Positions 1 through 64,000 of a stretch of DNA of 64,000 nucleotides are shown piece after piece (position 1 is the stretch's first letter; the number at the start of each line of letters is the position of its first letter). The DNA is from an uncultured Kiloniellaceae bacterium (GTDB lineage Bacteria; Pseudomonadota; Alphaproteobacteria; Kiloniellales; Kiloniellaceae), in assembly GCA_947493695.1 (NCBI GenBank), contig CANLSF010000003.1, positions 434,001 through 498,000 of the forward strand, given 5' to 3'. The notes under the pieces were generated by a model, which saw only the letters and a program-made list of their open reading frames with translations, was not told where the DNA came from and ran no database searches. A program made the position numbers and the translations under genes.

Positions 1-174
1 TATTCCTGGCAGGACTGGACCGCAGAGGTCACCTTCCCGGAGAAGGGTTATTACGAGGTCTGGGCCCGGGCGACCGACGACAAGGGCAACAGTCAGCCTT
101 TCGCGATCAACTGGAATCCCAAGGGTTACCTCAACAACTCCATGCACAGAATTGCCGTGACGGTCAGCGCCTGA
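1..174 (+). CDS. sorA: C-terminal end of a sulfite oxidase-type molybdopterin oxidoreductase (partial)
   Basis: This is the last 57 codons of a gene that begins before the window and stops with TGA. The translation reads like the Mo-co oxidoreductase dimerisation domain that ends sulfite oxidases and dehydrogenases. Diagnostic pieces are W-x2-W near the start, the stretch YEVWARATDDKGN, then INWNPKGYLNN and a terminal HRIAV. In SorA enzymes this domain follows the molybdenum centre, and the enzyme oxidises sulfite to sulfate in the periplasm. The next gene on the same strand encodes a small exported c-type cytochrome, as expected for a SorAB pair. The catalytic domain lies outside the window, so the substrate is inferred from the domain and the neighbour. 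Another YedY/SoxC-like family member is possible. Confidence 0.72.
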   Translation, partial: YSWQDWTAEVTFPEKGYYEVWARATDDKGNSQPFAINWNPKGYLNNSMHRIAVTVSA

Positions 175-337
175 CGTTCCCCAGACGCGAAACCATCGGA
201 CAGTCCCCTGTCCGCACGGCATGGAAAGCCAGCACATTTCCTGGAATCCGGTTCTCTCGATCCCCCCATCGAGACCAATCGGGTTCCAGGCTGGCTTTCC
301 CTTGCCTGCTTATAAATTCCAAAGTTGGATCCGACTT

Positions 338-721
338 ATGCTTTTTTCCATCACCCGCGCTTTGCCTGTCCTGGCACTTGCCCTTCTTATCCCGACAGGC
401 AGTTCCGCGGGAACAATTGAGCCCTCCTCCGCACCGACCCAGACAGCGGCAGGCGAGACCAGCGCGACCAAGATTGACGAAGATGACGACTTCGGTCCGG
501 ATTGGCCGCTCGGGCCAGGCCGGGATGACACCGGTTATCTCTGCGGCGCCTGCCACTCTCTCGCCATCGTGAAGCAACAGGGCCTCAAGCGTGACGATTG
601 GGACGAGCTGCTCGACTGGATGGTCGAGGAACAGGGTATGGATGAACTGGAAGCCGCCGACCGGGAGATCATCCTGGATTATCTGGAGACGAACTTTAAC
701 GTGGATCGGAAGCTGAAGTAG
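338..721 (+). CDS. sorB: Exported monoheme cytochrome c subunit, SorB-like
   Basis: This 127-aa protein has a hydrophobic signal segment at residues 1-24. An acidic linker follows, then one heme-binding motif CGACH at residues 69-73. It would carry electrons from the sulfite-oxidising molybdenum subunit encoded just upstream to the respiratory chain. The downstream DWDELLDWMVEEQGM helix supplies a Met that could be the distal heme ligand. The reading frame opens further upstream at 221. The ATG at 338 is preferred because it starts directly at a normal signal peptide, whereas the upstream extension is rich in Pro and Ser and has no export features. The assignment to SorB rests on size, the single heme and the position after a sulfite oxidase tail. 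Confidence 0.75.
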   Translation: MLFSITRALPVLALALLIPTGSSAGTIEPSSAPTQTAAGETSATKIDEDDDFGPDWPLGPGRDDTGYLCGACHSLAIVKQQGLKRDDWDELLDWMVEEQGMDELEAADREIILDYLETNFNVDRKLK

Positions 722-736
722 CGACTGACACCGGTC

Positions 737-1669
737 TCACTGGCGCACGGCGTCCGTTACCTGGTTCGCAATCCAGTCGAAGACAAGCGCCGGTCCCCGA
801 GCAGGGCTCGATTGATCCCGTGACATGACATAGCCTGCAGCGCTGACGACCACATCATCGGTCGCCTGCAGCAGCAGCCCCTTTTGCAGCAGGTCATCGA
901 CAAGACCCAACCACCCGAGTGCCACGCCGTGTCCGGCGACCGCCGACTGGGTCACAAGGTCATAATTGCTGAAACTGACGTAGTTCTGCGAGCGCTCACC
1001 GACGATCCCAAGCTCGTCGAACCACCCCTGCCAGGTTTGCCACTCCGCCGAAGGAGGCTTCGACAAACTCAGCAATTGTGTGTGCAGCAACGCGGCGGAT
1101 GAGGACACAGCACCGTTTTTTGCGACGAATTCAGGGCTGCAGACAGCGGCGACTCTCTCCTCGAGCAACATGACATCCCCCTCCAGCATCCCACTCAAGG
1201 GACTCACATGAATGGTGATGTCGCAGTCGTCGTTGCCGGGATCGGGAGGCACCTGCGACGCGAGAATCTGAATTTCGATTTCTTCCCCCAGGTCAGAGCG
1301 CAATTGAGGCAGGCGCGGCAACAGCCAGAAGGTAGAGAAAGCAAAGTCCGCGGACAGCCGGACCCTCGGTTTCGATTTGCGTTCCAGTAGAGACGTGAAG
1401 GAGTTCGAGAGTTGCGTCATGGCCGGATGCACGACGTTGAGCAAGCGCAGCCCCTCGTTCGTCAACGTGACGCCCCGGTGTTCGCGCCGGAACAGCACCA
1501 CGCCGAGCTCGAGCTCCAAACTGCGTATCCGCTGCGAAATCGCCGACTGAGAAATGCCCAGAACTTCAGCCGCCCGCGTGAAGTTTCCATGCTGAGCGAC
1601 CAGGTCGAATGCACAGAGGCCGGCGAGGTTCTGACTGAACTTCCAATAACCAGAGCTAATGTTCATCAT
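737..1669 (-). CDS. LysR family transcriptional regulator (GcvA-like)
   Basis: This 310-aa protein has a winged helix-turn-helix at about residues 15-75, containing NFTRAAEVLGISQSAISQRI followed by LELELGVVLFRREHRGVTLT. A periplasmic-binding-like effector domain makes up the rest. The N-terminal layout resembles the GcvA branch of LysR regulators. It is divergently transcribed from the BCCT transporter gene at 1846 with a 176-bp AT-rich gap, so it most likely controls that transporter and itself. The effector is unknown; a methylated onium compound would fit the transporter. Translation starts at the 5' ATG pair, and there is no strong ribosome binding site to choose between them. Confidence 0.85.
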   Translation of the reverse strand: MMNISSGYWKFSQNLAGLCAFDLVAQHGNFTRAAEVLGISQSAISQRIRSLELELGVVLFRREHRGVTLTNEGLRLLNVVHPAMTQLSNSFTSLLERKSKPRVRLSADFAFSTFWLLPRLPQLRSDLGEEIEIQILASQVPPDPGNDDCDITIHVSPLSGMLEGDVMLLEERVAAVCSPEFVAKNGAVSSSAALLHTQLLSLSKPPSAEWQTWQGWFDELGIVGERSQNYVSFSNYDLVTQSAVAGHGVALGWLGLVDDLLQKGLLLQATDDVVVSAAGYVMSRDQSSPARGPALVFDWIANQVTDAVRQ

Positions 1670-1691
1670 AACTAATTAACTACTACAAATT

Positions 1692-1711
1692 TTGTGGAAA
1701 TTGCTACACAA
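1692..1711. promoter_or_regulatory. Candidate LysR operator between LysR gene and BCCT transporter
   Basis: The divergent gap contains TTGTG, ten bases, then CACAA, an interrupted inverted repeat of the size and spacing used by LysR regulators. It lies about 25 bp upstream of the LysR start and 135 bp upstream of the transporter. This is inferred from symmetry and position only. Confidence 0.35.
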
Positions 1712-1845
1712 CTATTGTTGATCAAAATCCAGAAAACTGAGCCTGAAACTAAAAATCGACGCAAAACCGAGTTTTTTATCGAATTTGCGAATCGAACAAG
1801 GCCATTCAATCTACGAACGGGAACCATGGGGGACACACAAGGCAA

Positions 1846-3510
1846 ATGTCTATCAAGCCAGCGATAACAGACTTACCTATTAGAACAGCTGATACAGGCT
1901 TTTATAAAGGCTTCAGCCATATCGTCACGATCTCGTCGAAACTACTGATCGGGGGCCTGGTCATCTGGGCCATCGCGTTCCCAGAGCAGTCAGGCGCAGT
2001 CCTCAACAGCATCAACAGTTTCATTCTGGCTTCTTTTGGAGCCTGGTACATCTGGACCGTCACGCTTTTCGTGCTTTGCTGCATCGCCCTGGCGATATGG
2101 CCGACCGCCGGAAGACTGAAACTTGGTCTGGACGATGACGTTCCGGAGTTCTCGAACTTCTCCTGGTTCTCAATGATGTTCGGTGCCGGTATCGGTGTGG
2201 GCATGCTCACCTGGGCCGTGGCCGAACCCGTTTACCACTGGAACAATAATCCGGAGGTGATCCAGGGACTGACTAATGGCGGCACTGCGGATAATATCCG
2301 CATGGCCTACAAGTGGTCGTTCCTGCACTGGGGACTGGGCGCCTGGGCCTGTTACGCCCTCGCCGGTCTTGCCCTGGGCTTCTTCAGCTACCGCCGTGGC
2401 CTGCCGCTGACCATGCGGTCGTCCCTGACTCCGCTGTTCGGTGAAAAGCTCTCCGGCTCAATCGGACATGTCATCGACATCGTAGCCGTGGTCGCCACCA
2501 TTCTGGGTGTGGCGCAGACACTGGGCTTTGGCGTCGAACAGTTCGTCTCGGGCTTAACGCGCATCGGTATCGGTGGCCTCACCAACGAAGCGGGCACAGC
2601 CAACTCAGCGGGCGTTATCGTCGCGATTGTCATTATCATGGCCGCCTCGACGGCATCGGCGCTTTCGGGTGTCGGCAAAGGCATCAAGTGGCTGTCGAAC
2701 ATCAACATGGTTCTCAGCATTGCGTTGCTGGGCTTCTTCCTGCTGTTCGGCTCGACCTTCTTTGGCATGCAGGCGCTCATCGTAGGCATCTGGGATTATC
2801 TGATCGCCTTGCCGGATATGATGTTCCGCGTTTGGTCATCGGATGGCGTTGAAGGCAGTGTCGCCTCGAAGCTGGAAGGCTGGCAGGGCGCATGGTCCGT
2901 GTTCTACTGGGCCTGGTGGATTGCCTTTGCTCCCTTCGTCGGCTTGTTCCTGGCACGTATTTCCAAGGGTCGTACGATCCGCGAGTTCGTCCTGGGCGCA
3001 ATGATCGTGCCTTCGCTGATGTGTTTCGTATGGTTCACCTGGGCCGGCGGAACCGCGATCGACCTGGAGCTCACCGGCGGCGCAGGCGGACTGATCTCCG
3101 GCGCACCGGATGGCGACAAGATCTTCGCAATGGTGCAGTTCATGCTCTCGCCGTTCCTGGGCTGGGCAATGTCGGTCATGATCGTCGTGCTGCTCATGAC
3201 CTACCTGGTGACGACCGCTGACTCCGCCGTCCTGATCGTGAACACGATCAACGCCGCGGGCGACGAAGGTCCGAAGGCGCGTCCGCACATCATCTTCTGG
3301 GGTGTCGCCCTGGGGTCGGTTGTGACAGCGCTTCTGCTGGTGGGTGGCCTGAAAGCCATTCAGACGGCGATGGTGATCGGCGCCCTGCCCTTCTCGGTCG
3401 TCATGGTCCTGCAGTGTTTTGCGCTGGTCAAAGCGATCTACAATGATGGCCGACGAGAACAGGCGGGACAGCAGACCACCTTTGAATCTGCAACCGAACC
3501 TGCCGAATAA
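1846..3510 (+). CDS. BCCT family transporter for betaine, carnitine, choline or DMSP
   Basis: This 554-aa integral membrane protein has about twelve hydrophobic segments. It carries the BCCT signature: a Gly-rich stretch GAGIGVGMLTWAVAEPVYHW near residue 123 and the tryptophan-rich segment FYWAWWIAFAPFVGLFLARI followed by SKGRTIREFV. These form the substrate box and the helix 8/9 region of BetP-like carriers, which take up quaternary ammonium or tertiary sulfonium compounds using ion gradients. The N-terminal tail is short, so strong osmosensing through long tails as in BetP is unlikely. AAGG lies just before the ATG. A DMSP demethylase cluster and a dimethylglycine dehydrogenase-like gene lie within 12 kb, so DMSP or glycine betaine as substrate is plausible, but the sequence cannot decide between them. 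Confidence 0.9.
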   Translation: MSIKPAITDLPIRTADTGFYKGFSHIVTISSKLLIGGLVIWAIAFPEQSGAVLNSINSFILASFGAWYIWTVTLFVLCCIALAIWPTAGRLKLGLDDDVPEFSNFSWFSMMFGAGIGVGMLTWAVAEPVYHWNNNPEVIQGLTNGGTADNIRMAYKWSFLHWGLGAWACYALAGLALGFFSYRRGLPLTMRSSLTPLFGEKLSGSIGHVIDIVAVVATILGVAQTLGFGVEQFVSGLTRIGIGGLTNEAGTANSAGVIVAIVIIMAASTASALSGVGKGIKWLSNINMVLSIALLGFFLLFGSTFFGMQALIVGIWDYLIALPDMMFRVWSSDGVEGSVASKLEGWQGAWSVFYWAWWIAFAPFVGLFLARISKGRTIREFVLGAMIVPSLMCFVWFTWAGGTAIDLELTGGAGGLISGAPDGDKIFAMVQFMLSPFLGWAMSVMIVVLLMTYLVTTADSAVLIVNTINAAGDEGPKARPHIIFWGVALGSVVTALLLVGGLKAIQTAMVIGALPFSVVMVLQCFALVKAIYNDGRREQAGQQTTFESATEPAE

Positions 3511-3534
3511 GACCTCTGCGGCAAATTGAAGAAA

Positions 3535-3568
3535 GAGCCCTCCGCCCAATTCGGCGGGGGGCTTTTTT
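3535..3568 (+). terminator. Rho-independent terminator after the BCCT gene
   Basis: GCCCTCCGCC pairs with GGCGGGGGGC (one G-U pair) across the loop CAATTC and is followed by TTTTTT. It lies 25 bp after the transporter stop codon on the same strand. Confidence 0.85.
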
Positions 3569-3678
3569 ATGGCAGGAACGATCGCTCCCGCCAAAGCCGG
3601 AAGCTTGCTTACGACGCACGGCTCTATTCTCTTGCGAACCCGGTCTGCTATAATCAGCCTCTACTAAAAGCACGGAAG

Positions 3679-4218
3679 ATGACCGGAAAACCTCTAGTGA
3701 CTGTAACCACGCGTTTGTCCCTCCATCTGGGCGACATCACGAAGCTTGAGATCGACGCCATCGTAAATGCGGCGAACAGCTCGCTTTTGGGCGGCGGGGG
3801 TGTCGACGGTGCGATCCATCGCGCAGCAGGTCCGGAACTGGCCATCGAATGCCGGATGCTGAACGGCTGTAAGACCGGCGATGCCAAGATCACCAAGGGC
3901 TTCAAGCTGCCCGCAAAGCACGTCATCCATACAGTCGGCCCGGTCTGGAACGGTGGTGCGGCGGGCGAGCCGGAGCTCCTGGCGTCCTGTTACCGGCGAT
4001 CGTTGGAGCTGGCCGCCGGGCATAGCCTGCCCCGCATTGCTTTTCCCGCCATCTCCACCGGCATCTACCGCTTCCCGCCGGAAGAAGCTGCCCGGATTGC
4101 GGTACACACAACAGCAGACTTTCTGTCGAGTGAAGCGATCATCGACGAAGTAATCTTTTGCTGTTTTGATTCCGAGAGCCTCGCCCGCCACGAAGCAGCG
4201 ATTGAAACGCTGCGCTAA
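3679..4218 (+). CDS. Macro-domain O-acetyl-ADP-ribose deacetylase
   Basis: This 179-aa single-domain protein belongs to the YmdB/MacroD class. The signature [20 protein letters not shown] at about residues 26-45 gives the catalytic Asn and Asp and the glycine loop. [20 protein letters not shown] and [13 protein letters not shown] complete the ADP-ribose pocket. Such enzymes remove acetyl groups from O-acetyl-ADP-ribose or ADP-ribose from acidic side chains. In E. coli YmdB also modulates RNase III. The frame is open upstream through the terminator at 3535-3568, so the internal ATG at 3679 is chosen; it begins a normal N-terminus just before the first domain strand. No partner gene is adjacent. 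An RNA-repair island lies 19 kb away and probably has no operon link. Confidence 0.9.
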
Positions 4219-4252
4219 ACTGAGCTGAGCTGAGTCGCCCGCATTATCCGAC

Positions 4253-4298
4253 TTGACATAACACCAATTGGTATCATATTAAAATAGTACCTTTTGGT
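4253..4298 (+). promoter_or_regulatory. Promoter with duplicated ArsR-type operator
   Basis: TTGACA at 4253-4258 is spaced 16 bp from CATATT at 4275-4280, giving a sigma-70-type promoter for the ArsR gene. The spacer contains the perfect palindrome ACCAATTGGT (4263-4272). A second copy of the same pattern, ACCTTTTGGT, lies at 4289-4298, and both are followed by (A/T)TCATA. The copies are 26 bp apart. Two operator copies overlapping a promoter suit autorepression by the encoded ArsR protein. Confidence 0.6.
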
Positions 4299-4357
4299 TT
4301 CATAATGAGTTTTGTCATGTCATCAACCACCGACCTACTACCCCTTGGGAGACCGCA

Positions 4358-4708
4358 ATGATCGGCGCTGGACATCATGAGGCGCAGGGCGCGTTCCGGG
4401 CCCTTGCCGATCCGACGCGGCGCGACATCCTGCTGATGCTCAGCCGGGAGGATATGACCATCGGCGAGGTGGTCGAACGCTTCGACATCACCCGTGCCGC
4501 CGTGAAGAAACATCTGACCATTCTGGAAGAAGGCGCACTGATCTCGGTCCACGCGAGTGGCAGAGAGCGCATCAACCGTCTTGAGCCGCTCGGCCTCAAG
4601 ACCGCGACCGACTGGCTCAATTACTTCAACCAATTCTGGGACGAGCGTTTGCAGGCCTTGCAGATTGCCGTCGAAAAGGAAGAAAAAGAGAAAGCGAAAA
4701 AGAAATGA
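4358..4708 (+). CDS. ArsR family winged-helix regulator paired with an AHSA1 protein
   Basis: This 116-aa regulator has the compact winged helix typical of the non-metal ArsR group: FRALADPTRRDILLMLS, then ITRAAVKKHLTILEEGALIS as the recognition helix. There are no Cys metal-binding pairs, so metal sensing is unlikely. It is translationally coupled by a 4-bp ATGA overlap to a START/AHSA1-fold protein, a combination seen repeatedly in bacteria. The C-terminus is a run of Lys and Glu residues. GGGAG stands about ten bases before the ATG. Two operator-like palindromes lie in its own promoter. The ligand is unknown. Confidence 0.88.
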   Translation: MIGAGHHEAQGAFRALADPTRRDILLMLSREDMTIGEVVERFDITRAAVKKHLTILEEGALISVHASGRERINRLEPLGLKTATDWLNYFNQFWDERLQALQIAVEKEEKEKAKKK

Positions 4709-5154
4709 CCACCATGACACTGCAAGACACGGCCCTCACCACCATTCGCAAGACGGTCTTCTTCAATGCCTCGCGCGAAACGGTCTGGGCTTTTCTGACC
4801 GAGAAAGACAAGCTGGCCCAGTGGTTTCATCCGCCCGAGAAAAACCTCGAAGAAGGTTCCGACTATGCCCTGATTCGGACCGACCAGGACGGCACCAAGG
4901 CCCCGATCATCTGGGGCCGGATCATCTCCATGGATGCACCGAGCAAGCTGGTCTACAGCTTCATCATCACGCCTTTTGACGGCACCGAGACAATCGTCAC
5001 CTGGCTTCTGGAAGAAGCCGCGGGCGGTACCCGCCTCTCCCTCACCCACGAAGGTGTCGCCGAAGCCGCAGGACCTGAGACCCTGCGCATGCTGATGTCA
5101 CTCGATCGGGGTTGGGATGAGCATCTCGAATCCATGCGCAAGGCAGCTGCCTGA
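4705..5154 (+). CDS. SRPBCC/AHSA1 domain protein
   Basis: This 149-aa protein has the Aha1/START-like fold: ASRETVWAFLTEKDKLAQWF near the start, a central KLVYSFIITPFDGTETIVTW beta region and a C-terminal helix with GWDEHLESM. The fold makes a deep hydrophobic cavity that binds small lipophilic molecules. Overlap with the ArsR gene by four bases implies coupled translation and a joint role, perhaps as the effector-binding partner of the regulator or a cognate stress protein. No catalytic residues are recognisable. Confidence 0.85.
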   Translation: MTTMTLQDTALTTIRKTVFFNASRETVWAFLTEKDKLAQWFHPPEKNLEEGSDYALIRTDQDGTKAPIIWGRIISMDAPSKLVYSFIITPFDGTETIVTWLLEEAAGGTRLSLTHEGVAEAAGPETLRMLMSLDRGWDEHLESMRKAAA

Positions 5155-5167
5155 AGGATCAAGCGAC

Positions 5168-5461
5168 CTAGAGCGTGACCGCAACGTCCAGAGCCTTGCC
5201 CCAGGCGAGGATCTTAAAGCTGCGGTGCTCCGGGCTGAAATAAGGGTCATTCAGGACCAGGTCCACAACCTCGTCGTGGCTTCCCGCTTCGACGATCCAG
5301 AGCCCGCCGACAAAAGGCGCATCGGGAACCGAACGCAGACCGCCACCGATCAGGATGCGGTCTGCGTTTTCCTTCAGATAGGCGATATGTTCGCCGCCGC
5401 GTGCCTTACGGACCGGCAGCATGCCCGGCGTATCGTCGAAGATGACCACCCAACGCGTCAT
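5168..5461 (-). CDS. YCII-related domain protein
   Basis: This 97-aa protein fills the whole YciI-like ferredoxin-fold domain. It has R-x-x-H-x-x-Y-L in the first half (RGGEHIAYLKENADRILIGG) and an acidic NDPYF segment in the second half, typical of the family. Some relatives are muconolactone isomerase-like or dehalogenase-like enzymes, but most are uncharacterised. GGTGGAGG lies directly upstream of the ATG. It converges on the AHSA1 gene, with only 13 bp between the stops. Confidence 0.82.
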   Translation of the reverse strand: MTRWVVIFDDTPGMLPVRKARGGEHIAYLKENADRILIGGGLRSVPDAPFVGGLWIVEAGSHDEVVDLVLNDPYFSPEHRSFKILAWGKALDVAVTL

Positions 5462-5570
5462 GCCTCCACCCCCCTTAAGTTCTGCAAAGAAGCTTCAGGT
5501 AGCAGGTGACGGCATAAGACAGAAGATCCAGACCCGGTAATCGCTAGATCCAGAAACTCGTCGCCTCGTA

Positions 5571-6563
5571 TCAGGCGTTCACGTCAACAACCACACGGCC
5601 TTTGACCTGGCCCTTCAGGATCGCTTTGCCCAGCGCGGGCAGATCAGCCAGTGTTGCCGGTTCGATCATGGCTTCCAGCTTGTCCAGCGGCAGATCGCTG
5701 GCAAGGCGTTCCCAGGCCACGACCCGCGCATCGTAAGGCTTCATAACGGAATCGATCCCCAGCAGATTGACCCCACGCAACAGGAAGGGAATCACACTGG
5801 CCGGCAGATCCGCACCGGCGGCAAGACCGACCGCCGCAACAGAGGTGCCGTACTTCATCTGGCCTAGAACGCGGGCCAGCATCGCGCTGCCCACTGCATC
5901 GATGCAGCCGGCCCAGAGTTCTTTCTCGAGCGGCCGCTTGACGGTTTCGTTGATCTCCTCGCGTGCCACAATCTGGCTGGCGCCGAGCGACTTGAGATAG
6001 TCGGCAGTCTCCGGACGGCCCGTTACCGCCGCAACCTCGTAGCCCCGATTGGCAAGGATCGCCGTCGCGACAGATCCGACACCACCGGCGGCACCGGTCA
6101 CCAGCACCGGTCCGTCACCAGGTTTCAGGCCGTGATCTTCCAACGCCATAACCGCGAGCATAGCGGTGAAACCGGCAGTGCCGATTGCCATGGCGTTGCG
6201 GGTTGAGATGCCTTCGGGCAAAGGCACCAGCCAGTCCGCCTTGACGCTGGCCTTTTGGGCATAGCCGCCCCACCAGGCTTCCCCCACCCGCCAGCCGGTC
6301 AGCACCACCTTGTCGCCGGGCTTGTAGCGGTCATCGCTGGACGTTTCCACCGTTCCGGAAAAGTCGACACCGGGCACATGAGGGTAGTTACGCACCAGCC
6401 CACCGCCGGAGCCAACGCACATGCCATCCTTGTAGTTCACCGTTGAGTATTCGACCGCAACGGTCACGTCGCCGTCAGGGAGCTGAGCCTCATCGAGCTG
6501 CTGCACTGCTGCGGTGGTTTTTCCCTCGTCGTCTTTCTCGACCAACAATGCCTTGAAGCTCAT
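5571..6563 (-). CDS. acuI: Acryloyl-CoA reductase AcuI (MDR family, NADPH-dependent)
   Basis: This 330-aa zinc-free medium-chain reductase belongs to the YhdH/AcuI group. It has EYSTVNYKDGMCVGSGGGLV near residue 40, a GVDFSGTVE segment and the nucleotide loop VTGAAGGVGSVA at about residues 150-165. AcuI reduces toxic acryloyl-CoA to propionyl-CoA. It is last in a minus-strand run after dmdA and a CoA ligase gene, 48 bp behind the ligase gene. In marine alphaproteobacteria acuI is commonly co-transcribed with dmdA, which makes this assignment stronger than for a lone YhdH. AGGGA lies eight bases before the ATG. The cluster is probably controlled by the GntR regulator at 9627. Confidence 0.9.
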   Translation of the reverse strand: MSFKALLVEKDDEGKTTAAVQQLDEAQLPDGDVTVAVEYSTVNYKDGMCVGSGGGLVRNYPHVPGVDFSGTVETSSDDRYKPGDKVVLTGWRVGEAWWGGYAQKASVKADWLVPLPEGISTRNAMAIGTAGFTAMLAVMALEDHGLKPGDGPVLVTGAAGGVGSVATAILANRGYEVAAVTGRPETADYLKSLGASQIVAREEINETVKRPLEKELWAGCIDAVGSAMLARVLGQMKYGTSVAAVGLAAGADLPASVIPFLLRGVNLLGIDSVMKPYDARVVAWERLASDLPLDKLEAMIEPATLADLPALGKAILKGQVKGRVVVDVNA

Positions 6564-6611
6564 AACACTTGTCCCTTCACGTGAATTTACGGAATCAACC
6601 CTCTAATAACA

Positions 6612-8231
6612 CTAAGCTTTTCGGACTTCTTCTCTTAATAGAAATTTCTGGATTTTACCGGTGGCGGTCTTGGGCAACTCGCCGAACACGACCTTCTTCG
6701 GGCGCTTGAAGCCAGCCATGCGCTCCCGGCAGAAGTCGATCAATTCCTCCTCACTCAGACGCTCTCCTGCCTTAAGCTCGATGAAGGCGCAGGGTACCTC
6801 TCCCCACTTGTCATCGGGCTTGGCAACGACAGCCGCAGCGGCCACAGCAGGGTGGCGGTAGAGCACGCCTTCGACCTCAACCGAGGAGACATTCTCTCCG
6901 CCGGAGATAATCACATCCTTCAGACGGTCCTTGATCTGGATATAGCCGTTGTCGTGCCAGACGGCGGCATCGCCGGTGCGGAACCAGCCGTCGACGAAGG
7001 CTTCTTCTGTTGCCTCCGGACTCTTGTAATAACCCTTCATAACGGTGTTGCCGCGAATCACGATCTCGCCCTGGGTCTTCCCATCACGCGGCTGCAGCGC
7101 TCCAGTTTCCCGGTCGATCACGGCAGCGCCTTCGTTCATGGGAAAGCTCACGCCCTGCCAACTCTGCAGTTCCGCCTGTTCGGTGAAATCCAGATCGTCC
7201 CAGTCTTCGCGCCAGAGCGCCTGGGTCACATGGCCGAAGGTCTCGGTCAGGCCATAGACCTGCATCACTTCAAAGCCCATTTCGCGGGCCTTCTCCAGAA
7301 CTGCAGCGGGTGGCGGTGCCCCCGCGGTCATCACCTTTACCGGATGTTCGAGCGTTTTACGGTCTTCCGCGGGCGCGTCGATCAAGAGGGAGAGCACAAT
7401 TGGTGCTCCTCCGAAGTGCGTCACCTCATGATTGTGGATCGCATCGAAGACGGCTTTGGCCGAGACCGCCCGATTACAGACGATGGTGCCCGCCAGCAGG
7501 GTCATGGTCCAGGCATGCCCCCAGCCGTTGCAGTGGAACATTGGCACTGTGTAGAGATAAGTCGGATGGCGCGGCAGTTCCCAGGCCACCACAGTGCCCA
7601 TGGACATGAGGTAGGAGCCGCGATGGTGATAGACCACGCCCTTGGGTCGTCCGGAGGTGCCTGACGTGTAGTTCAGCGCGAGAGCCTGCCACTCGTCGGC
7701 GGGACCTCCCCAGTCGAATTCCGGGTCACCTTCCGCCAGCAGAGCTTCGTAGTCGAGGGCACCGATACGCGCGCCGCCCGGCCCGGCAACATCGACAATA
7801 TCGACCACCAGAATTTCCCGCGCGACGGACTTCAGGGCTTCCGCGACAACACTGGAGAGCGCCGTATCAACCATCACGACCTTGGCGTCACTGTGATCGA
7901 GGATGTAGGCGACCGTCTCTACCTCGAGCCGGGTGTTAATGGTGTTGAGGACTGCATCGGCCATCGGCACGCCAAAGTGCGCCTCGTACATTTCCGGGGT
8001 GTTCGGCGACATGATTGAAACCGTATCGCCCTTACTGATGCCGCGTTTCGCCAGCGCGGAGGCAAGACGTCGCACCCGGTTATAGGTCTCGGCCCAACTG
8101 TAGCGGCGGTCTTCGTAGATCACCGCCAGACGGTCGGGAAAAAGATCAGCCGTACGCCGCAAAAAAGAGAGCGGTGAGAGCGCCTGATGGTTGGCGCCGT
8201 TTTTCCCTAATGCCTCGTACTCCGCATCCAT
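6612..8231 (-). CDS. dmdB: Acyl-CoA synthetase, probable 3-methylmercaptopropionate-CoA ligase
   Basis: This 539-aa AMP-forming enzyme has the adenylation P-loop YTSGTSGRPKGVVYHHRG, the VYGLTETFGH motif, GWFRTGDAAV, KDVIISGGENVSS and a C-terminal PKTATGKIQKF whose Lys would be the adenylation lysine. The family activates medium and short acyl acids. The position between dmdA and acuI suggests it activates 3-methylmercaptopropionate, the product of DMSP demethylation, as DmdB does, or alternatively acrylate/3-hydroxypropionate. An upstream ATG exists at 8252; the ATG at 8231 is preferred because GGAGAG sits four bases before it. The substrate is inferred from context. Genes for DmdC and DmdD, the next steps, are not in the window. 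Confidence 0.8.
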   Translation of the reverse strand: MDAEYEALGKNGANHQALSPLSFLRRTADLFPDRLAVIYEDRRYSWAETYNRVRRLASALAKRGISKGDTVSIMSPNTPEMYEAHFGVPMADAVLNTINTRLEVETVAYILDHSDAKVVMVDTALSSVVAEALKSVAREILVVDIVDVAGPGGARIGALDYEALLAEGDPEFDWGGPADEWQALALNYTSGTSGRPKGVVYHHRGSYLMSMGTVVAWELPRHPTYLYTVPMFHCNGWGHAWTMTLLAGTIVCNRAVSAKAVFDAIHNHEVTHFGGAPIVLSLLIDAPAEDRKTLEHPVKVMTAGAPPPAAVLEKAREMGFEVMQVYGLTETFGHVTQALWREDWDDLDFTEQAELQSWQGVSFPMNEGAAVIDRETGALQPRDGKTQGEIVIRGNTVMKGYYKSPEATEEAFVDGWFRTGDAAVWHDNGYIQIKDRLKDVIISGGENVSSVEVEGVLYRHPAVAAAAVVAKPDDKWGEVPCAFIELKAGERLSEEELIDFCRERMAGFKRPKKVVFGELPKTATGKIQKFLLREEVRKA

Positions 8232-8307
8232 AGTTCTCTCCTGCCCTCGCACCTGTTTTTCGATAGCCCTTGTTTACTCAGGGCCTTTCTTTACCTGCGT
8301 AGCGATT

Positions 8308-9438
8308 TCAGATGAAGGAGTTTTCCCTGATCGTCGCCGTTCGCATGCCTTCGGGCGTTTCAACTTCGACACGGGTCCCATCGTCCCAGTGGGTCATTCG
8401 GATCATGCCGAGCGCGACATTGGTCTCGAAATCCGGCGACCAGGCACAGGACGTGACCCGGCCGCATCGTTTCCCGTTGGCATAGACAAACCAGATCCCG
8501 CCGCAAGGTGCCAGGGGTTCACCGTCGATGGCCAGGCTGCGGATCTGACGGGTCGGCCCCTCAACGGCAACCCGCAGAAGCGCATTGCGGCCGACACAGC
8601 CGATAGCTTCCTGTGTCTGACAAAATCTTCCGAGGCCGCATTCGTGCGGCGTGTTCTCACGGGTCATGTCACTGCCGTAAGACAACAGGCCGGCTTCGAT
8701 CCGCTCGATACCATTGGGACACCCAGCCCGCACCTGCAGGTCTTCCCCCGCTGCAAAGAGCGCATCCCAGAGCGGTTCCCCCAGATCGGATCCGTCGAGA
8801 TAGATTTCAAACCCGCCCTGCTTGGAATAGCCGGACCGCGCGACCACTAGATCGCGTCCTTCAAACGGCAGCACCGCATAGCGGAAAAACCGGATGTTGC
8901 GCACAACATCGCCAAACACCCGTGCCGCCAGGTCTTCCGCTTTCGGGCCCTGAATCGCGAGAGGTGAAACATCAGGTTCATCCACGTCGACTTCATAATG
9001 AAGACCGTAAGCTAAGCCCTTAATCCAAAACAGAAGATCGCTGTCCGCAATGGAAACCCAATACCTGTCTTCAGCCAGTTTCAGGGTCACCGGATCATTC
9101 AGCATGCCACCGGTCTCATCGACCATTGGTGTATAGAGGCATTGCCCAACCGACATGTTTCCGAGATCGCGCGGGGTGAGCATCTGAATGAGTTTACCCG
9201 CATCCGGACCGCGCAATTCCACCTGCCGCTCGCAGGAGACATCCCAGACCTGAACGTGACTTTTCAGATGCCGGTAATCCTCCTCGACACCCTCAAAGAG
9301 CGTGGGCAACTGCATGTGATTATAGACCGTGAAGGCCTTGGCTCCACTCGCCTCCACACGGTTGGAGAAAGGGGTGCGGCGGATACGCCGGGTAATGGAA
9401 AGACTGGGTGCGGACATCATCTCATTTGTCTCCAACAT
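8308..9438 (-). CDS. dmdA: Dimethylsulfoniopropionate demethylase DmdA
   Basis: This 376-aa GcvT-fold enzyme transfers a methyl group from DMSP to tetrahydrofolate, giving 3-methylmercaptopropionate. Its N-terminus has ITRRIRRTPFSNRVEASGAK, followed by TVYNHMQLPTLFEGVEEDYR and WDVSCERQVELRGPDA. These match what I recall of DmdA from SAR11 and roseobacters and differ from true glycine-cleavage T proteins. Further hallmarks are DPVTLKLAEDRYWVSIADSD and SPLAIQGPK. GGGAGGGG about five bases upstream fixes the ATG at 9438 rather than the more distal start at 9480. It leads a dmdA-ligase-acuI operon and is divergent from a GntR regulator. Residue identity to characterised enzymes should be checked, because DmdA-like paralogs exist. 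Confidence 0.9.
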   Translation of the reverse strand: MLETNEMMSAPSLSITRRIRRTPFSNRVEASGAKAFTVYNHMQLPTLFEGVEEDYRHLKSHVQVWDVSCERQVELRGPDAGKLIQMLTPRDLGNMSVGQCLYTPMVDETGGMLNDPVTLKLAEDRYWVSIADSDLLFWIKGLAYGLHYEVDVDEPDVSPLAIQGPKAEDLAARVFGDVVRNIRFFRYAVLPFEGRDLVVARSGYSKQGGFEIYLDGSDLGEPLWDALFAAGEDLQVRAGCPNGIERIEAGLLSYGSDMTRENTPHECGLGRFCQTQEAIGCVGRNALLRVAVEGPTRQIRSLAIDGEPLAPCGGIWFVYANGKRCGRVTSCAWSPDFETNVALGMIRMTHWDDGTRVEVETPEGMRTATIRENSFI

Positions 9439-9545
9439 ACGACCCCTCCCGTTGCTGATGCCGGCAGATGGGTCGCGCACTCACACATTGAACCTCAAGC
9501 GTTCAGAAATCGAAACTGTGAGACTCGGGAAAAAAAGTCAAACGC

Positions 9546-9562
9546 TAATTGTCTGACAATTA
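9546..9562. promoter_or_regulatory. Perfect 17-bp palindromic operator between dmdA and gntR
   Basis: The sequence TAATTGTCTGACAATTA is a perfect palindrome around a central T. It lies 108 bp from the dmdA start and 65 bp from the gntR start. Its GTC-N-GAC core is typical of FadR/FCD-type GntR operators. It is the obvious binding site for the regulator encoded at 9627. Confidence 0.75.
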
Positions 9563-9626
9563 AACATATAGCGAATTGACAGCCCGCCAAGTCGCCCGAT
9601 AGGCTTGGAACAAGAGGGAAAGTTGA

Positions 9627-10364
9627 ATGTCTATTGAGTACAGTGGGATCAATAAGGAAGGTCTTTCCACCCAGATCGCCGAGGCCATCCGCACGGCAAT
9701 CATGGAAGGCCGCCTTGTGGTCGAAGAGCGTTTGCCAAGTGAAAACGAGCTGGCGGAACGCTTCGGCGTATCCCGTGCGACGGTGCGCGAGGCCCTAAAA
9801 CGCCTGGCCGCGCAGAACCTGATCCGCACCCAGCGTGGCCCGACCGGGGGCGCCTTCGTCAATCGCCTGAGCTGGTCGGAAGCTCATGATGCCCTGGTCA
9901 CCACGAGTACCCTTTTGATCGGGATGCACGACATCCCTTTCGAGGACGTGGTCGAAGCCCGCTTTACCCTGGAGGCCGCCTGTCTGCCCCTCGCCGCATC
10001 ACGCCGGGAGGATAAACACCTGGAAATCATGCGTCGCGAGATTGCCCATCAGCGGATCAAGGAAGAGAGCGACGAGGAATTCTGTGCATCCGATGTCCGC
10101 TTTCACCGCGCACTGGCCGATGCGGCGGACAACCCGGTGCTCTCCTTTCAGATGGCGGGGGTCATCGAGGCCATGCAGCCGCTCATGAACATGATCACCT
10201 ACCGCATGCGCGACCGTACCCGCATCGCCGATCTGCACAGCGCGCTCGCCGATGCGATCGAGGCGAAGAAGGCGCGGGCCGCGCTTAAAGTACTGGATGA
10301 GCTTTCGGCCTATACGCTCGAACTGATGACGGCGCGACGGAAAGCCAGGGAAACAAAGGGCTAA
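9627..10364 (+). CDS. FadR-type GntR regulator of the DMSP cluster
   Basis: This 245-aa regulator has an N-terminal winged helix (LPSENELAERFGVSRATVRE, then LKRLAAQNLIRTQRG) and an FCD effector domain with the metal-binding Asp/His pattern around VEARFTLEAACLPLAA and DVRFHRALADAADNPVL. It is divergent from dmdA with a 17-bp palindrome between them. In Ruegeria a GntR-type gene also neighbours dmdA, so control of DMSP demethylation in response to a pathway intermediate such as acrylate or methylmercaptopropionate is the natural inference. GAGGG lies ten bases before the ATG. Confidence 0.88.
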   Translation: MSIEYSGINKEGLSTQIAEAIRTAIMEGRLVVEERLPSENELAERFGVSRATVREALKRLAAQNLIRTQRGPTGGAFVNRLSWSEAHDALVTTSTLLIGMHDIPFEDVVEARFTLEAACLPLAASRREDKHLEIMRREIAHQRIKEESDEEFCASDVRFHRALADAADNPVLSFQMAGVIEAMQPLMNMITYRMRDRTRIADLHSALADAIEAKKARAALKVLDELSAYTLELMTARRKARETKG

Positions 10365-10428
10365 TAAAAAAAGTTGCTGACAAGGCACCTGAACGCACCG
10401 ATAGCATCTGCGCGCTCCAACTCATATC

Positions 10429-11175
10429 TTAGTTCTGTTTGTCAAATTTATGAATCAGCAAAGGAAGCAGGTGCCTACCGGCTTCGGTTAGTGTCCATGC
10501 TGCGAATTCCGCGGATAACTCCGAATTTTCTAAACCCTCTGGAAGACCGTCTCTTTCCATCAGTTGATAACCTGATAACTCCTGCCAAAACAAATCGTTT
10601 GCCGATCCAGACGTCGTAAGCATGGGAGAACCGGGAAACTTGAGTCCTGCTACGAGCACCGACTTATCGGCATCTCCAAGTGCTTGATAACCTCTTGTAA
10701 AACATCGGATGGCGTCACTCTGCTCTCTGCTAAAAGCCATTCCCTGTTTCGAGAGCCAATCCAGCTGGAAATACGCAATCGCAGAATAGGCCAGTGCCAT
10801 CAGAAGCAGCCGAATTTCATTCAAAGGCTGAATCGCGCCCGTAAAGTAGGAGAACCCCACCATATAAAAAGCTGCATCGATCGAAACCGCCAAGAGGGCG
10901 AAGCAGATTGCGAGCTTTTTTAGCTTCGTCCGCAAAATCGCAAAAAAAATCTGCCTGGGCGGCGCAGAAATTTCACATAACCTGCCTCCCCGATGCAGGG
11001 TTGCGATTCTTATCCCACCAGCGAAGCTCAACAGGTTGACAATGTGGCCAACATTCCATGCGTAAGCGCTGGCTAGAACAAGGCCCACCCCAAACCCAAC
11101 GGCGAGGAACACGATATAGCTGACGGCGAAAAACACATAAAAATTATGGCGGATAGTCATCACATTGCTTTGCAA
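10429..11175 (-). CDS. Hypothetical membrane protein
   Basis: This 248-aa protein has about four hydrophobic segments: residues 12-35, 42-55, 86-110 and 118-137. A basic patch, RTKLKKL, lies between them. A soluble C-terminal domain of about 110 residues is Gly, Leu and acidic-rich and ends in a short helix. No family was recognised. The gene is more AT-rich in wobble positions and intergenic surroundings than its neighbours, and it stands alone between the GntR gene and the GNAT gene. In-frame ATG codons at 11175 and 11160 are equally weak starts. No catalytic motif is visible. Confidence 0.6.
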   Translation of the reverse strand: MQSNVMTIRHNFYVFFAVSYIVFLAVGFGVGLVLASAYAWNVGHIVNLLSFAGGIRIATLHRGGRLCEISAPPRQIFFAILRTKLKKLAICFALLAVSIDAAFYMVGFSYFTGAIQPLNEIRLLLMALAYSAIAYFQLDWLSKQGMAFSREQSDAIRCFTRGYQALGDADKSVLVAGLKFPGSPMLTTSGSANDLFWQELSGYQLMERDGLPEGLENSELSAEFAAWTLTEAGRHLLPLLIHKFDKQN

Positions 11176-11287
11176 CTCGGAGACACGGAAAACACCGATT
11201 CCTCTTCAATGTAGCCAACAGTCTTTATGACATTGCTAAACCTGTGTCTGAAATCGTTGCATCGGACGGCGTATGAACACCCCATTG

Positions 11288-11746
11288 TCAAACTGAGACT
11301 TCTGTCACCTTCTTTTTCATAAAAACCCGCTCAAAACCCGACTGCATGGCACGGCCCGTTTCCTCCCACCCTAATTTGCCGTAAAGCAGAATGTTTTCTG
11401 TCATGCTTTCGTGCGTATAGAGCCGGAGTTCTTCGTAACCTCTCCGGCGCGCCTCTGTCTCAGCGAAGTCCAGAAGCAACCGCCCCAGTCCGCGCCCCTG
11501 AGCCTTCGGGTGCACGGCAATGTTATCGAGCAGGAGATGATCTTCCTGATCGATCAGAACCAGAAGGCCACCGACCTGCTCATCATACTCCGCCACACTC
11601 GCCTGCTTTAGCCCTATGCGCTCTGCATAGTCATCCAACATGGGACCTGGCGGACGGCCCATGCGCTCGATGTAGGGACTGTAGGCCCGCTCGACGATCT
11701 CCTGCATGGCAGGCAGGTCATCCGGGATTGCGGCGCGAATTGTCAT
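11288..11746 (-). CDS. GNAT family N-acetyltransferase
   Basis: This 152-aa protein is a single GNAT domain. It starts MTIRAAIPDDLPAMQEIVER and carries the acetyl-CoA loop VHPKAQGRGLGRLLLDFAE (R/Q-x-x-G-x-G/A), then a LYGKLGWEETGR end. The substrate is unknown. The frame is open for 23 more codons to 11815, where it would overlap the upstream methyltransferase gene by 22 bp. The start at 11746 is chosen because the domain begins exactly there. Either way it probably shares a transcript with the methyltransferase. Confidence 0.85.
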   Translation of the reverse strand: MTIRAAIPDDLPAMQEIVERAYSPYIERMGRPPGPMLDDYAERIGLKQASVAEYDEQVGGLLVLIDQEDHLLLDNIAVHPKAQGRGLGRLLLDFAETEARRRGYEELRLYTHESMTENILLYGKLGWEETGRAMQSGFERVFMKKKVTEVSV

Positions 11747-11793
11747 GTCCGTAGCTCCGAGGTCGTCATTTGCGAGGAACTCAAGAGCGCAGT

Positions 11794-12504
11794 CTAGGAT
11801 TTCTCGCGACGCCATTCCATCATCATGAACCAGGGGACGCGGCTGTATCGTGCCTGCGTGCCTTCATCGCCCAAACGCGGTGCCGGCTCATCGAAAAACG
11901 ACAGGGTCAAACCGAGCGCCAGGAGTGTCTGCATGTAGGCTGAAAGCGGCCTGTGCCAGTTTTGAATCCTGATATTGCTGAAATCGACCCATTCCGAGAA
12001 CTCTTCAAGATATCGGTCCATGGCGTAGTGCAGCAGACGTCCTTCTTCGTCTTTAACCCAGCCATGAGGCGTCGTAGTCACAAAGCTGTTGAGGTTTGCA
12101 ATTAACATCGTCCCACCCGGTTTAAGAACCCGAGTCATCTCTTTCAGGCCACTGCGAAAATCGGGAATATCGATCAGGGTCAGATAGGATACCACCAGAT
12201 CGAAACTGGCATCCTCAAAGGGTAATTCTTCCGCCACCGCGGCCTCATAGCGTCCTTCGGGATGGCGGTCCCGGGCGGTGCGGATCAGTTCTTCGGTGGG
12301 ATCGATCCCGGTGGTTTCGATGCCGCGCGCGCTCAGCATGCGGCAGAAGCGCCCTTCCCCGCAGCCGACATCGAGCGCCCGCGTATAACGCCTCTCTCCG
12401 ACTCGCTCCAGCATGGCCGGATCGAGAACGTGCTCACGGCCCCAGTCTCCGCGTTGTCCCATGGCCTCGACCCAGGCGTTCGCCGACTCGTTCCAACCGT
12501 CCAT
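11794..12504 (-). CDS. Class I SAM-dependent methyltransferase
   Basis: This protein is about 236 aa in the Methyltransf_11/25 group. Motif I is ALDVGCGEGRFCRMLSARG, followed by the acidic loop GIDPTEELI and the DLVVSYLTLIDIPDF motif. It methylates a small molecule that cannot be inferred from sequence. The frame extends upstream to 12564, but that part codes a hydrophobic stretch unlike the family. The ATG at 12504 (MDGWNESANAWVEAMG) matches family N-termini such as W-x-x-S-A-x-A-W. It lies upstream of and probably runs into the GNAT gene. Confidence 0.82.
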   Translation of the reverse strand: MDGWNESANAWVEAMGQRGDWGREHVLDPAMLERVGERRYTRALDVGCGEGRFCRMLSARGIETTGIDPTEELIRTARDRHPEGRYEAAVAEELPFEDASFDLVVSYLTLIDIPDFRSGLKEMTRVLKPGGTMLIANLNSFVTTTPHGWVKDEEGRLLHYAMDRYLEEFSEWVDFSNIRIQNWHRPLSAYMQTLLALGLTLSFFDEPAPRLGDEGTQARYSRVPWFMMMEWRREKS

Positions 12505-12649
12505 ATCACCAATCCCGAACACTGCAAAGACAGTGTATTTAGCGATAATAACGAACAAATTCAATGCAGTAATGAAGCGTGACCTACAACACCTGAGTTG
12601 AAAATCAGGGAACTATTTTTGTTCTCGTGAAAATTCTATTGATTTTTTC

Positions 12650-13282
12650 ATGCGAGATCCTTCAAATGCCGGAATGGACGGAAGCACACAGAGCGCAGAT
12701 ACCCAAAGACTGGCGGCACAGCGGGCCGCGGTCGGGCGTGACCTGCGCGCGCTGCGGCAATCGAAACAGGTCACCCTGCAGCAGCTGGCCGATCAAATCG
12801 GCCGTTCCGTGGGTTTCTTAAGTCAGGTTGAGCGCGGCCTTTCGGATCTGCCCATCGCTGACCTGCGCGCCATCGCCGAGACGCTCAAGGTGCCCATGGG
12901 CCTCTTCTTCACCGCTGGCGAGGCAACACCACAGCAATCCATTGCCGAAGCCCACTACGTCGTGCGCGCCAACCAGCGCCGCCGACTGGGTTCACCGGAA
13001 AGTGGCATCACCGAAGAATTGCTGTCGCCCGATCTGGGCGGCAGTTTCGAGACCTTCCTGACCGTGATTGAGCCCGGTGCGGCGCGTGAGCAAGCGATCA
13101 GCCGTGGCGCCGAAGAGGCCGCCTATCTGGTCTCCGGATCGTTAGAGATCAAAATTGGCGACAACAGCTTCACACTGAATGAGGGCGATAGCTTCCGGAT
13201 CGACCGGGAAGCCTTCAGCTGGCGTAACAAGACGGAACGGCGCGCGATCCTGGTCTGGACCCTCTCCCCACCCGTCTATTAG
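12650..13282 (+). CDS. XRE-cupin transcriptional regulator
   Basis: This 210-aa regulator has a lambda-repressor-type helix-turn-helix, VTLQQLADQIGRSVGFLSQV, at about residues 40-60. The C-terminal cupin barrel contains EEAAYLVSGSLEIKIGDNSF and GDSFRID. The family senses small metabolites and usually controls an adjacent catabolic gene. The 823-aa flavoprotein starts 56 bp downstream on the same strand, so the pair is likely one unit with the regulator sensing the amine substrate or product. The true start could be the ATG at 12674; neither has a clear ribosome binding site. Confidence 0.88.
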   Translation: MRDPSNAGMDGSTQSADTQRLAAQRAAVGRDLRALRQSKQVTLQQLADQIGRSVGFLSQVERGLSDLPIADLRAIAETLKVPMGLFFTAGEATPQQSIAEAHYVVRANQRRRLGSPESGITEELLSPDLGGSFETFLTVIEPGAAREQAISRGAEEAAYLVSGSLEIKIGDNSFTLNEGDSFRIDREAFSWRNKTERRAILVWTLSPPVY

Positions 13283-13337
13283 CGGACAACATCAACAAGA
13301 AACCCAGAACCCAGGGCAGACGAGAGAAGACAAAATC

Positions 13338-15809
13338 ATGGCAAAGATCCCAACTACGGCCCGTGTGGTCATCATCGGCGGCGGTGTTATCGGCTGCTCC
13401 GTCGCCTATCACCTGGCCAAACAGGGCTGGAAGGATGTCGTCCTTCTGGAGCGGCGACAGCTGACCTGCGGCACCACCTGGCACGCTGCCGGTCTGATCG
13501 CGCAACTGCGTGCGACCCAGACCATGACCCAGCTGGCGAAGTACTCCGCCGACCTCTATTGGAAGCTGGAAGAGGAAACCGGTGCCGCCACCGGCATGAA
13601 GCAAAACGGCTCCGTCAGTGTCGCGCTCTCCGATGAGCGCCTGGAAGAGTTGAAGCGCGGCGCCTCCATGGCGCGCTGTTTCGATGTCGACGTGCACGAT
13701 CTTTCCCCCGAAGAATGCAAGCAGCATTACCCACTGCTGAACCTGGAAGGTGTCACCGGCGGTGTCTTTCTGCCGGGCGACGGTCAGGGCGACCCGACCA
13801 ATATCGCGCTCGCGCTGGCCAAGGGCGCGCGCAAGTATGGCGCCAAGATTATCGAGAACGTTAAGGTCACCGGGATCAAAACATCTCAGGGCCGGGTCAC
13901 CGGCGTCTCGACCACCGAAGGCGACATCGCCTGCGAGAACGCGGTCAACTGCGGCGGCATGTGGGCGCGCGAGATCGGGGCCATGGCCGGTGTGCGCGTA
14001 CCGGTGCAGGCCTGCGAGCATTTCTACATCCTGACCGAAGGCATCGATGGTCTGCAGCGTGACCTGCCGGTGCTGCGCGTGCCCGACGAATGCGCCTACT
14101 ACAAGGAAGACGCAGGCAAGATCCTGCTCGGTGCGTTCGAGCCGGTTTCCAAACCCTGGGCTGTGAACGGCATCCCGGACGATTTCTTCTTCGATGAGCT
14201 GCCCGAGGATTTCGATCACTTCGAGCCGGTGCTGGAAGCTGCGATCAACCGCGTGCCCCTACTGGAACAGGCCGGTATCGCCACCTTCTTCAACGGACCT
14301 GAAAGCTTCACGCCGGATGACCGTTATCTGCTGGGCGAAGCGCCGAACGTTAAAGGCATGTACATTGCGGCAGGCTTCAATTCCATCGGCATTCAATCCG
14401 CCGGTGGCGCCGGACGCGCCCTGGCTGAATGGATGGAGGCCGGTGAGCCCACTCTGGATCTCTGGGACGTGGATATCCGCCGCATGTATCCCATGCAGTC
14501 GACCAAGAGCTATCTGACGCAGCGCGTGACCGAGACCCTGGGCCTGCTCTACGCCGACCACTTCCCCTACCGTCAGTATGCTTCGGCCCGTGGCCTTCGC
14601 CGTACCCCACTGCATGACCTGTTGGCGGACAACGGGGCCTGCTTCGGCGAGCTCGGCGGCTGGGAGCGCGCCAACTGGTTCCTGCCACCGGAAGCCAAGG
14701 AACGCGGCGAAGTGGCTGAATATCAATACACCTGGTCGCGCCAGAACTGGTTCCCCTACGCCGCCGAGGAGCACAAGGCGGTGCGCGAGACCGTCGGCAT
14801 GTTCGACCTCAGCACCTTCGTGAAGATCCGGGTCGAGGGCCGGGATGCGGAAGCAGTTCTGCAGCGCATCTGCGCCAACGACATTGCGGTCGAGCCCGGC
14901 AAGATCGTCTACACCCAGTGGCTTAACCGCAACGGCGGCATCGAGGCGGATCTGACCGTCACGCGCCTCTCGGAGACCGAGTTCCTGATCATCACCGCTG
15001 CCGCTGTCGGTATGCGCGACATGGGCTGGCTCAAGAAGCATATCCCGGACGATGCCCACTGCATTGCGACGGAAGTCACCGCAGGCGAAGGCGTGGTCGC
15101 CATCATGGGCCCGAACGCCCGCAACCTGCTCTCCAAGCTGACCGATGAAGATCTCTCCAACGAGGCCTTCCCCTTCGGCACGGCGAAAACCATGGAGCTG
15201 GGCATGGCCCTGGTCCGGGCCCACCGCATCACCTATGTGGGTGAGCTGGGCTGGGAGATTTACGTCTCCAGCGACATGACCCGCTACGTTGCCGAACAGA
15301 TCCTGGAAGAAGGCAAGAACCACGGCCTGCGGCCCTGCGGCATGCACGTCCTGGACTCCTGCCGGATCGAAAAGGGCTTCCGCCACTTCGGTCACGACAT
15401 CGTCGACCAGGATCACGTACTGGACGCTGGGCTGGGTTTCGCGGTCAAGACCGGCAAGGAAGCCTCCAAGTACGGTGACTTCATCGGCAAGGATGCGGTC
15501 CTGAAACGTAAGGAAGAAGGCCTGAGCAAACGGATGGTTCAGTTCCAGCTGAATGATCCTGAGCCCCTGCTCTATCACAACGAGCCGATCGTGCGCGACG
15601 GCGAGATCGTGGGCTACCTGACCAGCGGCAACTACGGGCACCATCTGGGCGCCGCCATCGGCCTGGGCTACGTGCCCTGCGAGCCGGGCACCAAGCCCTC
15701 GGCCCTGCTGGAATCCAGCTATGAAATCGAGGTCGCGGGCAAACGCATCGCCGCGACCCCAAGCATCAAGCCGCTCTACGATCCGACATCGGAGCGGATC
15801 AAGTCGTAA
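13338..15809 (+). CDS. FAD-dependent dimethylglycine/sarcosine dehydrogenase-like protein with GcvT domain
   Basis: This 823-aa two-part enzyme has an N-terminal DAO-type FAD domain (dinucleotide loop VVIIGGGVIGCSVAYHLAKQ at residues 10-30, then CGTTWHAAGLIAQLRAT). A C-terminal aminomethyltransferase (GcvT) fold begins near residue 430 and ends with the GcvT C-terminal barrel. This is the layout of dimethylglycine and sarcosine dehydrogenases, which oxidise N-methyl groups and hand the one-carbon unit to tetrahydrofolate. GAGAGAAG precedes the ATG at 13338; the longer frame upstream overlaps the regulator gene and is rejected. It is cytoplasmic, with no signal peptide. The preceding XRE-cupin gene is its probable regulator. 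The exact substrate (dimethylglycine, sarcosine or another methylated amine) cannot be decided by reading. Confidence 0.87.
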   Translation: MAKIPTTARVVIIGGGVIGCSVAYHLAKQGWKDVVLLERRQLTCGTTWHAAGLIAQLRATQTMTQLAKYSADLYWKLEEETGAATGMKQNGSVSVALSDERLEELKRGASMARCFDVDVHDLSPEECKQHYPLLNLEGVTGGVFLPGDGQGDPTNIALALAKGARKYGAKIIENVKVTGIKTSQGRVTGVSTTEGDIACENAVNCGGMWAREIGAMAGVRVPVQACEHFYILTEGIDGLQRDLPVLRVPDECAYYKEDAGKILLGAFEPVSKPWAVNGIPDDFFFDELPEDFDHFEPVLEAAINRVPLLEQAGIATFFNGPESFTPDDRYLLGEAPNVKGMYIAAGFNSIGIQSAGGAGRALAEWMEAGEPTLDLWDVDIRRMYPMQSTKSYLTQRVTETLGLLYADHFPYRQYASARGLRRTPLHDLLADNGACFGELGGWERANWFLPPEAKERGEVAEYQYTWSRQNWFPYAAEEHKAVRETVGMFDLSTFVKIRVEGRDAEAVLQRICANDIAVEPGKIVYTQWLNRNGGIEADLTVTRLSETEFLIITAAAVGMRDMGWLKKHIPDDAHCIATEVTAGEGVVAIMGPNARNLLSKLTDEDLSNEAFPFGTAKTMELGMALVRAHRITYVGELGWEIYVSSDMTRYVAEQILEEGKNHGLRPCGMHVLDSCRIEKGFRHFGHDIVDQDHVLDAGLGFAVKTGKEASKYGDFIGKDAVLKRKEEGLSKRMVQFQLNDPEPLLYHNEPIVRDGEIVGYLTSGNYGHHLGAAIGLGYVPCEPGTKPSALLESSYEIEVAGKRIAATPSIKPLYDPTSERIKS

Positions 15810-15819
15810 CCGAGCTTTA

Positions 15820-15859
15820 ATCCCGGGTGTCGCCGAGAGTTTCGCGCAACACCCGGGAT
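15820..15859 (+). terminator. Strong hairpin after the flavoprotein gene
   Basis: ATCCCGGGTGT pairs perfectly with ACACCCGGGAT (11 bp) across an 18-nt loop, starting 11 bp after the stop codon. There is no long T run, so it could be a factor-assisted terminator or a 3'-end stabilising hairpin. Confidence 0.55.
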
Positions 15860-15955
15860 ATCTCTCACCTCTATTAAAATTTGATCGCAAGGACCGGAGT
15901 GTGCCGCGGTCAAGTCCGAGATTAGATGCCGCGAATTCAACGCGAGGCATCTGAT

Positions 15956-16594
15956 ATGATTACGCTCTACAACTACGGCCCTTCTCAGAACGGATACAAG
16001 GTCCGCCTTCTTCTGGCCCAGCTCGAACGAGAGTACCGAACGGTCGATATCGCGATCTTCGACGGCGAGAGCCGCACCCCAGACTTCCTGAAGAAAAACC
16101 CCATGGGCGCGGTTCCGGTGCTGGAACTGGAAGACGGCACATACCTGCCGGAATCCAACGCGATCCTGAACTATCTGGCCGAGGACTCCGAATTCCACTC
16201 AGACGATCCCTTGGTGCGCGCCCAGACGCTGCGCTGGATGTTCTTCGAGCAGGAATATGTGCAGTCCAGCATTGCTACCCTCAGGCACCGGATGCTGACC
16301 GGCAAGCTCGCGCCGGACAGTCCCGTAACCGCAGAACGGCGCACATTGGGACAACGCGTCCTGACCGCGCTCAACGATCATCTGGGCACAACGGATTTCC
16401 TGGCGGGCGGGCGATATTCTATCGCCGACATCTCGGTCTTCGCCTACGCCGCCTTCGCAGAGGACGCCGGATACAGGCTCGCCGACTACCCGGCATTTCA
16501 CGCCTGGACAAAGCGCATCAGGTCACAGGCGAACTTTTTGGATGATGTTATTCCCTATTCGGTCGATCCGCTTTCAGTTCGTGAATTGGGCTAA
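15956..16594 (+). CDS. Glutathione S-transferase family protein
   Basis: This 212-aa protein has an N-terminal thioredoxin-like domain (LYNYGPSQNGYKVRLLL; NPMGAVPVLELEDGTYLPESNA with the cis-Pro and the Glu-Ser glutathione contacts) and an all-helical C-terminal domain (YSIADISVFAYAAFAEDAG). The Ser or Tyr near residue 8 would activate glutathione. Gly-Ala-Gly-rich spacing matches bacterial detoxifying GSTs of unknown substrate. GAGG at about 15944 supports the ATG at 15956. It converges on the ribokinase gene. Confidence 0.87.
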   Translation: MITLYNYGPSQNGYKVRLLLAQLEREYRTVDIAIFDGESRTPDFLKKNPMGAVPVLELEDGTYLPESNAILNYLAEDSEFHSDDPLVRAQTLRWMFFEQEYVQSSIATLRHRMLTGKLAPDSPVTAERRTLGQRVLTALNDHLGTTDFLAGGRYSIADISVFAYAAFAEDAGYRLADYPAFHAWTKRIRSQANFLDDVIPYSVDPLSVRELG

Positions 16595-16601
16595 CCAGCC
16601 C

Positions 16602-17507
16602 TCAGGCACTCGATAGAGTCTGTTCGATTTCCACCCTTGTCGGGAAAGAGGGCTGCGCGCCTTCTTTCCTGCAGGCCAGAGCGCCCGCGACCGCCGCGCG
16701 GCGCATGGCGCTTGCCAGATCCTCGCCGGTGTCGAGGCCCGCCGCCAGCACACCGGCGAAGGTATCGCCCGCCCCTGTGGTGTCAACCGGGTCGATCTTC
16801 GGCGATGAAACGCGGGTCACGTCACCGCCACTTTCCGATGCCACTGCGCCGTCCGCGCCCAGAGTGGCGATCACGGTCACGCCCAGATATCCGGCAAGCG
16901 CCTGCACCACTTCGTCATGGCCGGTCTCCGCAATGCCATAGTGCCGGGCCAGATCCGACGCCTCGGTTTCATTGACCAGAAGCATCGAGATATCGCTGAA
17001 GGCTTCGCGCGCAAGCGGCTGAAAGGGTGCAAGGCTCAGGATCACATGCGCGCCCGCAGCCCTGGCAGTACGGGCCGCCGCGAAGGTCTCCTGTTCCGAA
17101 ACCTCCATCTGCAGCATCAGGGTGCCGTCCGCCGCCAAAGCCTCCGCCGGAATCTGAGTGGCATCACAGCGCAGGTTTGCGCCGGGAGAAAGGATGATCG
17201 TATTTTCCGCGGCTTCATCCACCGTGATAACGGCCACGCCGGTGGTATCGCCGCGTGCCTCCACAGCCTTCAGATCGACTTCGGCGACGCGCAATTCAGT
17301 GAGTGCCTGAGTCGCGAAATCATCGTTTCCCACCGCGCCGACCATCCGCACATCCGCGCCCGCCCGGCGGGCCGCAAGTGCCTGGTTCGCACCTTTTCCG
17401 CCGGGATACTGAGCAATGTCAGAGCCGTGAACCGTCTCTCCGGGTCGGGGTAACTGCGCCACCCGCGTCACGAGATCCAAGTTGATCGACCCGAATACCG
17501 TAATCAT
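16602..17507 (-). CDS. rbsK: Ribokinase (PfkB family)
   Basis: This 301-aa sugar kinase has an N-terminal FGSINLDLVTRVAQLPRPGE and GGKGANQALAARRAG, the substrate-binding PfkB signature 1. The catalytic signature PVDTTGAGDTFAGVLAAGLD near residue 240 contains the base Asp. These are typical of RbsK, which phosphorylates D-ribose to ribose-5-phosphate. No ribose transporter is adjacent, so a different pentose or nucleoside sugar is possible. AAGGGAA before the ATG supports the start. A perfect 15-bp palindrome lies 38 bp upstream, and the GntR/mannonate dehydratase operon is divergent. Confidence 0.87.
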   Translation of the reverse strand: MITVFGSINLDLVTRVAQLPRPGETVHGSDIAQYPGGKGANQALAARRAGADVRMVGAVGNDDFATQALTELRVAEVDLKAVEARGDTTGVAVITVDEAAENTIILSPGANLRCDATQIPAEALAADGTLMLQMEVSEQETFAAARTARAAGAHVILSLAPFQPLAREAFSDISMLLVNETEASDLARHYGIAETGHDEVVQALAGYLGVTVIATLGADGAVASESGGDVTRVSSPKIDPVDTTGAGDTFAGVLAAGLDTGEDLASAMRRAAVAGALACRKEGAQPSFPTRVEIEQTLSSA

Positions 17508-17544
17508 CTAAATTCCCTTTTTCTCGGACACGCGCTCAGCCGTG

Positions 17545-17559
17545 ATGTCTGTCAGACAT
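17545..17559. promoter_or_regulatory. Palindromic operator upstream of ribokinase
   Basis: ATGTCTGTCAGACAT is a perfect inverted repeat around one central base, 38 bp upstream of the ribokinase start and 168 bp upstream of the GntR start. The GTC-N-GAC-like spacing resembles GntR/FadR operators. Which regulator binds is not known. Confidence 0.5.
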
Positions 17560-17674
17560 GCTCAAACACTGTGGTTCCCATCTTCTCGAATGCTCAAGAT
17601 AGCCTGATCCGGGTTATGAATTCAAAGGAGAGAATCCGCCAGCAGACGGCCCATACTTGTGTCTGGTGAACTCA

Positions 17675-17688
17675 ACTGGTATACTAGT
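17675..17688. promoter_or_regulatory. Operator-like palindrome upstream of the GntR-manD operon
   Basis: ACTGGTATACTAGT is a near-perfect palindrome with one mismatched pair around the core GTATAC, 39 bp before the GntR start codon. TGGTATACCA-type sites are typical of GntR regulators of sugar-acid catabolism, so autoregulation is likely. Confidence 0.55.
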
Positions 17689-17726
17689 GCACAAGCTTAA
17701 AGATATCGCACCCGATTGAATTCATC

Positions 17727-18467
17727 ATGCTCTCCACAACAGGCTACAAGGTCTCGGCGGACCGTCCTGCGGCCAGCCAGATCGTCGAACAGCTGCGCGC
17801 CGCTATCGTGCGCCTTGACCTGCCGCCGGGGCAGATGCTGTCGGAGAGCGATCTGGCCGAGTCCTTCGGCGTTAGCCGCACACCGGTCCGCGAAGCCCTG
17901 ATCAAGCTCGCACAGCAGGGCTTTATCGAGGTCCGCCCGCAACGCGGCACTTTTATCACCAAGATCCGGCCTCAGGAACTGCTCGAGGCCCGCTTTATCC
18001 GCGAAGCCATCGAGACCGCCGCCATCGACCGGATCATCGGGCGTTTGGACAGCGCGACCGTCCGGATCTGCGAAGCCACACTGAAAGACCAGAAATCCGC
18101 GGCGGCGGCAAAGGACATCTACGCTTTCCATCTCGCCGACGACGCTTTTCACCGCACACTGGCGCAGGCCACCGGTTTTGAGCGGTTGAGCGGTATGATC
18201 GAGGGCGAGAAAGCCCTGATGGATCGGGTACGTATCTTAAGCCTCAAGACAATGCCGCCCTTCAAGCGCCTGATCAGCCAGCACAAAGCGATCCTGGACG
18301 CGGTGGTCGCAGGTGATCGGCAAGTGGCCCTGACGCAGATGCGTGGTCATCTGCGCGAACTCCTGACGACCCTGCCCCAGGCCTCGCACGACTATCCGCA
18401 ATACTTTACCGAAACGATCGAACCCGGCAGCGACTGGGCCGAAACACACTCCGGAGCCTTCCTATGA
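17727..18467 (+). CDS. GntR (FCD) regulator of mannonate catabolism
   Basis: This 246-aa regulator has a winged helix ([20 protein letters not shown], then [20 protein letters not shown]) and an FCD domain with [17 protein letters not shown], whose acidic and His residues usually bind metal and a carboxylate ligand. It overlaps the mannonate dehydratase gene by four bases (ATGA), so the two are translated together. A sugar acid such as D-mannonate or a related hexuronate intermediate is the likely inducer. Its own promoter carries the GTATAC palindrome at 17675. Confidence 0.88.
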
Positions 18468-19672
18468 AAATCGAATCCGCCAAGGTGATCGTCACCTCTC
18501 CCGGCAGAAACTTCGTCACCCTGAAGATCACCACCGAGAGCGGCACCTACGGCATCGGAGACGCAACCCTGAACGGCCGGGAGCTCTCGGTCGTGTCCTA
18601 TCTGGAAGAGCACGTGATTCCCTGCCTGATCGGGCGCGATGCCGGACAGATCGAGGATATCTGGCAGTACCTCTACCGGGGCGCCTACTGGCGGCGCGGC
18701 CCGGTGACCATGTCCGCGATCGCGGCCGTCGACATGGCGCTCTGGGATATCAAAGCCAAGGCGGCAGGCATGCCGCTCTATCAGTTGCTGGGCGGGCGCA
18801 GCCGCAATGGCGTACTGGTGTATGGCCACGCGAACGGGAAAGACCTGGAAGGGACTCTGGAGGCGGTCGGGCGCTATGTCGAGATGGGCTACAAGGCCAT
18901 CCGGATTCAATGCGGCGTCCCGGGCAACGCGAGCGTTTACGGTGTGGGCAAAGGCGATCTGTATTACGAACCCGCTGAAAAAGGCCTTCCGCCCGAGGAG
19001 GTCTGGTCGACGCCGGACTACCTGCGCTTTATCCCCAGCGTGTTCGAAGCGGTCCGGGAGAAGTACGGCGACGGCCCGCTTCTTCTGCATGATTGCCATC
19101 ATCGGCTGACTCCCATCGAAGCCGCACGTCTGGGCAAGGACCTGGAGCCTTACCGCCTCTTCTGGATCGAGGACGCGACCCCGGCGGAAAACCAGGAAGC
19201 CTTCAAGTTGATCCGACAGCACACGACCACGCCGCTGGCCGTCGGTGAGATCTTCAACACGGTCTGGGACGCCAAGGATCTGATCCAGAATCAGCTGATT
19301 GACTACATCCGCGCGACCCTGGTCCATGCCGGCGGCATCACGCATATGCGCACAATCGCTGCCCTTGCCGCCCTTTATCAGGTGCGCACGGGCTTTCACG
19401 GCGCTACGGACCTCTCGCCGGTGACCATGGGCGCGGCGCTGCACTTCGATACCTGGGTACCAAATTTCGGTATCCAGGAATACATGCGCCACACGCCCGA
19501 GACCGACGCGGTCTTCTCTCACGACTACAGCTATGCGGACGGCATGCTGCAGGTGGGAGACAAACCGGGTCACGGCGTCGATATCGACGAGGAGCTTGCC
19601 GCGAAATATCCCTACGACCGGGCCTACCTGCCGGTAAACCGTCTATCCGACGGCACGCTTTGGAACTGGTGA
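18464..19672 (+). CDS. manD: D-mannonate dehydratase, enolase superfamily (ManD/RspA)
   Basis: This 402-aa enzyme belongs to the RspA/ManD group. Metal ligands read as Asp210 (LLLHDCHH), Glu236 (WIEDATP) and Glu262 (AVGEIF). Arg147, Tyr159 and His212 occupy the positions used for proton abstraction in characterised ManD enzymes. The enzyme converts D-mannonate to 2-keto-3-deoxygluconate in hexuronate breakdown; some family members act on D-gluconate or have low activity. It is coupled to the upstream GntR gene. No transporter, KDG kinase or aldolase is adjacent, so the rest of the route is elsewhere. Its last 30 bases overlap the convergent LysR gene. Confidence 0.88.
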
Positions 19673-20536
19673 GGTTTTGGTTCTTCTCACTGCGGAGAGG
19701 AAGGCGTCGAGGCTGTGCTTCGGCGCCGTATCCTTGCGGCGGACGAAATAAGTGGGCAGCTCTGCAAGACGTTTGGGCAAGGTCTCTATCTTGAGATCCT
19801 CCCCAAAGCGCGACGCGAAGACCACAGCTTCCGGCAAAAGAGTCACGCCGAGGCCGGCGGCGACGCAGCCCAGAATGCCATCCAGCGTGCCGAACTCCAT
19901 GACCCGGAACGGCAACTGCCCCTGATCGCGCAACCAGTCTTCGCTGCGCGCGCGATAGGAACAGCCACGCCGGAAGACGATCAATTGCTCCGGTGCTTCT
20001 CTGCCCCCGCCGGCTTCCCGGCTGGCGGGCCGAACCAACACCAGGCGCTCAGCAAAAGCCTGTTCTCCCACCAATTCACCGTGACTCAGATCACCGGCGA
20101 CAAAGGCACCGTCCAGCCGGTAAGCCAGCAACTCATAAATCAGAGTCTCGGTCGGACCGGCGGTAACCCGCACTTCCAGTTTCGGCTGTTCAAGCTGCAG
20201 GGTTTTAAGAATTGGGGGCAGCCGGACCGCCGCCGTCGTCTCCATGGCGCCGATCCTGAGTAGTCCGCCTTCCCCGGCGCAGTCGCGCATGGCCTGCCGG
20301 GCTTCGTCCCCAAGACGCTCCAAACGCCAGGCGTAACCACGCAAAATCTCGCCTGCGGAGGTCAAAACCATACCCTTGCCGGTACGGTAAAAGAGCTCAA
20401 CCCCAAGCTCACGCTCCAGGTCTTTCAGGCGCGCCGTTACGTTTGACTGTACGGTGTTCAAATGACGTGCCGCACTGGAGACGCCGCCGGTATCGGCAAT
20501 CGCCGAGAAGAATTTGAGGTTTCGAAAATCCATCAT
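19643..20536 (-). CDS. LysR family transcriptional regulator
   Basis: This protein is about 297 aa with the LysR helix-turn-helix at the N-terminus ([20 protein letters not shown], then [20 protein letters not shown]) and an effector domain ending in a basic tail. The frame is open to 20581, but the ATG pair at 20536/20533 begins the conserved domain and is chosen. It is divergent from an MFS exporter gene, with an inverted repeat in the gap, so it probably regulates that exporter. The 3' end overlaps manD by 30 bp on the opposite strand. Confidence 0.85.
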
Positions 20537-20544
20537 AAAAAACG

Positions 20545-20569
20545 AATGATAGTTAGATAATTTATCATT
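20545..20569. promoter_or_regulatory. LysR-box-like inverted repeat
   Basis: AATGATA and TATCATT form perfect 7-bp arms separated by 11 bases, the classical LysR spacing, 9 bp from the LysR start and about 107 bp from the MFS start. It is the probable autoregulatory site. Confidence 0.5.
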
Positions 20570-20675
20570 TGTAATGATCACTTGTCACAATTAGCCTGTC
20601 AAGCATGAGCAGGAAAAATCCATATACGGCGACGCAGTTCGCGAGCCCTCAAACCCAGCGTCGGGATCGATTAAC

Positions 20676-21899
20676 TTGACCCCCGAAGCGCCCGCACTGT
20701 CACTAAAACCTGCCCTGATCGGCGGAATCTGTACGCTCATCATCGCCATGGGCATCGGTCGCTTTGCCTATACCCCGATCCTGCCGGAGATGCAGAGCGC
20801 CCTTGGGCTCAGTCACGCGCAGACCGGCCTGCTGGCCTCCCTGAATTATTTGGGCTATCTGATCGGCGCTCTGGCCGCGGGTTATGTCACCTCAGGTTCG
20901 GCACGCACCACGGCCTTTCGGCTGGCGCTCCTGCTTTCGGCGGCAACGACCGGGCTGATGGCGGCGAGTGAATGGTTTGCCTTCTGGGGATTTTTGCGGC
21001 TTTCGTCCGGTATCATCAGTGGTCTGCTGTTCGTCTTCAGCGCTGATATGGTGATGCGCGTTCTGGCAGATTCAGGGCGGCCACGCCTCCTGGGAGTTTA
21101 CTTCGGCGGCGTCGGCATCGGAATCGCCGTCTCCGGATTGCTGGTTCCCGCACTCGCGCATCTGGGGAGTTGGCAGGCAGACTGGATCGGCCTTGGTTTA
21201 TTGGCGACTCTCCTTGCCCTGCCGGCCATACTCTGGTTACGAGACGCGCCGGGCAGCGCGAAAAGTCAGGTCGATGCGAACCCGGGCAAACAACAAAAGC
21301 GCCTTCCCCCCGCCGTAGTGTTTCCCCTCACGATCCTGGGCCTCGCCTATTTCCTCGAGGGCCTGGGTTATATCGTCAGCGGTACCTTCCTGGTCGCCAT
21401 CCTGCAGGATAAGGCAGGTGATGCCATAGCGCTCGGGATCTTCGGAGATATGGGCAACCTGGCCTGGGTCATGGTCGGCCTCGCGGTCGCGCCCTCCTGC
21501 CTTATCTGGTCCTGGGCCGCGCAGCGCTGGGGCGAAGTGCGCTGCATGATCGCCGCTCACCTGCTGCAGGCTGTCGGTGTGGCCCTACCCCTGTTCTCCA
21601 CAGCTTTACTGCCCTCCCTGCTCGCTGCGACTCTTTTCGGCGGCACCTTCGTTGGCATCACCCTGCTGGTGGTCGCATACACCCGCAAGGTCGCCCCGAC
21701 CGCAACGGCGGTGGCCATCGGCCTGATGACGGCAGCCTTCGGACTGGGACAGATTCTGGGACCTCTTATTGCCGGCCTTCTTGCGGAGCGCAGCGGATCA
21801 TTCGATTCCTCGCTGATACTATCGTCGCTGGCAGTGGTCATAGGAGCCGGGTTGTTGTTGCTCCTCTTGAAGACAACACCCAACGCCCTCTCCAAATAG
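20676..21899 (+). CDS. YbfB/YjiJ family MFS transporter
   Basis: This 407-aa protein has twelve predicted membrane segments. Its N-terminal helix, IAMGIGRFAYTPILPEMQSA, is characteristic of the YbfB/YjiJ MFS group, and an LNYLGYLIGALAAGY motif follows. Function in this group is poorly known; export of small toxic or metabolic compounds is assumed. Translation starts with TTG, as there is no nearby ATG and the frame is closed upstream. It is divergent from a LysR gene, a pairing common for inducible exporters. The central loop is basic and Lys/Gln-rich. Confidence 0.85.
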   Translation: MTPEAPALSLKPALIGGICTLIIAMGIGRFAYTPILPEMQSALGLSHAQTGLLASLNYLGYLIGALAAGYVTSGSARTTAFRLALLLSAATTGLMAASEWFAFWGFLRLSSGIISGLLFVFSADMVMRVLADSGRPRLLGVYFGGVGIGIAVSGLLVPALAHLGSWQADWIGLGLLATLLALPAILWLRDAPGSAKSQVDANPGKQQKRLPPAVVFPLTILGLAYFLEGLGYIVSGTFLVAILQDKAGDAIALGIFGDMGNLAWVMVGLAVAPSCLIWSWAAQRWGEVRCMIAAHLLQAVGVALPLFSTALLPSLLAATLFGGTFVGITLLVVAYTRKVAPTATAVAIGLMTAAFGLGQILGPLIAGLLAERSGSFDSSLILSSLAVVIGAGLLLLLLKTTPNALSK

Positions 21900-21902
21900 C
21901 CC

Positions 21903-22475
21903 TTATCCCACTTCGAGCTGCTTTATCACCCGGCAGGGATTCCCGACCGCGACCACATTCGCCGGAATGTCCCTGGTGACAACACTGCCAGCGCCGATCA
22001 CCGTGTTGTCGCCGATGGTGATCCCCGGACAGAGGATCGTGCCGCCACCGACCCAGACGTCGTGGCCGATGGTGATCGGATGAGCGGTCTCCCGCCCACC
22101 GGCACGTTTCACCGGATCGAAGTCATGGCTCGCGGTATAGATCTGAACCGCCGGACCGAACATGGAATTGTCCCCCACCTCGATGCGGGCGCAATCGAGA
22201 ATGGCCGCCCCGGCGTTGAAATATACGTTCTTGCCCAGATGCAGATTTACGCCATAGGCACAGTGGAAGGGCATCTCGATAAAGACGCCTTCACTCATGG
22301 TGCCAAGAAGCTCTTTCATGACAGGATTCGGGCCATCGCCCTCCAGAAAATCCGAACGGTTGAAATCACGCAAGAGCTTGCGCGCGCGGTTGCGCATAGC
22401 CGAGAGTTCCGGATCCATATCAAAGTAATCCAGACCCGCCGCCATCTTCTCCCGTTCGGTCATCTTGTCGCTCAT
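21903..22475 (-). CDS. Maltose O-acetyltransferase-type hexapeptide acetyltransferase
   Basis: This 190-aa protein starts with a Maa-type domain (MTEREKMAAGLDYFDMDPEL) and continues as a left-handed parallel beta-helix of hexapeptide repeats. Active-site pieces are ASHDFDP and GHDVWVGGGTILCPG; the His-Asp pair acts on CoA-linked acetyl transfer. Homologues acetylate maltose, glucose or Nod-factor sugars. GGAAAG nine bases upstream supports the ATG at 22475 rather than the longer frame to 22517. It converges on the MFS gene, and its start lies 65 bp downstream of the end of pnkp on the same strand. Confidence 0.88.
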   Translation of the reverse strand: MSDKMTEREKMAAGLDYFDMDPELSAMRNRARKLLRDFNRSDFLEGDGPNPVMKELLGTMSEGVFIEMPFHCAYGVNLHLGKNVYFNAGAAILDCARIEVGDNSMFGPAVQIYTASHDFDPVKRAGGRETAHPITIGHDVWVGGGTILCPGITIGDNTVIGAGSVVTRDIPANVVAVGNPCRVIKQLEVG

Positions 22476-22540
22476 ATGTGCATGCTTTCCTTGAACAAAA
22501 ACAATCGTCGGGAGCATAACGGTAGGATCCGCGCCGTAAA

Positions 22541-25117
22541 CTACAAACGTGGGTCCACTGCCTCACTTTCCATGGCGAGCACACCAAAAACACATTCATG
22601 TACCCGTCGAAGTGGCTCACGATTGGCAAAGCGCTCAAGCGCCTCAATCCCCAACGCGAATTCCTGGAGAGCCAGCGCCCGCTTACGGCCAAGCCCACGA
22701 CGGCGTAGACGCGTCAGATGCTCAGGCCGGTCGTAGTCCGGACCGTAGATAATCCGCAGGTACTCGCGGCCCCGGCACTTGACCGCAGGCTGCACGTAAC
22801 CGCGCGGACCGCGAGTCACGAAGTCCATGGGTTTCACCACCATGCCCTCGCCACCCTTCGCGGTCATCTCCAACCACCATTCGCACGCGGCCTGAACCTG
22901 CGCCTCGTCAGCGACGTCGATAAAGCGATGATCGGTCTGGAACAGCAGATCCTCATCCGCCTCACAGAGCAGACGCAGTTGTTCCATGTGCCAGCGATGA
23001 GACTTGTCATCATGCACGCCCCCTTCGCTTCCCAGCAGATGGAACGGCGCGATACGAAGATCTTCCAGCTTCTCCACCGGCCAGACGTAGTGGCCATAGG
23101 CCTTGCGGTAGGCTACGGCGTTGTCGAACCTAGAAGACATCTTTTCGCGCAGCGTTTCCAGGTCCAAGCCACGGGCAACCCCTTGCTGAACCGTAACAAG
23201 AGCCGCCTGCAAACCTGCGTTGGCCGCGGCGCCGACGGCACCGTACTGATGCTCGATCAGGGACTGCGCCTTGACCGACCAGGGCATGATCTCCGCATCC
23301 AGACAGAGCCAATCCGTCTCCAACGCATCCCAGAGACCGCACTGCTCGGCAGCCTTTGACACACGTGCCAGAACGCCCGCGACTATAGCGGGATCATAGA
23401 AGAAGGGTCGGCCGGTACGGGTGTAAATCGCCCCGAGCGCATCGCTCTCAATCCCAAATCGCCGCAGCGCCACGCTGTCATCACGCGTGACCACCAGCAC
23501 CGCGCGGGAGCCCATATGCTTCTCCTGCGCAACAACGCTCTCGACACCCTGCGCCTTAAAGTAACGCAAGGCATCTTCGGGGTGCTCCAGGAACCCTTCG
23601 CGTGCTGAGGTTTCCGATGGCGACATAGTCGGTGGCAGGTAGATCAGCCAGCGGGGATCGATGGCAAAGCGGCTCATAACCTCCAGGGCGGCCGCACTCT
23701 GGTCATCGCGCAAGGTGACGGCCCGGCGCAGGCGGGTCGAGATGATCCGCTTGCCGGTCACATCCTCCAGGTCCAGCAAGGCATCCGGTGCCGCGTTTGG
23801 ATCGGAGGTCACATCGCTCGCCGGTATCAATGGGCGTGCGGGCTCCATGTAGGTTCGCTCAGCCGGCACTTCGACCAGTTCCATCTCCGGGTAGCTCAGC
23901 GCCGTCAATTTGCCACCGAACACACAGCCGGTGTCGATGCACAGAGTGTTGTTGATCCATTCCGCCTCTGGCACTGGCGTATGGCCGTAGACCACCCGCG
24001 CCTTGCCACGGTATTCCGAAGCCCAGTCGAACCGAACCGGCAGGCCGAAGTCATCCGTCTCGCCAGTCGTCTCCCCATACATGGCAAAAGACCGTACCTT
24101 GCCGGAAGAACGGTTCTGCATTTCCTCACGCAAGCCCGCGTGGGCAACAACCAGGCGGCCATCGTCCAGCACGAAATGACTGATCAAGCCATCGATAAAA
24201 CGCAGCATTTCCTTCTTGAAGGCGTCGCTCTCGCTTTCAAACTGCTCCATTGTCTCGGCGAGACCATGAGTCAGCTTCACGTTGCGCCCGCGCATCGCCC
24301 GGCCCAACTTGGCCTCGTGATTACCCAGAACACAGCGGGCGATGCCGTCATCGACCATGGACTTTGCAATACGCAGAACGTCCGGTACGCGCGGCCCCCG
24401 GTCGACCAGGTCGCCAAGAAAGATTACGCGCCGCCCTTCAGGTGCGGTGACACTGTAACGTCTATCGCCTTCACTCTCATCCAGGGTGACGCCATAGCCG
24501 AGCTTTTCAAGCAACTGCTCCAACTCGGTTGCGCAGCCGTGAATATCGCCAATGATGTCGAAAGGCCCCTGTTCGTCCCGCTTATCGACCCAGAGCCGGT
24601 CACGCAAGATCTCAACGGCGTCCACCTCCTCTTCTGACTTGAAGCGGTAGATAAAGCGGATGCCGTCACGATCCATGCGCCGCTGTCCGCGCCGAAGCGA
24701 ACGGATGTGGTTGCGTACAACGTGGGGGCCGAAAGCACGATCCGGTCGCAAGGCATTGCGCTCGTGGCAAAGCGCTTCCGGCACATCGAAGACAAAGGCA
24801 ACGACCAGTGCATGATAGCGCTTGGCCAGAGAGATGAGATCTCGTCGGTCCTCGGAACGCACATTGGTCGCGTCGATGACGGTCAGGCGCCTGCGCTTCA
24901 AGCGAGTCTCCGCAGTGTAATTCAACAGCGCAAAGGCGTCGTGGGTCGCCTCCAGATCATTCTCGTCATCCGACACGATCCCCCGGCAGCGGTCAGAGGA
25001 AATCACCTCGGTCGAGCGGAAATGACGCGCTGCGAAGGTCGACTTCCCGCAGCCGGTCGGCCCGACCAGCAGCACCATGCAGTACTCCGGGATGTTAATT
25101 CTGTTCTTATCAGTCAT
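22541..25117 (-). CDS. pnkp: Polynucleotide kinase-phosphatase-ligase Pnkp (RNA repair)
   Basis: This 858-aa three-domain RNA end-healing and sealing enzyme matches the roughly 870-aa Clostridium thermocellum Pnkp. The N-terminal kinase has the P-loop GPTGCGKS at residues 19-26. The central metallophosphoesterase carries GDIHGC, GDLVDRG and GNHE. The C-terminal ATP-grasp adenylyltransferase has the nucleotidyl-lysine motif KHMGSR around residue 530. The kinase phosphorylates 5'-OH ends, the phosphatase removes 2',3'-cyclic phosphate or 3'-phosphate, and the adenylated ligase needs Hen1 to seal. An eight-base gap separates it from hen1 upstream. AGGA supports the ATG at 25117 over a TTG three bases earlier. 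It is last of the repair genes on this strand. Confidence 0.95.
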   Translation of the reverse strand: MTDKNRINIPEYCMVLLVGPTGCGKSTFAARHFRSTEVISSDRCRGIVSDDENDLEATHDAFALLNYTAETRLKRRRLTVIDATNVRSEDRRDLISLAKRYHALVVAFVFDVPEALCHERNALRPDRAFGPHVVRNHIRSLRRGQRRMDRDGIRFIYRFKSEEEVDAVEILRDRLWVDKRDEQGPFDIIGDIHGCATELEQLLEKLGYGVTLDESEGDRRYSVTAPEGRRVIFLGDLVDRGPRVPDVLRIAKSMVDDGIARCVLGNHEAKLGRAMRGRNVKLTHGLAETMEQFESESDAFKKEMLRFIDGLISHFVLDDGRLVVAHAGLREEMQNRSSGKVRSFAMYGETTGETDDFGLPVRFDWASEYRGKARVVYGHTPVPEAEWINNTLCIDTGCVFGGKLTALSYPEMELVEVPAERTYMEPARPLIPASDVTSDPNAAPDALLDLEDVTGKRIISTRLRRAVTLRDDQSAAALEVMSRFAIDPRWLIYLPPTMSPSETSAREGFLEHPEDALRYFKAQGVESVVAQEKHMGSRAVLVVTRDDSVALRRFGIESDALGAIYTRTGRPFFYDPAIVAGVLARVSKAAEQCGLWDALETDWLCLDAEIMPWSVKAQSLIEHQYGAVGAAANAGLQAALVTVQQGVARGLDLETLREKMSSRFDNAVAYRKAYGHYVWPVEKLEDLRIAPFHLLGSEGGVHDDKSHRWHMEQLRLLCEADEDLLFQTDHRFIDVADEAQVQAACEWWLEMTAKGGEGMVVKPMDFVTRGPRGYVQPAVKCRGREYLRIIYGPDYDRPEHLTRLRRRGLGRKRALALQEFALGIEALERFANREPLRRVHECVFGVLAMESEAVDPRL

Positions 25118-25125
25118 CAAAAATC

Positions 25126-26523
25126 CTACCTGGAAAAGACGGCCATTTGAGTTGGCGCGCCGTGTTCCTCATGAACCACGCCGATCCCGTCAAACTCCAC
25201 CTGATAGTCGTTACGGTCCGCCACGCCCCTAGCCCAGCTTTCAAATTCGACCCGGGTCCATTCGAAACGATGGTCCGGGTGTCGCAAGCGCTCAGGCTCC
25301 ATGTCCTCAAAGGTCGCATTGTATTCCCGGTTCGGCGTCGTCACCACAACAGTCGGCGGTTGAGCCTCGGCAAACACCACACGCTCGAAAGCAGGCAGAC
25401 GCTCCGGCTCCAAGTGTTCGATCACTTCAACCGCCGCCAGCGCATCGAACGCCTTCATGCGCTGATCACGATAGAGCATGGACCCCTGCAGCAATTCGAT
25501 CCGCGCACGCTGCCGGTCGGGCATGCGTTCAAGACGCAAACGGCGCTCAGCCTGCTGCAGAACCTTGGGTGCAACATCCAAACCCGCGATCCGGGTGAAC
25601 TGCTTTTCCTTCAGCAAACTCCGCAAGAGGCGCCCCTGCCCGCAGCCAAGATCCATCACGCTGGTCGCGCCGGCATCCAGCAGGGTGCGGGTCACGGTTT
25701 CCATCCTCAGCTCGTTCAGACGGATCGGTTTCTCCAGCTCTTCCTCGGGCGCATCCAGGACCTCCTGAACCTCACCGGTCTGTGGTTCCTCTCGAGCCGC
25801 CAGGCCCTCAAGCGCAACTCGAGTAAGACTCCGCTGGTTGCGCAGGTAGCGGCGTACGATCAGATCCTTATCGGGGTGCTCGTCCAGCCAGCCCGTGCCT
25901 TTGGCGAGCAACTTTTCCACCTCGTCGTTCCCGACGTAGTAGTGCTTCTGATTGTCCAGCACCGGCACCAGCACGAAGAGATGCGTCAGCAGGTCGGTGA
26001 TCCGCTTGGTCGCCCGCAAGGTAACGGTGACATATTGACTGTCACCCCAATCCGGAAAAGCCGGATCCAGCGGGTGCGGCTCAACTTCGACTTCGTAACC
26101 CAACGGCGCGAAAAGCCGCTCAAGTAACTCGCACCCACCCCGGCAAGCCAAGGGTGCAATGCAAACCTCAAGCGGGATGGCAATTTTGGCAAGTTCTGAG
26201 CGTTCCTTGGAGCGGCCTGCAAGCGCCGTACCCAGCAACTTGGAGATGGCAGCAGAAAGGAAAGACGAGGCCACATAAGGCCGGTCGTTCACGTACTGCC
26301 CAAAAGCCCCACTCTGCCATGCCCCCTCGCAACCGCGCACCAGTTGCACCGGGTCAACGTCCAGCAGCAATGCAGCCGTGCAACGCTCCTCCGAGGCTTC
26401 CGGGTAAAAGAGATGCGCCCGACCGAAAGCGAGTTCACGCGCATGCAGCGAATTCGGGTTCTTATGCAAAAGGTAACCCAGATCCGTCGCCGGGCGGTGT
26501 GTGGTGGTAATGGTCAGCAACAT
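25126..26523 (-). CDS. hen1: RNA 3'-terminal ribose 2'-O-methyltransferase Hen1
   Basis: This 465-aa protein has the length of bacterial Hen1. Residues 1-250 are the Hen1 N-terminal domain that contacts and activates the Pnkp ligase; residues about 270-465 are a SAM methyltransferase. Motif I is SVMDLGCGQGRLLRSLLKEK near residue 290. EVIEHLEPERL and the later HPDHRFEWTR supply the Glu-Glu-His-His metal site that Hen1 uses to methylate the terminal ribose 2'-OH. Methylation before sealing protects the repaired site from renewed cleavage by ribotoxins. It lies 16 bp behind the nucleotidyltransferase gene and eight before pnkp, so the three are surely co-transcribed. Confidence 0.95.
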   Translation of the reverse strand: MLLTITTTHRPATDLGYLLHKNPNSLHARELAFGRAHLFYPEASEERCTAALLLDVDPVQLVRGCEGAWQSGAFGQYVNDRPYVASSFLSAAISKLLGTALAGRSKERSELAKIAIPLEVCIAPLACRGGCELLERLFAPLGYEVEVEPHPLDPAFPDWGDSQYVTVTLRATKRITDLLTHLFVLVPVLDNQKHYYVGNDEVEKLLAKGTGWLDEHPDKDLIVRRYLRNQRSLTRVALEGLAAREEPQTGEVQEVLDAPEEELEKPIRLNELRMETVTRTLLDAGATSVMDLGCGQGRLLRSLLKEKQFTRIAGLDVAPKVLQQAERRLRLERMPDRQRARIELLQGSMLYRDQRMKAFDALAAVEVIEHLEPERLPAFERVVFAEAQPPTVVVTTPNREYNATFEDMEPERLRHPDHRFEWTRVEFESWARGVADRNDYQVEFDGIGVVHEEHGAPTQMAVFSR

Positions 26524-26539
26524 ATCGTCTTACTCTTCA

Positions 26540-27349
26540 TTATCCAGACCGATCCAAAGCCTCGTTCCCGAAGCCCAGGACAGACCGGAAGATTTTATTG
26601 GCTCCGTCAGTAAGGTTTTGTGGCGGCACAAAAATCTCGTGATCCGGCCCTCGTGCCAGATCGAACTCACCCGTGATGAAGTCATCGAGCAGCGGAATAC
26701 GCGGCCCCTTGCCAAGTTCCCGGGTGACGCGCTTGCGCTCCAGGAGCTCATCCAAGAAGTCCGATACTTCGTTCGGCAAGTCACAGCCCGGCCGAAGTTC
26801 GGGTACAGACATAGGCACCCGCAGATCCGGATTGCCTCGTAACCAGCGTAAAGCCAAAGCAGGCCGCAAGGCATAAAAGTACTTTTTGATCGAGACCTCG
26901 TCCTTGTCGGCAATAAAGCGGTTCCACTGCTTCTCGCCGAGCTTGAGATAGTGATAGCGAGCGGGTGTGTGATGCAGCGTGCAATCCGCCAGCTTCCGAA
27001 CCTGCGATACAAAGGCCTGATCGCTGCGGTAGATGATCGGCGATTCCAACCATTCGTGCAGCACCGGATTTGGTTTGATCAAAAGCTGTAACGCCTTTTT
27101 CAGGTCCCAGCCGTTGATGTCCAAGTCATCCACAATCGGCAGCTCGATCACATCACGCCCCGGCTCGATGGTCAGATACCACTCCGACCGATGCACATAG
27201 AGAAAGCGCACATCGTAATCGCTGTCCGGCGAAGGGAACCCCCACGCGCGGCTGCCCGACTCAACAGCAAGCAAAATCCGTACGCCGTAATCCTGCTCGA
27301 CCTGATCAAGTTGCCGCTGAACTTCTTTTTGAATAGTTGGATCGATCAC
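26540..27349 (-). CDS. RlaP-type nucleotidyltransferase (RNA-repair associated)
   Basis: This 269-aa member of the polymerase-beta nucleotidyltransferase superfamily has its catalytic signature at residues 32-47: G-S-R-A-W-G-F followed by DSDYDVR, giving GS-x9-10-D-x-D. The later IKPNPVLHEWLESP and YFYALRPALALRWL segments are what I recall of the RlaP/YcgL-type family (PF10127), often found next to RNA ligases. It may add nucleotides or nucleotidylate a broken RNA end before sealing, but activity is unproven for the family. Translation starts with GTG at 27349. It is 16 bp ahead of hen1. Confidence 0.88.
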   Translation of the reverse strand: MIDPTIQKEVQRQLDQVEQDYGVRILLAVESGSRAWGFPSPDSDYDVRFLYVHRSEWYLTIEPGRDVIELPIVDDLDINGWDLKKALQLLIKPNPVLHEWLESPIIYRSDQAFVSQVRKLADCTLHHTPARYHYLKLGEKQWNRFIADKDEVSIKKYFYALRPALALRWLRGNPDLRVPMSVPELRPGCDLPNEVSDFLDELLERKRVTRELGKGPRIPLLDDFITGEFDLARGPDHEIFVPPQNLTDGANKIFRSVLGFGNEALDRSG

Positions 27350-27475
27350 AACGCCGCACTCACTTTTCTCAAACTTCCCGATACTGATTCTATGCCAAAT
27401 TTGTTGCCCAAGGTTTTCACGCTGATTGATTACGTCACGGAGGCTTCGCGCTATCGCCCGCCTGGATTAGCGAAA

Positions 27476-27503
27476 GCACCGTTCAGCCAAGGCCAAACGG
27501 TGC
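27476..27503 (-). terminator. Hairpin after the zinc-ribbon gene, possible weak terminator
   Basis: An 8-bp perfect stem (GCACCGTT with AACGGTGC) lies between the zinc-ribbon gene and the RlaP gene. On the minus strand it is followed only by TTT, so it may be a weak terminator separating the rtcB segment from the rlaP-hen1-pnkp segment. Confidence 0.4.
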
Positions 27504-27537
27504 TGCCGTGTCTCTTCTCGCCAACGAACCGGCGTCT

Positions 27538-27930
27538 TCACCCCAAGTTCTTCTCGGCCCCGCATTCGCTGCAGTGCCGGTCATACTGTGATCGCAGAAG
27601 CTTTCCGCAGCTCCAGCAGGGTGGGCCGAGGCAGGATTTCTGGTGGACCAGGATGTGGTGCGCGGATGTGCTGACGCCGCGCAGGTCCACGCCGGTCAGG
27701 TCCAGATGCTTTTCGTAAACCGGCGCAAAGAGCTCGGCTTGCGGCACCTGGGCGTCCGGGCCGCCGTGCGCTGCACGGAAGGCCCGGACCTTTTCCAAGG
27801 CTGAGCTGCAGGTCTGCTCGATCTCACTAACCTGGGCCTGGGACAGCAGCGGCACCTCAACCCCGCAGATCCCACAAAACCCTAAATCCTGATCGATTAC
27901 GGCCTGACTCGCCAAACTTGCTTCACACAT
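27538..27930 (-). CDS. Small zinc-ribbon protein in the RNA-repair island
   Basis: This 130-aa protein has CGIC at residues 19-22 and a C-terminal ribbon in which CWSC and, about ten residues later, CSEC supply four Cys ligands; other Cys and His residues (HHILVHQKSC) precede it. A helical, acidic segment links the two ends. Similar ends, of the form GPPC-x2-CGK-x-L-R, occur in uncharacterised small bacterial proteins. The function is unknown. Its location between rtcB and the RlaP/hen1/pnkp genes suggests an RNA-binding or adaptor role. GGAGG five bases before the ATG at 27930 makes that start better than the one at 27942. Confidence 0.75.
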   Translation of the reverse strand: MCEASLASQAVIDQDLGFCGICGVEVPLLSQAQVSEIEQTCSSALEKVRAFRAAHGGPDAQVPQAELFAPVYEKHLDLTGVDLRGVSTSAHHILVHQKSCLGPPCWSCGKLLRSQYDRHCSECGAEKNLG

Positions 27931-27975
27931 TGCATCCTCCATCCGGCCGTCCTCGACGACCGTTCCATACTTCGC

Positions 27976-28338
27976 CTACCTCACGCGCTCTCCGTTGTGG
28001 TAGGCCGCTACGACCGCTATCGGTCCCAGCAGATTTCTATTCAAAGCCTCGAGTTCCTCTGCAGGAACCCAAAGCTCGCGGTGCGCCGAGCCGCCGGCCT
28101 CATTGGCCTCAAAGGACTCGGCAAAGCCATCATCGAGTTCAAACTCGGTCACAAAGCCCAGATGCTCATGATCCGGGCAGGTCGAGTTCCAATCGCGCGC
28201 GATCTTCTCGGCGTAATCAAAGCTCAAGACCGGGTAGAAAATCGGTTGCTCCGGCAATCGGGGCGGAAAGCCTTTCATACCTGCGGCTTCAATCTTCTCG
28301 AGTTCGTTCCGTCCCACAGGACGCCAAAGTTTCATCAT
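27976..28338 (-). CDS. Small conserved-type protein of unknown function in the RNA-repair island
   Basis: This 120-aa soluble protein starts MMKLWRPVGRNELEKIEAAG. A Pro- and aromatic-rich middle (FPPRLPEQPIFYPVLSFDYA) follows, then an acidic half ending in LWVPAEELEALNRNLLG. I recall similar small proteins beginning KLWRPVG-x2-EL that are loosely labelled ADP-ribosylation/crystallin J1-like, but I cannot assign an activity and see no catalytic motif. GAGGGAG stands just before the ATG pair at 28338; the frame is open 36 codons further upstream but that part is low complexity and basic. It lies 140 bp behind rtcB on the same strand. Confidence 0.75.
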   Translation of the reverse strand: MMKLWRPVGRNELEKIEAAGMKGFPPRLPEQPIFYPVLSFDYAEKIARDWNSTCPDHEHLGFVTEFELDDGFAESFEANEAGGSAHRELWVPAEELEALNRNLLGPIAVVAAYHNGERVR

Positions 28339-28399
28339 TCCGCTCCCTCTTCTCTCTCTCACGTTTTGCAGCGGTTTCGAGCTTGCTTTTCTGCGCTCG

Positions 28400-28427
28400 G
28401 CCGCCGGGTCCGGATTGACCCGGCGGC
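28400..28427 (-). repeat. Perfect GC-rich hairpin between rtcB and the next gene
   Basis: GCCGCCGGGTC and GACCCGGCGGC form an 11-bp perfect stem with a 6-nt loop in the 139-bp gap after rtcB. Without a T run it is more likely an mRNA processing or stability element than a terminator. It could set unequal expression of rtcB and downstream genes. Confidence 0.6.
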
Positions 28428-28477
28428 ACCGCCTTATTGGCCGCAAACAGACGGGGACACCCGTTTGCGGCGCGGTC

Positions 28478-29695
28478 TCACCCCTTCACACAGACAACCT
28501 GCTTCAAGGTGTGAACCACATCGACCAGATCGGCCTGGGCCGCCATCACTGCGTCGATGTTCTTGTAGGCCCTGGGCGTCTCATCCAGAACGCCCCGGTC
28601 TTTCCGGCACTCCACCCCTTCCGTCGCATCGCGATGGTCCTGAAGGGTGAACTTCGCCTTTGCCGCCGTCCGGCTCATGGTCCGGCCGGCGCCGTGGCTG
28701 CAGGAGTGAAAGGACTCCGCGTTGCCCCGTCCCCGGACGATGAAAGACTTCGCCCCCATCGACCCCGGGATGATGCCAAGCTCTCCTTCGCGGGCCGAAA
28801 CGGCCCCTTTCCGGGTCAGCCAGACATCCGCATCGAAGTGCCGCTCGCTCGCCACGTAGTTGTGGTGGCAGTTCACGGCCTGCTTCGTCGTGGTGAAGGG
28901 CGGCAGCAAGGGACGGATCGCAACCAGGATCCGTTCCATCATCACCTCCCGGTTCACCCGCGCGAAATCCTGAGCCCACATCACCGCTTCGAGGTAGTCG
29001 CCGAAGAGCTGATCTTCGCCCTCGATGAAGTAAGCCAGGTCACGATCCGGCAAGGCATGCCCACGGACCTTTTTCTCGATCGACTTCCGTGCCTCCTGAA
29101 TGAAGTAACTGCCGATCCGGTTACCCACACCCCGCGACCCGGAGTGCAACATGATCCAGACTTTGCCCGCTTCATCGAGACAGAGTTCGATAAAGTGGTT
29201 GCCTGCGCCGAGCGACCCGAGATGAACCACGGAGTTCGCCCCTGCGATTGCCGGATGCTTGTCTTCGATCCGCTCAAGACCTTCACTCAGGCCACTCTCC
29301 TGGAAACGTTTGGACACCCGCGAGGGAATCTCGTTCTTCCATCCGCCCTTTTTACCGGTCCCGCCATGGGGCACGGTCCGCTCAATGACCGAGCGAATTT
29401 CCGCAAGAGAATCAGGCAATTGCTCAGCCGTGAGACTGGTTTGCACCGCCATCATGCCGCAACCGATATCGACCCCGACAGCCGCAGGAATGATCGCGCC
29501 TTTGGTTGCGATCACGCTTCCGACCGTCGCGCCACGTCCGAAATGAACGTCAGGCATGGCGGCAACATGGCTATGCACGAAGGGAAGCCGGGCGACGTTT
29601 GTAAGCTGCTGGCGCGCCGAATCATCGACCGGCACCCCTTTGGTCCACATCTTCACAACGGCGCGTCCCGTCTCAATCACTTCAAAGCCACTCAT
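28478..29695 (-). CDS. rtcB: RNA 3'-phosphate/5'-OH ligase RtcB
   Basis: This 405-aa protein is close to the length of E. coli RtcB (408 aa). It has all family landmarks: PDVHFGRGATVGSVIATKGA near residue 50, GVDIGCGM with the metal-binding Cys, HGGTGKKGGW, GAGNHFIEL, HSGSRGVGN and SCSHGAGRTMSR, where His334 is the expected GMP-accepting nucleophile. RtcB joins 2',3'-cyclic phosphate or 3'-phosphate ends to 5'-OH ends using GTP and manganese. GAGGAG directly before the ATG fixes the start at 29695; the frame upstream is a basic low-complexity run. No rtcA, rtcR or archease gene is adjacent. Expression probably depends on the leader structure at 29773-29967. Confidence 0.95.
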   Translation of the reverse strand: MSGFEVIETGRAVVKMWTKGVPVDDSARQQLTNVARLPFVHSHVAAMPDVHFGRGATVGSVIATKGAIIPAAVGVDIGCGMMAVQTSLTAEQLPDSLAEIRSVIERTVPHGGTGKKGGWKNEIPSRVSKRFQESGLSEGLERIEDKHPAIAGANSVVHLGSLGAGNHFIELCLDEAGKVWIMLHSGSRGVGNRIGSYFIQEARKSIEKKVRGHALPDRDLAYFIEGEDQLFGDYLEAVMWAQDFARVNREVMMERILVAIRPLLPPFTTTKQAVNCHHNYVASERHFDADVWLTRKGAVSAREGELGIIPGSMGAKSFIVRGRGNAESFHSCSHGAGRTMSRTAAKAKFTLQDHRDATEGVECRKDRGVLDETPRAYKNIDAVMAAQADLVDVVHTLKQVVCVKG

Positions 29696-29772
29696 CTTCT
29701 CTCTCCTCTTCCGCCTGCCTGGCGGAGCCTGCCTCCCGCGCTTCTTCTTCCTCACGCAGTTCGGCCAAAACT

Positions 29773-29810
29773 AAAAAAAAACCCTCCCGAAGCCTGTGCC
29801 TGGGAGGGTG
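29773..29810 (-). terminator. Intrinsic terminator in the rtcB leader
   Basis: CACCCTCCC pairs with GGGAGGGT across a 13-nt loop and is followed by an uninterrupted T tract on the minus strand. It lies upstream of rtcB, not after any gene, so it ends a short transcript or attenuates the operon. Confidence 0.85.
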
Positions 29811-29841
29811 TTTGTCGAAACCGGAGACTGCGTTTTATATG

Positions 29842-29922
29842 TTACCGCAGTCGTTTCCCACCCTCCCGGAGGCACGCAATATCCCACGCAGTATGCGCGA
29901 GGCGTTTGCCTGCGAACTGCAT
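29842..29922 (-). CDS. Possible 26-codon leader peptide
   Basis: An ATG-to-TAA frame of 26 codons lies inside the leader, beginning MQFAGKRLAH and ending GGKRLR, with four Arg codons of which one is CGA. Its stop codon is just past the 5' arm of the antiterminator, so a ribosome finishing it would cover that arm and favour termination. There is no clear ribosome binding site, and the frame could be chance. Confidence 0.2.
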   Translation of the reverse strand: MQFAGKRLAHTAWDIACLREGGKRLR

Positions 29923-29973
29923 TTGGGAATTGACGTTTCGGTATAAGGTCGGGGTCATCGGTCTCGTCCAAAT

Positions 29974-30003
29974 TATTAATCGCCGCGCCCGGTCAGGTCG
30001 CAA
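29974..30003 (-). promoter_or_regulatory. Candidate promoter of the rtcB leader
   Basis: On the minus strand TTGCGA (30003-29998) is 18 bp from TTAATA (29979-29974), a reasonable sigma-70-type pair that would start transcription near 29967. A second -35-like TTGACT lies at about 30051-30046 without a good -10. No sigma-54 GG/GC element typical of RtcR control was seen. Confidence 0.4.
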
Positions 30004-30153
30004 CAACTCAACTAAGAGGCGAGACGTTGCCTAGGTCGGCGAAAAAAGTCAAGTGTGTTTTTGTCAGGGTACAAATTGGTTCGTCAAAGAACCGGCACAT
30101 CTGCGCCAGCGAACAGCAGGGCGAAAATCAGTCAGGTGCCCCAACGCCTCCGC

Positions 30154-30825
30154 TCAAGGCCGGCCATTTGGATCCTGCATAAATGATGTAATCCTGCGGA
30201 TCACGTCGTCTTTGTACTCGCCTTCAAGAAGGGCCTGCGCATGTTCCGTTCCCGGGTAGAGCTGAAGGGTTTTCGGTTCCGCCGCTTCCTCGAACGCGTC
30301 GTGGGCCCGATCAGCATAAAAATCCTGTTCGGCGACGATCACCAGCTTATCAATCCCGGCATCTTCAAGCGCAGGACCTGGACCGGGCGCAAGCAAAACG
30401 ACTTTACCAATCGCATCGTCCTGCCGTCGTTGGAGAGCCCTCAGAATTCCACCGCCACCGAGGCTCGCCCCGATCAGAACGATATCGGAATAGCCTTCGG
30501 CTTTCAGGAAATCGACACCTGCCCAGACATCTTCAGCCAAGATCCCTTCCAGCGCGACAGAAGCGACGTCGCGCGCCTGAAAGTACTCAGCCAAGGGATG
30601 CCAGCTCTCTTTGTCGCTGCCTGATTGGTGCACGAAAACAATGGCATTTGCGCCATCTGCCGCAAAAAACGAAGCTTCGCTCTCGATCGCTGCGCGCTCA
30701 CCCCGCGCTTCTTTTACGACCAGCCTTACCTCTTCGAAATCAGCCAGCGCGGGCGCGATACCCGGAGTCAGATGGAAGACCGGCAGCAGAAGACAGAAAC
30801 ACAAACCCCGGACGAACATCGGCAA
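30154..30825 (-). CDS. Exported alpha/beta-hydrolase
   Basis: This 223-aa protein has an N-terminal signal peptide (residues 1-28, ending A-L-A). An alpha/beta hydrolase fold follows with the oxyanion region VFVHQSGSDKESW. The nucleophile elbow reads IGASLGGGGILRAL, i.e. G-x-S-x-G with Ser. His in YPGTEHAQALL and an Asp upstream complete a triad. It resembles dienelactone hydrolase-like or peptidase-like esterases; the substrate is unknown. It stands alone, with its stop about 150 bp upstream of the rtcB leader promoter. Confidence 0.8.
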   Translation of the reverse strand: MPMFVRGLCFCLLLPVFHLTPGIAPALADFEEVRLVVKEARGERAAIESEASFFAADGANAIVFVHQSGSDKESWHPLAEYFQARDVASVALEGILAEDVWAGVDFLKAEGYSDIVLIGASLGGGGILRALQRRQDDAIGKVVLLAPGPGPALEDAGIDKLVIVAEQDFYADRAHDAFEEAAEPKTLQLYPGTEHAQALLEGEYKDDVIRRITSFMQDPNGRP

Positions 30826-31019
30826 AAGCCCCGACCAAGAAGACTCAATCTACTAAACTGATGACGCCGCTATAGAGATTGTTTCGAAGAAAGAGAGCTC
30901 GCGGCCCCAGATTCACCTTCATAGATATCGTTTTGTTCGAGCGAAAACCACAGCAAAAAAACCTGCCGAACCTATGTCGAACAGAGACGAATGGGCAGCA
31001 TTCCTTGATGCAGGCTGGT

Positions 31020-31946
31020 TTAATTCCTCGACGCCGGTTGGCTTACTCGCCGTTCCTCTACGATGTCGATCAGGCGTTGGTCCATAAAGGATAGAATGTC
31101 GTCCTGCACCGGTGCGATCCAGGTTAATTGGGGCGCCAGTGCGCCAATGATGCGCAGATGCCCAATGTCATCGTAGAAGCGATAGTCAGCCCTACCTCCC
31201 ATCCTCTGAATTTGCTCGGCAAGAATACTGCTGTCGATCGCTTCGACGGTCGTATCCTCGGCACCGTGCAACAGCAATAGCGGCGGGGCGTCACCACGTG
31301 CAAAATGTAGAGGCTGAGTCAGTTCGATTGTCTCAACATTCCCGAAGGACTGCCGGGTCGTTTTATAGAGTCTGGGGTCGAAGTCGTAGGGACCCGCAAG
31401 CCCGACGGCACCCGCCAGACGATTGGGATCGATACCGCCCGCCTGCAACCAGCGCTCCTCGAGCGCCAGCATGACGGTAATCCAGGCGCCGGCTGAGTGC
31501 CCGATCAGAAAGGTTCGTTCCGGCATCAGCCCAGCAAGCTCAGGATGCTTCGCGAGCGCTGCGACGGCTTTAGCGGAGTCTTCCAGGAACTCCGGATAGC
31601 GGACCTGCGGATAGAGACGGTAGTCGGGAATGGCTACCGCATAGCCTGCAGACGTAAAGGCAGCGGCAATGAAACGATAGTCTGCCCGATCACCGCTGTC
31701 CCATCCTCCACCATAAAAGAACACCAACAGGGCCCGGGGCTTATCTTCAGCCGGAAGGTAGATGTCGAGCTTTTGCCGAGGATCAGAGCCGTATTCGAGG
31801 GCTTCCCGTTGCGTCCAACCCTCGGTCGGGAGTGTGGCATCCACGAGGGCCAGCGGCGAACAGGCCTGAAGAAAGAGAGTTAGAACCGGCAACAATAAAA
31901 GTTTTACGCGCGGATCCTGGCATTTCATCTGCTGCCAAATTCCCAA
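31020..31946 (-). CDS. Alpha/beta-hydrolase lipoprotein (HSL/BD-FAE type esterase)
   Basis: This 308-aa protein begins with a hydrophobic lipoprotein signal (LLLLPVLTLFLQAC, lipobox LQAC). The fold carries FFYGGGW (the HGG-type oxyanion motif of hormone-sensitive-lipase-like enzymes), the nucleophile GHSAG, and an Asp and His near the end (GAEDTT, DIGHLRI). It probably acts as a membrane-anchored carboxylesterase in the periplasm. GAGGAG eight bases upstream favours a TTG start at 31946, while an in-frame ATG at 31928 lacks a site; either gives the same lipoprotein. It is followed on the same strand by the exported hydrolase at 30154, about 195 bp away. Confidence 0.83.
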   Translation of the reverse strand: MGIWQQMKCQDPRVKLLLLPVLTLFLQACSPLALVDATLPTEGWTQREALEYGSDPRQKLDIYLPAEDKPRALLVFFYGGGWDSGDRADYRFIAAAFTSAGYAVAIPDYRLYPQVRYPEFLEDSAKAVAALAKHPELAGLMPERTFLIGHSAGAWITVMLALEERWLQAGGIDPNRLAGAVGLAGPYDFDPRLYKTTRQSFGNVETIELTQPLHFARGDAPPLLLLHGAEDTTVEAIDSSILAEQIQRMGGRADYRFYDDIGHLRIIGALAPQLTWIAPVQDDILSFMDQRLIDIVEERRVSQPASRN

Positions 31947-33259
31947 GAGCTCAACTCCTCATTATAAAGCTTGGGCCTCACTCCGCGCCAAACGATTGGA
32001 TGCAAGCGATGCTCAAGTCAATCTTCTCTGAAATTATCGACTAAATGAGATACGTACAGAGTCGCCCATTGGACGCAGTCCTCTCTGCAAAAGATAACGC
32101 AGACAAGGGAAGCTCAACTTTTGATAGCTCCCTAAATTTAAATAACATTCATAAGCTGTTTTTATCGCGTAAAAGGAGACCAATACAGAGTATGAATCCG
32201 AGTAAATTCGCAGGTTTTCTGCTCTAAATGGCATATTTTCTTGTGCCGACGCCCCCCAGCCTTGACATCCAAAATCAATAAAGCCTTAATAAAATTTCTA
32301 AAGGACATAAGTTACTGATTTGAATGACAGACAGAATGTGTTCCTAGGAAAAACAAGTTACGTATAAAGAGGCTGTTTTATTGTACCATTCGTTTCAATA
32401 TTCAGAAAAACAAGCAAAAACTATCTGAAGTAGAAATAAATGGATTTTCCAAACATTAAGTCAGCAGCTTTTCGCAATGAATTCGGAGGCGTGAGCAAGA
32501 GAAGGTAGTTGTACGTCACTACATACTGAACAGCACAATCATTACTGGTGCTGGTGGTTAATAACGTTAACTATTATCTCAACTCTTGCGGATATATGAC
32601 CGCCTCATCGGCTGGAATACCGCTGAGACGGAAAGAGACCTAGAGGAAATAGTAAAATTTGAGTGTGATCGCTATTGGTGATGCCAATCAAAGTCGTGGA
32701 TCGCACTCAGGTAACGTGAAGTCGGGGCTGGTTCACGTTTGTCTTTGCTTTAAAGGCGAGCGATCCAGGTAAAAATAGTCCCTGGTGCCGGGAGTAGGCA
32801 CCGTATCGATCTGACATGTCAGTTAGGACAGCAATAGTCAGAGAGTCGGCGAGGTCACAGGATGTGGTATTCGACTGCGAAAGCTGAAGCTTTAAGAGGC
32901 GTGCCGAAGGAAATCGCGCGCGCAGGCCTTTCAAGAAGCCTACCAGCGGTTTCTCCCCCGCAACGCACTGGGGAGAACCACCAGTGTATATCTTGATTAG
33001 CGGGGTTAAATGGGTGTCCATCCTCTTTTTGACGATTCGATTACAGCGTGAAATTCGAATGAACGCGCGTATCAGCCGCCGCCAAAAGCGTGAAAAGGAT
33101 GTCGAATAGCTTAGCCTTCCACTCACAGGAAGGTTATGGTTGTCTCGAAATCACTGCATGCTTCATTGGGTTGCAAAACGTGTTTTCACGCGGTGCGGGC
33201 AGCTTCGCCTCAGCACTTATTTATGCGTTTGTGATCAGAGTCACGCGCGGAGTCACATC
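31947..33259. other. Gene-poor AT-rich stretch of about 1.3 kb
   Basis: No convincing gene was seen. The left 700 bp is clearly AT-rich with many short A and T runs, unlike the rest of the window. The right half returns to higher GC. A 36-codon open frame near 32575-32682 and a 139-codon frame on the minus strand (32707-33126) have no recognisable features and are probably chance. No tRNA, terminal inverted repeats or transposase remnant was identified. It could be decayed acquired DNA or hold an unrecognised small RNA. Confidence 0.5.
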
Positions 33260-33649
33260 ATGAAAATTGGGGAAGCATCGGAGCTAAGCGGCCTGCCAAC
33301 CAAAACCATTCGCTATTACGAAGATATCGGATTGGTGCGGTCGGACCGGCGGGACAACGGCTATAGAGACTACGGAGAGGCGGAAATCCATAAACTCAGA
33401 TTTATACAGCGCTCCCGTGGCCTGGGCTTTACCGTAGAGCAGTGCCGCACACTTCTCTCCCTCTACAACGACCCGGATCGCTCCAGCGCCGATGTGCGTG
33501 CGCTGGCTGAAAACCATCTGGAAGAAATTGAACGCAAGATCCAGGAGCTTGCCGGAATGCGCAGCACGCTCTCACAATTGGTGTCATCCTGCCATGGCGA
33601 CCATCGGCCTGACTGTCCGATCCTGAATGACCTGGCCGGCAGCGGTTAG
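33260..33649 (+). CDS. cueR: CueR/HmrR-type copper-responsive MerR regulator
   Basis: This 129-aa protein has the MerR winged helix (MKIGEASELSGLPTKTIRYY, then RDNGYRDYGEAEIHKLRFIQ), a dimerisation helix and a C-terminal metal loop. Cys111 and Cys119 are eight residues apart in CHGDHRPDCPI, the spacing of the Cu(I)/Ag(I) site of CueR. Ser75/76 occupies the position that separates monovalent from divalent sensors. GGAG before the ATG at 33260 fixes the start; the frame upstream is non-coding. No copper ATPase, chaperone or oxidase lies beside it, so its targets must be elsewhere. Confidence 0.88.
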   Translation: MKIGEASELSGLPTKTIRYYEDIGLVRSDRRDNGYRDYGEAEIHKLRFIQRSRGLGFTVEQCRTLLSLYNDPDRSSADVRALAENHLEEIERKIQELAGMRSTLSQLVSSCHGDHRPDCPILNDLAGSG

Positions 33650-33783
33650 TCGCTAAGCGCTGAACCTAATTTCACACTCTGCCTCATCCGAACGCGATCT
33701 GCTTCGCAGCCCGTGCCGCGAACCTGCCTTTGTATCCGAAGGGATGACTTAACACGTCACGCACCAGCCCCCTCCTCACACGC

Positions 33784-35295
33784 CTACTTTAGCTCCTGCC
33801 CCCGGCTCTCCTCGCGCTGCCGGCGTTCCTTCATGATCAGCTTATAGGCGGTGTAGTACTTGAAAATATTGCTGACATATTGAACCGTCTCACGGCCGAT
33901 CCGTTTGGCCGCAATCAGTTCGACATTCCTGAACCATTTGTTCGGGTCCAGACCGGAGGCATCGGCTTCTTTGCGCAACTTTGCGACCCGCGCGGGTCCG
34001 GCATTGTAGGCCGCCGTTGCAAACAGCCATTGGTCCAGAAGCCCGATGCCGTCTTCTTTAAAATAGCGGTCATGCAGAAAGTGAAGGTATTTCACGCCCG
34101 CATGAATGTTGGGCTCCAGTTCTTCAATGTCCGGAATGCCCACGACGGGATCACTGGCGGTGCTTGGCAAAAGCTGCATGACGCCGATCGCCCCAGCGTG
34201 GCTTCGTTTGCTCTGATCGAAGCCGGATTCCTGATATCCCAGAGCTCCGACCAGCAACCAGTCGAGGCCGTACTGACCGGAGTATTTGCGCAGAAATTCT
34301 ACGGCGGTATTGAACTTTTCAAGTTCGGCAGGGTCGAGTGCGTTGCTGACATAATGCGTATCTTCCAGATACCGCTTGAAAAGGATGTTGCCCAGCAGAG
34401 TCCCCTTTTTATTCTTTTCGACGAAACGATTGACCACCTCTTTCAGCTGAGGACTGTCTTTCCTGAAAGCCCAGGCGATCTCTCCTCCCGTATTGACGGC
34501 GAGTTTAGGATGAAGCCGGATGTCCTTGAAGATCTGTCCCCAGAAATCCGCCTTGTGCCGGTCCACAATCGCCATGGGCAGCAAACCGGCATTCACCATC
34601 TCGAGAAGATCTGAATCCTCGAGGCTCTCATCGGCATCGATGACTTCAACCACCTCAATGCCCTTGGCTTTGAGACTCTCGTTGAGGTGTCGAATGCTTG
34701 CCGCATAGCTGCTGGAGGGGCGTAAATGGATGGCTTTTCCCGCCAGGCCTTCCAGCTTGTCAGGCGGAGCGACGCCTGCATTCGTCACAAGGATTTCGTC
34801 GACGTCCGTCAATAGCGGTTTGGAAAAGTCGACCAATGCCTTTCGCTCGGGGGTCACCGTCAGATTGCCGACCGCGATATCGCCAAGGCCTGTCAGCAAT
34901 CCATCAATCAGCCTCTCCCGGCTCACGGGCACAAAAACGATCTGCACCTTGAGTGTCCGCCGCTTTAGCTCTTTATTGATCTGCGCCTCGAAGGCCGTCA
35001 CCATTTCATAGTCGAGCCCGAGCTGCTGACCACGATCCACGAAATAAAAAGTCCGATTGTAGGGCACCAGCACCCGGATGCGATTGCGCTCAACCATGGC
35101 CTCGAAATCGCCGGTCCAGGACTTAAGCAGAGCCCTTTCATCCTCAATCAACCCGACAGGTTTGCCTAAGGCTTCGGCGAGAACGGGCGCAGGCGCACCA
35201 AGGAGCAAGAGCAGGCAGGCGCTCAGCATTGCCAGAAACCCCTGCCGTCCGGATGCCGATACACCCCGGCAGCAATGTGTCGTTTTCCATTGCAC
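33784..35295 (-). CDS. MltF-like lytic transglycosylase with solute-binding domain
   Basis: This 503-aa exported protein has a signal peptide at about residues 1-40. A bacterial extracellular solute-binding domain (family 3) covers about residues 60-300, with VGNLTVTPERKALVDFSKPL in its middle. A C-terminal SLT lysozyme-like domain has the catalytic Glu in GYQESGFDQ and GAIGVMQLLP, then AAYNAGPARV. This is the MltF architecture; it cleaves peptidoglycan glycan strands with 1,6-anhydro products. Translation begins with GTG at 35295, preceded by GGAGAGG; an ATG at 35229 would leave a shorter n-region. It is monocistronic. Confidence 0.9.
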   Translation of the reverse strand: MQWKTTHCCRGVSASGRQGFLAMLSACLLLLLGAPAPVLAEALGKPVGLIEDERALLKSWTGDFEAMVERNRIRVLVPYNRTFYFVDRGQQLGLDYEMVTAFEAQINKELKRRTLKVQIVFVPVSRERLIDGLLTGLGDIAVGNLTVTPERKALVDFSKPLLTDVDEILVTNAGVAPPDKLEGLAGKAIHLRPSSSYAASIRHLNESLKAKGIEVVEVIDADESLEDSDLLEMVNAGLLPMAIVDRHKADFWGQIFKDIRLHPKLAVNTGGEIAWAFRKDSPQLKEVVNRFVEKNKKGTLLGNILFKRYLEDTHYVSNALDPAELEKFNTAVEFLRKYSGQYGLDWLLVGALGYQESGFDQSKRSHAGAIGVMQLLPSTASDPVVGIPDIEELEPNIHAGVKYLHFLHDRYFKEDGIGLLDQWLFATAAYNAGPARVAKLRKEADASGLDPNKWFRNVELIAAKRIGRETVQYVSNIFKYYTAYKLIMKERRQREESRGQELK

Positions 35296-35436
35296 GTGCG
35301 AGATCCTCTCCTTGAACTTTCAGAAGGGCTTGTTTACGTCGGGTCCCGGATTGCCGGAAACGCCCAAACTCCCCTGATGAATACCAGCGGCTGTTTCACG
35401 CTTTCCACTTTTCCAGCGACAAGCGGTCAGCCCATA

Positions 35437-36012
35437 TTAGCGCACTTCTCCTTTGAAAATCGGTAGATTGCAAACCAGGAAACGCTTGACCAGACCACCC
35501 TGCCCCAACGGCAGAATAAGCCGGTGCCAATGACTTACCGTGATGGCCGGCGGCGCTTCGTGGATAGTATAGATCGGGCAACGCAATCGGCTCGCGGCAA
35601 TGTAGCAGGCGGCAAAGAAATTCTGGATCACAGAATTCGTTCCAAGGTCCCAAACCCCCTTACCGGTCATATCGAACCCGGAAACCGCGGCAATTCTGGA
35701 GCCATAGAGCGCATAACGGAAATCTTCGTTCTCTTCGTCGATGTCGATCAGAATGAGATAACCTAACGCTGGTCTGACGGCTTCAGGTTCGATCTTGACG
35801 ACGTTCGGAACCCCGTCAACTTTCGGCAGCTGCAACCAGAAACGCAGAACCGATCGAAGATGTTCGGTCGGCAAATCACTCATGTTAGGATCCCGCGCGA
35901 TATACAGGTCACTGACTGCGAGGTTCAGATAGCGCGATGGCGCTTGATCCGGATCAATGGAAAGGTAACTCTCGATCCTCTTCGAAAGGTCTTTGGCCTC
36001 GGCGCGGCTCAT
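35437..36012 (-). CDS. PAS_5-type domain protein
   Basis: This 191-aa protein resembles the alphaproteobacterial PAS_5 family. It has LRSVLRFWLQLPKVDGVPNV near residue 50 and a GYLILIDIDEENEDFRYALY-type strand where the domain describes its ligand pocket, then GSRIAAVSGFDMTGKGVWDL. These are single PAS domains without an output domain, of unknown role, abundant in Rhodospirillales-type genomes. GAGGAG directly before the ATG at 36012 supports the start. The stop lies 140 bp upstream of the transglycosylase start on the same strand. Confidence 0.8.
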   Translation of the reverse strand: MSRAEAKDLSKRIESYLSIDPDQAPSRYLNLAVSDLYIARDPNMSDLPTEHLRSVLRFWLQLPKVDGVPNVVKIEPEAVRPALGYLILIDIDEENEDFRYALYGSRIAAVSGFDMTGKGVWDLGTNSVIQNFFAACYIAASRLRCPIYTIHEAPPAITVSHWHRLILPLGQGGLVKRFLVCNLPIFKGEVR

Positions 36013-36334
36013 CAAAACTCCTCAATACAACACCCTGCCCCTCTCCCGGCGCTTCCTTCCGAAACGCTCTGTAATCAGCAGTTGGAGCGAAAACACCACA
36101 CCAGGAGCGCGGGTCATCAACCCCGCACGCTAGCACGATCCTCGTATTGTAAGGCCTTTGGACTCAGTTTTGCGAGCGTCAACCAACCTCCTGGTTCATC
36201 CAGGCAGGTTATTTTTCGTCAAAGCGGTTCGTCAGCAGTCCGGGCCGCTGGGACTCGGGAAGAAAGTGCAATTCTCCAGCATGCCACGCTCTTCATCCTG
36301 AGGATACGCATGGAAGCACTCTGCAACGTCATGA
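36013..36334. other. Intergenic region, no gene seen
   Basis: This is 322 bp between the PAS protein and the di-heme peroxidase, both on the minus strand. It presumably carries the PAS gene promoter and the peroxidase 3' end. No hairpin with a T run, repeat or open frame stood out. Confidence 0.5.
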
Positions 36335-37390
36335 TTAGTCGGGTAGCAGAGGCATCTCGATGGGATTGTCCTCGCTCGTCAGACTCTTGAGGAAAGCTAT
36401 CAGATCATCTTTCTCAGCTGCTGAAAGCTTGAAGGGTTTGATATCGTCCGACAGACTTGGCCGCTTCGCAAAGCCGTCAGCGTAATGATCGATAACCTCG
36501 CCTAACGTGGTCAGTGAGCCGTTGTGCATATAAGGCGCGCGTTCAACGATGTTGCGAAGCCCCGGGGTTTTAAAGCTATGCTTAAACTCTGGCATATCGT
36601 CCATTTCGGCGGCACGACCGACATCATCGGTATCGAGGCCTATGTCATGGAAGCTGTCGTCAGTCATATTCCAACCAGAGTGACAGGCGACGCAATTCGC
36701 CTTTGTATTATAGATTACGAATCCGCGCTGCGCGCTATCACTAATCGCAGTCTGGTCACCAGCTATCCAATGATCAAAGGGCGCAGAATTAGAGACAACG
36801 GTCCGCTCGAAGGTCGCTATCGCCTGCCCAATGGTCTCAATGGATATCCCCCGATCCGGAAACACGGCGGTGAACAATTCCGCATAGCCTTCTATGGCTT
36901 GAAGTTCTGCAACCAATTCATCAAGGGGCTGCGCCATCTCCAAACCTGACTGGATCGGCTCCAAGGCTTGCTCTTCAAGAGTGTCTATACGCCCGTCCCA
37001 CATAAAAATCTCACCCCAGGCGAGATTCAGAATTGTCGGCGTGTGTCGTTCCAGGCGGCTCATTTCGTGACCGAATCCCGTAGACTGTCCGTCTTCCCAT
37101 CCAAGATCAGGGATATGGCAAGACGCGCAGGACAAAAGATTCGAGCCGGAAAGACGAGGATCGAAGAACAGCATTTTACCAAGTTCAGCCTTTTGCGCCG
37201 AATATGGATTCTCATCGGGGAAAGGAATGCGCGTCGGCCGTACATTTGCTTCGATCATCTTTTGAAGCCTGACAGGGTCGACCTCGGCAACAGTCCTATT
37301 CGCAACCTGCTCGGCCGCGACGGCAGGAAAAGCCGTTATAATGAAAGCGCCGAAAATTGCGCCATGCAGAGTCATGCTTATTGAGCTCAT
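36335..37390 (-). CDS. Di-heme cytochrome c peroxidase / MauG family protein
   Basis: This 351-aa exported protein has a signal peptide at residues 1-26 (cleavage after A-V-A-A) and two heme-attachment motifs, CASCH near residue 90 and CVACH near residue 230. The first is followed by the typical LGWEDGQSTGFG and NLAWGEIFMWDGR segments, the second by GWNMTDDSFHDIG. The family reduces hydrogen peroxide in the periplasm with electrons from small cytochromes, or oxidises protein side chains (MauG). No maturation target gene is adjacent, so a peroxidase role is more likely. The long AT-rich upstream gap probably holds its promoter. Confidence 0.9.
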   Translation of the reverse strand: MSSISMTLHGAIFGAFIITAFPAVAAEQVANRTVAEVDPVRLQKMIEANVRPTRIPFPDENPYSAQKAELGKMLFFDPRLSGSNLLSCASCHIPDLGWEDGQSTGFGHEMSRLERHTPTILNLAWGEIFMWDGRIDTLEEQALEPIQSGLEMAQPLDELVAELQAIEGYAELFTAVFPDRGISIETIGQAIATFERTVVSNSAPFDHWIAGDQTAISDSAQRGFVIYNTKANCVACHSGWNMTDDSFHDIGLDTDDVGRAAEMDDMPEFKHSFKTPGLRNIVERAPYMHNGSLTTLGEVIDHYADGFAKRPSLSDDIKPFKLSAAEKDDLIAFLKSLTSEDNPIEMPLLPD

Positions 37391-37915
37391 TTGACAAGGC
37401 TGCGGGAACAGCCCTCTTTCTCTGATCTTTTGCTACTTGGGTGCCCGGAAACAGGTGCAGCCCGATATGCGAACAGCGTTCACCTCATCTGCATAAATAT
37501 TGAGCAATCGGATTAAAATACGTTTAACCAAATAATAGGAGGAGAAAAATCTCGCACTACCAGAACAAGAACTTGTAAATCAAAAAAGAACGAGGAAATT
37601 CAGGAGACTGGAAAGCATTCACAAATGACGCCTGTTAAAACTTGCGTTCATTTCCTTGGCATCAGAGACACAAGAAAAGATCAAATATTCGTGACTATTC
37701 TCGCAAACCAAAAAACCGAGCTATGAACACAGTGGCTGCAACTAAACATAAAGAGATGCGTCTTTCCGCAAACAGTTCCTTGCCGTCAAAAAAGGACCCA
37801 CTTTCTGGTGCCTTTTGTAGAAAGACAGAGACACAGCCCTGAAATCACCGCGTCCAGCCTGGTACGGGCGACAGCTCAACACTGAGCCACCGCCCGCGTC
37901 TTCAGGGAAGGTTCA
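37391..37915. other. AT-rich intergenic region, about 525 bp
   Basis: This stretch lies upstream of the di-heme peroxidase and downstream of the molybdenum hydroxylase gene. A-rich tracts dominate. An open frame at 37642-37842 has no recognisable coding character. A peroxidase promoter is expected near the left edge. No operator or RNA was recognised. Confidence 0.45.
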
Positions 37916-40093
37916 TTATGCGAACTCGATGCCGCTTTCAGAGAAAGGCAATGTGAAGATCCGCTTGCCCATAGCCGCATAAATCGCGTTGGCAACCGCA
38001 GGTGCAACAGGTGGCGTACCCGGCTCTCCCACGCCCGTCGGTGCCTCGGTCGAGTTCACGATATGCACTTCAATCTCCGGCGTTTCGGAAATACGCAGCG
38101 GCTCATAGTCAGGGAAATTGTCCTGATCGACTTCGCCACCATCCAGAGTGATCGCGTTGCGGATCGCGGTACCCAGTCCGTAGATGATGCCGCTTTCCAT
38201 CTGCGCCACGACCACATCGGGATTGACAGCCAGCCCGCAATCCACCGCACAGACAATACGTTTGACCTTGATGCCCCCGCCCTCTTCGATTGCGACCTCG
38301 GCAACCTGAGCGACGTAGGAATTAAAGGACTCATGCACGGCAACACCACGCGCCCAGCCCTCAGGCAGATCACCACCCCAGTTGGCTTTTTCAGCCGCGA
38401 GCTTTAGGACGCCAGCATGACGCGGATGATTTTTCATCTGCTTCAAGCGGTAGGCGACTGGGTCCTGGCCCGCCGCCTCGGCCAGCATGTCGACGATCAC
38501 TTCAGTCGAGTAGCCGGTGTGAGTATGTCCCACCGCACGCCACCAAAGAACGGGGACCCCAACCTTAGGCGAATGAAGATCAACCGTTATGTTCGGCACG
38601 TCATAGGCAAGATTCTGTGCGCCCTCGACCGAGGTGGCGTCAATGCCATCCTTAATCAGGAACCCCTCGAAAGGCGTCCCTGCAAGGATCGACTGACCGA
38701 CAATACGCTGATGCCATGCGGAAGGCTGTCCCTCGCCATCAATGCCCGCCTCGACACGATGCAGGTTGAGAGGCCGGTAGAAGCCACCTTTCACATCGTC
38801 TTCACGGGTCCAAACCAGATGAACAGGGGCCCTGCCGTCAATTGCCTTTGCGACCATCGCAGCTTCTGCGACATAGTCCGCATTGGGCGTTGCCCGGCGG
38901 CCGAAACTACCGCCCGCGTAGACCGTGTGGATCGTTACCTCTTCAGGCTTCAGACCCAGGATTGCCGCCGTAACACCCTGCTCTATGGTCGGAAACTGGG
39001 AGCCGGTCCAGACTTCGGCGCTTTGCGCCTCGCTGCGGATCACACAATTCAGAGGCTCCATGGGCGTGTGAGCCAGATAGGGGAACCGGAAGGTCGCGCT
39101 GACCTTCTTGCTGGCTTGCGCCAGCGCTGTCCCGACATCTCCGTCCTGTCGTGCAATGGCGCCGGGTTGCTTTGCCAGAGCCTCATACTCCGCGAAGATC
39201 TCCTCGCTGCCTCTGGTCTCCGCCTCCGCTTCATCCCATTCTACGCTGAGCGCGTCCCGGCCCTTGATCGCTGCCCAGGTGTTTCTGGCGTAGATGGCGA
39301 CGCCGCTGCCCACCGCCTTGACGTCAATAACACCGCGCACCTTCAAAGCTTCGGCGGCGTCGAAGGAGGCAACCTTCGCTCCAAACTTAGGCGGACGCTG
39401 TATAACGGCCGTGATCATATCCGGCACCCGAACATCCATTGCAAAGACTGCCTGTCCGGTTGTCTTCGCAGGAGTGTCCTTGCGCGGAATGGCCTTACCG
39501 ATCAGCTCGAACTTCGCAGGGTCTTTTAAAACCGGCTCTTCGACGGCCTGCAGTCCTGCCGCATGTGGAACCATTTCACCGAAACTTGCGGACTGCCCGC
39601 TGGCGTCGTGGATCAGGCGCCCCTTCTCGACCTTGATGTCGGACGCCGGAAGCTTCCAGGCACCAGCCGCCGCACGGACCAGGATATCCCGGGCCGCCGC
39701 ACCGGCCTTGCGGTACTGCATGAAGGAATTGGCAATGGCGGAACTGCCGCCCGTACCCTGAAATGCGCCCCAGTGCAGGTTGTTGTAAACCTTGGCATCC
39801 GCAGGTGCCCACTCGACAAGCACCTGATCCCAGTCCGCATCGAGCTCTTCAGCGACCAGAGTCGAGAGCCCGGTCGAGGTCCCTTGCCCGGTTTCGAAAT
39901 GCTTGGCAACGACCGTGACCTTATTGTCGGGTGTGATTTTGACAAAGGGATTGTGAACGGCCTCTGCATCGCCTGCCGCTAAAGGCGCGACTGAAGGCCG
40001 GAAGCCGACCACCAAAGCCGCAGCTGTTCCACTTGCACCCAGAAGAAAGCCACGGCGCGAGGTCTGTTGTTCTTTCAATAAGGATTTCAGCAT
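37916..40093 (-). CDS. iorB: Molybdenum hydroxylase large subunit, IorB-like (isoquinoline 1-oxidoreductase type)
   Basis: This 725-aa protein has a twin-arginine signal, [15 protein letters not shown], so the folded enzyme is sent to the periplasm. Xanthine-oxidase-fold molybdopterin domains follow, with [35 protein letters not shown], and near the C-terminus the catalytic-Glu region [20 protein letters not shown]. The large and small subunit pair without a separate FAD subunit is the IorAB or aldehyde-dehydrogenase arrangement, passing electrons to cytochromes. It lies three bases behind the iron-sulfur subunit gene. Substrates range from N-heterocycles to aldehydes and cannot be fixed here. 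Confidence 0.9.
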
Positions 40094-40096
40094 GGC

Positions 40097-40555
40097 TTAG
40101 ATCTCCAACTTACCGGCAGCCTTGTGGATGGCGCCGCGGATACGCACGTAGGTTCCACAGCGGCAGATGTTACCCGCCATGGAGTCATCGATATCCTCAT
40201 CGCTGGGTTTCGGGTTTTCGCTCAGAAGACCAACCGCCTGCATGATCTGACCGGACTGACAGTATCCGCATTGCGGTACGTCCATCTCCTGCCAGGCCGC
40301 CTGAACCGCTTCCGCCACCGGACTGTTCAGACCTTCAATTGTGGTAACCTCGACACCGGCAGCATCTTCGATTGCAAGCTGACAGGAACGTGTCGGCGCA
40401 CCGTCGACATGAACCGTGCAGGCGCCGCACGCTGCGACCCCACAGCCGAATTTTGTTCCGGTAAGGTTGAGTTCGTCGCGAATCACCCAAAGCAGCGGTG
40501 TGTCGCCATCGACATCAACACTGCGGGTCTCACCATTTATTTTGAGTTCGTACAT
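40097..40555 (-). CDS. iorA: Molybdenum hydroxylase [2Fe-2S] small subunit, IorA-like
   Basis: This 152-aa protein has an N-terminal plant-ferredoxin-type cluster ([20 protein letters not shown]) and a C-terminal four-helix [2Fe-2S] domain ([16 protein letters not shown] and [15 protein letters not shown]). All eight Cys ligands are visible. It moves electrons from the molybdenum site. GGAGG immediately before the ATG at 40555 decides the start over a longer frame. It is coupled to iorB (3 bp gap). Confidence 0.92.
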
Positions 40556-40890
40556 GGAAAACCTCCGTTTGTCCGAGAGGACTTGCCCCACTCGGCGTAC
40601 TATTCGGACGATCGATCGCTCGTTGGACAGGCTTTGTGGAGGGTGTTCTCATCGTCATCGGACAGGCAAAAATGCGGACAGCAGTAAGGGCCCGCGGATG
40701 CGGCGCCGAGCTGAAGTGTTCCGAAACTGAAATCTCTCATCCACCTATGAGGCGCAGTCGCGTGATAGCGATCGCAGGCCAGTGATATGGGAACAACTCC
40801 GACCTTTGACCAGAGACATCGCAGAAAAAATCTGGCACGCAACGCATAGCGATGAGACACTCGCGTTCCAACAAAGGGAAATGGATCGTC
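40556..40890. other. Divergent intergenic region between iorA and the VOC gene
   Basis: This is 335 bp that must hold both promoters. No long palindrome or T-run hairpin stood out. Near iorA the sequence CGATCGATCG-like repetition around 40610 is a weak palindrome only. Confidence 0.4.
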
Positions 40891-41268
40891 ATGCCGCTTA
40901 CGTCATTGGATCACGTCAACATTCGCACTCGGAACCTGCCGGAGATGGTGCGCTTTTATCAGGAAGTTGTGGGTCTGCGCGACGGCGAACGACCGCCCTT
41001 CTCCTTTCCAGGCGCCTGGCTGTACTGCGGCGACCGGGCGGCGTTGCACCTGGTTGAGGTTACGGAAGGTAACGAGAGTTCCGTCGGGCAAATAGATCAT
41101 TTCGCCTTCATGGCTTCCGGCCTGCGCGAATTCGTCGCCAATCTGGAAGAACGAAGCGTGGAGTACTCAACTCGCACAATCCCGGAGCTGGGCAACACGC
41201 AGGTCAATGTAAACGACCCGGACGGAAACCGTATCGAAATCCAGTTTCTCTCAAGCGAGAGCGCCTGA
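40891..41268 (+). CDS. VOC (glyoxalase/bleomycin-resistance) family protein
   Basis: This 125-aa protein has one vicinal-oxygen-chelate module pair. It starts LTSLDHVNIRTRNLPEMVRF with the metal His, continues GAWLYCGDRAALHLVEV with the second His, and ends VNVNDPDGNRIEIQF with the metal Glu. It could be a lyase, dioxygenase-like or resistance protein. GGGAAATGG before the ATG supports the start at 40891. A short gap leads to the cupin gene on the same strand, so the two are probably co-transcribed. Confidence 0.85.
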   Translation: MPLTSLDHVNIRTRNLPEMVRFYQEVVGLRDGERPPFSFPGAWLYCGDRAALHLVEVTEGNESSVGQIDHFAFMASGLREFVANLEERSVEYSTRTIPELGNTQVNVNDPDGNRIEIQFLSSESA

Positions 41269-41317
41269 CCCCCCTTTAAAACCACGGCTAAAGCGCCGGC
41301 TGCAATTGAGACAAAGA

Positions 41318-41602
41318 ATGACCGAAGCCGCAAAACCTACAGTCTTCATCGATAACGAAAAAGTCCGGGTCACGGAGTGGCGTTTCGCCCCGGGCGCAGC
41401 CACAGGTTGGCACCGACATGAGCTGGACTACGTTGTCGTCCCGATGCTGGACGGGCAGCTCAAGATCGCGACCGAAGGTGGGAAAGAGACCTTTGCCGAT
41501 CTGAAAAAGGGCGTCCCCTACTATCGTGAGACCGGCGTCGAACACGATGTCATTAACGCCAACGACTTCGAGTTCGCCTTTATCGAAGTCGAGACGAAGT
41601 AA
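41318..41602 (+). CDS. Small cupin-domain protein
   Basis: This 94-aa single cupin barrel has WHRHELDYVVVPMLDGQLKI as the His-rich metal motif (G-W-H-x-H, later Glu-like positions) and GVPYYRETGVEHDVINAN as the second motif with His. Such small cupins bind iron or other metals and may be dioxygenases, isomerases or sugar-binding proteins. The ATG at 41318 is preferred to a TTG at 41306 because the protein fold begins there. It lies 49 bp after the VOC gene. Confidence 0.82.
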   Translation: MTEAAKPTVFIDNEKVRVTEWRFAPGAATGWHRHELDYVVVPMLDGQLKIATEGGKETFADLKKGVPYYRETGVEHDVINANDFEFAFIEVETK

Positions 41603-41610
41603 CCCGCCGA

Positions 41611-42093
41611 TCAGATATCGCGGTTGGAGTCCAGAACCTGGCGTACCTCCTGCAAGAGCGGTAGAACCTTGACGAGCTCTTTAAAGTCGATCTTCTCTTC
41701 CAGCATGGCGAAGGCTGGACCGAGGCTCTCGATCGCCGTTTTATGAAAGTCACGCCCCGCGTCGGTCAGAAAAACCAGTTTGCTGCGCCCATCCGAGGCA
41801 TTGGGTTCGAGCCGGATCAAGCCGCGCTTCGAGAGTCCGGCCAGGGTATGGGTCATGGTGCCTTTGGTTACTTGAAAGGCGTCGGACAGCGCCAGCGGTG
41901 TCCTGCCGTCCCCCAGACGCATCATGTGATTCAGGATCGAAAAATGCGAGACATGCAGCCCCTCAGGCAGACGCTTGTTAAAGAGCGCCGTTCCAAGTTG
42001 CTGAATGATCCCCACCTCATTGAAAAACTGAAACGCGAGTTTCTGTCTCTCTTGCCCTGAGAGAGTCGCTGTCGTTACACCCGATTTGTTCAA
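41611..42093 (-). CDS. MarR family regulator of the nitroreductase operon
   Basis: This protein is about 160 aa with a central winged helix: RTPLALSDAFQVTKGTMTHT, then GLSKRGLIRLEPNASDGRSK (the wing). The gene is last in the minus-strand operon behind the nitroreductase gene. The TTG at 42093 overlaps the upstream stop by four bases and has AAGGA eight bases before it; a GTG at 42129 would overlap by 40 bases and has no site. It likely represses its operon through the two palindromes at 43254-43287, and a reactive or aromatic compound would release it. Confidence 0.85.
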   Translation of the reverse strand: MNKSGVTTATLSGQERQKLAFQFFNEVGIIQQLGTALFNKRLPEGLHVSHFSILNHMMRLGDGRTPLALSDAFQVTKGTMTHTLAGLSKRGLIRLEPNASDGRSKLVFLTDAGRDFHKTAIESLGPAFAMLEEKIDFKELVKVLPLLQEVRQVLDSNRDI

Positions 42094-43238
42094 GCTTGAT
42101 CCTTCATGATTTTTGCACTGAGTGGCCACCTTGGACTTCGGGGAACGGAGACACCGTACCCCAAACGCGCAAGCATTTGAATGGTGCCGCCTTCCGGCGC
42201 CAGCATCCGGTGAACTTCGTCATAGTGCGTCGTCATTTCAGGATATTCCTGCAGAGCCTGACTCAAGGGCTGGATGCCCACGCCCAAGGCCGTCGCAGCC
42301 AGGTTGATGCGCAGCCAGTCACGTCCGGCGTGAATCTGGTCGATGCGGCTGTTGCCATCGGTGACCATCCAAAGATGCGCCATGGCCGTGTCAGTGTTTT
42401 CCAACACGGCTGCCCTACCTTCCAGAAAAGCTGTCGAGGATCGGTCCAGTGCGGCTTCGCGCGAGAAAAGACCTGACAGATGCATCGCCTCGAAGACAGG
42501 GCCGGAAAAGTCGATCCCATCGGGGTTGGCTTCGACCTCTGAGCTGCCGATCCGAAAGAGATCAACGGATTCCTTGTAGGTGCGCGGGGTCTCAATTTCG
42601 ACAATCATCGCATCACGAGTGAGTTTACGCAGCGTCTCCACCCTGGACATATCGTTGCTGCCTTCCACCGAAACCCCCGCGCCAGCGACGGCTTGCAGCT
42701 TGCCAAGCGCATTGGCGGAAACCTCACGCGCGGTATCGTAGGGTTCTTTCAGCGATCGACGCTTAAGAACCTGCGCGAAGAGGGGATTAGGCGTAACAGT
42801 TTTGTCCTCATGAAACGTCGCAATCGCAACCGGCCGCTGGTCGAGCGCTTCACGGTCCTGTCCTTGAGGGAAATGATCAATCTCGACCAGAAAGCCGTCC
42901 TGCAGAGCGGCCATGCGCATGAGCTCCAGAAAACAGCCGAGACCGATGGTGATCTGACGGTTAAAGGGATCGGTATGCGGCAGCAGTCGCTCTGTATCGA
43001 CATAAAGCGCGACCTGCCCGGCCTGTGAAACATCGACCAACCAGGGTTGGCGGTTATGGGGGTTCGGCGCCAGAATCGCATAGGACAAGGCCTTCTTGCG
43101 CGGCTCACGATAAAGAGAACCGGCGTCGTCCCAGGGCTGAAGCGCCTGATCGGGTGTGCGGGTTACGAGATAACCGCCCGCGCCAGCGGCGAGAATTACA
43201 CCACCACCGGCAAGCGTGAGGAAAGTGCGTCTTTTCAT
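42090..43238 (-). CDS. Exported nitroreductase-family (Acg-like) flavoprotein
   Basis: This 382-aa protein begins with a twin-arginine-like signal, MKRRTFLTLAGGGVILAAGA. A long nitroreductase-like fold follows, with LAPNPHNRQPWLVDVSQAGQ (the FMN-binding Asn-Arg-Gln motif seen in Acg-type proteins) and DWLRINLAATALGVGIQPLS at the C-terminal end. The Acg branch lacks one classical FMN contact and may store flavin or reduce nitro or quinone compounds. AAGGA seven to eight bases before the ATG at 43238 fixes the start over 43265. It is coupled to the MarR gene. Confidence 0.85.
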   Translation of the reverse strand: MKRRTFLTLAGGGVILAAGAGGYLVTRTPDQALQPWDDAGSLYREPRKKALSYAILAPNPHNRQPWLVDVSQAGQVALYVDTERLLPHTDPFNRQITIGLGCFLELMRMAALQDGFLVEIDHFPQGQDREALDQRPVAIATFHEDKTVTPNPLFAQVLKRRSLKEPYDTAREVSANALGKLQAVAGAGVSVEGSNDMSRVETLRKLTRDAMIVEIETPRTYKESVDLFRIGSSEVEANPDGIDFSGPVFEAMHLSGLFSREAALDRSSTAFLEGRAAVLENTDTAMAHLWMVTDGNSRIDQIHAGRDWLRINLAATALGVGIQPLSQALQEYPEMTTHYDEVHRMLAPEGGTIQMLARLGYGVSVPRSPRWPLSAKIMKDQA

Positions 43239-43253
43239 CACTTCATCCTTATG

Positions 43254-43287
43254 GTTTGACGTCAAACTATTTAGTTCGACATCAAAC
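43254..43287. promoter_or_regulatory. Two MarR-type operators two helical turns apart
   Basis: GTTTGACGTCAAAC (43254-43267) is a perfect 14-bp palindrome, and GTTCGACATCAAAC (43274-43287) repeats it with two changes. Their centres are 20 bp apart, so two dimers would sit on the same DNA face. They lie just upstream of the nitroreductase gene, between it and the benE stop, and fit MarR autorepression. Confidence 0.75.
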
Positions 43288-43310
43288 CAATGTCAAGACG
43301 AAGACTCGAT

Positions 43311-44459
43311 TCAGCGGTTTCGGTTTTTCAGGTGCTCGAGCCCAAAGACAATGAGCCCGGCAATCAGTCCCCACATAGCCGCGCCTAAACCAAAGGCACT
43401 GAAGCCGGACGCGGTGACCGCGAACGTTGTGATCGCCGCAAAGCGGTCCCGCTCTTCCGTCACGCTCGCGCTCAAAGAGGCGATGAAAGGACCGGATAAG
43501 GCAACCCCGGCAACCGTCGCAATCAGCGCGTCCGGAAAACTCGCGAACAGGGTGACAAGCGAAGCGCCGAAGATGCCGAGAAGCGCATACCCCAAAGCGT
43601 AGAACGGCCCGCAAAGCCAACGCTTATCCTTGTCCGGATGAGTATCGGAACCGGTGCAAAGCGACGCGGTGATCGCCGCGAGGTTGCTGCTATGGGCCCC
43701 CACCGCCGCCGTGATCAGCGATGCCAGCCCGGTGACCGTCAGGATCGAACGCGAGGGGGCGTCGTAGTCGGCCGCCTTGAGGACGGCAAACCCGGGCAGA
43801 TTCTGTGACGCCATCGTGACGATATAGAGGGGCACTCCGAGCCCAATCAGTGTGACAGGATCGAAAACCGGGTGGATGTAAGTAAAACGTGACAGCTCCA
43901 GCGTCTCGATTGGACGTGTCATCTCCAATCCATAAGCAAGCGCCACACCCGCCATCAGCACGACCAGTACTGCCCAGGCTGCGGAGAACAATCTGAAGAC
44001 GATGAAGACCGCGAGCAACGGCAGAACCAGCGCCGGGCTGGCCTGCAGATGATCGAACATGGAAAGAATAAAACCGAACAACACACCGGCCAACATGGCG
44101 GCAGCGATAGCGGTCGGAATTCTGGTCATCAGCGCACCGATTGGCCGGAAAGCCGCCGTGGCCAGGATCAGGACGGCGGCCAGGAAAAAGGCGCCGACGG
44201 CCTGTTCCATTCCGACTCCCTGCGAGGTCGCGATCAAGGCGGCACCGGGCGTCGACCAGGCCGTCACGATCGGCATGCGATGGCGGACACTCAGAATCGC
44301 TGTGGTTCCCGCTATCGCCAGACAGAGGGCCGCGACCCAGGACGAGGTTTGATCAGGCGTCGCGCCCACGGCCTTGGCTGCAGCCAAGATGACCGCGACC
44401 GAACTGCCGAACCCCACCAGGATTGCGACAAGAGCAGAAATGATGACAGAGGTGCGCAC
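43311..44459 (-). CDS. benE: Benzoate/H+ symporter BenE family transporter
   Basis: This 382-aa protein has about twelve membrane segments and typical BenE landmarks: VTAWSTPGAALIATSQGVGM near residue 65 and VTMASQNLPGFAVLKAADYD and ITAAVGAHSSNLAAITASLC in the second half. It imports benzoate or a similar aromatic acid with protons. It starts with GTG at 44459. It is divergent from a GntR gene, with a strong operator between. Aromatic degradation genes for protocatechuate are in the same window, consistent with aromatic acid use, but benzoate ring-hydroxylating genes are not seen. Confidence 0.9.
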   Translation of the reverse strand: MRTSVIISALVAILVGFGSSVAVILAAAKAVGATPDQTSSWVAALCLAIAGTTAILSVRHRMPIVTAWSTPGAALIATSQGVGMEQAVGAFFLAAVLILATAAFRPIGALMTRIPTAIAAAMLAGVLFGFILSMFDHLQASPALVLPLLAVFIVFRLFSAAWAVLVVLMAGVALAYGLEMTRPIETLELSRFTYIHPVFDPVTLIGLGVPLYIVTMASQNLPGFAVLKAADYDAPSRSILTVTGLASLITAAVGAHSSNLAAITASLCTGSDTHPDKDKRWLCGPFYALGYALLGIFGASLVTLFASFPDALIATVAGVALSGPFIASLSASVTEERDRFAAITTFAVTASGFSAFGLGAAMWGLIAGLIVFGLEHLKNRNR

Positions 44460-44467
44460 GTGCTTAA

Positions 44468-44510
44468 ACTCATATTGGATACAATTTATATATTTGGATC
44501 CAATATGAGT
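44468..44510. promoter_or_regulatory. Paired GntR operator between benE and its regulator
   Basis: ACTCATATTGGAT (44468-44480) and ATCCAATATGAGT (44498-44510) are perfect 13-bp inverted arms. Nested inside are two GntR-type sites, TTGGATACAA (44475-44484) and TTGGATCCAA (44494-44503), 19 bp apart. The element lies 9 bp from the benE start and 37 bp from the gntR start. Confidence 0.75.
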
Positions 44511-44546
44511 GTTTTGTCAACGCCCGTCCTGCGGTAACATAAAGCC

Positions 44547-45239
44547 ATGAAAGAAGATGCTACTCAGAGAAATACACAGAGCCCGGCCAACGGCTCAGGC
44601 CGTCACGGTGAACAGGCTCTGGAGATTCTCGAAGCTCTGCGGGCGGACATCATCGGCGGCGAGCTCACGGCAGGCAGCCTTTTACGTCAACAACTCCTGG
44701 CCGAACGCTTCGGTGTCAGCCGCATGCCGATCCGCGAGGCGCTCTACCGCCTGGAGGCTGAAGGCTTTATCTCCTTTACGCCGAATAAGGGCGCGATGGT
44801 GGCCCCGATTAGCGCCGCGGACCTTCAGGAGATCTATGAGATGCGTGTTGCCGCCGAAACGCTCGCCTTGCGGCTGGCTGTTCCTGAACTGACCAATGCC
44901 CAGATCGGTCGCGCGGAAGACCTTCAGATCCAGATGGAAGAAGCCCCCGTCGCGGAATTCGGTTCACTGAACGCCGCATTTCACCGGACACTGCTTCTGC
45001 CCTGCGCACGGCCCCGCCTGCTTGCCCACATAGAAAACCTCGAAAACGCCGCGGACCGCTATTTACGGGTCACCATCGCGACGCTGGACTATGCCGGGAA
45101 ATCTCACAAGGAACACCGGGCCTTGCTGGAGGCCTGCCGCCGGCGGGATCAGAATGCGGCCATGGACTGCCTCAGACAGCACATCGAGGAAGGTGGCGAA
45201 ACGATGTACAGACACCTGACCGAGAACGCCTCCAAATAA
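44547..45239 (+). CDS. GntR (FCD) regulator divergent from benE
   Basis: This 230-aa regulator has a winged helix (LLAERFGVSRMPIREALYRL, then EAEGFISFTPNKGAMVAPIS) and an FCD domain (EMRVAAETLALRLAVPELTN, FHRTLLLPC). It probably represses benE and itself through the paired palindromes and responds to an aromatic acid or a CoA derivative. The N-terminal 20 residues are polar and disordered-looking. Its 3' end lies ten bp from a convergent LysR gene. Confidence 0.87.
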   Translation: MKEDATQRNTQSPANGSGRHGEQALEILEALRADIIGGELTAGSLLRQQLLAERFGVSRMPIREALYRLEAEGFISFTPNKGAMVAPISAADLQEIYEMRVAAETLALRLAVPELTNAQIGRAEDLQIQMEEAPVAEFGSLNAAFHRTLLLPCARPRLLAHIENLENAADRYLRVTIATLDYAGKSHKEHRALLEACRRRDQNAAMDCLRQHIEEGGETMYRHLTENASK

Positions 45240-45249
45240 TCCCGCGTTC

Positions 45250-46146
45250 TCAGGTTTTGCCTGCCAGATTTGGTTGCACAGCCCGGAAGGCCTCCACGAC
45301 CCAGTCTGCCACCGCGCGCACCGACTGCACTTCACGTTGGTCGGGCCGCATCAGCAACCAGGCTTCACGGAACAGGTTCAAGTCTTCCTCTTCCCGCACG
45401 ACCGCGAGGCCGCGCCCCTCTCCTCGCGCGGCCAATTGCGCGATAAACATCGGCAGGCAGGCAACACCCGCCCCGCTCTCGACCGCCATAGCAAGACCAT
45501 CGAGGTCGTTGCTGCGCAAGAGTGGCTCAGCGCCATCGAGTTTCGCTGCAACGAACCGGGCTTCCGGCAAGTGGGCAAGATCCTCATGATAGGTCAGCCA
45601 TTGGCGGCTCGCCGTAGGTTCACCCTCTTTCCGGCCGGACTGCGACTCATAGACCGCGAAACGGATGTCCGCGAGCTTGCGCACCAGCAGGTCGCCACGC
45701 TCAGGCCGCGCCAGACGCACCGCGAGATCCGTCTCCCAGCGCGCGAAACTGACGTTCTCATGTCCGGTCAGGAACCGCAGCGTTACCTTCGGATGCGCCT
45801 TCTGAAGTTCGTCGATCCGCGGCGCCAGAATATGACGCGCGATCATCTCGGTCGCCGCGATCCGCACACAGCCGACGGCTTCCTCTGCACTGTCTCCCGC
45901 CAGATGTTCCAGCCGCAGCGCTTCAGCCTCTAAACGTTCCGCCTGGGCGATCAGACCCGCACCGCGCGAGGTGGGAATACGGCGTCCGTCATAGGCCTGA
46001 AAGACCTCGACTTCGAGCGCCCGCTCCAGTCGGCTCAAGCGCCGGGCAACGGTGGTTTCGTCCAGCCCCAACGTCCGCGCGGCCGCCGCGAAGGTGCCAC
46101 CACGCGCAACGGCCAAAACCACTTTTGCATCATCCCAATTGATCAT
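45250..46146 (-). CDS. LysR family regulator
   Basis: This 298-aa protein has a LysR helix-turn-helix (MINWDDAKVVLAVARGGTFA, ARTLGLDETTVARRLSRLER) and an effector domain with CVRIAATEMIARHILAPRID. The sequence after the winged helix, FQAYDGRRIPTSRG, resembles the branch that controls small-molecule hydrolases. It is divergent from the isochorismatase-type gene with a 102-bp gap, so it probably activates that gene. No clear operator palindrome was seen in the gap. Confidence 0.85.
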   Translation of the reverse strand: MINWDDAKVVLAVARGGTFAAAARTLGLDETTVARRLSRLERALEVEVFQAYDGRRIPTSRGAGLIAQAERLEAEALRLEHLAGDSAEEAVGCVRIAATEMIARHILAPRIDELQKAHPKVTLRFLTGHENVSFARWETDLAVRLARPERGDLLVRKLADIRFAVYESQSGRKEGEPTASRQWLTYHEDLAHLPEARFVAAKLDGAEPLLRSNDLDGLAMAVESGAGVACLPMFIAQLAARGEGRGLAVVREEEDLNLFREAWLLMRPDQREVQSVRAVADWVVEAFRAVQPNLAGKT

Positions 46147-46248
46147 GGCTGCAAAAATGCAGGATATGGCTGCAGATGTCGAGGATTTGCAGGAAGCGGA
46201 CAGAGGCTAAAGTAAAGCGACAGACACACCCACCCACTGGAGACCAAG

Positions 46249-46848
46249 ATGTCCGAACCCAAAACGCTGCTCGATCTCGCAGGCGCCGCCATCCCTCAAG
46301 CAGAACTCTCCAAAGCCACGCTGGTGATGATCGATCTGCAGAACGAATACCTGGAAGGCCCCGTCGCACTGCACAAGATCGACGCCGCCGTGTCCAACGC
46401 CGCGGCCTTGTTGCAGCGGGCCCGCAAGGCTGGGACACCGGTCATCCATATCGCCCATGTCGGGGGCGCCGGCGGGCCGTTTGACCGCACCGCCCATCGC
46501 GGTCAGATCATCGATGCGGTTGCGCCCGAGAAAGATGAGATTGTCATCGAGAAACGCAAGCCCAACGCCCTCGCCGATACCAGCCTGCAGGACGAACTGC
46601 AGAAGCTCGGCCGCAAGGACCTGATCCTGGCCGGTTTCATGACTCATATGTGCGTCAGCTCGACCGCGCGCGCCGCTTTCGATCTGGGCTACAACAACAC
46701 GATCGTCGCCGAGACCTGCAGCACCCGCGCCCTGCCCAACCCCGCTGGCGGCGCGGTTGAGGCTGACGTTCTGCATGACAGCGCGCTTGCAGCCCTCGCC
46801 GACCGCTTTGCTTGCATCGTGCCGTCGGTCGCAGATATCGCGGACTGA
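46249..46848 (+). CDS. Isochorismatase-family cysteine hydrolase
   Basis: This 199-aa hydrolase has the family catalytic triad: Asp29 (VMIDLQNEY), Lys104 (KRKPNAL) and Cys135 (GFMTHMCVSSTAR). The cis-peptide region sits just before the Cys. Such enzymes hydrolyse amides, ureas or enol ethers; pyrazinamidase/nicotinamidase-like and N-carbamoyl hydrolases share the motif. The adjacent divergent LysR gene suggests inducible use. The substrate is unknown. Confidence 0.87.
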   Translation: MSEPKTLLDLAGAAIPQAELSKATLVMIDLQNEYLEGPVALHKIDAAVSNAAALLQRARKAGTPVIHIAHVGGAGGPFDRTAHRGQIIDAVAPEKDEIVIEKRKPNALADTSLQDELQKLGRKDLILAGFMTHMCVSSTARAAFDLGYNNTIVAETCSTRALPNPAGGAVEADVLHDSALAALADRFACIVPSVADIAD

Positions 46849-46878
46849 ATTGGGTAGATGGAGAGGACGTCCGGGACC

Positions 46879-47712
46879 CTAATCGAGGTACATGGGTCCC
46901 GGGTTGCTGTAGAGCTCATCGTAATGAACCAGGCTTTGTTCGCCCTGCAGCGGACAAGGCGCACCGTCCTTAAAGGCCCATTCGCCCCGGTCGCAATTCT
47001 CGCCGATGACGTAGCCATTGATGTAAAAACGCCGGTCGATCGTCGAGCGGTTGGGGCCGGAACCGTGCAGGGTGTGAACATGCCAGAGCGCCACATCGCC
47101 GGGCGCCATCTTCAGGACTGATACCTTGTCCGAACGCAGCCCAAGGCGCGCAAGATCGGCGGTATCCATCTCCTGATCCATGGAACGTTGCCCGGCGTCA
47201 AAGGGCAGATCGCCGCGTAGATGGCTTTCCGGACAGACCACCATGGCGCCGTTTTCCAGGCTGTGCGGGTCGATTGCGATACCGGTCTGAATGTAGGAAT
47301 TGGCCAGATCCCGGTAGGCTTCACGCGGCCGGCGCGAGCGGGAATCCTGATGGAATCCGAATTCAGCCGAAGCGCCGGGCGCCTTCCAGTGCATCTGATT
47401 GATAATCTGCTTCAAGTCGCGACCGATCAGCGGCTCCAGGATATCCAGCATCCGGGAATCCCTGCGGATCCGCTCCAAAGTCTCGTCGATCCAACCGGGC
47501 CATTGAACGTATCGCAGGATCTTGCCCTGTGCAGGATCTTCAGCAAGACAGAAGAAGGTATTGCGGTTCCGCCAGTTACGTCCCCCGGCCAACGCCCTTG
47601 CGTGGATAATGTCGAAGGCCTCAGCCATTTCCGCGATTTCATCAGGCGAAAACACGCCTGGGACGACGCTATAACCTTGCGCGCGGAACTGAGAAACGTG
47701 GTCGTGGGCCAT
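46879..47712 (-). CDS. Phytanoyl-CoA dioxygenase family protein
   Basis: This 277-aa Fe(II)/2-oxoglutarate dioxygenase has the iron facial triad H-x-D in FGFHQDSRSR near residue 123 and the distal His in LWHVHTLHGSGPNRS near residue 215, followed by the 2-oxoglutarate Arg. The N-terminal GYSVVPGVFSPDEIAEMAEA is typical of PhyH proteins. Relatives hydroxylate fatty acyl-CoAs, ectoine or small natural products. The gene converges on the isochorismatase gene and is followed upstream by a long AT-rich gap. Confidence 0.85.
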   Translation of the reverse strand: MAHDHVSQFRAQGYSVVPGVFSPDEIAEMAEAFDIIHARALAGGRNWRNRNTFFCLAEDPAQGKILRYVQWPGWIDETLERIRRDSRMLDILEPLIGRDLKQIINQMHWKAPGASAEFGFHQDSRSRRPREAYRDLANSYIQTGIAIDPHSLENGAMVVCPESHLRGDLPFDAGQRSMDQEMDTADLARLGLRSDKVSVLKMAPGDVALWHVHTLHGSGPNRSTIDRRFYINGYVIGENCDRGEWAFKDGAPCPLQGEQSLVHYDELYSNPGPMYLD

Positions 47713-48427
47713 AATAGATCCGCTGAGCGGTGATGCTGCGGTTATGACATTATCGCCGCTAAACTAAAATTCGATAAATGAAACTTCAGGGTCATCGTCG
47801 AGGCCATGCCGAATATCCGCTGGTTCCGCGCTCCCTGTCTTACTTTCGATTATTTTCGAAAATGAAATAAACCGCAAATAGACGCACCCAAAACTAACAC
47901 GTCATATTCGCGCGAAGTGCCAGCACCGGAACCGCAACATTCGCCTCTCTTTTTTCGTGGTCTGCACTGGCTATTTCCGGAATCATGACAAAGGAAACAA
48001 GGGCCAGACCCACGGTTTCACCTGCAGATTATCATACTCATAACACATTGATATTAATTTATAATTCAAAACACTGCTTAATCGAAACAACCGAAAACTC
48101 AAACCGGTTTTTCTGCCTGCATTGACCGCGCCAGTTCAGTTGACAGTTCGGCCTTCCTCCACAGCAATTTCACTTGCTTCGCCGCCTCACCGAAAAGCGG
48201 CCTCATCCGGTAGAAAACGCCGAATAGAATTTTCCGAAACCTAAATTGCTCTGTTTGATTCGAATCATTTTGCTTTCTGAAACGTAATTGTTACAACTAG
48301 ATTACAATTATGTTTCAATCGAGCAGCCCTCTTAGAGTCCACCAGAGACATCGGGAGGAATTGGGAGTTAGGTGGCGCAATAGCCTCGCTTCCAAGTGAG
48401 ACGGTGAGAAAACACAGGGAGAAACTG
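47713..48427. other. AT-rich 715-bp region upstream of the phn operon
   Basis: No coding sequence was recognised. The left end should carry the dioxygenase promoter, and the right end the phnD promoter with the Pho-box-like array at 48277-48316. The middle has long A and T runs without a clear hairpin terminator. Confidence 0.5.
48277..48316 (+). promoter_or_regulatory. Pho-box-like direct repeat array
   Basis: Four heptamers stand at strict 11-bp spacing: CTGAAAC (48277), TTGTTAC (48288), AGATTAC (48299), ATGTTTC (48310). PhoB boxes are 7-bp direct repeats of CTGTCAT type at 11-bp steps. Match to consensus is partial, best in the second copy. The array ends about 110 bp before phnD, so PhoB activation under phosphate limitation is plausible. 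Confidence 0.5.
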
Positions 48428-49405
48428 ATGAAATTGCGAGACCTTCTTTTCGGCTGTGCAAGCGTTCTGGCTTGCCTGTCCTTCAATACCGCAAATGTGG
48501 CGGCTGACGAATGCCCGCGCGGTGACCTGGACAGCCGCTTTTGCGATGTCGACGGCGATCTGATCGCCGACGTTCCAACCGATTCGTCCAAATGGCTCGA
48601 TCCGGACACACTGATTTTCGCCTATACGCCGGTAGAAGATCCTGCCGTGTACAAGGAAGCCTGGTCCGACTTTACGGATTACCTCGAGGAAAAGACCGGC
48701 AAGGACGTGATCTTTTTCCCGGTTCAGTCCAACGCAGCCCAGATCGAGGCAATGCGCTCCGGACGTCTGCATATCTCAGGCTTCAATACCGGCTCCAATC
48801 CGCTTGCCGTGAACTGCGCCGGCTTCCGGCCCTTCACCATCATGGCACGTGAAGACGGCAGCTTTGGCTATGAGATGGAAATCATCACCTATCCAGGCAG
48901 TGGCGTCGAAAAGGTCGAAGACCTGAAAGGCAAGAGCCTCGCCTTCACCTCGCCGACGTCCAACTCCGGTTTCAAGGCACCGTCCGCGATCCTGAAAGCC
49001 GACTTCGATATGATCAAGGACCGGGACTTCGAAGCCACTTTCTCCGGAAAGCATGACAACTCGATTCTGGGTGTTGCCAACAAGGATTACGTTGCGGCTT
49101 CAATCGCCAATTCCGTGAAGTTCCGCATGATTTCGCGCGATGTGATCAAGGAAGACCAGGTCGTGACGATCTTTAAGTCGCAGACCTTCCCGACCACCGG
49201 CTTCGGTGTCGCCTACAATCTGAAGCCAGAGCTTCAGGACCAGATCAAGGATGCCTTCTTCAGCTTTGAATGGGCCGGAACGTCTCTGGAAAAGGAATTC
49301 TCCAAGTCAAAGGAAAGCAAGTTCCTTCCGATGACCTACAAGGAATTCTGGAACGTCATTCGTAAAATCGATACCGCAAACGGCGTTTCCTACGCCTGTA
49401 AGTAA
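48428..49405 (+). CDS. phnD: Phosphonate/phosphate ABC transporter substrate-binding protein
   Basis: This 325-aa exported protein has a signal peptide to about residue 26. The PhnD-type binding fold includes LIFAYTPVEDPAVYKEAWSD, FTDYLEEKTGKDVIFFPVQS and the ligand loop LAFTSPTSNSGFKAPSAIL. Members bind phosphonates such as 2-aminoethylphosphonate, or phosphate or phosphite. GGGAG before the ATG at 48428 supports this start over 48404. It heads a phnD-phnC-phnE-phnE operon, the standard three-component importer with two permeases. No C-P lyase gene is in the window. Confidence 0.88.
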   Translation: MKLRDLLFGCASVLACLSFNTANVAADECPRGDLDSRFCDVDGDLIADVPTDSSKWLDPDTLIFAYTPVEDPAVYKEAWSDFTDYLEEKTGKDVIFFPVQSNAAQIEAMRSGRLHISGFNTGSNPLAVNCAGFRPFTIMAREDGSFGYEMEIITYPGSGVEKVEDLKGKSLAFTSPTSNSGFKAPSAILKADFDMIKDRDFEATFSGKHDNSILGVANKDYVAASIANSVKFRMISRDVIKEDQVVTIFKSQTFPTTGFGVAYNLKPELQDQIKDAFFSFEWAGTSLEKEFSKSKESKFLPMTYKEFWNVIRKIDTANGVSYACK

Positions 49406-49489
49406 GAGACGTTTCTGATCGTTTCGTCACCCCGGCAACTCCGATGTCACAGGAGTTGCCGGGCGTGTCGTATTTGCGGATAGAGTGCC

Positions 49490-50296
49490 ATGCTACAACT
49501 GAACAAACTGACCAAGCAGTACGCGACCGGCGATCTGGCGTTGAAGAGCGTCGAGCTGGAGATTCCCAAGGGGCAGGTCGTCGCGTTGATCGGCCCGTCC
49601 GGTGCCGGGAAAAGTACCCTCATCCGCTGCATCAACCGTCTTGTGGAACCTACCTCAGGCACGGTCGAGCTGAACGGCAAGCAGTTGACCAAACTCGGTT
49701 CAGGCGCCTTACGGCAGGCGCGCCGGCGCATGGGTATGATCTTTCAGGAATACGCGCTGGTCGAGCGTCTGACCGTGATGGAGAATGTCCTCTCGGGCCG
49801 TCTCGGTTACGTCGGCTTCTGGCGTTCGTTTCTGCGGCGCTATCCACAATCCGATGTCGATGAAGCCTTCCGCTTGCTGGAGCGGGTCGGACTGGATCAC
49901 ATGGCTGACAAGCGGGCAGACGAACTCTCCGGCGGTCAGCGACAGAGAGTAGGCATCGCACGTGCCCTCATTCAGGATCCGGAACTGCTGCTGGTCGACG
50001 AACCAACCGCGTCCCTCGATCCCAAGACATCGCGCCAGATCATGCGCCTGATCTGCGAACTCTGCGCGGAACGGGGACTGGCCGCCATCATCAATATCCA
50101 CGACGTTGCGCTGGCGCAGATGTTCGTACAGCGCGTCGTCGGTCTGCGCTTTGGCGAGGTGGTTTATGACGGTCCCCCCGATCAACTCACCCCGGACACC
50201 CTGACCCAGATCTACGGCGAGGAAGACTGGGAAGCCACCATCGAAAAGGTGGAGGACGAAGAAGCCGACGCTCTCGAAGAGGGAGCCGTTGCATGA
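49490..50296 (+). CDS. phnC: Phosphonate/phosphate ABC transporter ATP-binding protein
   Basis: This 268-aa ABC ATPase has Walker [10 protein letters not shown] near residue 35, the signature [16 protein letters not shown] near residue 147 and Walker [14 protein letters not shown]. Of the ABC subfamilies it fits PhnC by [20 protein letters not shown]. It powers import with the two PhnE permeases that follow. It overlaps the first permease gene by four bases (ATGA), so translation is coupled. The C-terminus is acidic. Confidence 0.92.
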
Positions 50297-51099
50297 GCGC
50301 GTCCGCCGCCGCTTCCAGAAAATGGCGCAAACCACCGCTGATCAAAAACCCCGTACTCCGTTGGGGTCTGTTACTCGGCTCGCTCGCCTACCTTCTGCTG
50401 GCTTTCGGCTCCATGGAGGTCAACTGGTCTCGTGTCTACGAGGGTCTGGATCGCGGCGGCCGCTTCATTCTGGCCTTTTCCCAGCCTGATTTCGTCAGTC
50501 GTTGGTCGGATATCTCCGCCGGGATGCTGGAATCCATCATCATGACCATCACCTCCACGGCGGCGGGTATCATCATCTCCATTCCCATCGGCCTGGGGGC
50601 AGCAAAGAATATCGCACCTCTGCCGGTCTACATCATTTGCCGCGGTATCATCGCCGTGTCCCGCGCGTTGCATGAGATCATCGTTGCCATTCTGATGGTC
50701 GCGATCTTTGGTTTCGGCCCTCTTGCCGGTTTCATCACCCTCTCATTCGCCACCATCGGCTTCCTGGCCAAGCTGCTGGCGGAAGACATCGAGGATACAG
50801 ACCGTTCCCAGGCGGAAGCCATCAAGGCGACCGGCGGCTCCTGGCTGCAATGGATCAACTACGGCATTCAGCCACAGGTCATGCCACGGCTGATCGGTCT
50901 TTCCATGTACCGACTGGATATCAATTTCCGGGAGTCCGCCATCCTCGGGTTAGTCGGTGCAGGCGGGATCGGCGCGACGCTGAACACTGCCTTCGACCGC
51001 TACGAATTCGACACGGCAGCGGCGATCATCATCATTATCATCACCATCGTCATGTGCCTTGAATATCTCTCCGGCATTATTCGCAGGAGGGTTCAGTAA
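50293..51099 (+). CDS. phnE: Phosphonate/phosphate ABC transporter permease 1
   Basis: This 268-aa integral membrane protein has about six membrane segments and the BPD permease EAA loop [20 protein letters not shown], which docks on the ATPase. [20 protein letters not shown] and [20 protein letters not shown] are characteristic of PhnE. It forms the channel with the second permease, whose ATG shares one base with this stop. The N-terminus is basic and cytoplasmic. Confidence 0.9.
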
Positions 51100-51917
51100 T
51101 GGCCGTTGCCACAAACAAATCAGGCCAGAAGATCTGGCAGCTGCGCGACCGCAATGCGCAACTCACCCGCTGGTTCGCCTGGTTCGTTGCCGTTGCCATC
51201 ATCATGTATTGCTGGCAGGCAATTTCAGAACAGACGACCTGGTTCTTCGTTTACGACGCGCCGAATATCGCCGGCGACATCATGTCCCGTGCGATGCCAC
51301 CACGCTGGCCCTACATCAACGAACTCTGGGAGCCGCTGTGGGACACGATCAATATCGCCACGATCGGAACACTGCTTTCGTTAATTCTGGCTGTTCCCGT
51401 CGCGTTTCTGGCCGCACGTAACACCACGCCGCATCAGATTTTCTGTCGCTGGCCTGCGCTGCTGATCATCGTGTCCTCACGTTCGATCAACTCCTTGATC
51501 TGGGCCTTGCTGCTGGTCGCAATCATCGGTCCGGGCATCTTCGCAGGCACCATTGCCATTGCGCTCCGCTCCATCGGTTTCTGCGCCAAACTGCTCTATG
51601 AAGCCATTGAGGAAATCGACGAAAAGCAGGTTGAAGCCATCAGAGCGACCGGGGCCAGTCCCTGGCAGGTCATGGCTTACGGCATCGTACCGCAGATCAT
51701 GCCCACCTTTGCTGGCATCACGGTGTTCCGTTGGGATATCAACATCCGGGAATCCACGGTTCTGGGACTGGTCGGCGCAGGAGGCATCGGCCTGCAGATG
51801 CAGTCATCACTGAACATCCTCGCCTGGCCGCAGGTCTCGTTGATCCTACTGGTGATCTTCCTGGCGGTGATCCTCAGCGAAATGGTTTCCGCCAAGGTCA
51901 GAGGCGCAATTATCTAG
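51099..51917 (+). CDS. phnE2: Phosphonate/phosphate ABC transporter permease 2
   Basis: This 272-aa protein is similar in layout to the first permease, with about six membrane segments, the EAA loop EAIRATGASPWQVMAYGIVP and the end [20 protein letters not shown]. Two PhnE-type permeases in one operon, as in PhnCDEE systems, form a heterodimeric channel. The operon closes with a strong terminator at 51967. Confidence 0.9.
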   Translation: MAVATNKSGQKIWQLRDRNAQLTRWFAWFVAVAIIMYCWQAISEQTTWFFVYDAPNIAGDIMSRAMPPRWPYINELWEPLWDTINIATIGTLLSLILAVPVAFLAARNTTPHQIFCRWPALLIIVSSRSINSLIWALLLVAIIGPGIFAGTIAIALRSIGFCAKLLYEAIEEIDEKQVEAIRATGASPWQVMAYGIVPQIMPTFAGITVFRWDINIRESTVLGLVGAGGIGLQMQSSLNILAWPQVSLILLVIFLAVILSEMVSAKVRGAII

Positions 51918-51966
51918 CCGGCGTTGCCGTTCATTCGAACGGATGCGTTAGTAGGTAAATCACAGG

Positions 51967-52008
51967 CTGTGCCGCCTTCTCCCATCTGGGAAAAGGCGGC
52001 ACAGTTTT
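51967..52008 (+). terminator. Strong terminator of the phn operon
   Basis: A 17-bp stem, CTGTGCCGCCTTCTCCC paired with GGGAAAAGGCGGCACAG with one C-A mismatch, has a four-base ATCT loop and is followed by TTTT. The T run overlaps the last codons of the convergent gene, so it may act on both strands. Confidence 0.88.
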
Positions 52009-52966
52009 ATGACCAGGAGCCGGTTTTCTCCAGAACCCGAGAGTAGGCTTCGAATTCCCATGTGACGGGCATTCCCGACGCGACATGGATGAGTTCGCTG
52101 ACGGTGAAGCGCATCAGACGCTCAGCGGCCTGAAAGGCCTCTACCTCCGGCCCCTCCCAGATCACTTCCGCAACACCGGTCATATAGAGCAAATCGCCGC
52201 TCTCGAAATCCATCAGCAGCAATCCTGAACGGGGATTGCGAAGAATATTGCCGATGGTGTTGAAGTGCGCATTACCGCGGAAATCCGGCCAGAGAACTTG
52301 ATTATCGCCTTCGATCTTCAGAAAGCCCGGCTTACCTCCACGGTGCGATACATCTACACCCTGCGTAGCTTCGTTCTCGCCATCCAAAAACTGCGTGGCG
52401 ATAAAGAACGTATCAGATTTTGCGATGAGCTCACGTTGGGCAGGCCCGAAAGATGTGGCGCGGGTGACGCTCGGTTCAGAGGCATCGGACCTCGGCACAA
52501 GCTTGCGCGTCTGGATAAAGCGCGGGCAGTTTCCAAACGATTGTTTCACCTCCACACTGAAAGTACCGGACTGCAACGAATGGAGTTTACCGTTCATGCG
52601 GTTCCTGCGGCGACTGTGCAGTTCCAAACCTAACAAGCCGATATCCATTCCATCTTTCAGATTACCTTTGAGTGGATCGCCAGCCATTGGGGCGGCAGCA
52701 ATCCTGAGCACCCTGGGGTCGTCCGAGGTCATGAACCCCGGCTCGCCCAGTAAAAGCGAGGCCCAGGGTCTCCCCTGCTCGTCGACATGCCCGACAAACA
52801 GCGTTGCGAGTTTCTCGAAAAACTCCCGGTGCTGGTCCGGCATATAATTGCGAACGACCCGCCGACCAATAGATGCCATCCGCTTACGAACGCCGGCGCG
52901 TTCCTGCGCCTCCAGCTCTCCCTCATGAAAGGGAGAGCCCTCGTCAGTCCATCCTGGTTCGCTCAT
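52007..52966 (-). CDS. Pyridoxamine 5'-phosphate oxidase-family FMN-binding split-barrel protein
   Basis: This 319-aa protein has the flavin split-barrel fold: FFEKLATLFVGHVDEQGRPW, then PGFMTSDDPRVLRI, and a second half with DTFFIATQFLDGENEATQGV, GFLKIEGDNQVLWPDFRGNA and SGLLLMDFESGDLLYMTGVA. Similar two-part proteins reduce or degrade organic substrates with flavin, or simply bind F420 or FMN. It lies 36 bp behind the GST gene and is probably co-transcribed with it. The operator upstream of GST is shared with the TetR gene. The catalytic role is unknown. Confidence 0.83.
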   Translation of the reverse strand: MSEPGWTDEGSPFHEGELEAQERAGVRKRMASIGRRVVRNYMPDQHREFFEKLATLFVGHVDEQGRPWASLLLGEPGFMTSDDPRVLRIAAAPMAGDPLKGNLKDGMDIGLLGLELHSRRRNRMNGKLHSLQSGTFSVEVKQSFGNCPRFIQTRKLVPRSDASEPSVTRATSFGPAQRELIAKSDTFFIATQFLDGENEATQGVDVSHRGGKPGFLKIEGDNQVLWPDFRGNAHFNTIGNILRNPRSGLLLMDFESGDLLYMTGVAEVIWEGPEVEAFQAAERLMRFTVSELIHVASGMPVTWEFEAYSRVLEKTGSWS

Positions 52967-53002
52967 GCTCAGTATCCTATCCAGGCTCTTAACACACTGC
53001 CG

Positions 53003-53632
53003 TTAGGCGACCAGTCCGGCTTTAGTGGCCTGCATGGCAACAAAACCCGGCAATTTCTCGACCCGGTCGAGCCAGGCACGCAGGTTTTCATAGGCCTCGA
53101 GCGAGACATTGCCTTCCGGCGCATGGGCGATATAGCTGTAGCCAGAGATATCTGCGATCGAGGGCTTTTTACCCGCAAGGTAAGGTCTGCTCGCCAGCAC
53201 ACCATCAATCAAACCCAGTATCCCCGACGCACGCGCAATCAGCTCCTCGGCATTCAGCGGGGCACCAAAAACAGTGACCAAACGTGCAGCCGCGGGTCCA
53301 AAAGCGATCTGACCGGCAGCGACGGACAGCCAACGTTGCACTTCTGCCGCACCCTCGGGATCGCGCGGGTACCAGGTGCCATCGTCGTACTTGGTCGCCA
53401 GATAGATCAGGATGGCGTTTGAATCCGCGACAATGACACCTCCGTCATCGATCACCGGCACCTGTCCCAGGGGATTGAGCGCAATAAAGTCGGCCGCTTT
53501 GTGCGCGCCGTTGGCCATATCGAGATCGACGGTTTCATAAGGCAGCTCTAAAATAGAAAGCAGGAGCTCCACCCGATGGCAGTGCCCCGACAGAGGGTGG
53601 CGGTAGAGCTTGATTGCTTGCGTTGGTTTCAT
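53003..53632 (-). CDS. Glutathione S-transferase
   Basis: This 209-aa GST has the thioredoxin-like domain (LYRHPLSGHCHRVELLLSIL with the active Ser/Tyr-like start, FIALNPLGQVPVIDDGGVIV, ADSNAILIYLATKY) and a helical domain (PSIADISGYSYIAHAPEG). The Asp in the last motif is the N-capping residue of the family. The neighbouring split-barrel flavoprotein and the TetR regulator indicate an electrophile response. A TetR-type operator at 53663-53684 lies 31 bp upstream. Confidence 0.88.
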   Translation of the reverse strand: MKPTQAIKLYRHPLSGHCHRVELLLSILELPYETVDLDMANGAHKAADFIALNPLGQVPVIDDGGVIVADSNAILIYLATKYDDGTWYPRDPEGAAEVQRWLSVAAGQIAFGPAAARLVTVFGAPLNAEELIARASGILGLIDGVLASRPYLAGKKPSIADISGYSYIAHAPEGNVSLEAYENLRAWLDRVEKLPGFVAMQATKAGLVA

Positions 53633-53662
53633 GATTTCTCTCCTCCAGATTTCGCCTCGGTG

Positions 53663-53684
53663 TTTTACCGAACGATTGTTAAAA
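53663..53684. promoter_or_regulatory. TetR-type operator upstream of the GST operon
   Basis: TTTTACCGAACGATTGTTAAAA is shared on the opposite strand with the operator at 54356-54378 (both read ATCGTTCGGTAAAA on one strand). The shared word spans the divergent TetR/flavoprotein gap and this operon, so one regulator likely controls both. Confidence 0.65.
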
Positions 53685-53766
53685 TATCAGACACAAATCC
53701 GTTATACGCCATCACACTTCAGTGCAATTCGGATTGATCCAGGTTTAATTTCTCTAACCTGCGTCC

Positions 53767-54333
53767 TTAAACAACAGGTGCCAGCAGCCGGTCAGGCAGG
53801 CTGGCCAAAATGCGTTTGAAACTCTTCGATGATCCTGTCACACGGGTGTAGACCAGCGCGCCCTCAATCGAGATCAAGGCATCCTCCGCCCTTTCGCGCG
53901 CCGTCACCTTGTCGACACCGGTCTCGATTACCACCTCGGCGATAACCTCTTGCCACGCCTTTGTCGACGCCGCCAGATGGTCAGCAAACAAGACGCCCGC
54001 CTGGCCAAAACCAAAGACATCAAGAACGCAACTCCGCTTGCCGCCTTTGTAAAAGCGGTTAAGCGCCGCCGTCATTTTCTTGAGACGCGAAATCGGGGCC
54101 CCCTGCCCTTGCAGGGGTTTGAAGACATGTTCACCGAACCAGGTCTCGATCTGTTGAAGGACAACCGCCGCCATCTCTTCTTTACCGCCCGGAAAATAGT
54201 AATAGAGGCTGGCTTTCTGCAAACCGGTTGCCTCAGAGAGCCGGGTCAGGCTGGTGCCCTCATACCCCAGCTCGCGAAAGGCGATCGCCAGACGCTCGAT
54301 GACTTCTTCTTTCGACAGCAAAGGGGCTGGCAT
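53767..54333 (-). CDS. TetR family regulator of the GST/flavoprotein cluster
   Basis: This 188-aa protein has a TetR helix-turn-helix at about residues 8-55: VIERLAIAFRELGYEGTSLT, LSEATGLQKASLYYYFPGGK. The C-terminal ligand domain resembles the LmrA/YxaF group (RLKKMTAALNRFYKGGKRSC). It is divergent from the split-barrel protein at 54503, with the operator GAACGATCGTTC between. It probably also represses the GST operon through the related word at 53663. A reactive lipophilic compound is a likely inducer. Confidence 0.86.
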   Translation of the reverse strand: MPAPLLSKEEVIERLAIAFRELGYEGTSLTRLSEATGLQKASLYYYFPGGKEEMAAVVLQQIETWFGEHVFKPLQGQGAPISRLKKMTAALNRFYKGGKRSCVLDVFGFGQAGVLFADHLAASTKAWQEVIAEVVIETGVDKVTARERAEDALISIEGALVYTRVTGSSKSFKRILASLPDRLLAPVV

Positions 54334-54355
54334 GCGATTTCTTACTCTTGACGCT

Positions 54356-54378
54356 ATTGAACGATCGTTCGGTAAAAT
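54356..54378. promoter_or_regulatory. TetR operator with perfect 12-bp palindrome
   Basis: GAACGATCGTTC (54359-54370) is a perfect palindrome within a longer word matching the GST-operon site. It lies 26 bp upstream of the TetR start and 130 bp upstream of the flavoprotein gene, the position expected for control in both directions. Confidence 0.75.
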
Positions 54379-54502
54379 TATATACTGGAAAGCCGGATTT
54401 CAAGAGTTTGTTTCCGGAGGTCCAGCGAATTTTCTCAAACCCGCCCCATGGGCCACAATTCGGAACCAATGCTTCGCAAACTTCACGACCGGAGAAATCA
54501 TC

Positions 54503-55114
54503 ATGGCGAAAGACAGTTTTGTCAGTGACATAGCCTTCACCCCTGCGGTCAAGAAACTACAGGAACGTTATGGGTCGCGCCGTATTTATGCTGACATGGA
54601 ACGTAACGAGGACTGGGCGGACTTCATCACTACAGACCTCGCCGCCTTCGTCGCCGACCGCAATTCCTTCTACCTCTCGACCGTAAACGCCCAGGGCCAG
54701 CCCTATATTCAACACCGCGGTGGCCCCCGGGGTTTTCTAAAAGCGCTCGATGAGAAACGGCTGGCCTTCGCCGACTTCAAAGGCAACAAGCAATACATCT
54801 CGGCCGGCAATCTGAGCGAAAGCTCAAAGGCTTTTATCTTTCTGATGGATTACATGGGACGCCAAAGGGTGAAGGTCTGGGGCCACGCGGAGGTTTCAGA
54901 AGATCCGGAACTTATGGAAGGTCTGATCGTCGAAGGCTATCGCGGGCGTCCGGAACGCGCCATCATTTTCACTGTAGAGGCCTGGAATGCCAACTGCCCC
55001 CAGCACATTCCCCTCAAGTACGACGAAGAGGTCGTGGCTCAGGCCGTCAAGAAACTTGAAACCAGAATTCTGGCACTGGAAAGCGAACTCGCCTCCTTGA
55101 AGCAAAAGTCCTGA
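54503..55114 (+). CDS. Pyridoxamine 5'-phosphate oxidase-family flavin-binding protein
   Basis: This 203-aa split-barrel protein has FVADRNSFYLSTVNAQGQPY, QHRGGPRGFLKALDEKRLAF, a central FLMDYMGRQRVKVWGHAEV strand and the C-terminal EAWNANCPQHIPLKY, which is common in the group that binds FMN or PLP-like ligands. It ends in a Lys/Leu coiled helix. GGAG at 54491 supports the ATG at 54503; the longer open frame upstream would overlap the operator. Divergent from TetR, it is probably induced together with the GST operon. Confidence 0.84.
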   Translation: MAKDSFVSDIAFTPAVKKLQERYGSRRIYADMERNEDWADFITTDLAAFVADRNSFYLSTVNAQGQPYIQHRGGPRGFLKALDEKRLAFADFKGNKQYISAGNLSESSKAFIFLMDYMGRQRVKVWGHAEVSEDPELMEGLIVEGYRGRPERAIIFTVEAWNANCPQHIPLKYDEEVVAQAVKKLETRILALESELASLKQKS

Positions 55115-55120
55115 GCCCCC

Positions 55121-56155
55121 TCATGCCTGACTTGGCCGCAGGGCAATAACGCCCTCGGTCCGCGCACGAACCTCCGGCGATGCCAGACAGCTCGTCAGGG
55201 CTTCGTATCCAGCTGCCCCCGGATAAGGTTTCACCTCTATCGGCCGACTGTGATTGGCGGGGCAAAGGATGATCTTCTCTCCTGCGCCAACCGCGGCCAC
55301 ATCGAGGATCGCGTTGGAGCGTGTGAGCAGAAAGAGTGGTCGAGCTCCCAAGCCGCGGTTTCGCAGATACCCGATCAAAGCTTCCTGTGAGGCTTGGTCC
55401 AGCCCCTGCTCAATCATATCGACTACAAGCGCAGACGAAAGCTCGGCCTCCAGTAAGGTCAGAAGACTGGTCAAGGCAAAGCTCGCCGATGCGCCATCCT
55501 CGATAAGCCAAGCCATGGCACCTTCGACCCGTGACCGCAGCTTCGGATCAGCCTCAAGGTATTCCCAGGCGTCTGCCCCCTCTTCCGCCAGACGCTCCAA
55601 ACCCGCGTATTCAGCGCCAGGCAAGGTTTCCGCAATCTTCTTCGCCAAGCGCGTCTTACCGCTGCCCAGCGGGCCGGTGAGATAGGTCAGCGGGGGGATT
55701 ACATTCAGCTCAAACCTCTCACCGCCCCATGGCCAGGGCAGGTTAAAAGCGATATTGGGTCCACCTCTTGGATCCAGCATCTGCGCAAGATCGTGACCGG
55801 CTGGTGCCTTTCCCTTCGCGAGGTCGGCTCGAAACCTGCGCAGTTTATCGACGCTGTCGGAAAGCTGACCGATCTGGCCTTCGAGTGCCGTCTGATGCGC
55901 GGCCAGGGCCGGCTCAAGACATTGGGGCTCGCCGTCGAACACCTGCGCCACCTGCGCCAGACTCAACCTCAAGGCCCGAAGTGACACAATCTCGGCGGCA
56001 CGCGCCATCTCGGTAGGCCCATATGTCCGCCATCCTGCCGCGGTTCGCAGCGGTGCAACCAGACCGCGTTGCTCATAGAGACGCAGGGCCTTGGTGGAAA
56101 CACCGAGCCGTCTTGCAGCCTCGGACGGGTTCAAAAATTCTGCTGAAGAGCTCAC
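55121..56155 (-). CDS. MerR-family helix-turn-helix fused to a P-loop ATPase-like domain
   Basis: This is a 344-aa protein. Residues 1-75 are a MerR DNA-binding head (NPSEAARRLGVSTKALRLYE, then GWRTYGPTEMARAAEIVSLR). Residues 85-120 form a helix that dimerises. Residues 130-344 make an NTP-binding domain with Walker A GPLGSGKT (161-168), an ALVVDMIEQG segment reminiscent of Walker B and LFLLTRSNAIL after it. MerR regulators rarely carry such an ATPase; output is probably transcription control coupled to nucleotide binding, like an ABC-type switch. It starts with GTG at 56155. No target gene is obvious; it converges on the flavoprotein gene with only a 6-bp gap. Confidence 0.8.
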   Translation of the reverse strand: MSSSAEFLNPSEAARRLGVSTKALRLYEQRGLVAPLRTAAGWRTYGPTEMARAAEIVSLRALRLSLAQVAQVFDGEPQCLEPALAAHQTALEGQIGQLSDSVDKLRRFRADLAKGKAPAGHDLAQMLDPRGGPNIAFNLPWPWGGERFELNVIPPLTYLTGPLGSGKTRLAKKIAETLPGAEYAGLERLAEEGADAWEYLEADPKLRSRVEGAMAWLIEDGASASFALTSLLTLLEAELSSALVVDMIEQGLDQASQEALIGYLRNRGLGARPLFLLTRSNAILDVAAVGAGEKIILCPANHSRPIEVKPYPGAAGYEALTSCLASPEVRARTEGVIALRPSQA

Positions 56156-56283
56156 GACTCACCTCTTGTTTTTGGTTTCATCGCCCTTCTTATCGGGCCG
56201 GTCCCAGGGGCCGGGTCAAGAAGCATTTTTTCGAACGCTGTACTTTTCTCGAAAGTTCATCCTCTGACAGGACCGGTTCAGGA

Positions 56284-57297
56284 CTAATAGAGATCAAACA
56301 TTCCCTGAATGCGCTCCGGATCGTCTGTAACGCTCAGTGCCAGCATGGTCAGCACCCGCGCCTTTTGCGGGTTCAGATTATCTGCTGCGACAATACCCGC
56401 TTCGCACATGGAGGCTCGCCGCAGCACGCGGCCGCTGCCTGCACGTGTGCTCTGGACAATGACGACACCCTTTGATCGCGCGGATAACAGAGCCTCCTGC
56501 TGCAGCGGTGTCACCAGACCGGGCGCCACGCTGGCCATCACGATACCGGAAGCACCAGCCTCGACAAACGCGGTTACAGCCGTGGCGTCCGCGCCTCCGT
56601 AGGTCATTGCAATGTCCACCCGCGGCAGGCTCTGCAATCCGGAGACATCAAATTCCGTATCAGGCGCATGGCGGCGAGCCGGTCGCCGGTAGATCGCGAC
56701 CCGACCGTCTGCATCCGCATAGCCCAGCATACCCAGATCAGGGCTTTGAAAGGTCTCCAGCCGGTGCGTTGAGGTCTTGGTGACTTCGCGAGCCGCCTGA
56801 ATTTCCTCGTTCAGCATCACCAGGACACCAAGCCCAGGGGCTTCCTCGGATACCGCGACCTGGACCGCGTTCAGAAGATTGGGACCTGCATCTGAACCCA
56901 GGGCGTTCTTGGGCCGCTGCGCGCCAACCAAAACCACGGGGATCTTCGTCTTAAGCGTCAGGTTCAGGAAATATGCGGTTTCTTCCAGTGTCGCCGTGCC
57001 GTGAGTCACGACAAAGCCGTCCGGCGCACCCGGTCCCTCCGCCAGATTATGAATTGCCCCAGCAAGCTCTATCCAGTCGCCCGGAGAGACCGCCGAACTC
57101 GAAAGCCGGCGGAAGGAGACCGCTTCAATTTCCGCCAGGCTCTTCAGTTCGGGAAATCTGGCCAGAACTTCGCCAATGTCGTGACGTTCGCCGAACTCCA
57201 CATACTCATAGGTATCCAGCCCGTGCCTGCCGTCGAAGGAGATGGTTCCGCCCGTTCCGATCACCACGACTTTCGGAAGCGTTTTCCCGCCTGCCAA
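56284..57297 (-). CDS. L-asparaginase, type I/II family
   Basis: This 337-aa protein has the two catalytic loops: VVVIGTGGTIS near residue 18, where Thr is the nucleophile, and FVVTHGTATLEETAYFLN near residue 98 with Thr and Asp/Lys relatives, then VLVGAQRPKNALGSD. The PF00710 fold hydrolyses asparagine to aspartate and ammonia. No signal peptide is present, so it is cytoplasmic. A TTG start at 57297 with GGAG upstream is used. It may serve nitrogen supply from asparagine; no operon partner is adjacent. Confidence 0.9.
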   Translation of the reverse strand: MAGGKTLPKVVVIGTGGTISFDGRHGLDTYEYVEFGERHDIGEVLARFPELKSLAEIEAVSFRRLSSSAVSPGDWIELAGAIHNLAEGPGAPDGFVVTHGTATLEETAYFLNLTLKTKIPVVLVGAQRPKNALGSDAGPNLLNAVQVAVSEEAPGLGVLVMLNEEIQAAREVTKTSTHRLETFQSPDLGMLGYADADGRVAIYRRPARRHAPDTEFDVSGLQSLPRVDIAMTYGGADATAVTAFVEAGASGIVMASVAPGLVTPLQQEALLSARSKGVVIVQSTRAGSGRVLRRASMCEAGIVAADNLNPQKARVLTMLALSVTDDPERIQGMFDLY

Positions 57298-57410
57298 GTA
57301 AGAGTCTCCTCTCCAAATCTGTCGAGTTTACCTTGAGAGTCTCATGTTATAGCCACGTCACCTGCAACAACAGAACGAAGAGGAAATTCCCCATTGTCAG
57401 ATTGGGCTTT

Positions 57411-57445
57411 CATAACAATATATCTATAAATATAACAATGTTATG
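57411..57445. promoter_or_regulatory. AT-rich inverted repeat upstream of the enoyl-CoA hydratase gene
   Basis: CATAACA (57411-57417) and TGTTATG (57439-57445) are perfect 7-bp arms. The 35-bp element lies 58 bp before the start codon in an otherwise AT-rich block that may serve as a promoter and operator of the downstream genes. The regulator is not known; the TetR at 58390 is a candidate. Confidence 0.4.
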
Positions 57446-57502
57446 CAGACGCGTGCAGCGCCCTTTTCTGACCGGTTCAGAGCCATACCCAGGAGCCTCT
57501 CT

Positions 57503-58360
57503 ATGCCAAAAGTCCTTTATGAAAAGGACGGCCGTATCGGCCGAATAACCCTCAACCGACCAGAGGTTCTCAATGCGATCGACAACGACCTTCCGCAAGA
57601 GCTTGCCGACTGTGTCGCTCGCGCCAATACCGACCCGGAGATCCATGTCATTCTATTGAGTGGCGCAGGCAAGGCTTTCTGTGCGGGGTATGATCTGAAA
57701 ATCTACGCCGAATACGGTGGCGCGAATCAGGCCATTCAGGAAATGCCGTGGGACCCCATGAAGGATTACGCCTTCATGATGCGCAATACAGAGCTCTTCA
57801 TGTCGCTCTGGCGGAGTCATAAGCCGGTGATCTGCAAGATCCATGGCCACGCCGTCGCCGGCGGGTCCGATATCGCGCTCTGTTCAGATCTGGTGATCAT
57901 GGGTGAAAATGCCGAGATAGGTTATATGCCCTCGCGGGTCTGGGGTTGTCCCACCACTGCGATGTGGGTCTACCGTCTGGGTGCCGAGGGCGCCAAACGG
58001 ATGCTCTTTACCGGCGATAAGATCGATGGGCGCGAAGCAGAGCGCATCGGCCTGATCCACAAGGCCGTAGCGGACGCCGACCTGGACGCTCAGGCTGAAG
58101 CCCTCGCCGAACGCATCTGTGGCGTCCCGGTCAATCAACTGATGATGCACAAACTGGTGATCAATCAGGCCATCGAAGCCATGGGCCTGCGCAACACCCA
58201 GATGATGGCCACCGTGTTCGATGGCATCACCCGTCACAGTCCCGAAGGCATCAACTTTAAGAACCGCGTCGAGACCGCCGGATGGAAGCAGGCAGTGCAG
58301 GAGCGCGATACCGGCAGTTATGACTGGACCGCGGACCGGCCCTTCGATGATCCCGCGTAA
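57503..58360 (+). CDS. Enoyl-CoA hydratase/isomerase family protein
   Basis: This 285-aa crotonase-fold protein has an N-terminal LNRPEVLNAI, the oxyanion hole SGAGKAFCAGYDLKIY near residue 70 and the second oxyanion loop KIHGHAVAGGSDIALCSDLV. The Glu positions of the hydratase pair are partly replaced (SRVWGCPTTAMWVYRLG), so it may be an isomerase or hydrolase rather than a classical hydratase. AGGAG before the ATG at 57503 supports the start over 57443. It is 29 bp ahead of the TetR gene and probably operonic. Confidence 0.85.
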   Translation: MPKVLYEKDGRIGRITLNRPEVLNAIDNDLPQELADCVARANTDPEIHVILLSGAGKAFCAGYDLKIYAEYGGANQAIQEMPWDPMKDYAFMMRNTELFMSLWRSHKPVICKIHGHAVAGGSDIALCSDLVIMGENAEIGYMPSRVWGCPTTAMWVYRLGAEGAKRMLFTGDKIDGREAERIGLIHKAVADADLDAQAEALAERICGVPVNQLMMHKLVINQAIEAMGLRNTQMMATVFDGITRHSPEGINFKNRVETAGWKQAVQERDTGSYDWTADRPFDDPA

Positions 58361-58389
58361 CCAGGCACACCTGAATTGAGGCAGAAGAT

Positions 58390-58998
58390 ATGACGAGTGG
58401 GCAAGTAACGGCGGCCGCCCGCGAGCGCCGGACGATCGCTTTACGCGACGTACGGCGCGGCCTTTTGGTGGACGCTGCAAAAACCGTCTTCAAGGCCGTC
58501 GGTCTGGAAGGCGCAAGCATGCGGAGCATTGCCGCCGAGGCAGGCTGTTCGACAGGTGCGATCTATCCGTATTTTCAAGGTAAGGAAGAGCTCTACGCCG
58601 CGGTTCTCACCAGCACGCTTGAGGCCCTGAAATCAGAGGTTATGGACGCTGTCTCCATTTCCCCGCCCCATGAGGCAGCACAAGCCGGACTGCAGGCTTT
58701 CTTCGATTACTATCTCAAGAACCCGGACGATCTGGCCCTGGGTCTCTATCTTTTCGGCGGTGTCCACCCCACCGGATTGAGCACAAAGTTGAACCGTCCT
58801 CTGAACAAGCTTCTGCGTGAGATTTTCGATCTTGTTGAGAGCGCCTTTGTCCGCGCAGGGGAAACCGATCCCGTTGGCCAGACCGCGTCGGGCATGGCCC
58901 AGGCAACCGGGCTTTTGATCCTGGAGCAGACCGGGCGACTCCGACTCTTCAAGCGTGATGCCTCGGATCTTTTCGCCAAGCACCTCAAGGCGTTGTGA
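58390..58998 (+). CDS. TetR family regulator
   Basis: This 202-aa protein has a helix-turn-helix at about residues 25-70: LLVDAAKTVFKAVGLEGASM, SIAAEAGCSTGAIYPYFQGK. A helical ligand domain makes up the rest. As the second gene after the enoyl-CoA hydratase, it probably senses an acyl-CoA or related acid and controls the operon, perhaps through the inverted repeat at 57411. No other target is visible. Confidence 0.86.
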   Translation: MTSGQVTAAARERRTIALRDVRRGLLVDAAKTVFKAVGLEGASMRSIAAEAGCSTGAIYPYFQGKEELYAAVLTSTLEALKSEVMDAVSISPPHEAAQAGLQAFFDYYLKNPDDLALGLYLFGGVHPTGLSTKLNRPLNKLLREIFDLVESAFVRAGETDPVGQTASGMAQATGLLILEQTGRLRLFKRDASDLFAKHLKAL

Positions 58999-59108
58999 TT
59001 CCGGTTGGCGCAATTTACTTTGACAGGCCAGCGAACATAAATCAGCGTCTCTCGTCCAGACTGAGAGCACTCCCGCCTCTATTGTTCCAATCCAGATAGG
59101 TTCACCGG

Positions 59109-59729
59109 ATGAGCATCAACATCGACACATATTTTGCCCTGAACTCCCCCTGGGCATATCTCGGAAACGCCCGCCTGGAAGAAATTGCGGCGCGCAGAGG
59201 CTGCAGCGTCACCATGAAACCGACAAAGTTTGCCGAGGTTTTCTCGCAGACCGGCGGTGTCCCCCTGGCCAAGCGCTCGCCCGCCCGAAAAGCCTATCGG
59301 ATGATGGAGCTGAAGCGCTGGCGCGATCAACTGAACATCCCCATCCTTCTGGAGCCGAAACACCCGCTGACGGACCACATGCCCGCGATCCGGCTGATCT
59401 TCGCCTCCAACAACGCAGGCATGAACAGCGTGCGCTTCTACACCGAACTCGGCAGAGCCATGTGGGAACGCGATGAAGACATTGCTGATGCCGGGGTTCT
59501 GGCGGCCGCAGCAGAGCGCGCAGGACTGGATGTTGCCGTCCTCGATTCCACGGCGCCTTCGATGGAAGACGTCGCCACCCGGCTCGAACGCAACACTGCC
59601 GATGCTCTCGCCGCCGGGGTCTTCGGCGCGCCGAGCTACGTCCTGCCCGATGGAGAAATCTTCTGGGGACAGGATCGCGTGGAATTCCTCGATCGAGCGC
59701 TGGAGAAGCTGGCAATTGCCGCCGGGTAG
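59109..59729 (+). CDS. 2-hydroxychromene-2-carboxylate isomerase-like DsbA-family protein
   Basis: This 206-aa protein has a thioredoxin-like (kappa-GST) fold. It starts with INIDTYFALNSPWAYLGNAR, where the S-P-W-A-Y-L motif is typical of HCCA isomerases, and contains LFASNNAG-like and GVFGAPSYVLPDGEIFWGQD segments. The Ser at the active position isomerises 2-hydroxychromene-2-carboxylate in naphthalene degradation, or binds glutathione as in kappa GSTs. The gene converges on pcaB with a five-bp gap. Naphthalene genes are not seen, so the role is uncertain. Confidence 0.83.
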   Translation: MSINIDTYFALNSPWAYLGNARLEEIAARRGCSVTMKPTKFAEVFSQTGGVPLAKRSPARKAYRMMELKRWRDQLNIPILLEPKHPLTDHMPAIRLIFASNNAGMNSVRFYTELGRAMWERDEDIADAGVLAAAAERAGLDVAVLDSTAPSMEDVATRLERNTADALAAGVFGAPSYVLPDGEIFWGQDRVEFLDRALEKLAIAAG

Positions 59730-59734
59730 TTGCT

Positions 59735-61075
59735 TCAAACGCCTTTGATCACCCTGTCGATCAGTTCGTCGGTCACACCCAGATAGTTGGCCGGTTCACG
59801 GACATGCGACCAGTCAACAGGCGCATCACTGCGCTCGGGCAGCAGGTCCATCAAGTGCCGTCCGCTCTCAAGCGCATCGCGGCAGGCCGACTTTACCAAA
59901 GCCTGTGCGTCCGGGCGCGGCATGTGTTCGGCAAGCGCGAAGGTCGCAGCTTCGGCCAACAGCAGCCCGTTGGAGGCGTCCAGGTTGGATCGCATGCGCG
60001 CGGTATCAACCTCGAGGTTTTCGGCCAGATAGCGCGCGTGTTTCAACGACACGGCGGTGCAGGTCACCATCTGCGGCAGGGTCAGCCATTCAAGCTGCCA
60101 GGCAACGCCGCCGCGCTCCTGCTCCTGCAGCAAGGCCTGATGCAGCGACGGCAATAAGGTCGTGTTCATCTTCGCCACCGTCACCAGCGCTTCGCTCGAC
60201 ACAGGATTGGATTTCTGAGGCATGGTACTGGACCCGCCACGCCCGCCACCACCCGACGCCTGCCCGCCCTCGCGGACTTCACCGACTTCGCTCTGAGACA
60301 GAAGAACGACGTCCTGCCCCACCTTACCCAGAGACCCGGAGACCAGCGACAGCCAACCGGCAAACTCCGCAAGACCGTCGCGCTGAGTATGCCAGGGCAC
60401 ATCGGGCGAGGCTAACTCCAGCTCGACGGCCAAAGCCTCCATCACCTCCAGCCCTCGCCCGCCGAGCGCCGAAAGCGTGCCCACCGCGCCGCCGAACTGA
60501 ACCGAGAGCAAACGCGAACGCAATTCCTCCAGGCGAACGCGATGTCGCAACAGCGGCGCAAGCCAGTTTGCGACCTTCAGGCCAAAGGTCATGGGAAGCG
60601 CCTGCTGGGAACGGGTTCGCGCCGGCATGACGCTTCCCCGGTGAGCTTTCGCCATCAGCGCCAGCGCGTGAACGATTTTGTCCAACTCTCTCTCGAGTAC
60701 CGCAACTGCCTGCCCGAGCGAGAGGGTCAACGCCGTATCCATGATGTCCTGGCTGGTTGCGCCCCAGTGCAGGTACTGCCCTGCCTCGTCATCGATCCGT
60801 TTGCGCAATGCAGCCACCAGGGTCGGAACCGGCACGCCTGCGTCCCCGGTTCCATCCGTAAGTTCACCCACCGGCAACGTCATACCGGACAACGCTGCAT
60901 CGATCGCCTGCGCCGCGTCAGTGGGAATAACACCCAGCCTGCCCTGCACCCGCGCCAAAGCAGCCTCGACGCGCAGCATCTGATCGACATAAGCCTGATC
61001 ATCAAAAAGCTGCGCGACCTCGCGGTCGGAAAACAGCGACTGAAAGAGAATAGAATCGAAAAGACTGACGGTCAT
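59735..61075 (-). CDS. pcaB: 3-carboxy-cis,cis-muconate cycloisomerase PcaB
   Basis: This 446-aa member of the fumarase/aspartase superfamily has the signature GGSSTMPQKSNPVSSEAL near residue 280, HWGATSQDIMDTALTLSLGQ near residue 105 and a C-terminal helical domain. It closes 3-carboxymuconate to 4-carboxymuconolactone in the protocatechuate branch of the beta-ketoadipate pathway. It is last in the pcaDCHGB operon, 50 bp behind pcaG. The product goes to PcaC and then PcaD, both encoded upstream. The His in TSQD is the catalytic region of the family. Confidence 0.93.
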   Translation of the reverse strand: MTVSLFDSILFQSLFSDREVAQLFDDQAYVDQMLRVEAALARVQGRLGVIPTDAAQAIDAALSGMTLPVGELTDGTGDAGVPVPTLVAALRKRIDDEAGQYLHWGATSQDIMDTALTLSLGQAVAVLERELDKIVHALALMAKAHRGSVMPARTRSQQALPMTFGLKVANWLAPLLRHRVRLEELRSRLLSVQFGGAVGTLSALGGRGLEVMEALAVELELASPDVPWHTQRDGLAEFAGWLSLVSGSLGKVGQDVVLLSQSEVGEVREGGQASGGGGRGGSSTMPQKSNPVSSEALVTVAKMNTTLLPSLHQALLQEQERGGVAWQLEWLTLPQMVTCTAVSLKHARYLAENLEVDTARMRSNLDASNGLLLAEAATFALAEHMPRPDAQALVKSACRDALESGRHLMDLLPERSDAPVDWSHVREPANYLGVTDELIDRVIKGV

Positions 61076-61125
61076 GGTTTCAGCTTATACCAGATTGTGG
61101 AGCGTCGACATGAAAGACCGACCCT

Positions 61126-61716
61126 TCACAGATCGAAGAACACCGTCTCCTTCGGGCCTTGCATATGGATGTCGAAGCGATAGACCGTTGTCCCCTTCCG
61201 GGTATCTCGTTCCGCAATCAAAGTGCCGCGCCGTTCGGCGGGAACCGTTGCAAGCACCGGATCGGTGGTATTGGCTTCGGCTTCATCTGAAAAGTAGATC
61301 CGCGTGTAGGCGTGATTAAGCATCCCGCGCATAAAGACAATGACATTGATGTGCGGTGCCTGCCCCTGTCCGACCGCGCCGGGTTTGACGGTCTCAAAGA
61401 AAAAGCGCTGCTCGGGATCCGTACCCGTCCCGACCCGACCGAAACCTTTAAAGCCCGTGTTGGAGCCCCGGTTATCCGATGGATGCGCGTAACGCCCGGC
61501 GGTATCGGCCTGCCAGATCTCAATCATCGCATCACCGACCGCAGCACCTTCCCCGTCGAAAACCTGGCCTTCAATGCGAATGGCCGTGCCCTCCTGGTTT
61601 TCGCCTGTAAGCTGCGGCATGGCGACAGAATTCAGATTGTAGTCATATTGCTCCGGGGTCAGGCCATAGGCAAAGAAAGGCCCGATGGTTTGCGACGGCG
61701 TTTGTTTTTTGGTCAT
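61126..61716 (-). CDS. pcaG: Protocatechuate 3,4-dioxygenase alpha subunit PcaG
   Basis: This 196-aa protein has the intradiol dioxygenase fold with QTIGPFFAYGLTPEQYDYNL at the N-terminus and the IEGQVFDGEGAAVGDAMIEI beta motif. The alpha subunit lacks the iron ligands and pairs with PcaH. Its start is four bases after the pcaH stop, so translation is coupled. Together they split protocatechuate to 3-carboxy-cis,cis-muconate. Confidence 0.93.
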   Translation of the reverse strand: MTKKQTPSQTIGPFFAYGLTPEQYDYNLNSVAMPQLTGENQEGTAIRIEGQVFDGEGAAVGDAMIEIWQADTAGRYAHPSDNRGSNTGFKGFGRVGTGTDPEQRFFFETVKPGAVGQGQAPHINVIVFMRGMLNHAYTRIYFSDEAEANTTDPVLATVPAERRGTLIAERDTRKGTTVYRFDIHMQGPKETVFFDL

Positions 61717-61719
61717 GAT

Positions 61720-62421
61720 CTAGCTATCCATCGGCGTTTCATTGCGCCCGCGCAGCACGATGTCGAAACGATACCCCAGCGCGATACCGGCTTCCGTCGA
61801 CTCCATGGAAAAGTCTGCCACCAGCCTGTCACGAGCCCCCTCAGGCGTGGCAAGAAAGATTGGATCCAGTTCCAGAAGCGGATCACTCGGGAAATACATC
61901 TGAGTGATCAGACGCGTCGCAAAGCTGGGGCCGAAAAGCGAAAAATGGATGTGATTGGGCCGCCAGGCATTGAGGTGATTCCCCCAGGGATACGCCCCCG
62001 GCTTGATGGTCCTGAAGGCGTACCACCCCTCGGCATTTGTCGCACAGCGTCCGCCCCCGAAGAAATTAGGGTCGAGGGGTGCGTCATGCTGATCCGCCGC
62101 ATGAACATAGCGCCCAGCGGCATTGGCCTGCCAGACTTCGATCAGCGTATCGGGTACAGGCCGCCCGTCTTCATCCAAAACCTGTCCCGTCACGATGATG
62201 CGTTCACCTAGAGGCTCACCCGTGCCTGCGCCATTTTTTGTGAGATCTGCATCCAGTGGTCCAACGCTCTCCTGCCCGTAAACCGGGCCGGTGATCTCGG
62301 ACAGCGATTGCGTCAACGGAATCAGAGGTTTGGTCGGGCTGCGCAGCGCGGTCGACTTGTAGTCCGGGCTGAGGTAGGCCGGATGACTGCTCCAGTCTCG
62401 TGGTTTGAAGACGTCGGCCAT
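61720..62421 (-). CDS. pcaH: Protocatechuate 3,4-dioxygenase beta subunit PcaH
   Basis: This 233-aa iron subunit has ligands Tyr (AAGRYVHAAD), Tyr (GWYAFRTIKPG) and two His in RPNHIHFSLFG, the standard Fe(III) site of intradiol dioxygenases. The N-terminus has FKPRDWSSHPAYLSPDYKST, a family landmark. It cleaves protocatechuate with PcaG. pcaC ends two bases before its start on the same strand, giving tight operon spacing. Confidence 0.95.
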   Translation of the reverse strand: MADVFKPRDWSSHPAYLSPDYKSTALRSPTKPLIPLTQSLSEITGPVYGQESVGPLDADLTKNGAGTGEPLGERIIVTGQVLDEDGRPVPDTLIEVWQANAAGRYVHAADQHDAPLDPNFFGGGRCATNAEGWYAFRTIKPGAYPWGNHLNAWRPNHIHFSLFGPSFATRLITQMYFPSDPLLELDPIFLATPEGARDRLVADFSMESTEAGIALGYRFDIVLRGRNETPMDS

Positions 62422-62423
62422 CG

Positions 62424-62825
62424 CTACGACTTTCCCTCGGCGGCCTTCTCAGCCGCGATTTCTTCGAAAGCGGCCTTCGCCATCTTGATCGCCGTATTGG
62501 CGGGCGGCGCGCCCGCATAGACAGCGACCTGCAGCAAAACCTCCTTGATGTCTTCAGGAGTCGCGCCGGTGTTGCGGGTTGCGCGCAGATGCAACGCCAA
62601 TTCTTCATGATGGCCGAGCGCGGCCAGCAAACCGATCGTCACCATGCTGCGTTCGCGCGGTGTGATCCCGTTGCGCGACCAGACGGACCCCCAGGGCCCC
62701 TCTGTGATGTAGCGCTGGAAATCCTCGTCAAAGGGCGTCTTTCTGGCCTCTGCCCCATCGACATAGCGGTCGCCGAGCGTCGCGCGCCGCGTCTTCATAC
62801 CCCGGTCATAGCGGTCTTCAGACAA
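62424..62825 (-). CDS. pcaC: 4-carboxymuconolactone decarboxylase PcaC
   Basis: This 133-aa protein has the AhpD-like CMD fold: RRATLGDRYVDGAEARKTPF, then GPWGSVWSRNGITPRERSMV, LALHLRATRNTGATPEDIKE with the catalytic Glu/His region, and a Lys/Glu-rich end. It decarboxylates 4-carboxymuconolactone to 3-oxoadipate enol-lactone. The TTG at 62825 gives the family N-terminus SEDRYDRGMKTRRA and has GGAG seven bases upstream; it overlaps pcaD by eight bases. The longer frame to 62870 is out of character. Confidence 0.92.
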   Translation of the reverse strand: MSEDRYDRGMKTRRATLGDRYVDGAEARKTPFDEDFQRYITEGPWGSVWSRNGITPRERSMVTIGLLAALGHHEELALHLRATRNTGATPEDIKEVLLQVAVYAGAPPANTAIKMAKAAFEEIAAEKAAEGKS

Positions 62826-63612
62826 GTGCCGTCTCCTGGAAAAAGCTGCTGACAAGCTCTGCGAGCTCATCGGGTTTCTCGATACAGGGAAGATGCCCGG
62901 CCCCCGCGATGACCTCGCAACGCGCGCCCGGGATCAATCCTGCCAGCGTGCGCACCAGCTCCGGCGGTGTGGAGCCATCCTCATCGCCAACAACACAGAG
63001 TGTCGGCACAGAAATCGCCTGCGCCGCGTCCGTCATATCGGAATCCCGGATTGCAGCAGAGGTTCCGATATAACCCTCAAGCGGTGTCCGCACGAGCATG
63101 TTGCGCCAACCGGTCAGTTCATCCGGTCGATTGCCGCGCAAATCATTGGAGAACCAGCGCTGCAGGATCGTCTCCGCCAGCGCTTCCAGTCCGCCGGCGC
63201 GCGCTTGCGCAATGCGGTCATTCCACATTTCCGGTGGACCGATCTTGTGTGCGGTGTCGCAAAGGATCAAACCCCGGACCAGCTCGGGCCGGGCTGCCGA
63301 CAGACCCTGCGCGATGATGCCGCCGACAGACAGCCCGCAGATAATCGCCGATTGAACGCCGATGTGATCCAGCAAACCGGCAAGGTCGCCCACATGATCA
63401 TCCATCTTGTAGGGAGCGTCCGGCGCCTCGCTTAAACCATGGCCGCGTTTATCGTAGAGAACGACCCGGAAGGGCGCGCCGATCCGCTCCAGCAGACCGC
63501 TCCAGATTCTGAAGTCCGTGCCGAGAGAATTGGAAAAGACCAGTACAGGCGCATTCTCGGGGCCCCTGACCGCATAGTGCAAAACAACCCCGTTGATCTT
63601 CGCAAACTGCAT
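62818..63612 (-). CDS. pcaD: 3-oxoadipate enol-lactonase PcaD
   Basis: This 264-aa alpha/beta hydrolase starts MQFAKINGVVLHYAVRGPEN. It has the nucleophile elbow CGLSVGGIIAQGLSA near residue 93, an Asp in DEDGSTP and a His in AGAGHLPCIE, a full triad. It opens the enol-lactone to 3-oxoadipate. It is first in the pca operon. Downstream steps to succinyl-CoA and acetyl-CoA (pcaIJF) are not in the window. Confidence 0.93.
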   Translation of the reverse strand: MQFAKINGVVLHYAVRGPENAPVLVFSNSLGTDFRIWSGLLERIGAPFRVVLYDKRGHGLSEAPDAPYKMDDHVGDLAGLLDHIGVQSAIICGLSVGGIIAQGLSAARPELVRGLILCDTAHKIGPPEMWNDRIAQARAGGLEALAETILQRWFSNDLRGNRPDELTGWRNMLVRTPLEGYIGTSAAIRDSDMTDAAQAISVPTLCVVGDEDGSTPPELVRTLAGLIPGARCEVIAGAGHLPCIEKPDELAELVSSFFQETALV

Positions 63613-63703
63613 GCGCGCTTTTCCTTCCCGCCTTTTGTTTCCGGACCAAAAGTCTTCGCCGGCAACTTTCGATTTTCTCGTTGTGGCAAGATTGCCCTCT
63701 CGA

Positions 63704-63747
63704 TTTGGTTATGTAAATTTACAATTCAGGTCCAATGAATAACCAAA
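63704..63747. promoter_or_regulatory. PcaQ-type control region between pcaD and pcaQ
   Basis: TTTGGTTAT (63704-63712) and ATAACCAAA (63739-63747) are perfect 9-bp inverted arms, with the palindrome TGTAAATTTACA (63712-63723) between. PcaQ sites in related bacteria contain ATAACC half sites, so the outward-facing pair probably controls pcaD and pcaQ. The arms are 26 bases apart, wider than the usual site, so the exact footprint is uncertain. Confidence 0.5.
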
Positions 63748-63783
63748 AAGATATACTGTAATGCCGAACCCTCCATTCGCCTC

Positions 63784-64000
63784 ATGATCGACCGTCGTAT
63801 TAAGTTCCGCCACCTGCAGTGCTTTCTGGAAGTCGCTCGGCAAAAAAGCGTAGTGAAGGCCGCAGACGCGCTTTCCATTACCCAACCAGCCGTGTCGAAA
63901 ACCCTGCGCGAGCTTGAGGACATTCTGGCCGTGCAGCTTTTTGACCGCAGCAAACGCGGTATATCGGTCACCCGCTTCGGTGAGGTTTTCCTGCGTTACG
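63784..64000 (+). CDS. pcaQ: LysR regulator PcaQ (partial, runs off the window)
   Basis: Only the first 72 codons are present. They form a LysR helix-turn-helix, MIDRRIKFRHLQCFLEVARQ, ALSITQPAVSKTLRELEDIL, followed by FDRSKRGISVTRFGEVFL. Family match and position, divergent from pcaD, point to PcaQ, which activates pca genes with carboxymuconate or carboxymuconolactone as inducer. The effector domain is off the window. Confidence 0.88.
   Translation, partial: MIDRRIKFRHLQCFLEVARQKSVVKAADALSITQPAVSKTLRELEDILAVQLFDRSKRGISVTRFGEVFLRY

Follow-up and report, generated by a model that had tools for sequence, protein, structure and literature searches.

A probable ribosome-controlled attenuator before the rtcB RNA-repair operon of a Kiloniellaceae bacterium, with a leader peptide of high amino-acid variety

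The rtcB-RlaP-Hen1-Pnkp operon of an uncultured Kiloniellaceae bacterium is, judging by its leader, probably under the control of a ribosome-controlled transcription attenuator. The leader was found in a window of 64,000 nucleotides (the whole stretch of DNA that was analysed), where it lies between a hydrolase gene (end 30154) and rtcB (start 29695), all on the minus strand. This reading draws on what appears in the sequence, namely a leader ORF, mutually exclusive pairing arms, a terminator, a coordinated change of these arms between relatives and an excess of amino-acid variety in the leader peptide. The variety of the peptide is the surprising part, and the mechanism would be a new variant of ribosome-mediated attenuation. 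We regard it as somewhat probable that the leader peptide serves as a test strip for all tRNAs, with codons for nearly all amino acids maintained by selection ahead of the first pairing arm.

Operon, leader and proposed switch

The RNA-repair cassette behind the leader consists of rtcB, two small genes, RlaP, Hen1 and Pnkp:

28478-29695, minus strand: rtcB, RNA ligase (PF01139, 419 bits), first gene of the operon under the proposed control
27976-28446, minus strand: uncharacterised operon protein without Pfam or NCBIfam match
27538-27942, minus strand: small protein with a weak zinc-ribbon match (PF13248, 21.4 bits, cut-off 27)
26540-27349, minus strand: RlaP, RNA-repair nucleotidyltransferase (PF10127, 269 bits)
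25126-26523, minus strand: Hen1, RNA 3'-terminal 2'-O-methyltransferase (TIGR04074, 694 bits)
22541-25120, minus strand: Pnkp, polynucleotide kinase-phosphatase-ligase (TIGR04075, 1367 bits; also PF16542)

A profile search identified a single RtcB in the genome of the window. Named relatives (L013-L015) belong to Denitrobaculum tricleocarpae, an uncultured Kiloniellaceae bacterium and Pelagibius, and their RtcB is 94-96% identical. For the two small genes (27976-28446 and 27538-27942), relatives among the fetched loci were confined to the genus. The first-pass annotation had seen no RtcR-type activator, and this now extends to the whole genome of the window, in which RtcR (PF06956) had 0 matches while the E. 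coli positive control was matched.

The elements of the leader are the following:

30052-30047 and 30029-30024, minus strand: likely promoter, TTGACT and CAACGT with a 17-nt spacer, a near-invariant block in 4 congeneric sequences
29842-29958, minus strand: leader ORF of 38 codons, MTPTLYRNVNSQMQFAGKRLAHTAWDIACLREGGKRLR, preceded by GGACGAGA
29869-29958, minus strand: putative sensing zone, codons 1-30 ahead of the arm, with 19 of 20 amino acids
29859-29867, minus strand: segment 2, 5' arm of the antiterminator, GGGAGGGTG, inside the leader ORF
29826-29852, minus strand: hairpin whose loop contains the stop codon of the leader, GACTGCG (29852-29846) with CGCAGTC (29832-29826)
29802-29810, minus strand: segment 3, CACCCTCCC, common to antiterminator and terminator
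29781-29788, minus strand: segment 4, 3' arm of the terminator, GGGAGGGT, read from the sequence
29773-29780, minus strand: T tract of the terminator, eight T, read from the sequence

The first-pass annotation had proposed three arms followed by a T tract, an extension of the upstream pairing past a two-base bulge and a further hairpin in front. Direct reading confirmed all of these on the minus strand; the extension is TGCCT/AGGCA, and the hairpin is GACTGCG/CGCAGTC, with a larger one 5' of it according to fold prediction. A point overlooked at that time is that the upstream arm sits within an ORF: segment 2 falls in the last leader codons (REGG), and the leader ATG is preceded by the ribosome-binding-site-type GGACGAGA. 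Mutually exclusive antiterminator and U-tract terminator, which characterise ribosome-mediated attenuators, are both present. The conserved TTGACT-17-CAACGT lies upstream of the hairpins, which are therefore probably transcribed, as the attenuation claim required. The -10 element is weak, and a consensus scan detected no promoter in this leader region; at 16 of the 20 loci listed, TTGAC stands 57-115 nt upstream of the leader ATG. The same scan, permitting terminator loops of 3-8 only, did not have this terminator in its output.

The minimum-free-energy analysis that had been suggested came out in favour of a structured leader. The 211-nt leader folds at -86.1 kcal/mol, compared with -63.8 +/- 4.3 in 200 dinucleotide shuffles, none of which was as stable (z -5.2), and the inner domain between the arms has a z of -3.3. 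When the codons of the window's leader ORF were shuffled, a 9-nt complement of the terminator arm arose at P 0.001. All three arms are unchanged across four congeneric sequences, and length and frame of the ORF are kept in 4/4 of them, with moderate changes in the protein (dN/dS 0.40-0.76 in 6 pairs of the four congeners). Codon 5 of the leader (29946-29944) is TTA (CTA in L091), a Leu codon with 3% use in ten window genes. Codon rarity in the sensing zone is ordinary (P 0.27).

We infer the transcription start, the coupling to the ribosome, the signal and the readthrough as follows. RNA polymerase would start about 60 nt upstream of the 38-codon leader ORF. A ribosome stalled or lagging in about the first 27 codons would leave segment 2 free to pair with segment 3 once this is made; with 2:3 formed, the terminator 3:4 would come too late, and rtcB-RlaP-Hen1-Pnkp would be transcribed. 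Smooth translation into segment 2 (codon 31 on) would open or prevent 2:3, so that 3:4 could form and transcription would end at the T tract. Since 19-20 of the 20 amino acids are represented in the codons ahead of segment 2, repair should be induced when nearly any tRNA is lost, e.g. to an anticodon nuclease, and also by a general inhibition of translation. The first-pass annotation had left open whether an RNA, a protein or a ribosome chooses the fold. This can be narrowed: a leader ORF spanning the 5' arm speaks for the ribosome, and it is most likely a ribosome on the leader peptide that gives the deciding signal.

Occurrence before rtcB and change of the arms

A DNA search with the whole leader gave a match in 4 of 23 family genomes, all within the genus, and distant leaders were therefore sought via rtcB. 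The loci came from named contigs (77 loci, 24 of them inspected by eye and the rest by scan only), from the order of the window (16 loci, 15/61 genomes), from a sample of the class (26 loci, 25/385 genomes) and from a second order, the one including Hyphomonas-like leaders (102 matches, 100/299 genomes). By eye, and with copies removed, 28 loci were found in which a leader ORF containing a GGAGG-type arm stops a short distance ahead of a terminator, and they were grouped into 14 alphaproteobacterial lineages. Such leaders occur at 14/16 loci in the window's order, at 8/26 in the class sample (L121 being the weakest of these) and at 12/77 named loci. Left out of the counts were L013-L015 and L110, judged by equal alignments and equal sequence to be copies of L091-L093 and L021, respectively. 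About 265 nt separate attenuator and rtcB at the latter locus (L021:2736-3000), with another possible small ORF among them.

Because these first 28 leaders were picked by eye, amino-acid content was ignored in the two scans that followed. Under a strict rule, an ATG ORF of 20-45 codons had to span a Watson-Crick arm of at least 7 and to stop 15-45 nt short of the terminator; this held for 13/36 terminators upstream of rtcB (109 loci, 5 lineages) compared with 0/103 other terminators in the same sequences. In the second order, a relaxed rule identified 69/96 loci versus 3/96 reverse complements, 0/96 shuffles and 31/2036 tiles elsewhere; with a promoter/Shine-Dalgarno filter, 59/96 remained versus 0 reverse complements, 0 shuffles and 7/2036 tiles. 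These 96 are the examined part of the 102 matches: G241 and G122 were already in the collection, and G648, G644, G654 and G668 were excluded for a missing start or too little upstream sequence.

Covariation in relatives had been named as a check of the leader, and the arms do change together, as read from the arm sequences of individual leaders; a MAFFT alignment of 14 leaders had lost the register of segment 3. The commonest arms across lineages are GGGAGGG/CCCTCCC/GGGAGGG or a shorter GGAGG form. In L100, L102 and L103, an extra A/T/A is found in segments 2, 3 and 4 (CGGGAAGGG/CCCTTCCCG/CGGGAAGGG), and L105 has CCGGAAAGG/CCTTTCCGG, with segment 4 pairing via one G-U. The end of segment 2 lies 8-20 nt from the end of the ORF (14-20 nt in 17/25 loci). 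The domain between the arms is folded (mean z -2.0, below -1 in 22/25), and in many leaders its hairpin includes the stop codon. In the codon-shuffle test for segment 2, P was <0.05 in 13/25 leaders and >0.05 in 12/25. An earlier version using RNAduplex with codon shuffles, which permits long bulges, was weak and was superseded by contiguous matches and the controlled strict scan. Attenuation by exclusive pairings, as originally claimed, is thus supported by the structure, by the coordinated change of the arms and by the conservation of the design before rtcB.

Modelled folding is consistent with such a switch. The 2:3 stem is part of the minimum-energy fold in 25/25 leaders cut before segment 4. 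For the window's leader modelled without segment 4, 2:3 has a mean of 0.99 for stalls at codons 1-26 and stays >0.5 to codon 27; if only the part of the arm that is still free is counted, it falls to zero at codon 30. Stalls at early codons gave means of 0.79-1.00 over the 28 leaders. With no ribosome in the model, 2:3 was >0.5 in 21/28 leaders and <0.5 in 7/28 (L097, L108, L018, L020, L021, L024, L017). As the RNA would also be on without a ribosome in these 21 modelled leaders, the operon would, on the test-strip reading, be off only while a complete tRNA set works. At equilibrium with segment 4 and no ribosome, the terminator wins (0.99) in L090, L093 and L094, the three computed; it also wins at every modelled stall in L093 and L094, and in L090 the outcome changes with the position of the stall. 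Since equilibrium favours the terminator, the switch would have to be kinetic, set by the order of synthesis, which is how attenuators act.

Amino-acid variety of the leader peptide

The 30 codons before segment 2 encode 19 different amino acids in the window and 20, 20 and 20 in three congeners; in the window, Glu comes later. Windows of real proteins contain 13.9 +/- 1.9 amino acids, giving P 0.0007 for 19 and 0.0000 for 20 (40,000 windows). Several codons of one regulated amino acid were looked for in this zone and not found, and there are 19-20 different amino acids instead. The four congeneric peptides are related to one another, with individual residues shifted in position. L091 and L093 differ at nine residues of the zone without losing any of the 20 amino acids, an outcome that random replacement gives in about 1% of trials; keeping the window's 19 of 20 is unremarkable in the same test (about 20%, P about 0.2).

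Outside this genus, the zones of a sister genus contain 18, 18, 17 and 19 amino acids. The variety summed over 17 representatives is 262, compared with 226 +/- 7.5 expected from protein windows and 223 +/- 6 from random codons. After removal of the window's family, it is 206, compared with 184 +/- 6.7 (P 0.0006) and 180 +/- 6, respectively. The variety is confined to the reading frame: at 22 loci, the sum is 353 in frame versus 276 and 290 in the other two frames, with 0, 22 and 7 stops. In the second order, 10 of the 69 detected leaders were dropped before the test (without promoter/Shine-Dalgarno support or with a low score), and 28 leaders with <50% identity gave 407 versus 355 +/- 8 (other frames 328 and 326). 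As 9 of these 28 representatives resemble leaders of the first set, the test was repeated on the other 19 peptides, which are mutually unlike, and gave 275 versus 244 +/- 7 (other frames 228 and 217). This second set is enriched in Gln, Asn, Cys, Tyr, Pro and Arg and depleted in His (0.28), Ile and Gly (0.56), Trp (0.64) and Val (0.65). Completeness is strongest in the genus of the window; elsewhere there is variety, not completeness.

If the peptide is indeed a test strip, inactivation of any single tRNA species would halt the ribosome in the zone and turn the repair operon on. Each tRNA alone would be an inducer, and recoding its codon would abolish that response only. The leader would then be a sensor made only of RNA that measures the lost function, an unreadable codon, and not the broken molecule, and such an RNA-only answer would recur before rtcB across Alphaproteobacteria. 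An amino-acid-complete leader, if selected, would represent a novel principle of attenuator design. A rather doubtful alternative, although the one to be taken most seriously, is that the attenuator is driven by the ribosome and senses slow translation generally (drugs, cold, poor initiation), with the variety as a by-product. It would agree with the response of the PA5471.1 leader of Pseudomonas aeruginosa to ribosome-targeting drugs (PMC12057347, PMC13041342, PMC3516279) and with the 252-fold rise of rtcB in Acinetobacter baumannii with tigecycline (PMC7652931). In the model, stalls at any early codon are equivalent, and the variety is ordinary in several leaders (L098, L100, L105, L082, L121). 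A general sensor needs no variety, yet the variety exceeds that of real proteins, of random codons and of the other two frames, and the full set of 20 is retained even though residues have shifted position (P about 0.01).

Other readings and relation to known systems

It is improbable that the leader binds a metabolite, an RNA or a protein and picks its fold without translation. Such a role would suit the extensive folding of the 5' part; against it, Rfam (T-box, riboswitches, known leaders, YrlA) gave 0 matches at the gathering score in the window and no match in L090, L094, L106 and L082. From lineage to lineage the leader differs in sequence but retains its ORF, the position of the arm and the terminator, and segment 2 lies within the ORF in 28/28 leaders, a set selected for this. 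A permissive Rfam search gave three matches at chance level, the best being Phe_leader with 15.9 bits (cut-off 55). It is very improbable that the terminator simply ends the upstream gene or yields a free small RNA, with the repeat of the arm arising by chance. The hydrolase gene does lie on the same strand, and termination in the leader would release a short RNA, but the design occurs in none of the 103 control terminators. Fetched congener loci lack the window's nearest upstream gene and have a different hydrolase there, and yet they keep the leader; Hyphomonas loci have a separate terminator ahead of the promoter. An arrest peptide sensing one ligand via its sequence is hardly credible, since the peptide, despite a regular leader ORF and residues common to some groups near the end (e.g. 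DRQPVEG), lacks sequence conservation from one family to the next and is only partly conserved even inside a single genus group (L094 vs L097, dN 0.64).

The ribosome-controlled attenuator proposed here resembles classical ones in part. In the trp and his attenuators, a leader peptide precedes exclusive hairpins and a U-tract terminator, the position of the ribosome decides and the codons of one amino acid are repeated. In the present leader, in contrast, nearly all amino acids occur once or a few times. Its arm lies inside the ORF, unlike in trp and his, so the ribosome must pass through it. The closest known system is PA5471.1-armZ of Pseudomonas aeruginosa, in which an RtcB-like gene is transcribed when the ribosome stalls on a leader of 13 aa (PMC12057347, PMC13041342, PMC3516279). 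In this leader Q3 and F4 are important, the product of armZ (PA5471) is an efflux-pump anti-repressor, and armZ is induced via stalling when the tRNA CCA-adding enzyme is lost (same reports). The two systems share a short leader, a target of RtcB fold and exclusive hairpins, and the terminator as default and the ON state of an untranslated leader, both known for PA5471.1-armZ, are also proposed here. They differ in the length of the leader (13 aa versus 38 codons) and in amino-acid variety, which is not described for PA5471.1 in the parts of the reports available. Moreover, the RtcB of the window falls outside TIGR03073 (157.4 bits, cut-off 271.8), the RtcB-like group to which ArmZ presumably belongs.

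Some other rtcB genes are controlled by proteins. In Salmonella, tRNA fragments that end in a cyclic phosphate are bound by RtcR (PMC7790460), and this sigma-54 activator raises rtcB on damaged tRNA (PMC7790460, PMC9650030). A response to damaged tRNA would be common to this rtcBA system and the present leader, but RtcR and an adjacent rtcA are absent here. In Anabaena, rtcB goes up under translational stress without RtcR, and TrcR is a DNA-binding repressor of the gene (PMC10272220); the RtcR-free rise is alike, whereas the proposed leader would work without such a repressor. In the available text of the cited papers, the sensors for induction of rtcB are thus proteins (RtcR, TrcR). A search of the open-access literature (titles and starts of abstracts, with few subscription papers) recognised no leader-peptide attenuator of rtcB and no all-amino-acid leader. 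Among 38 rtcB genomes, RtcR (PF06956) was found in 1/19 with the leader and 8/19 without; the sole leader genome with RtcR is G397, where RtcR lies on the contig of a second rtcB. RtcR (at least 100 bits) was near 0/28 leader loci versus 18/85 others in the fetched flanks, whose lengths differ, and rtcA was near 0/28 leader loci in the flanks searched, window locus included.

The two rtcB loci of G397 appear to be under different control, one contig carrying the leader attenuator (L110/L021, C23) and another YrlA, RtcA and RtcR (L129, C20). Y-RNA-like genes upstream of rtcB pass the Rfam YrlA cut-off only in L129 (3000-3132, minus strand) and L047 (2793-2922, plus strand); inspection by eye or by motif gave similar ones ahead of rtcB in L116, L117, L124 and L126, and TROVE/Ro matches were found in 4/38 genomes. 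In Pseudomonas fluorescens, a 25-aa ORF (MHANKIAIFLCDLTGVLAAPWVEAG) with 16 different amino acids lies upstream of rtcB (L030:2794-2871), together with a hairpin without a good T tract. The rtcB of a Thiotrichaceae bacterium is preceded by a TTGACA element, a 10-aa ORF (MRKIQLNSKN; L068:922-954) and a strong terminator, in this order. Finally, rtcB in Janthinobacterium is preceded by an 11-aa ORF (MFEQAGSKYYH; L069:2768-2803), with a TTGACG promoter-like element upstream of it and a strong terminator downstream. Leaders of this type were read in L069 and L073, with terminators at matching places in L071-L076, and they are possibly a beta-proteobacterial version, close in size to PA5471.1.
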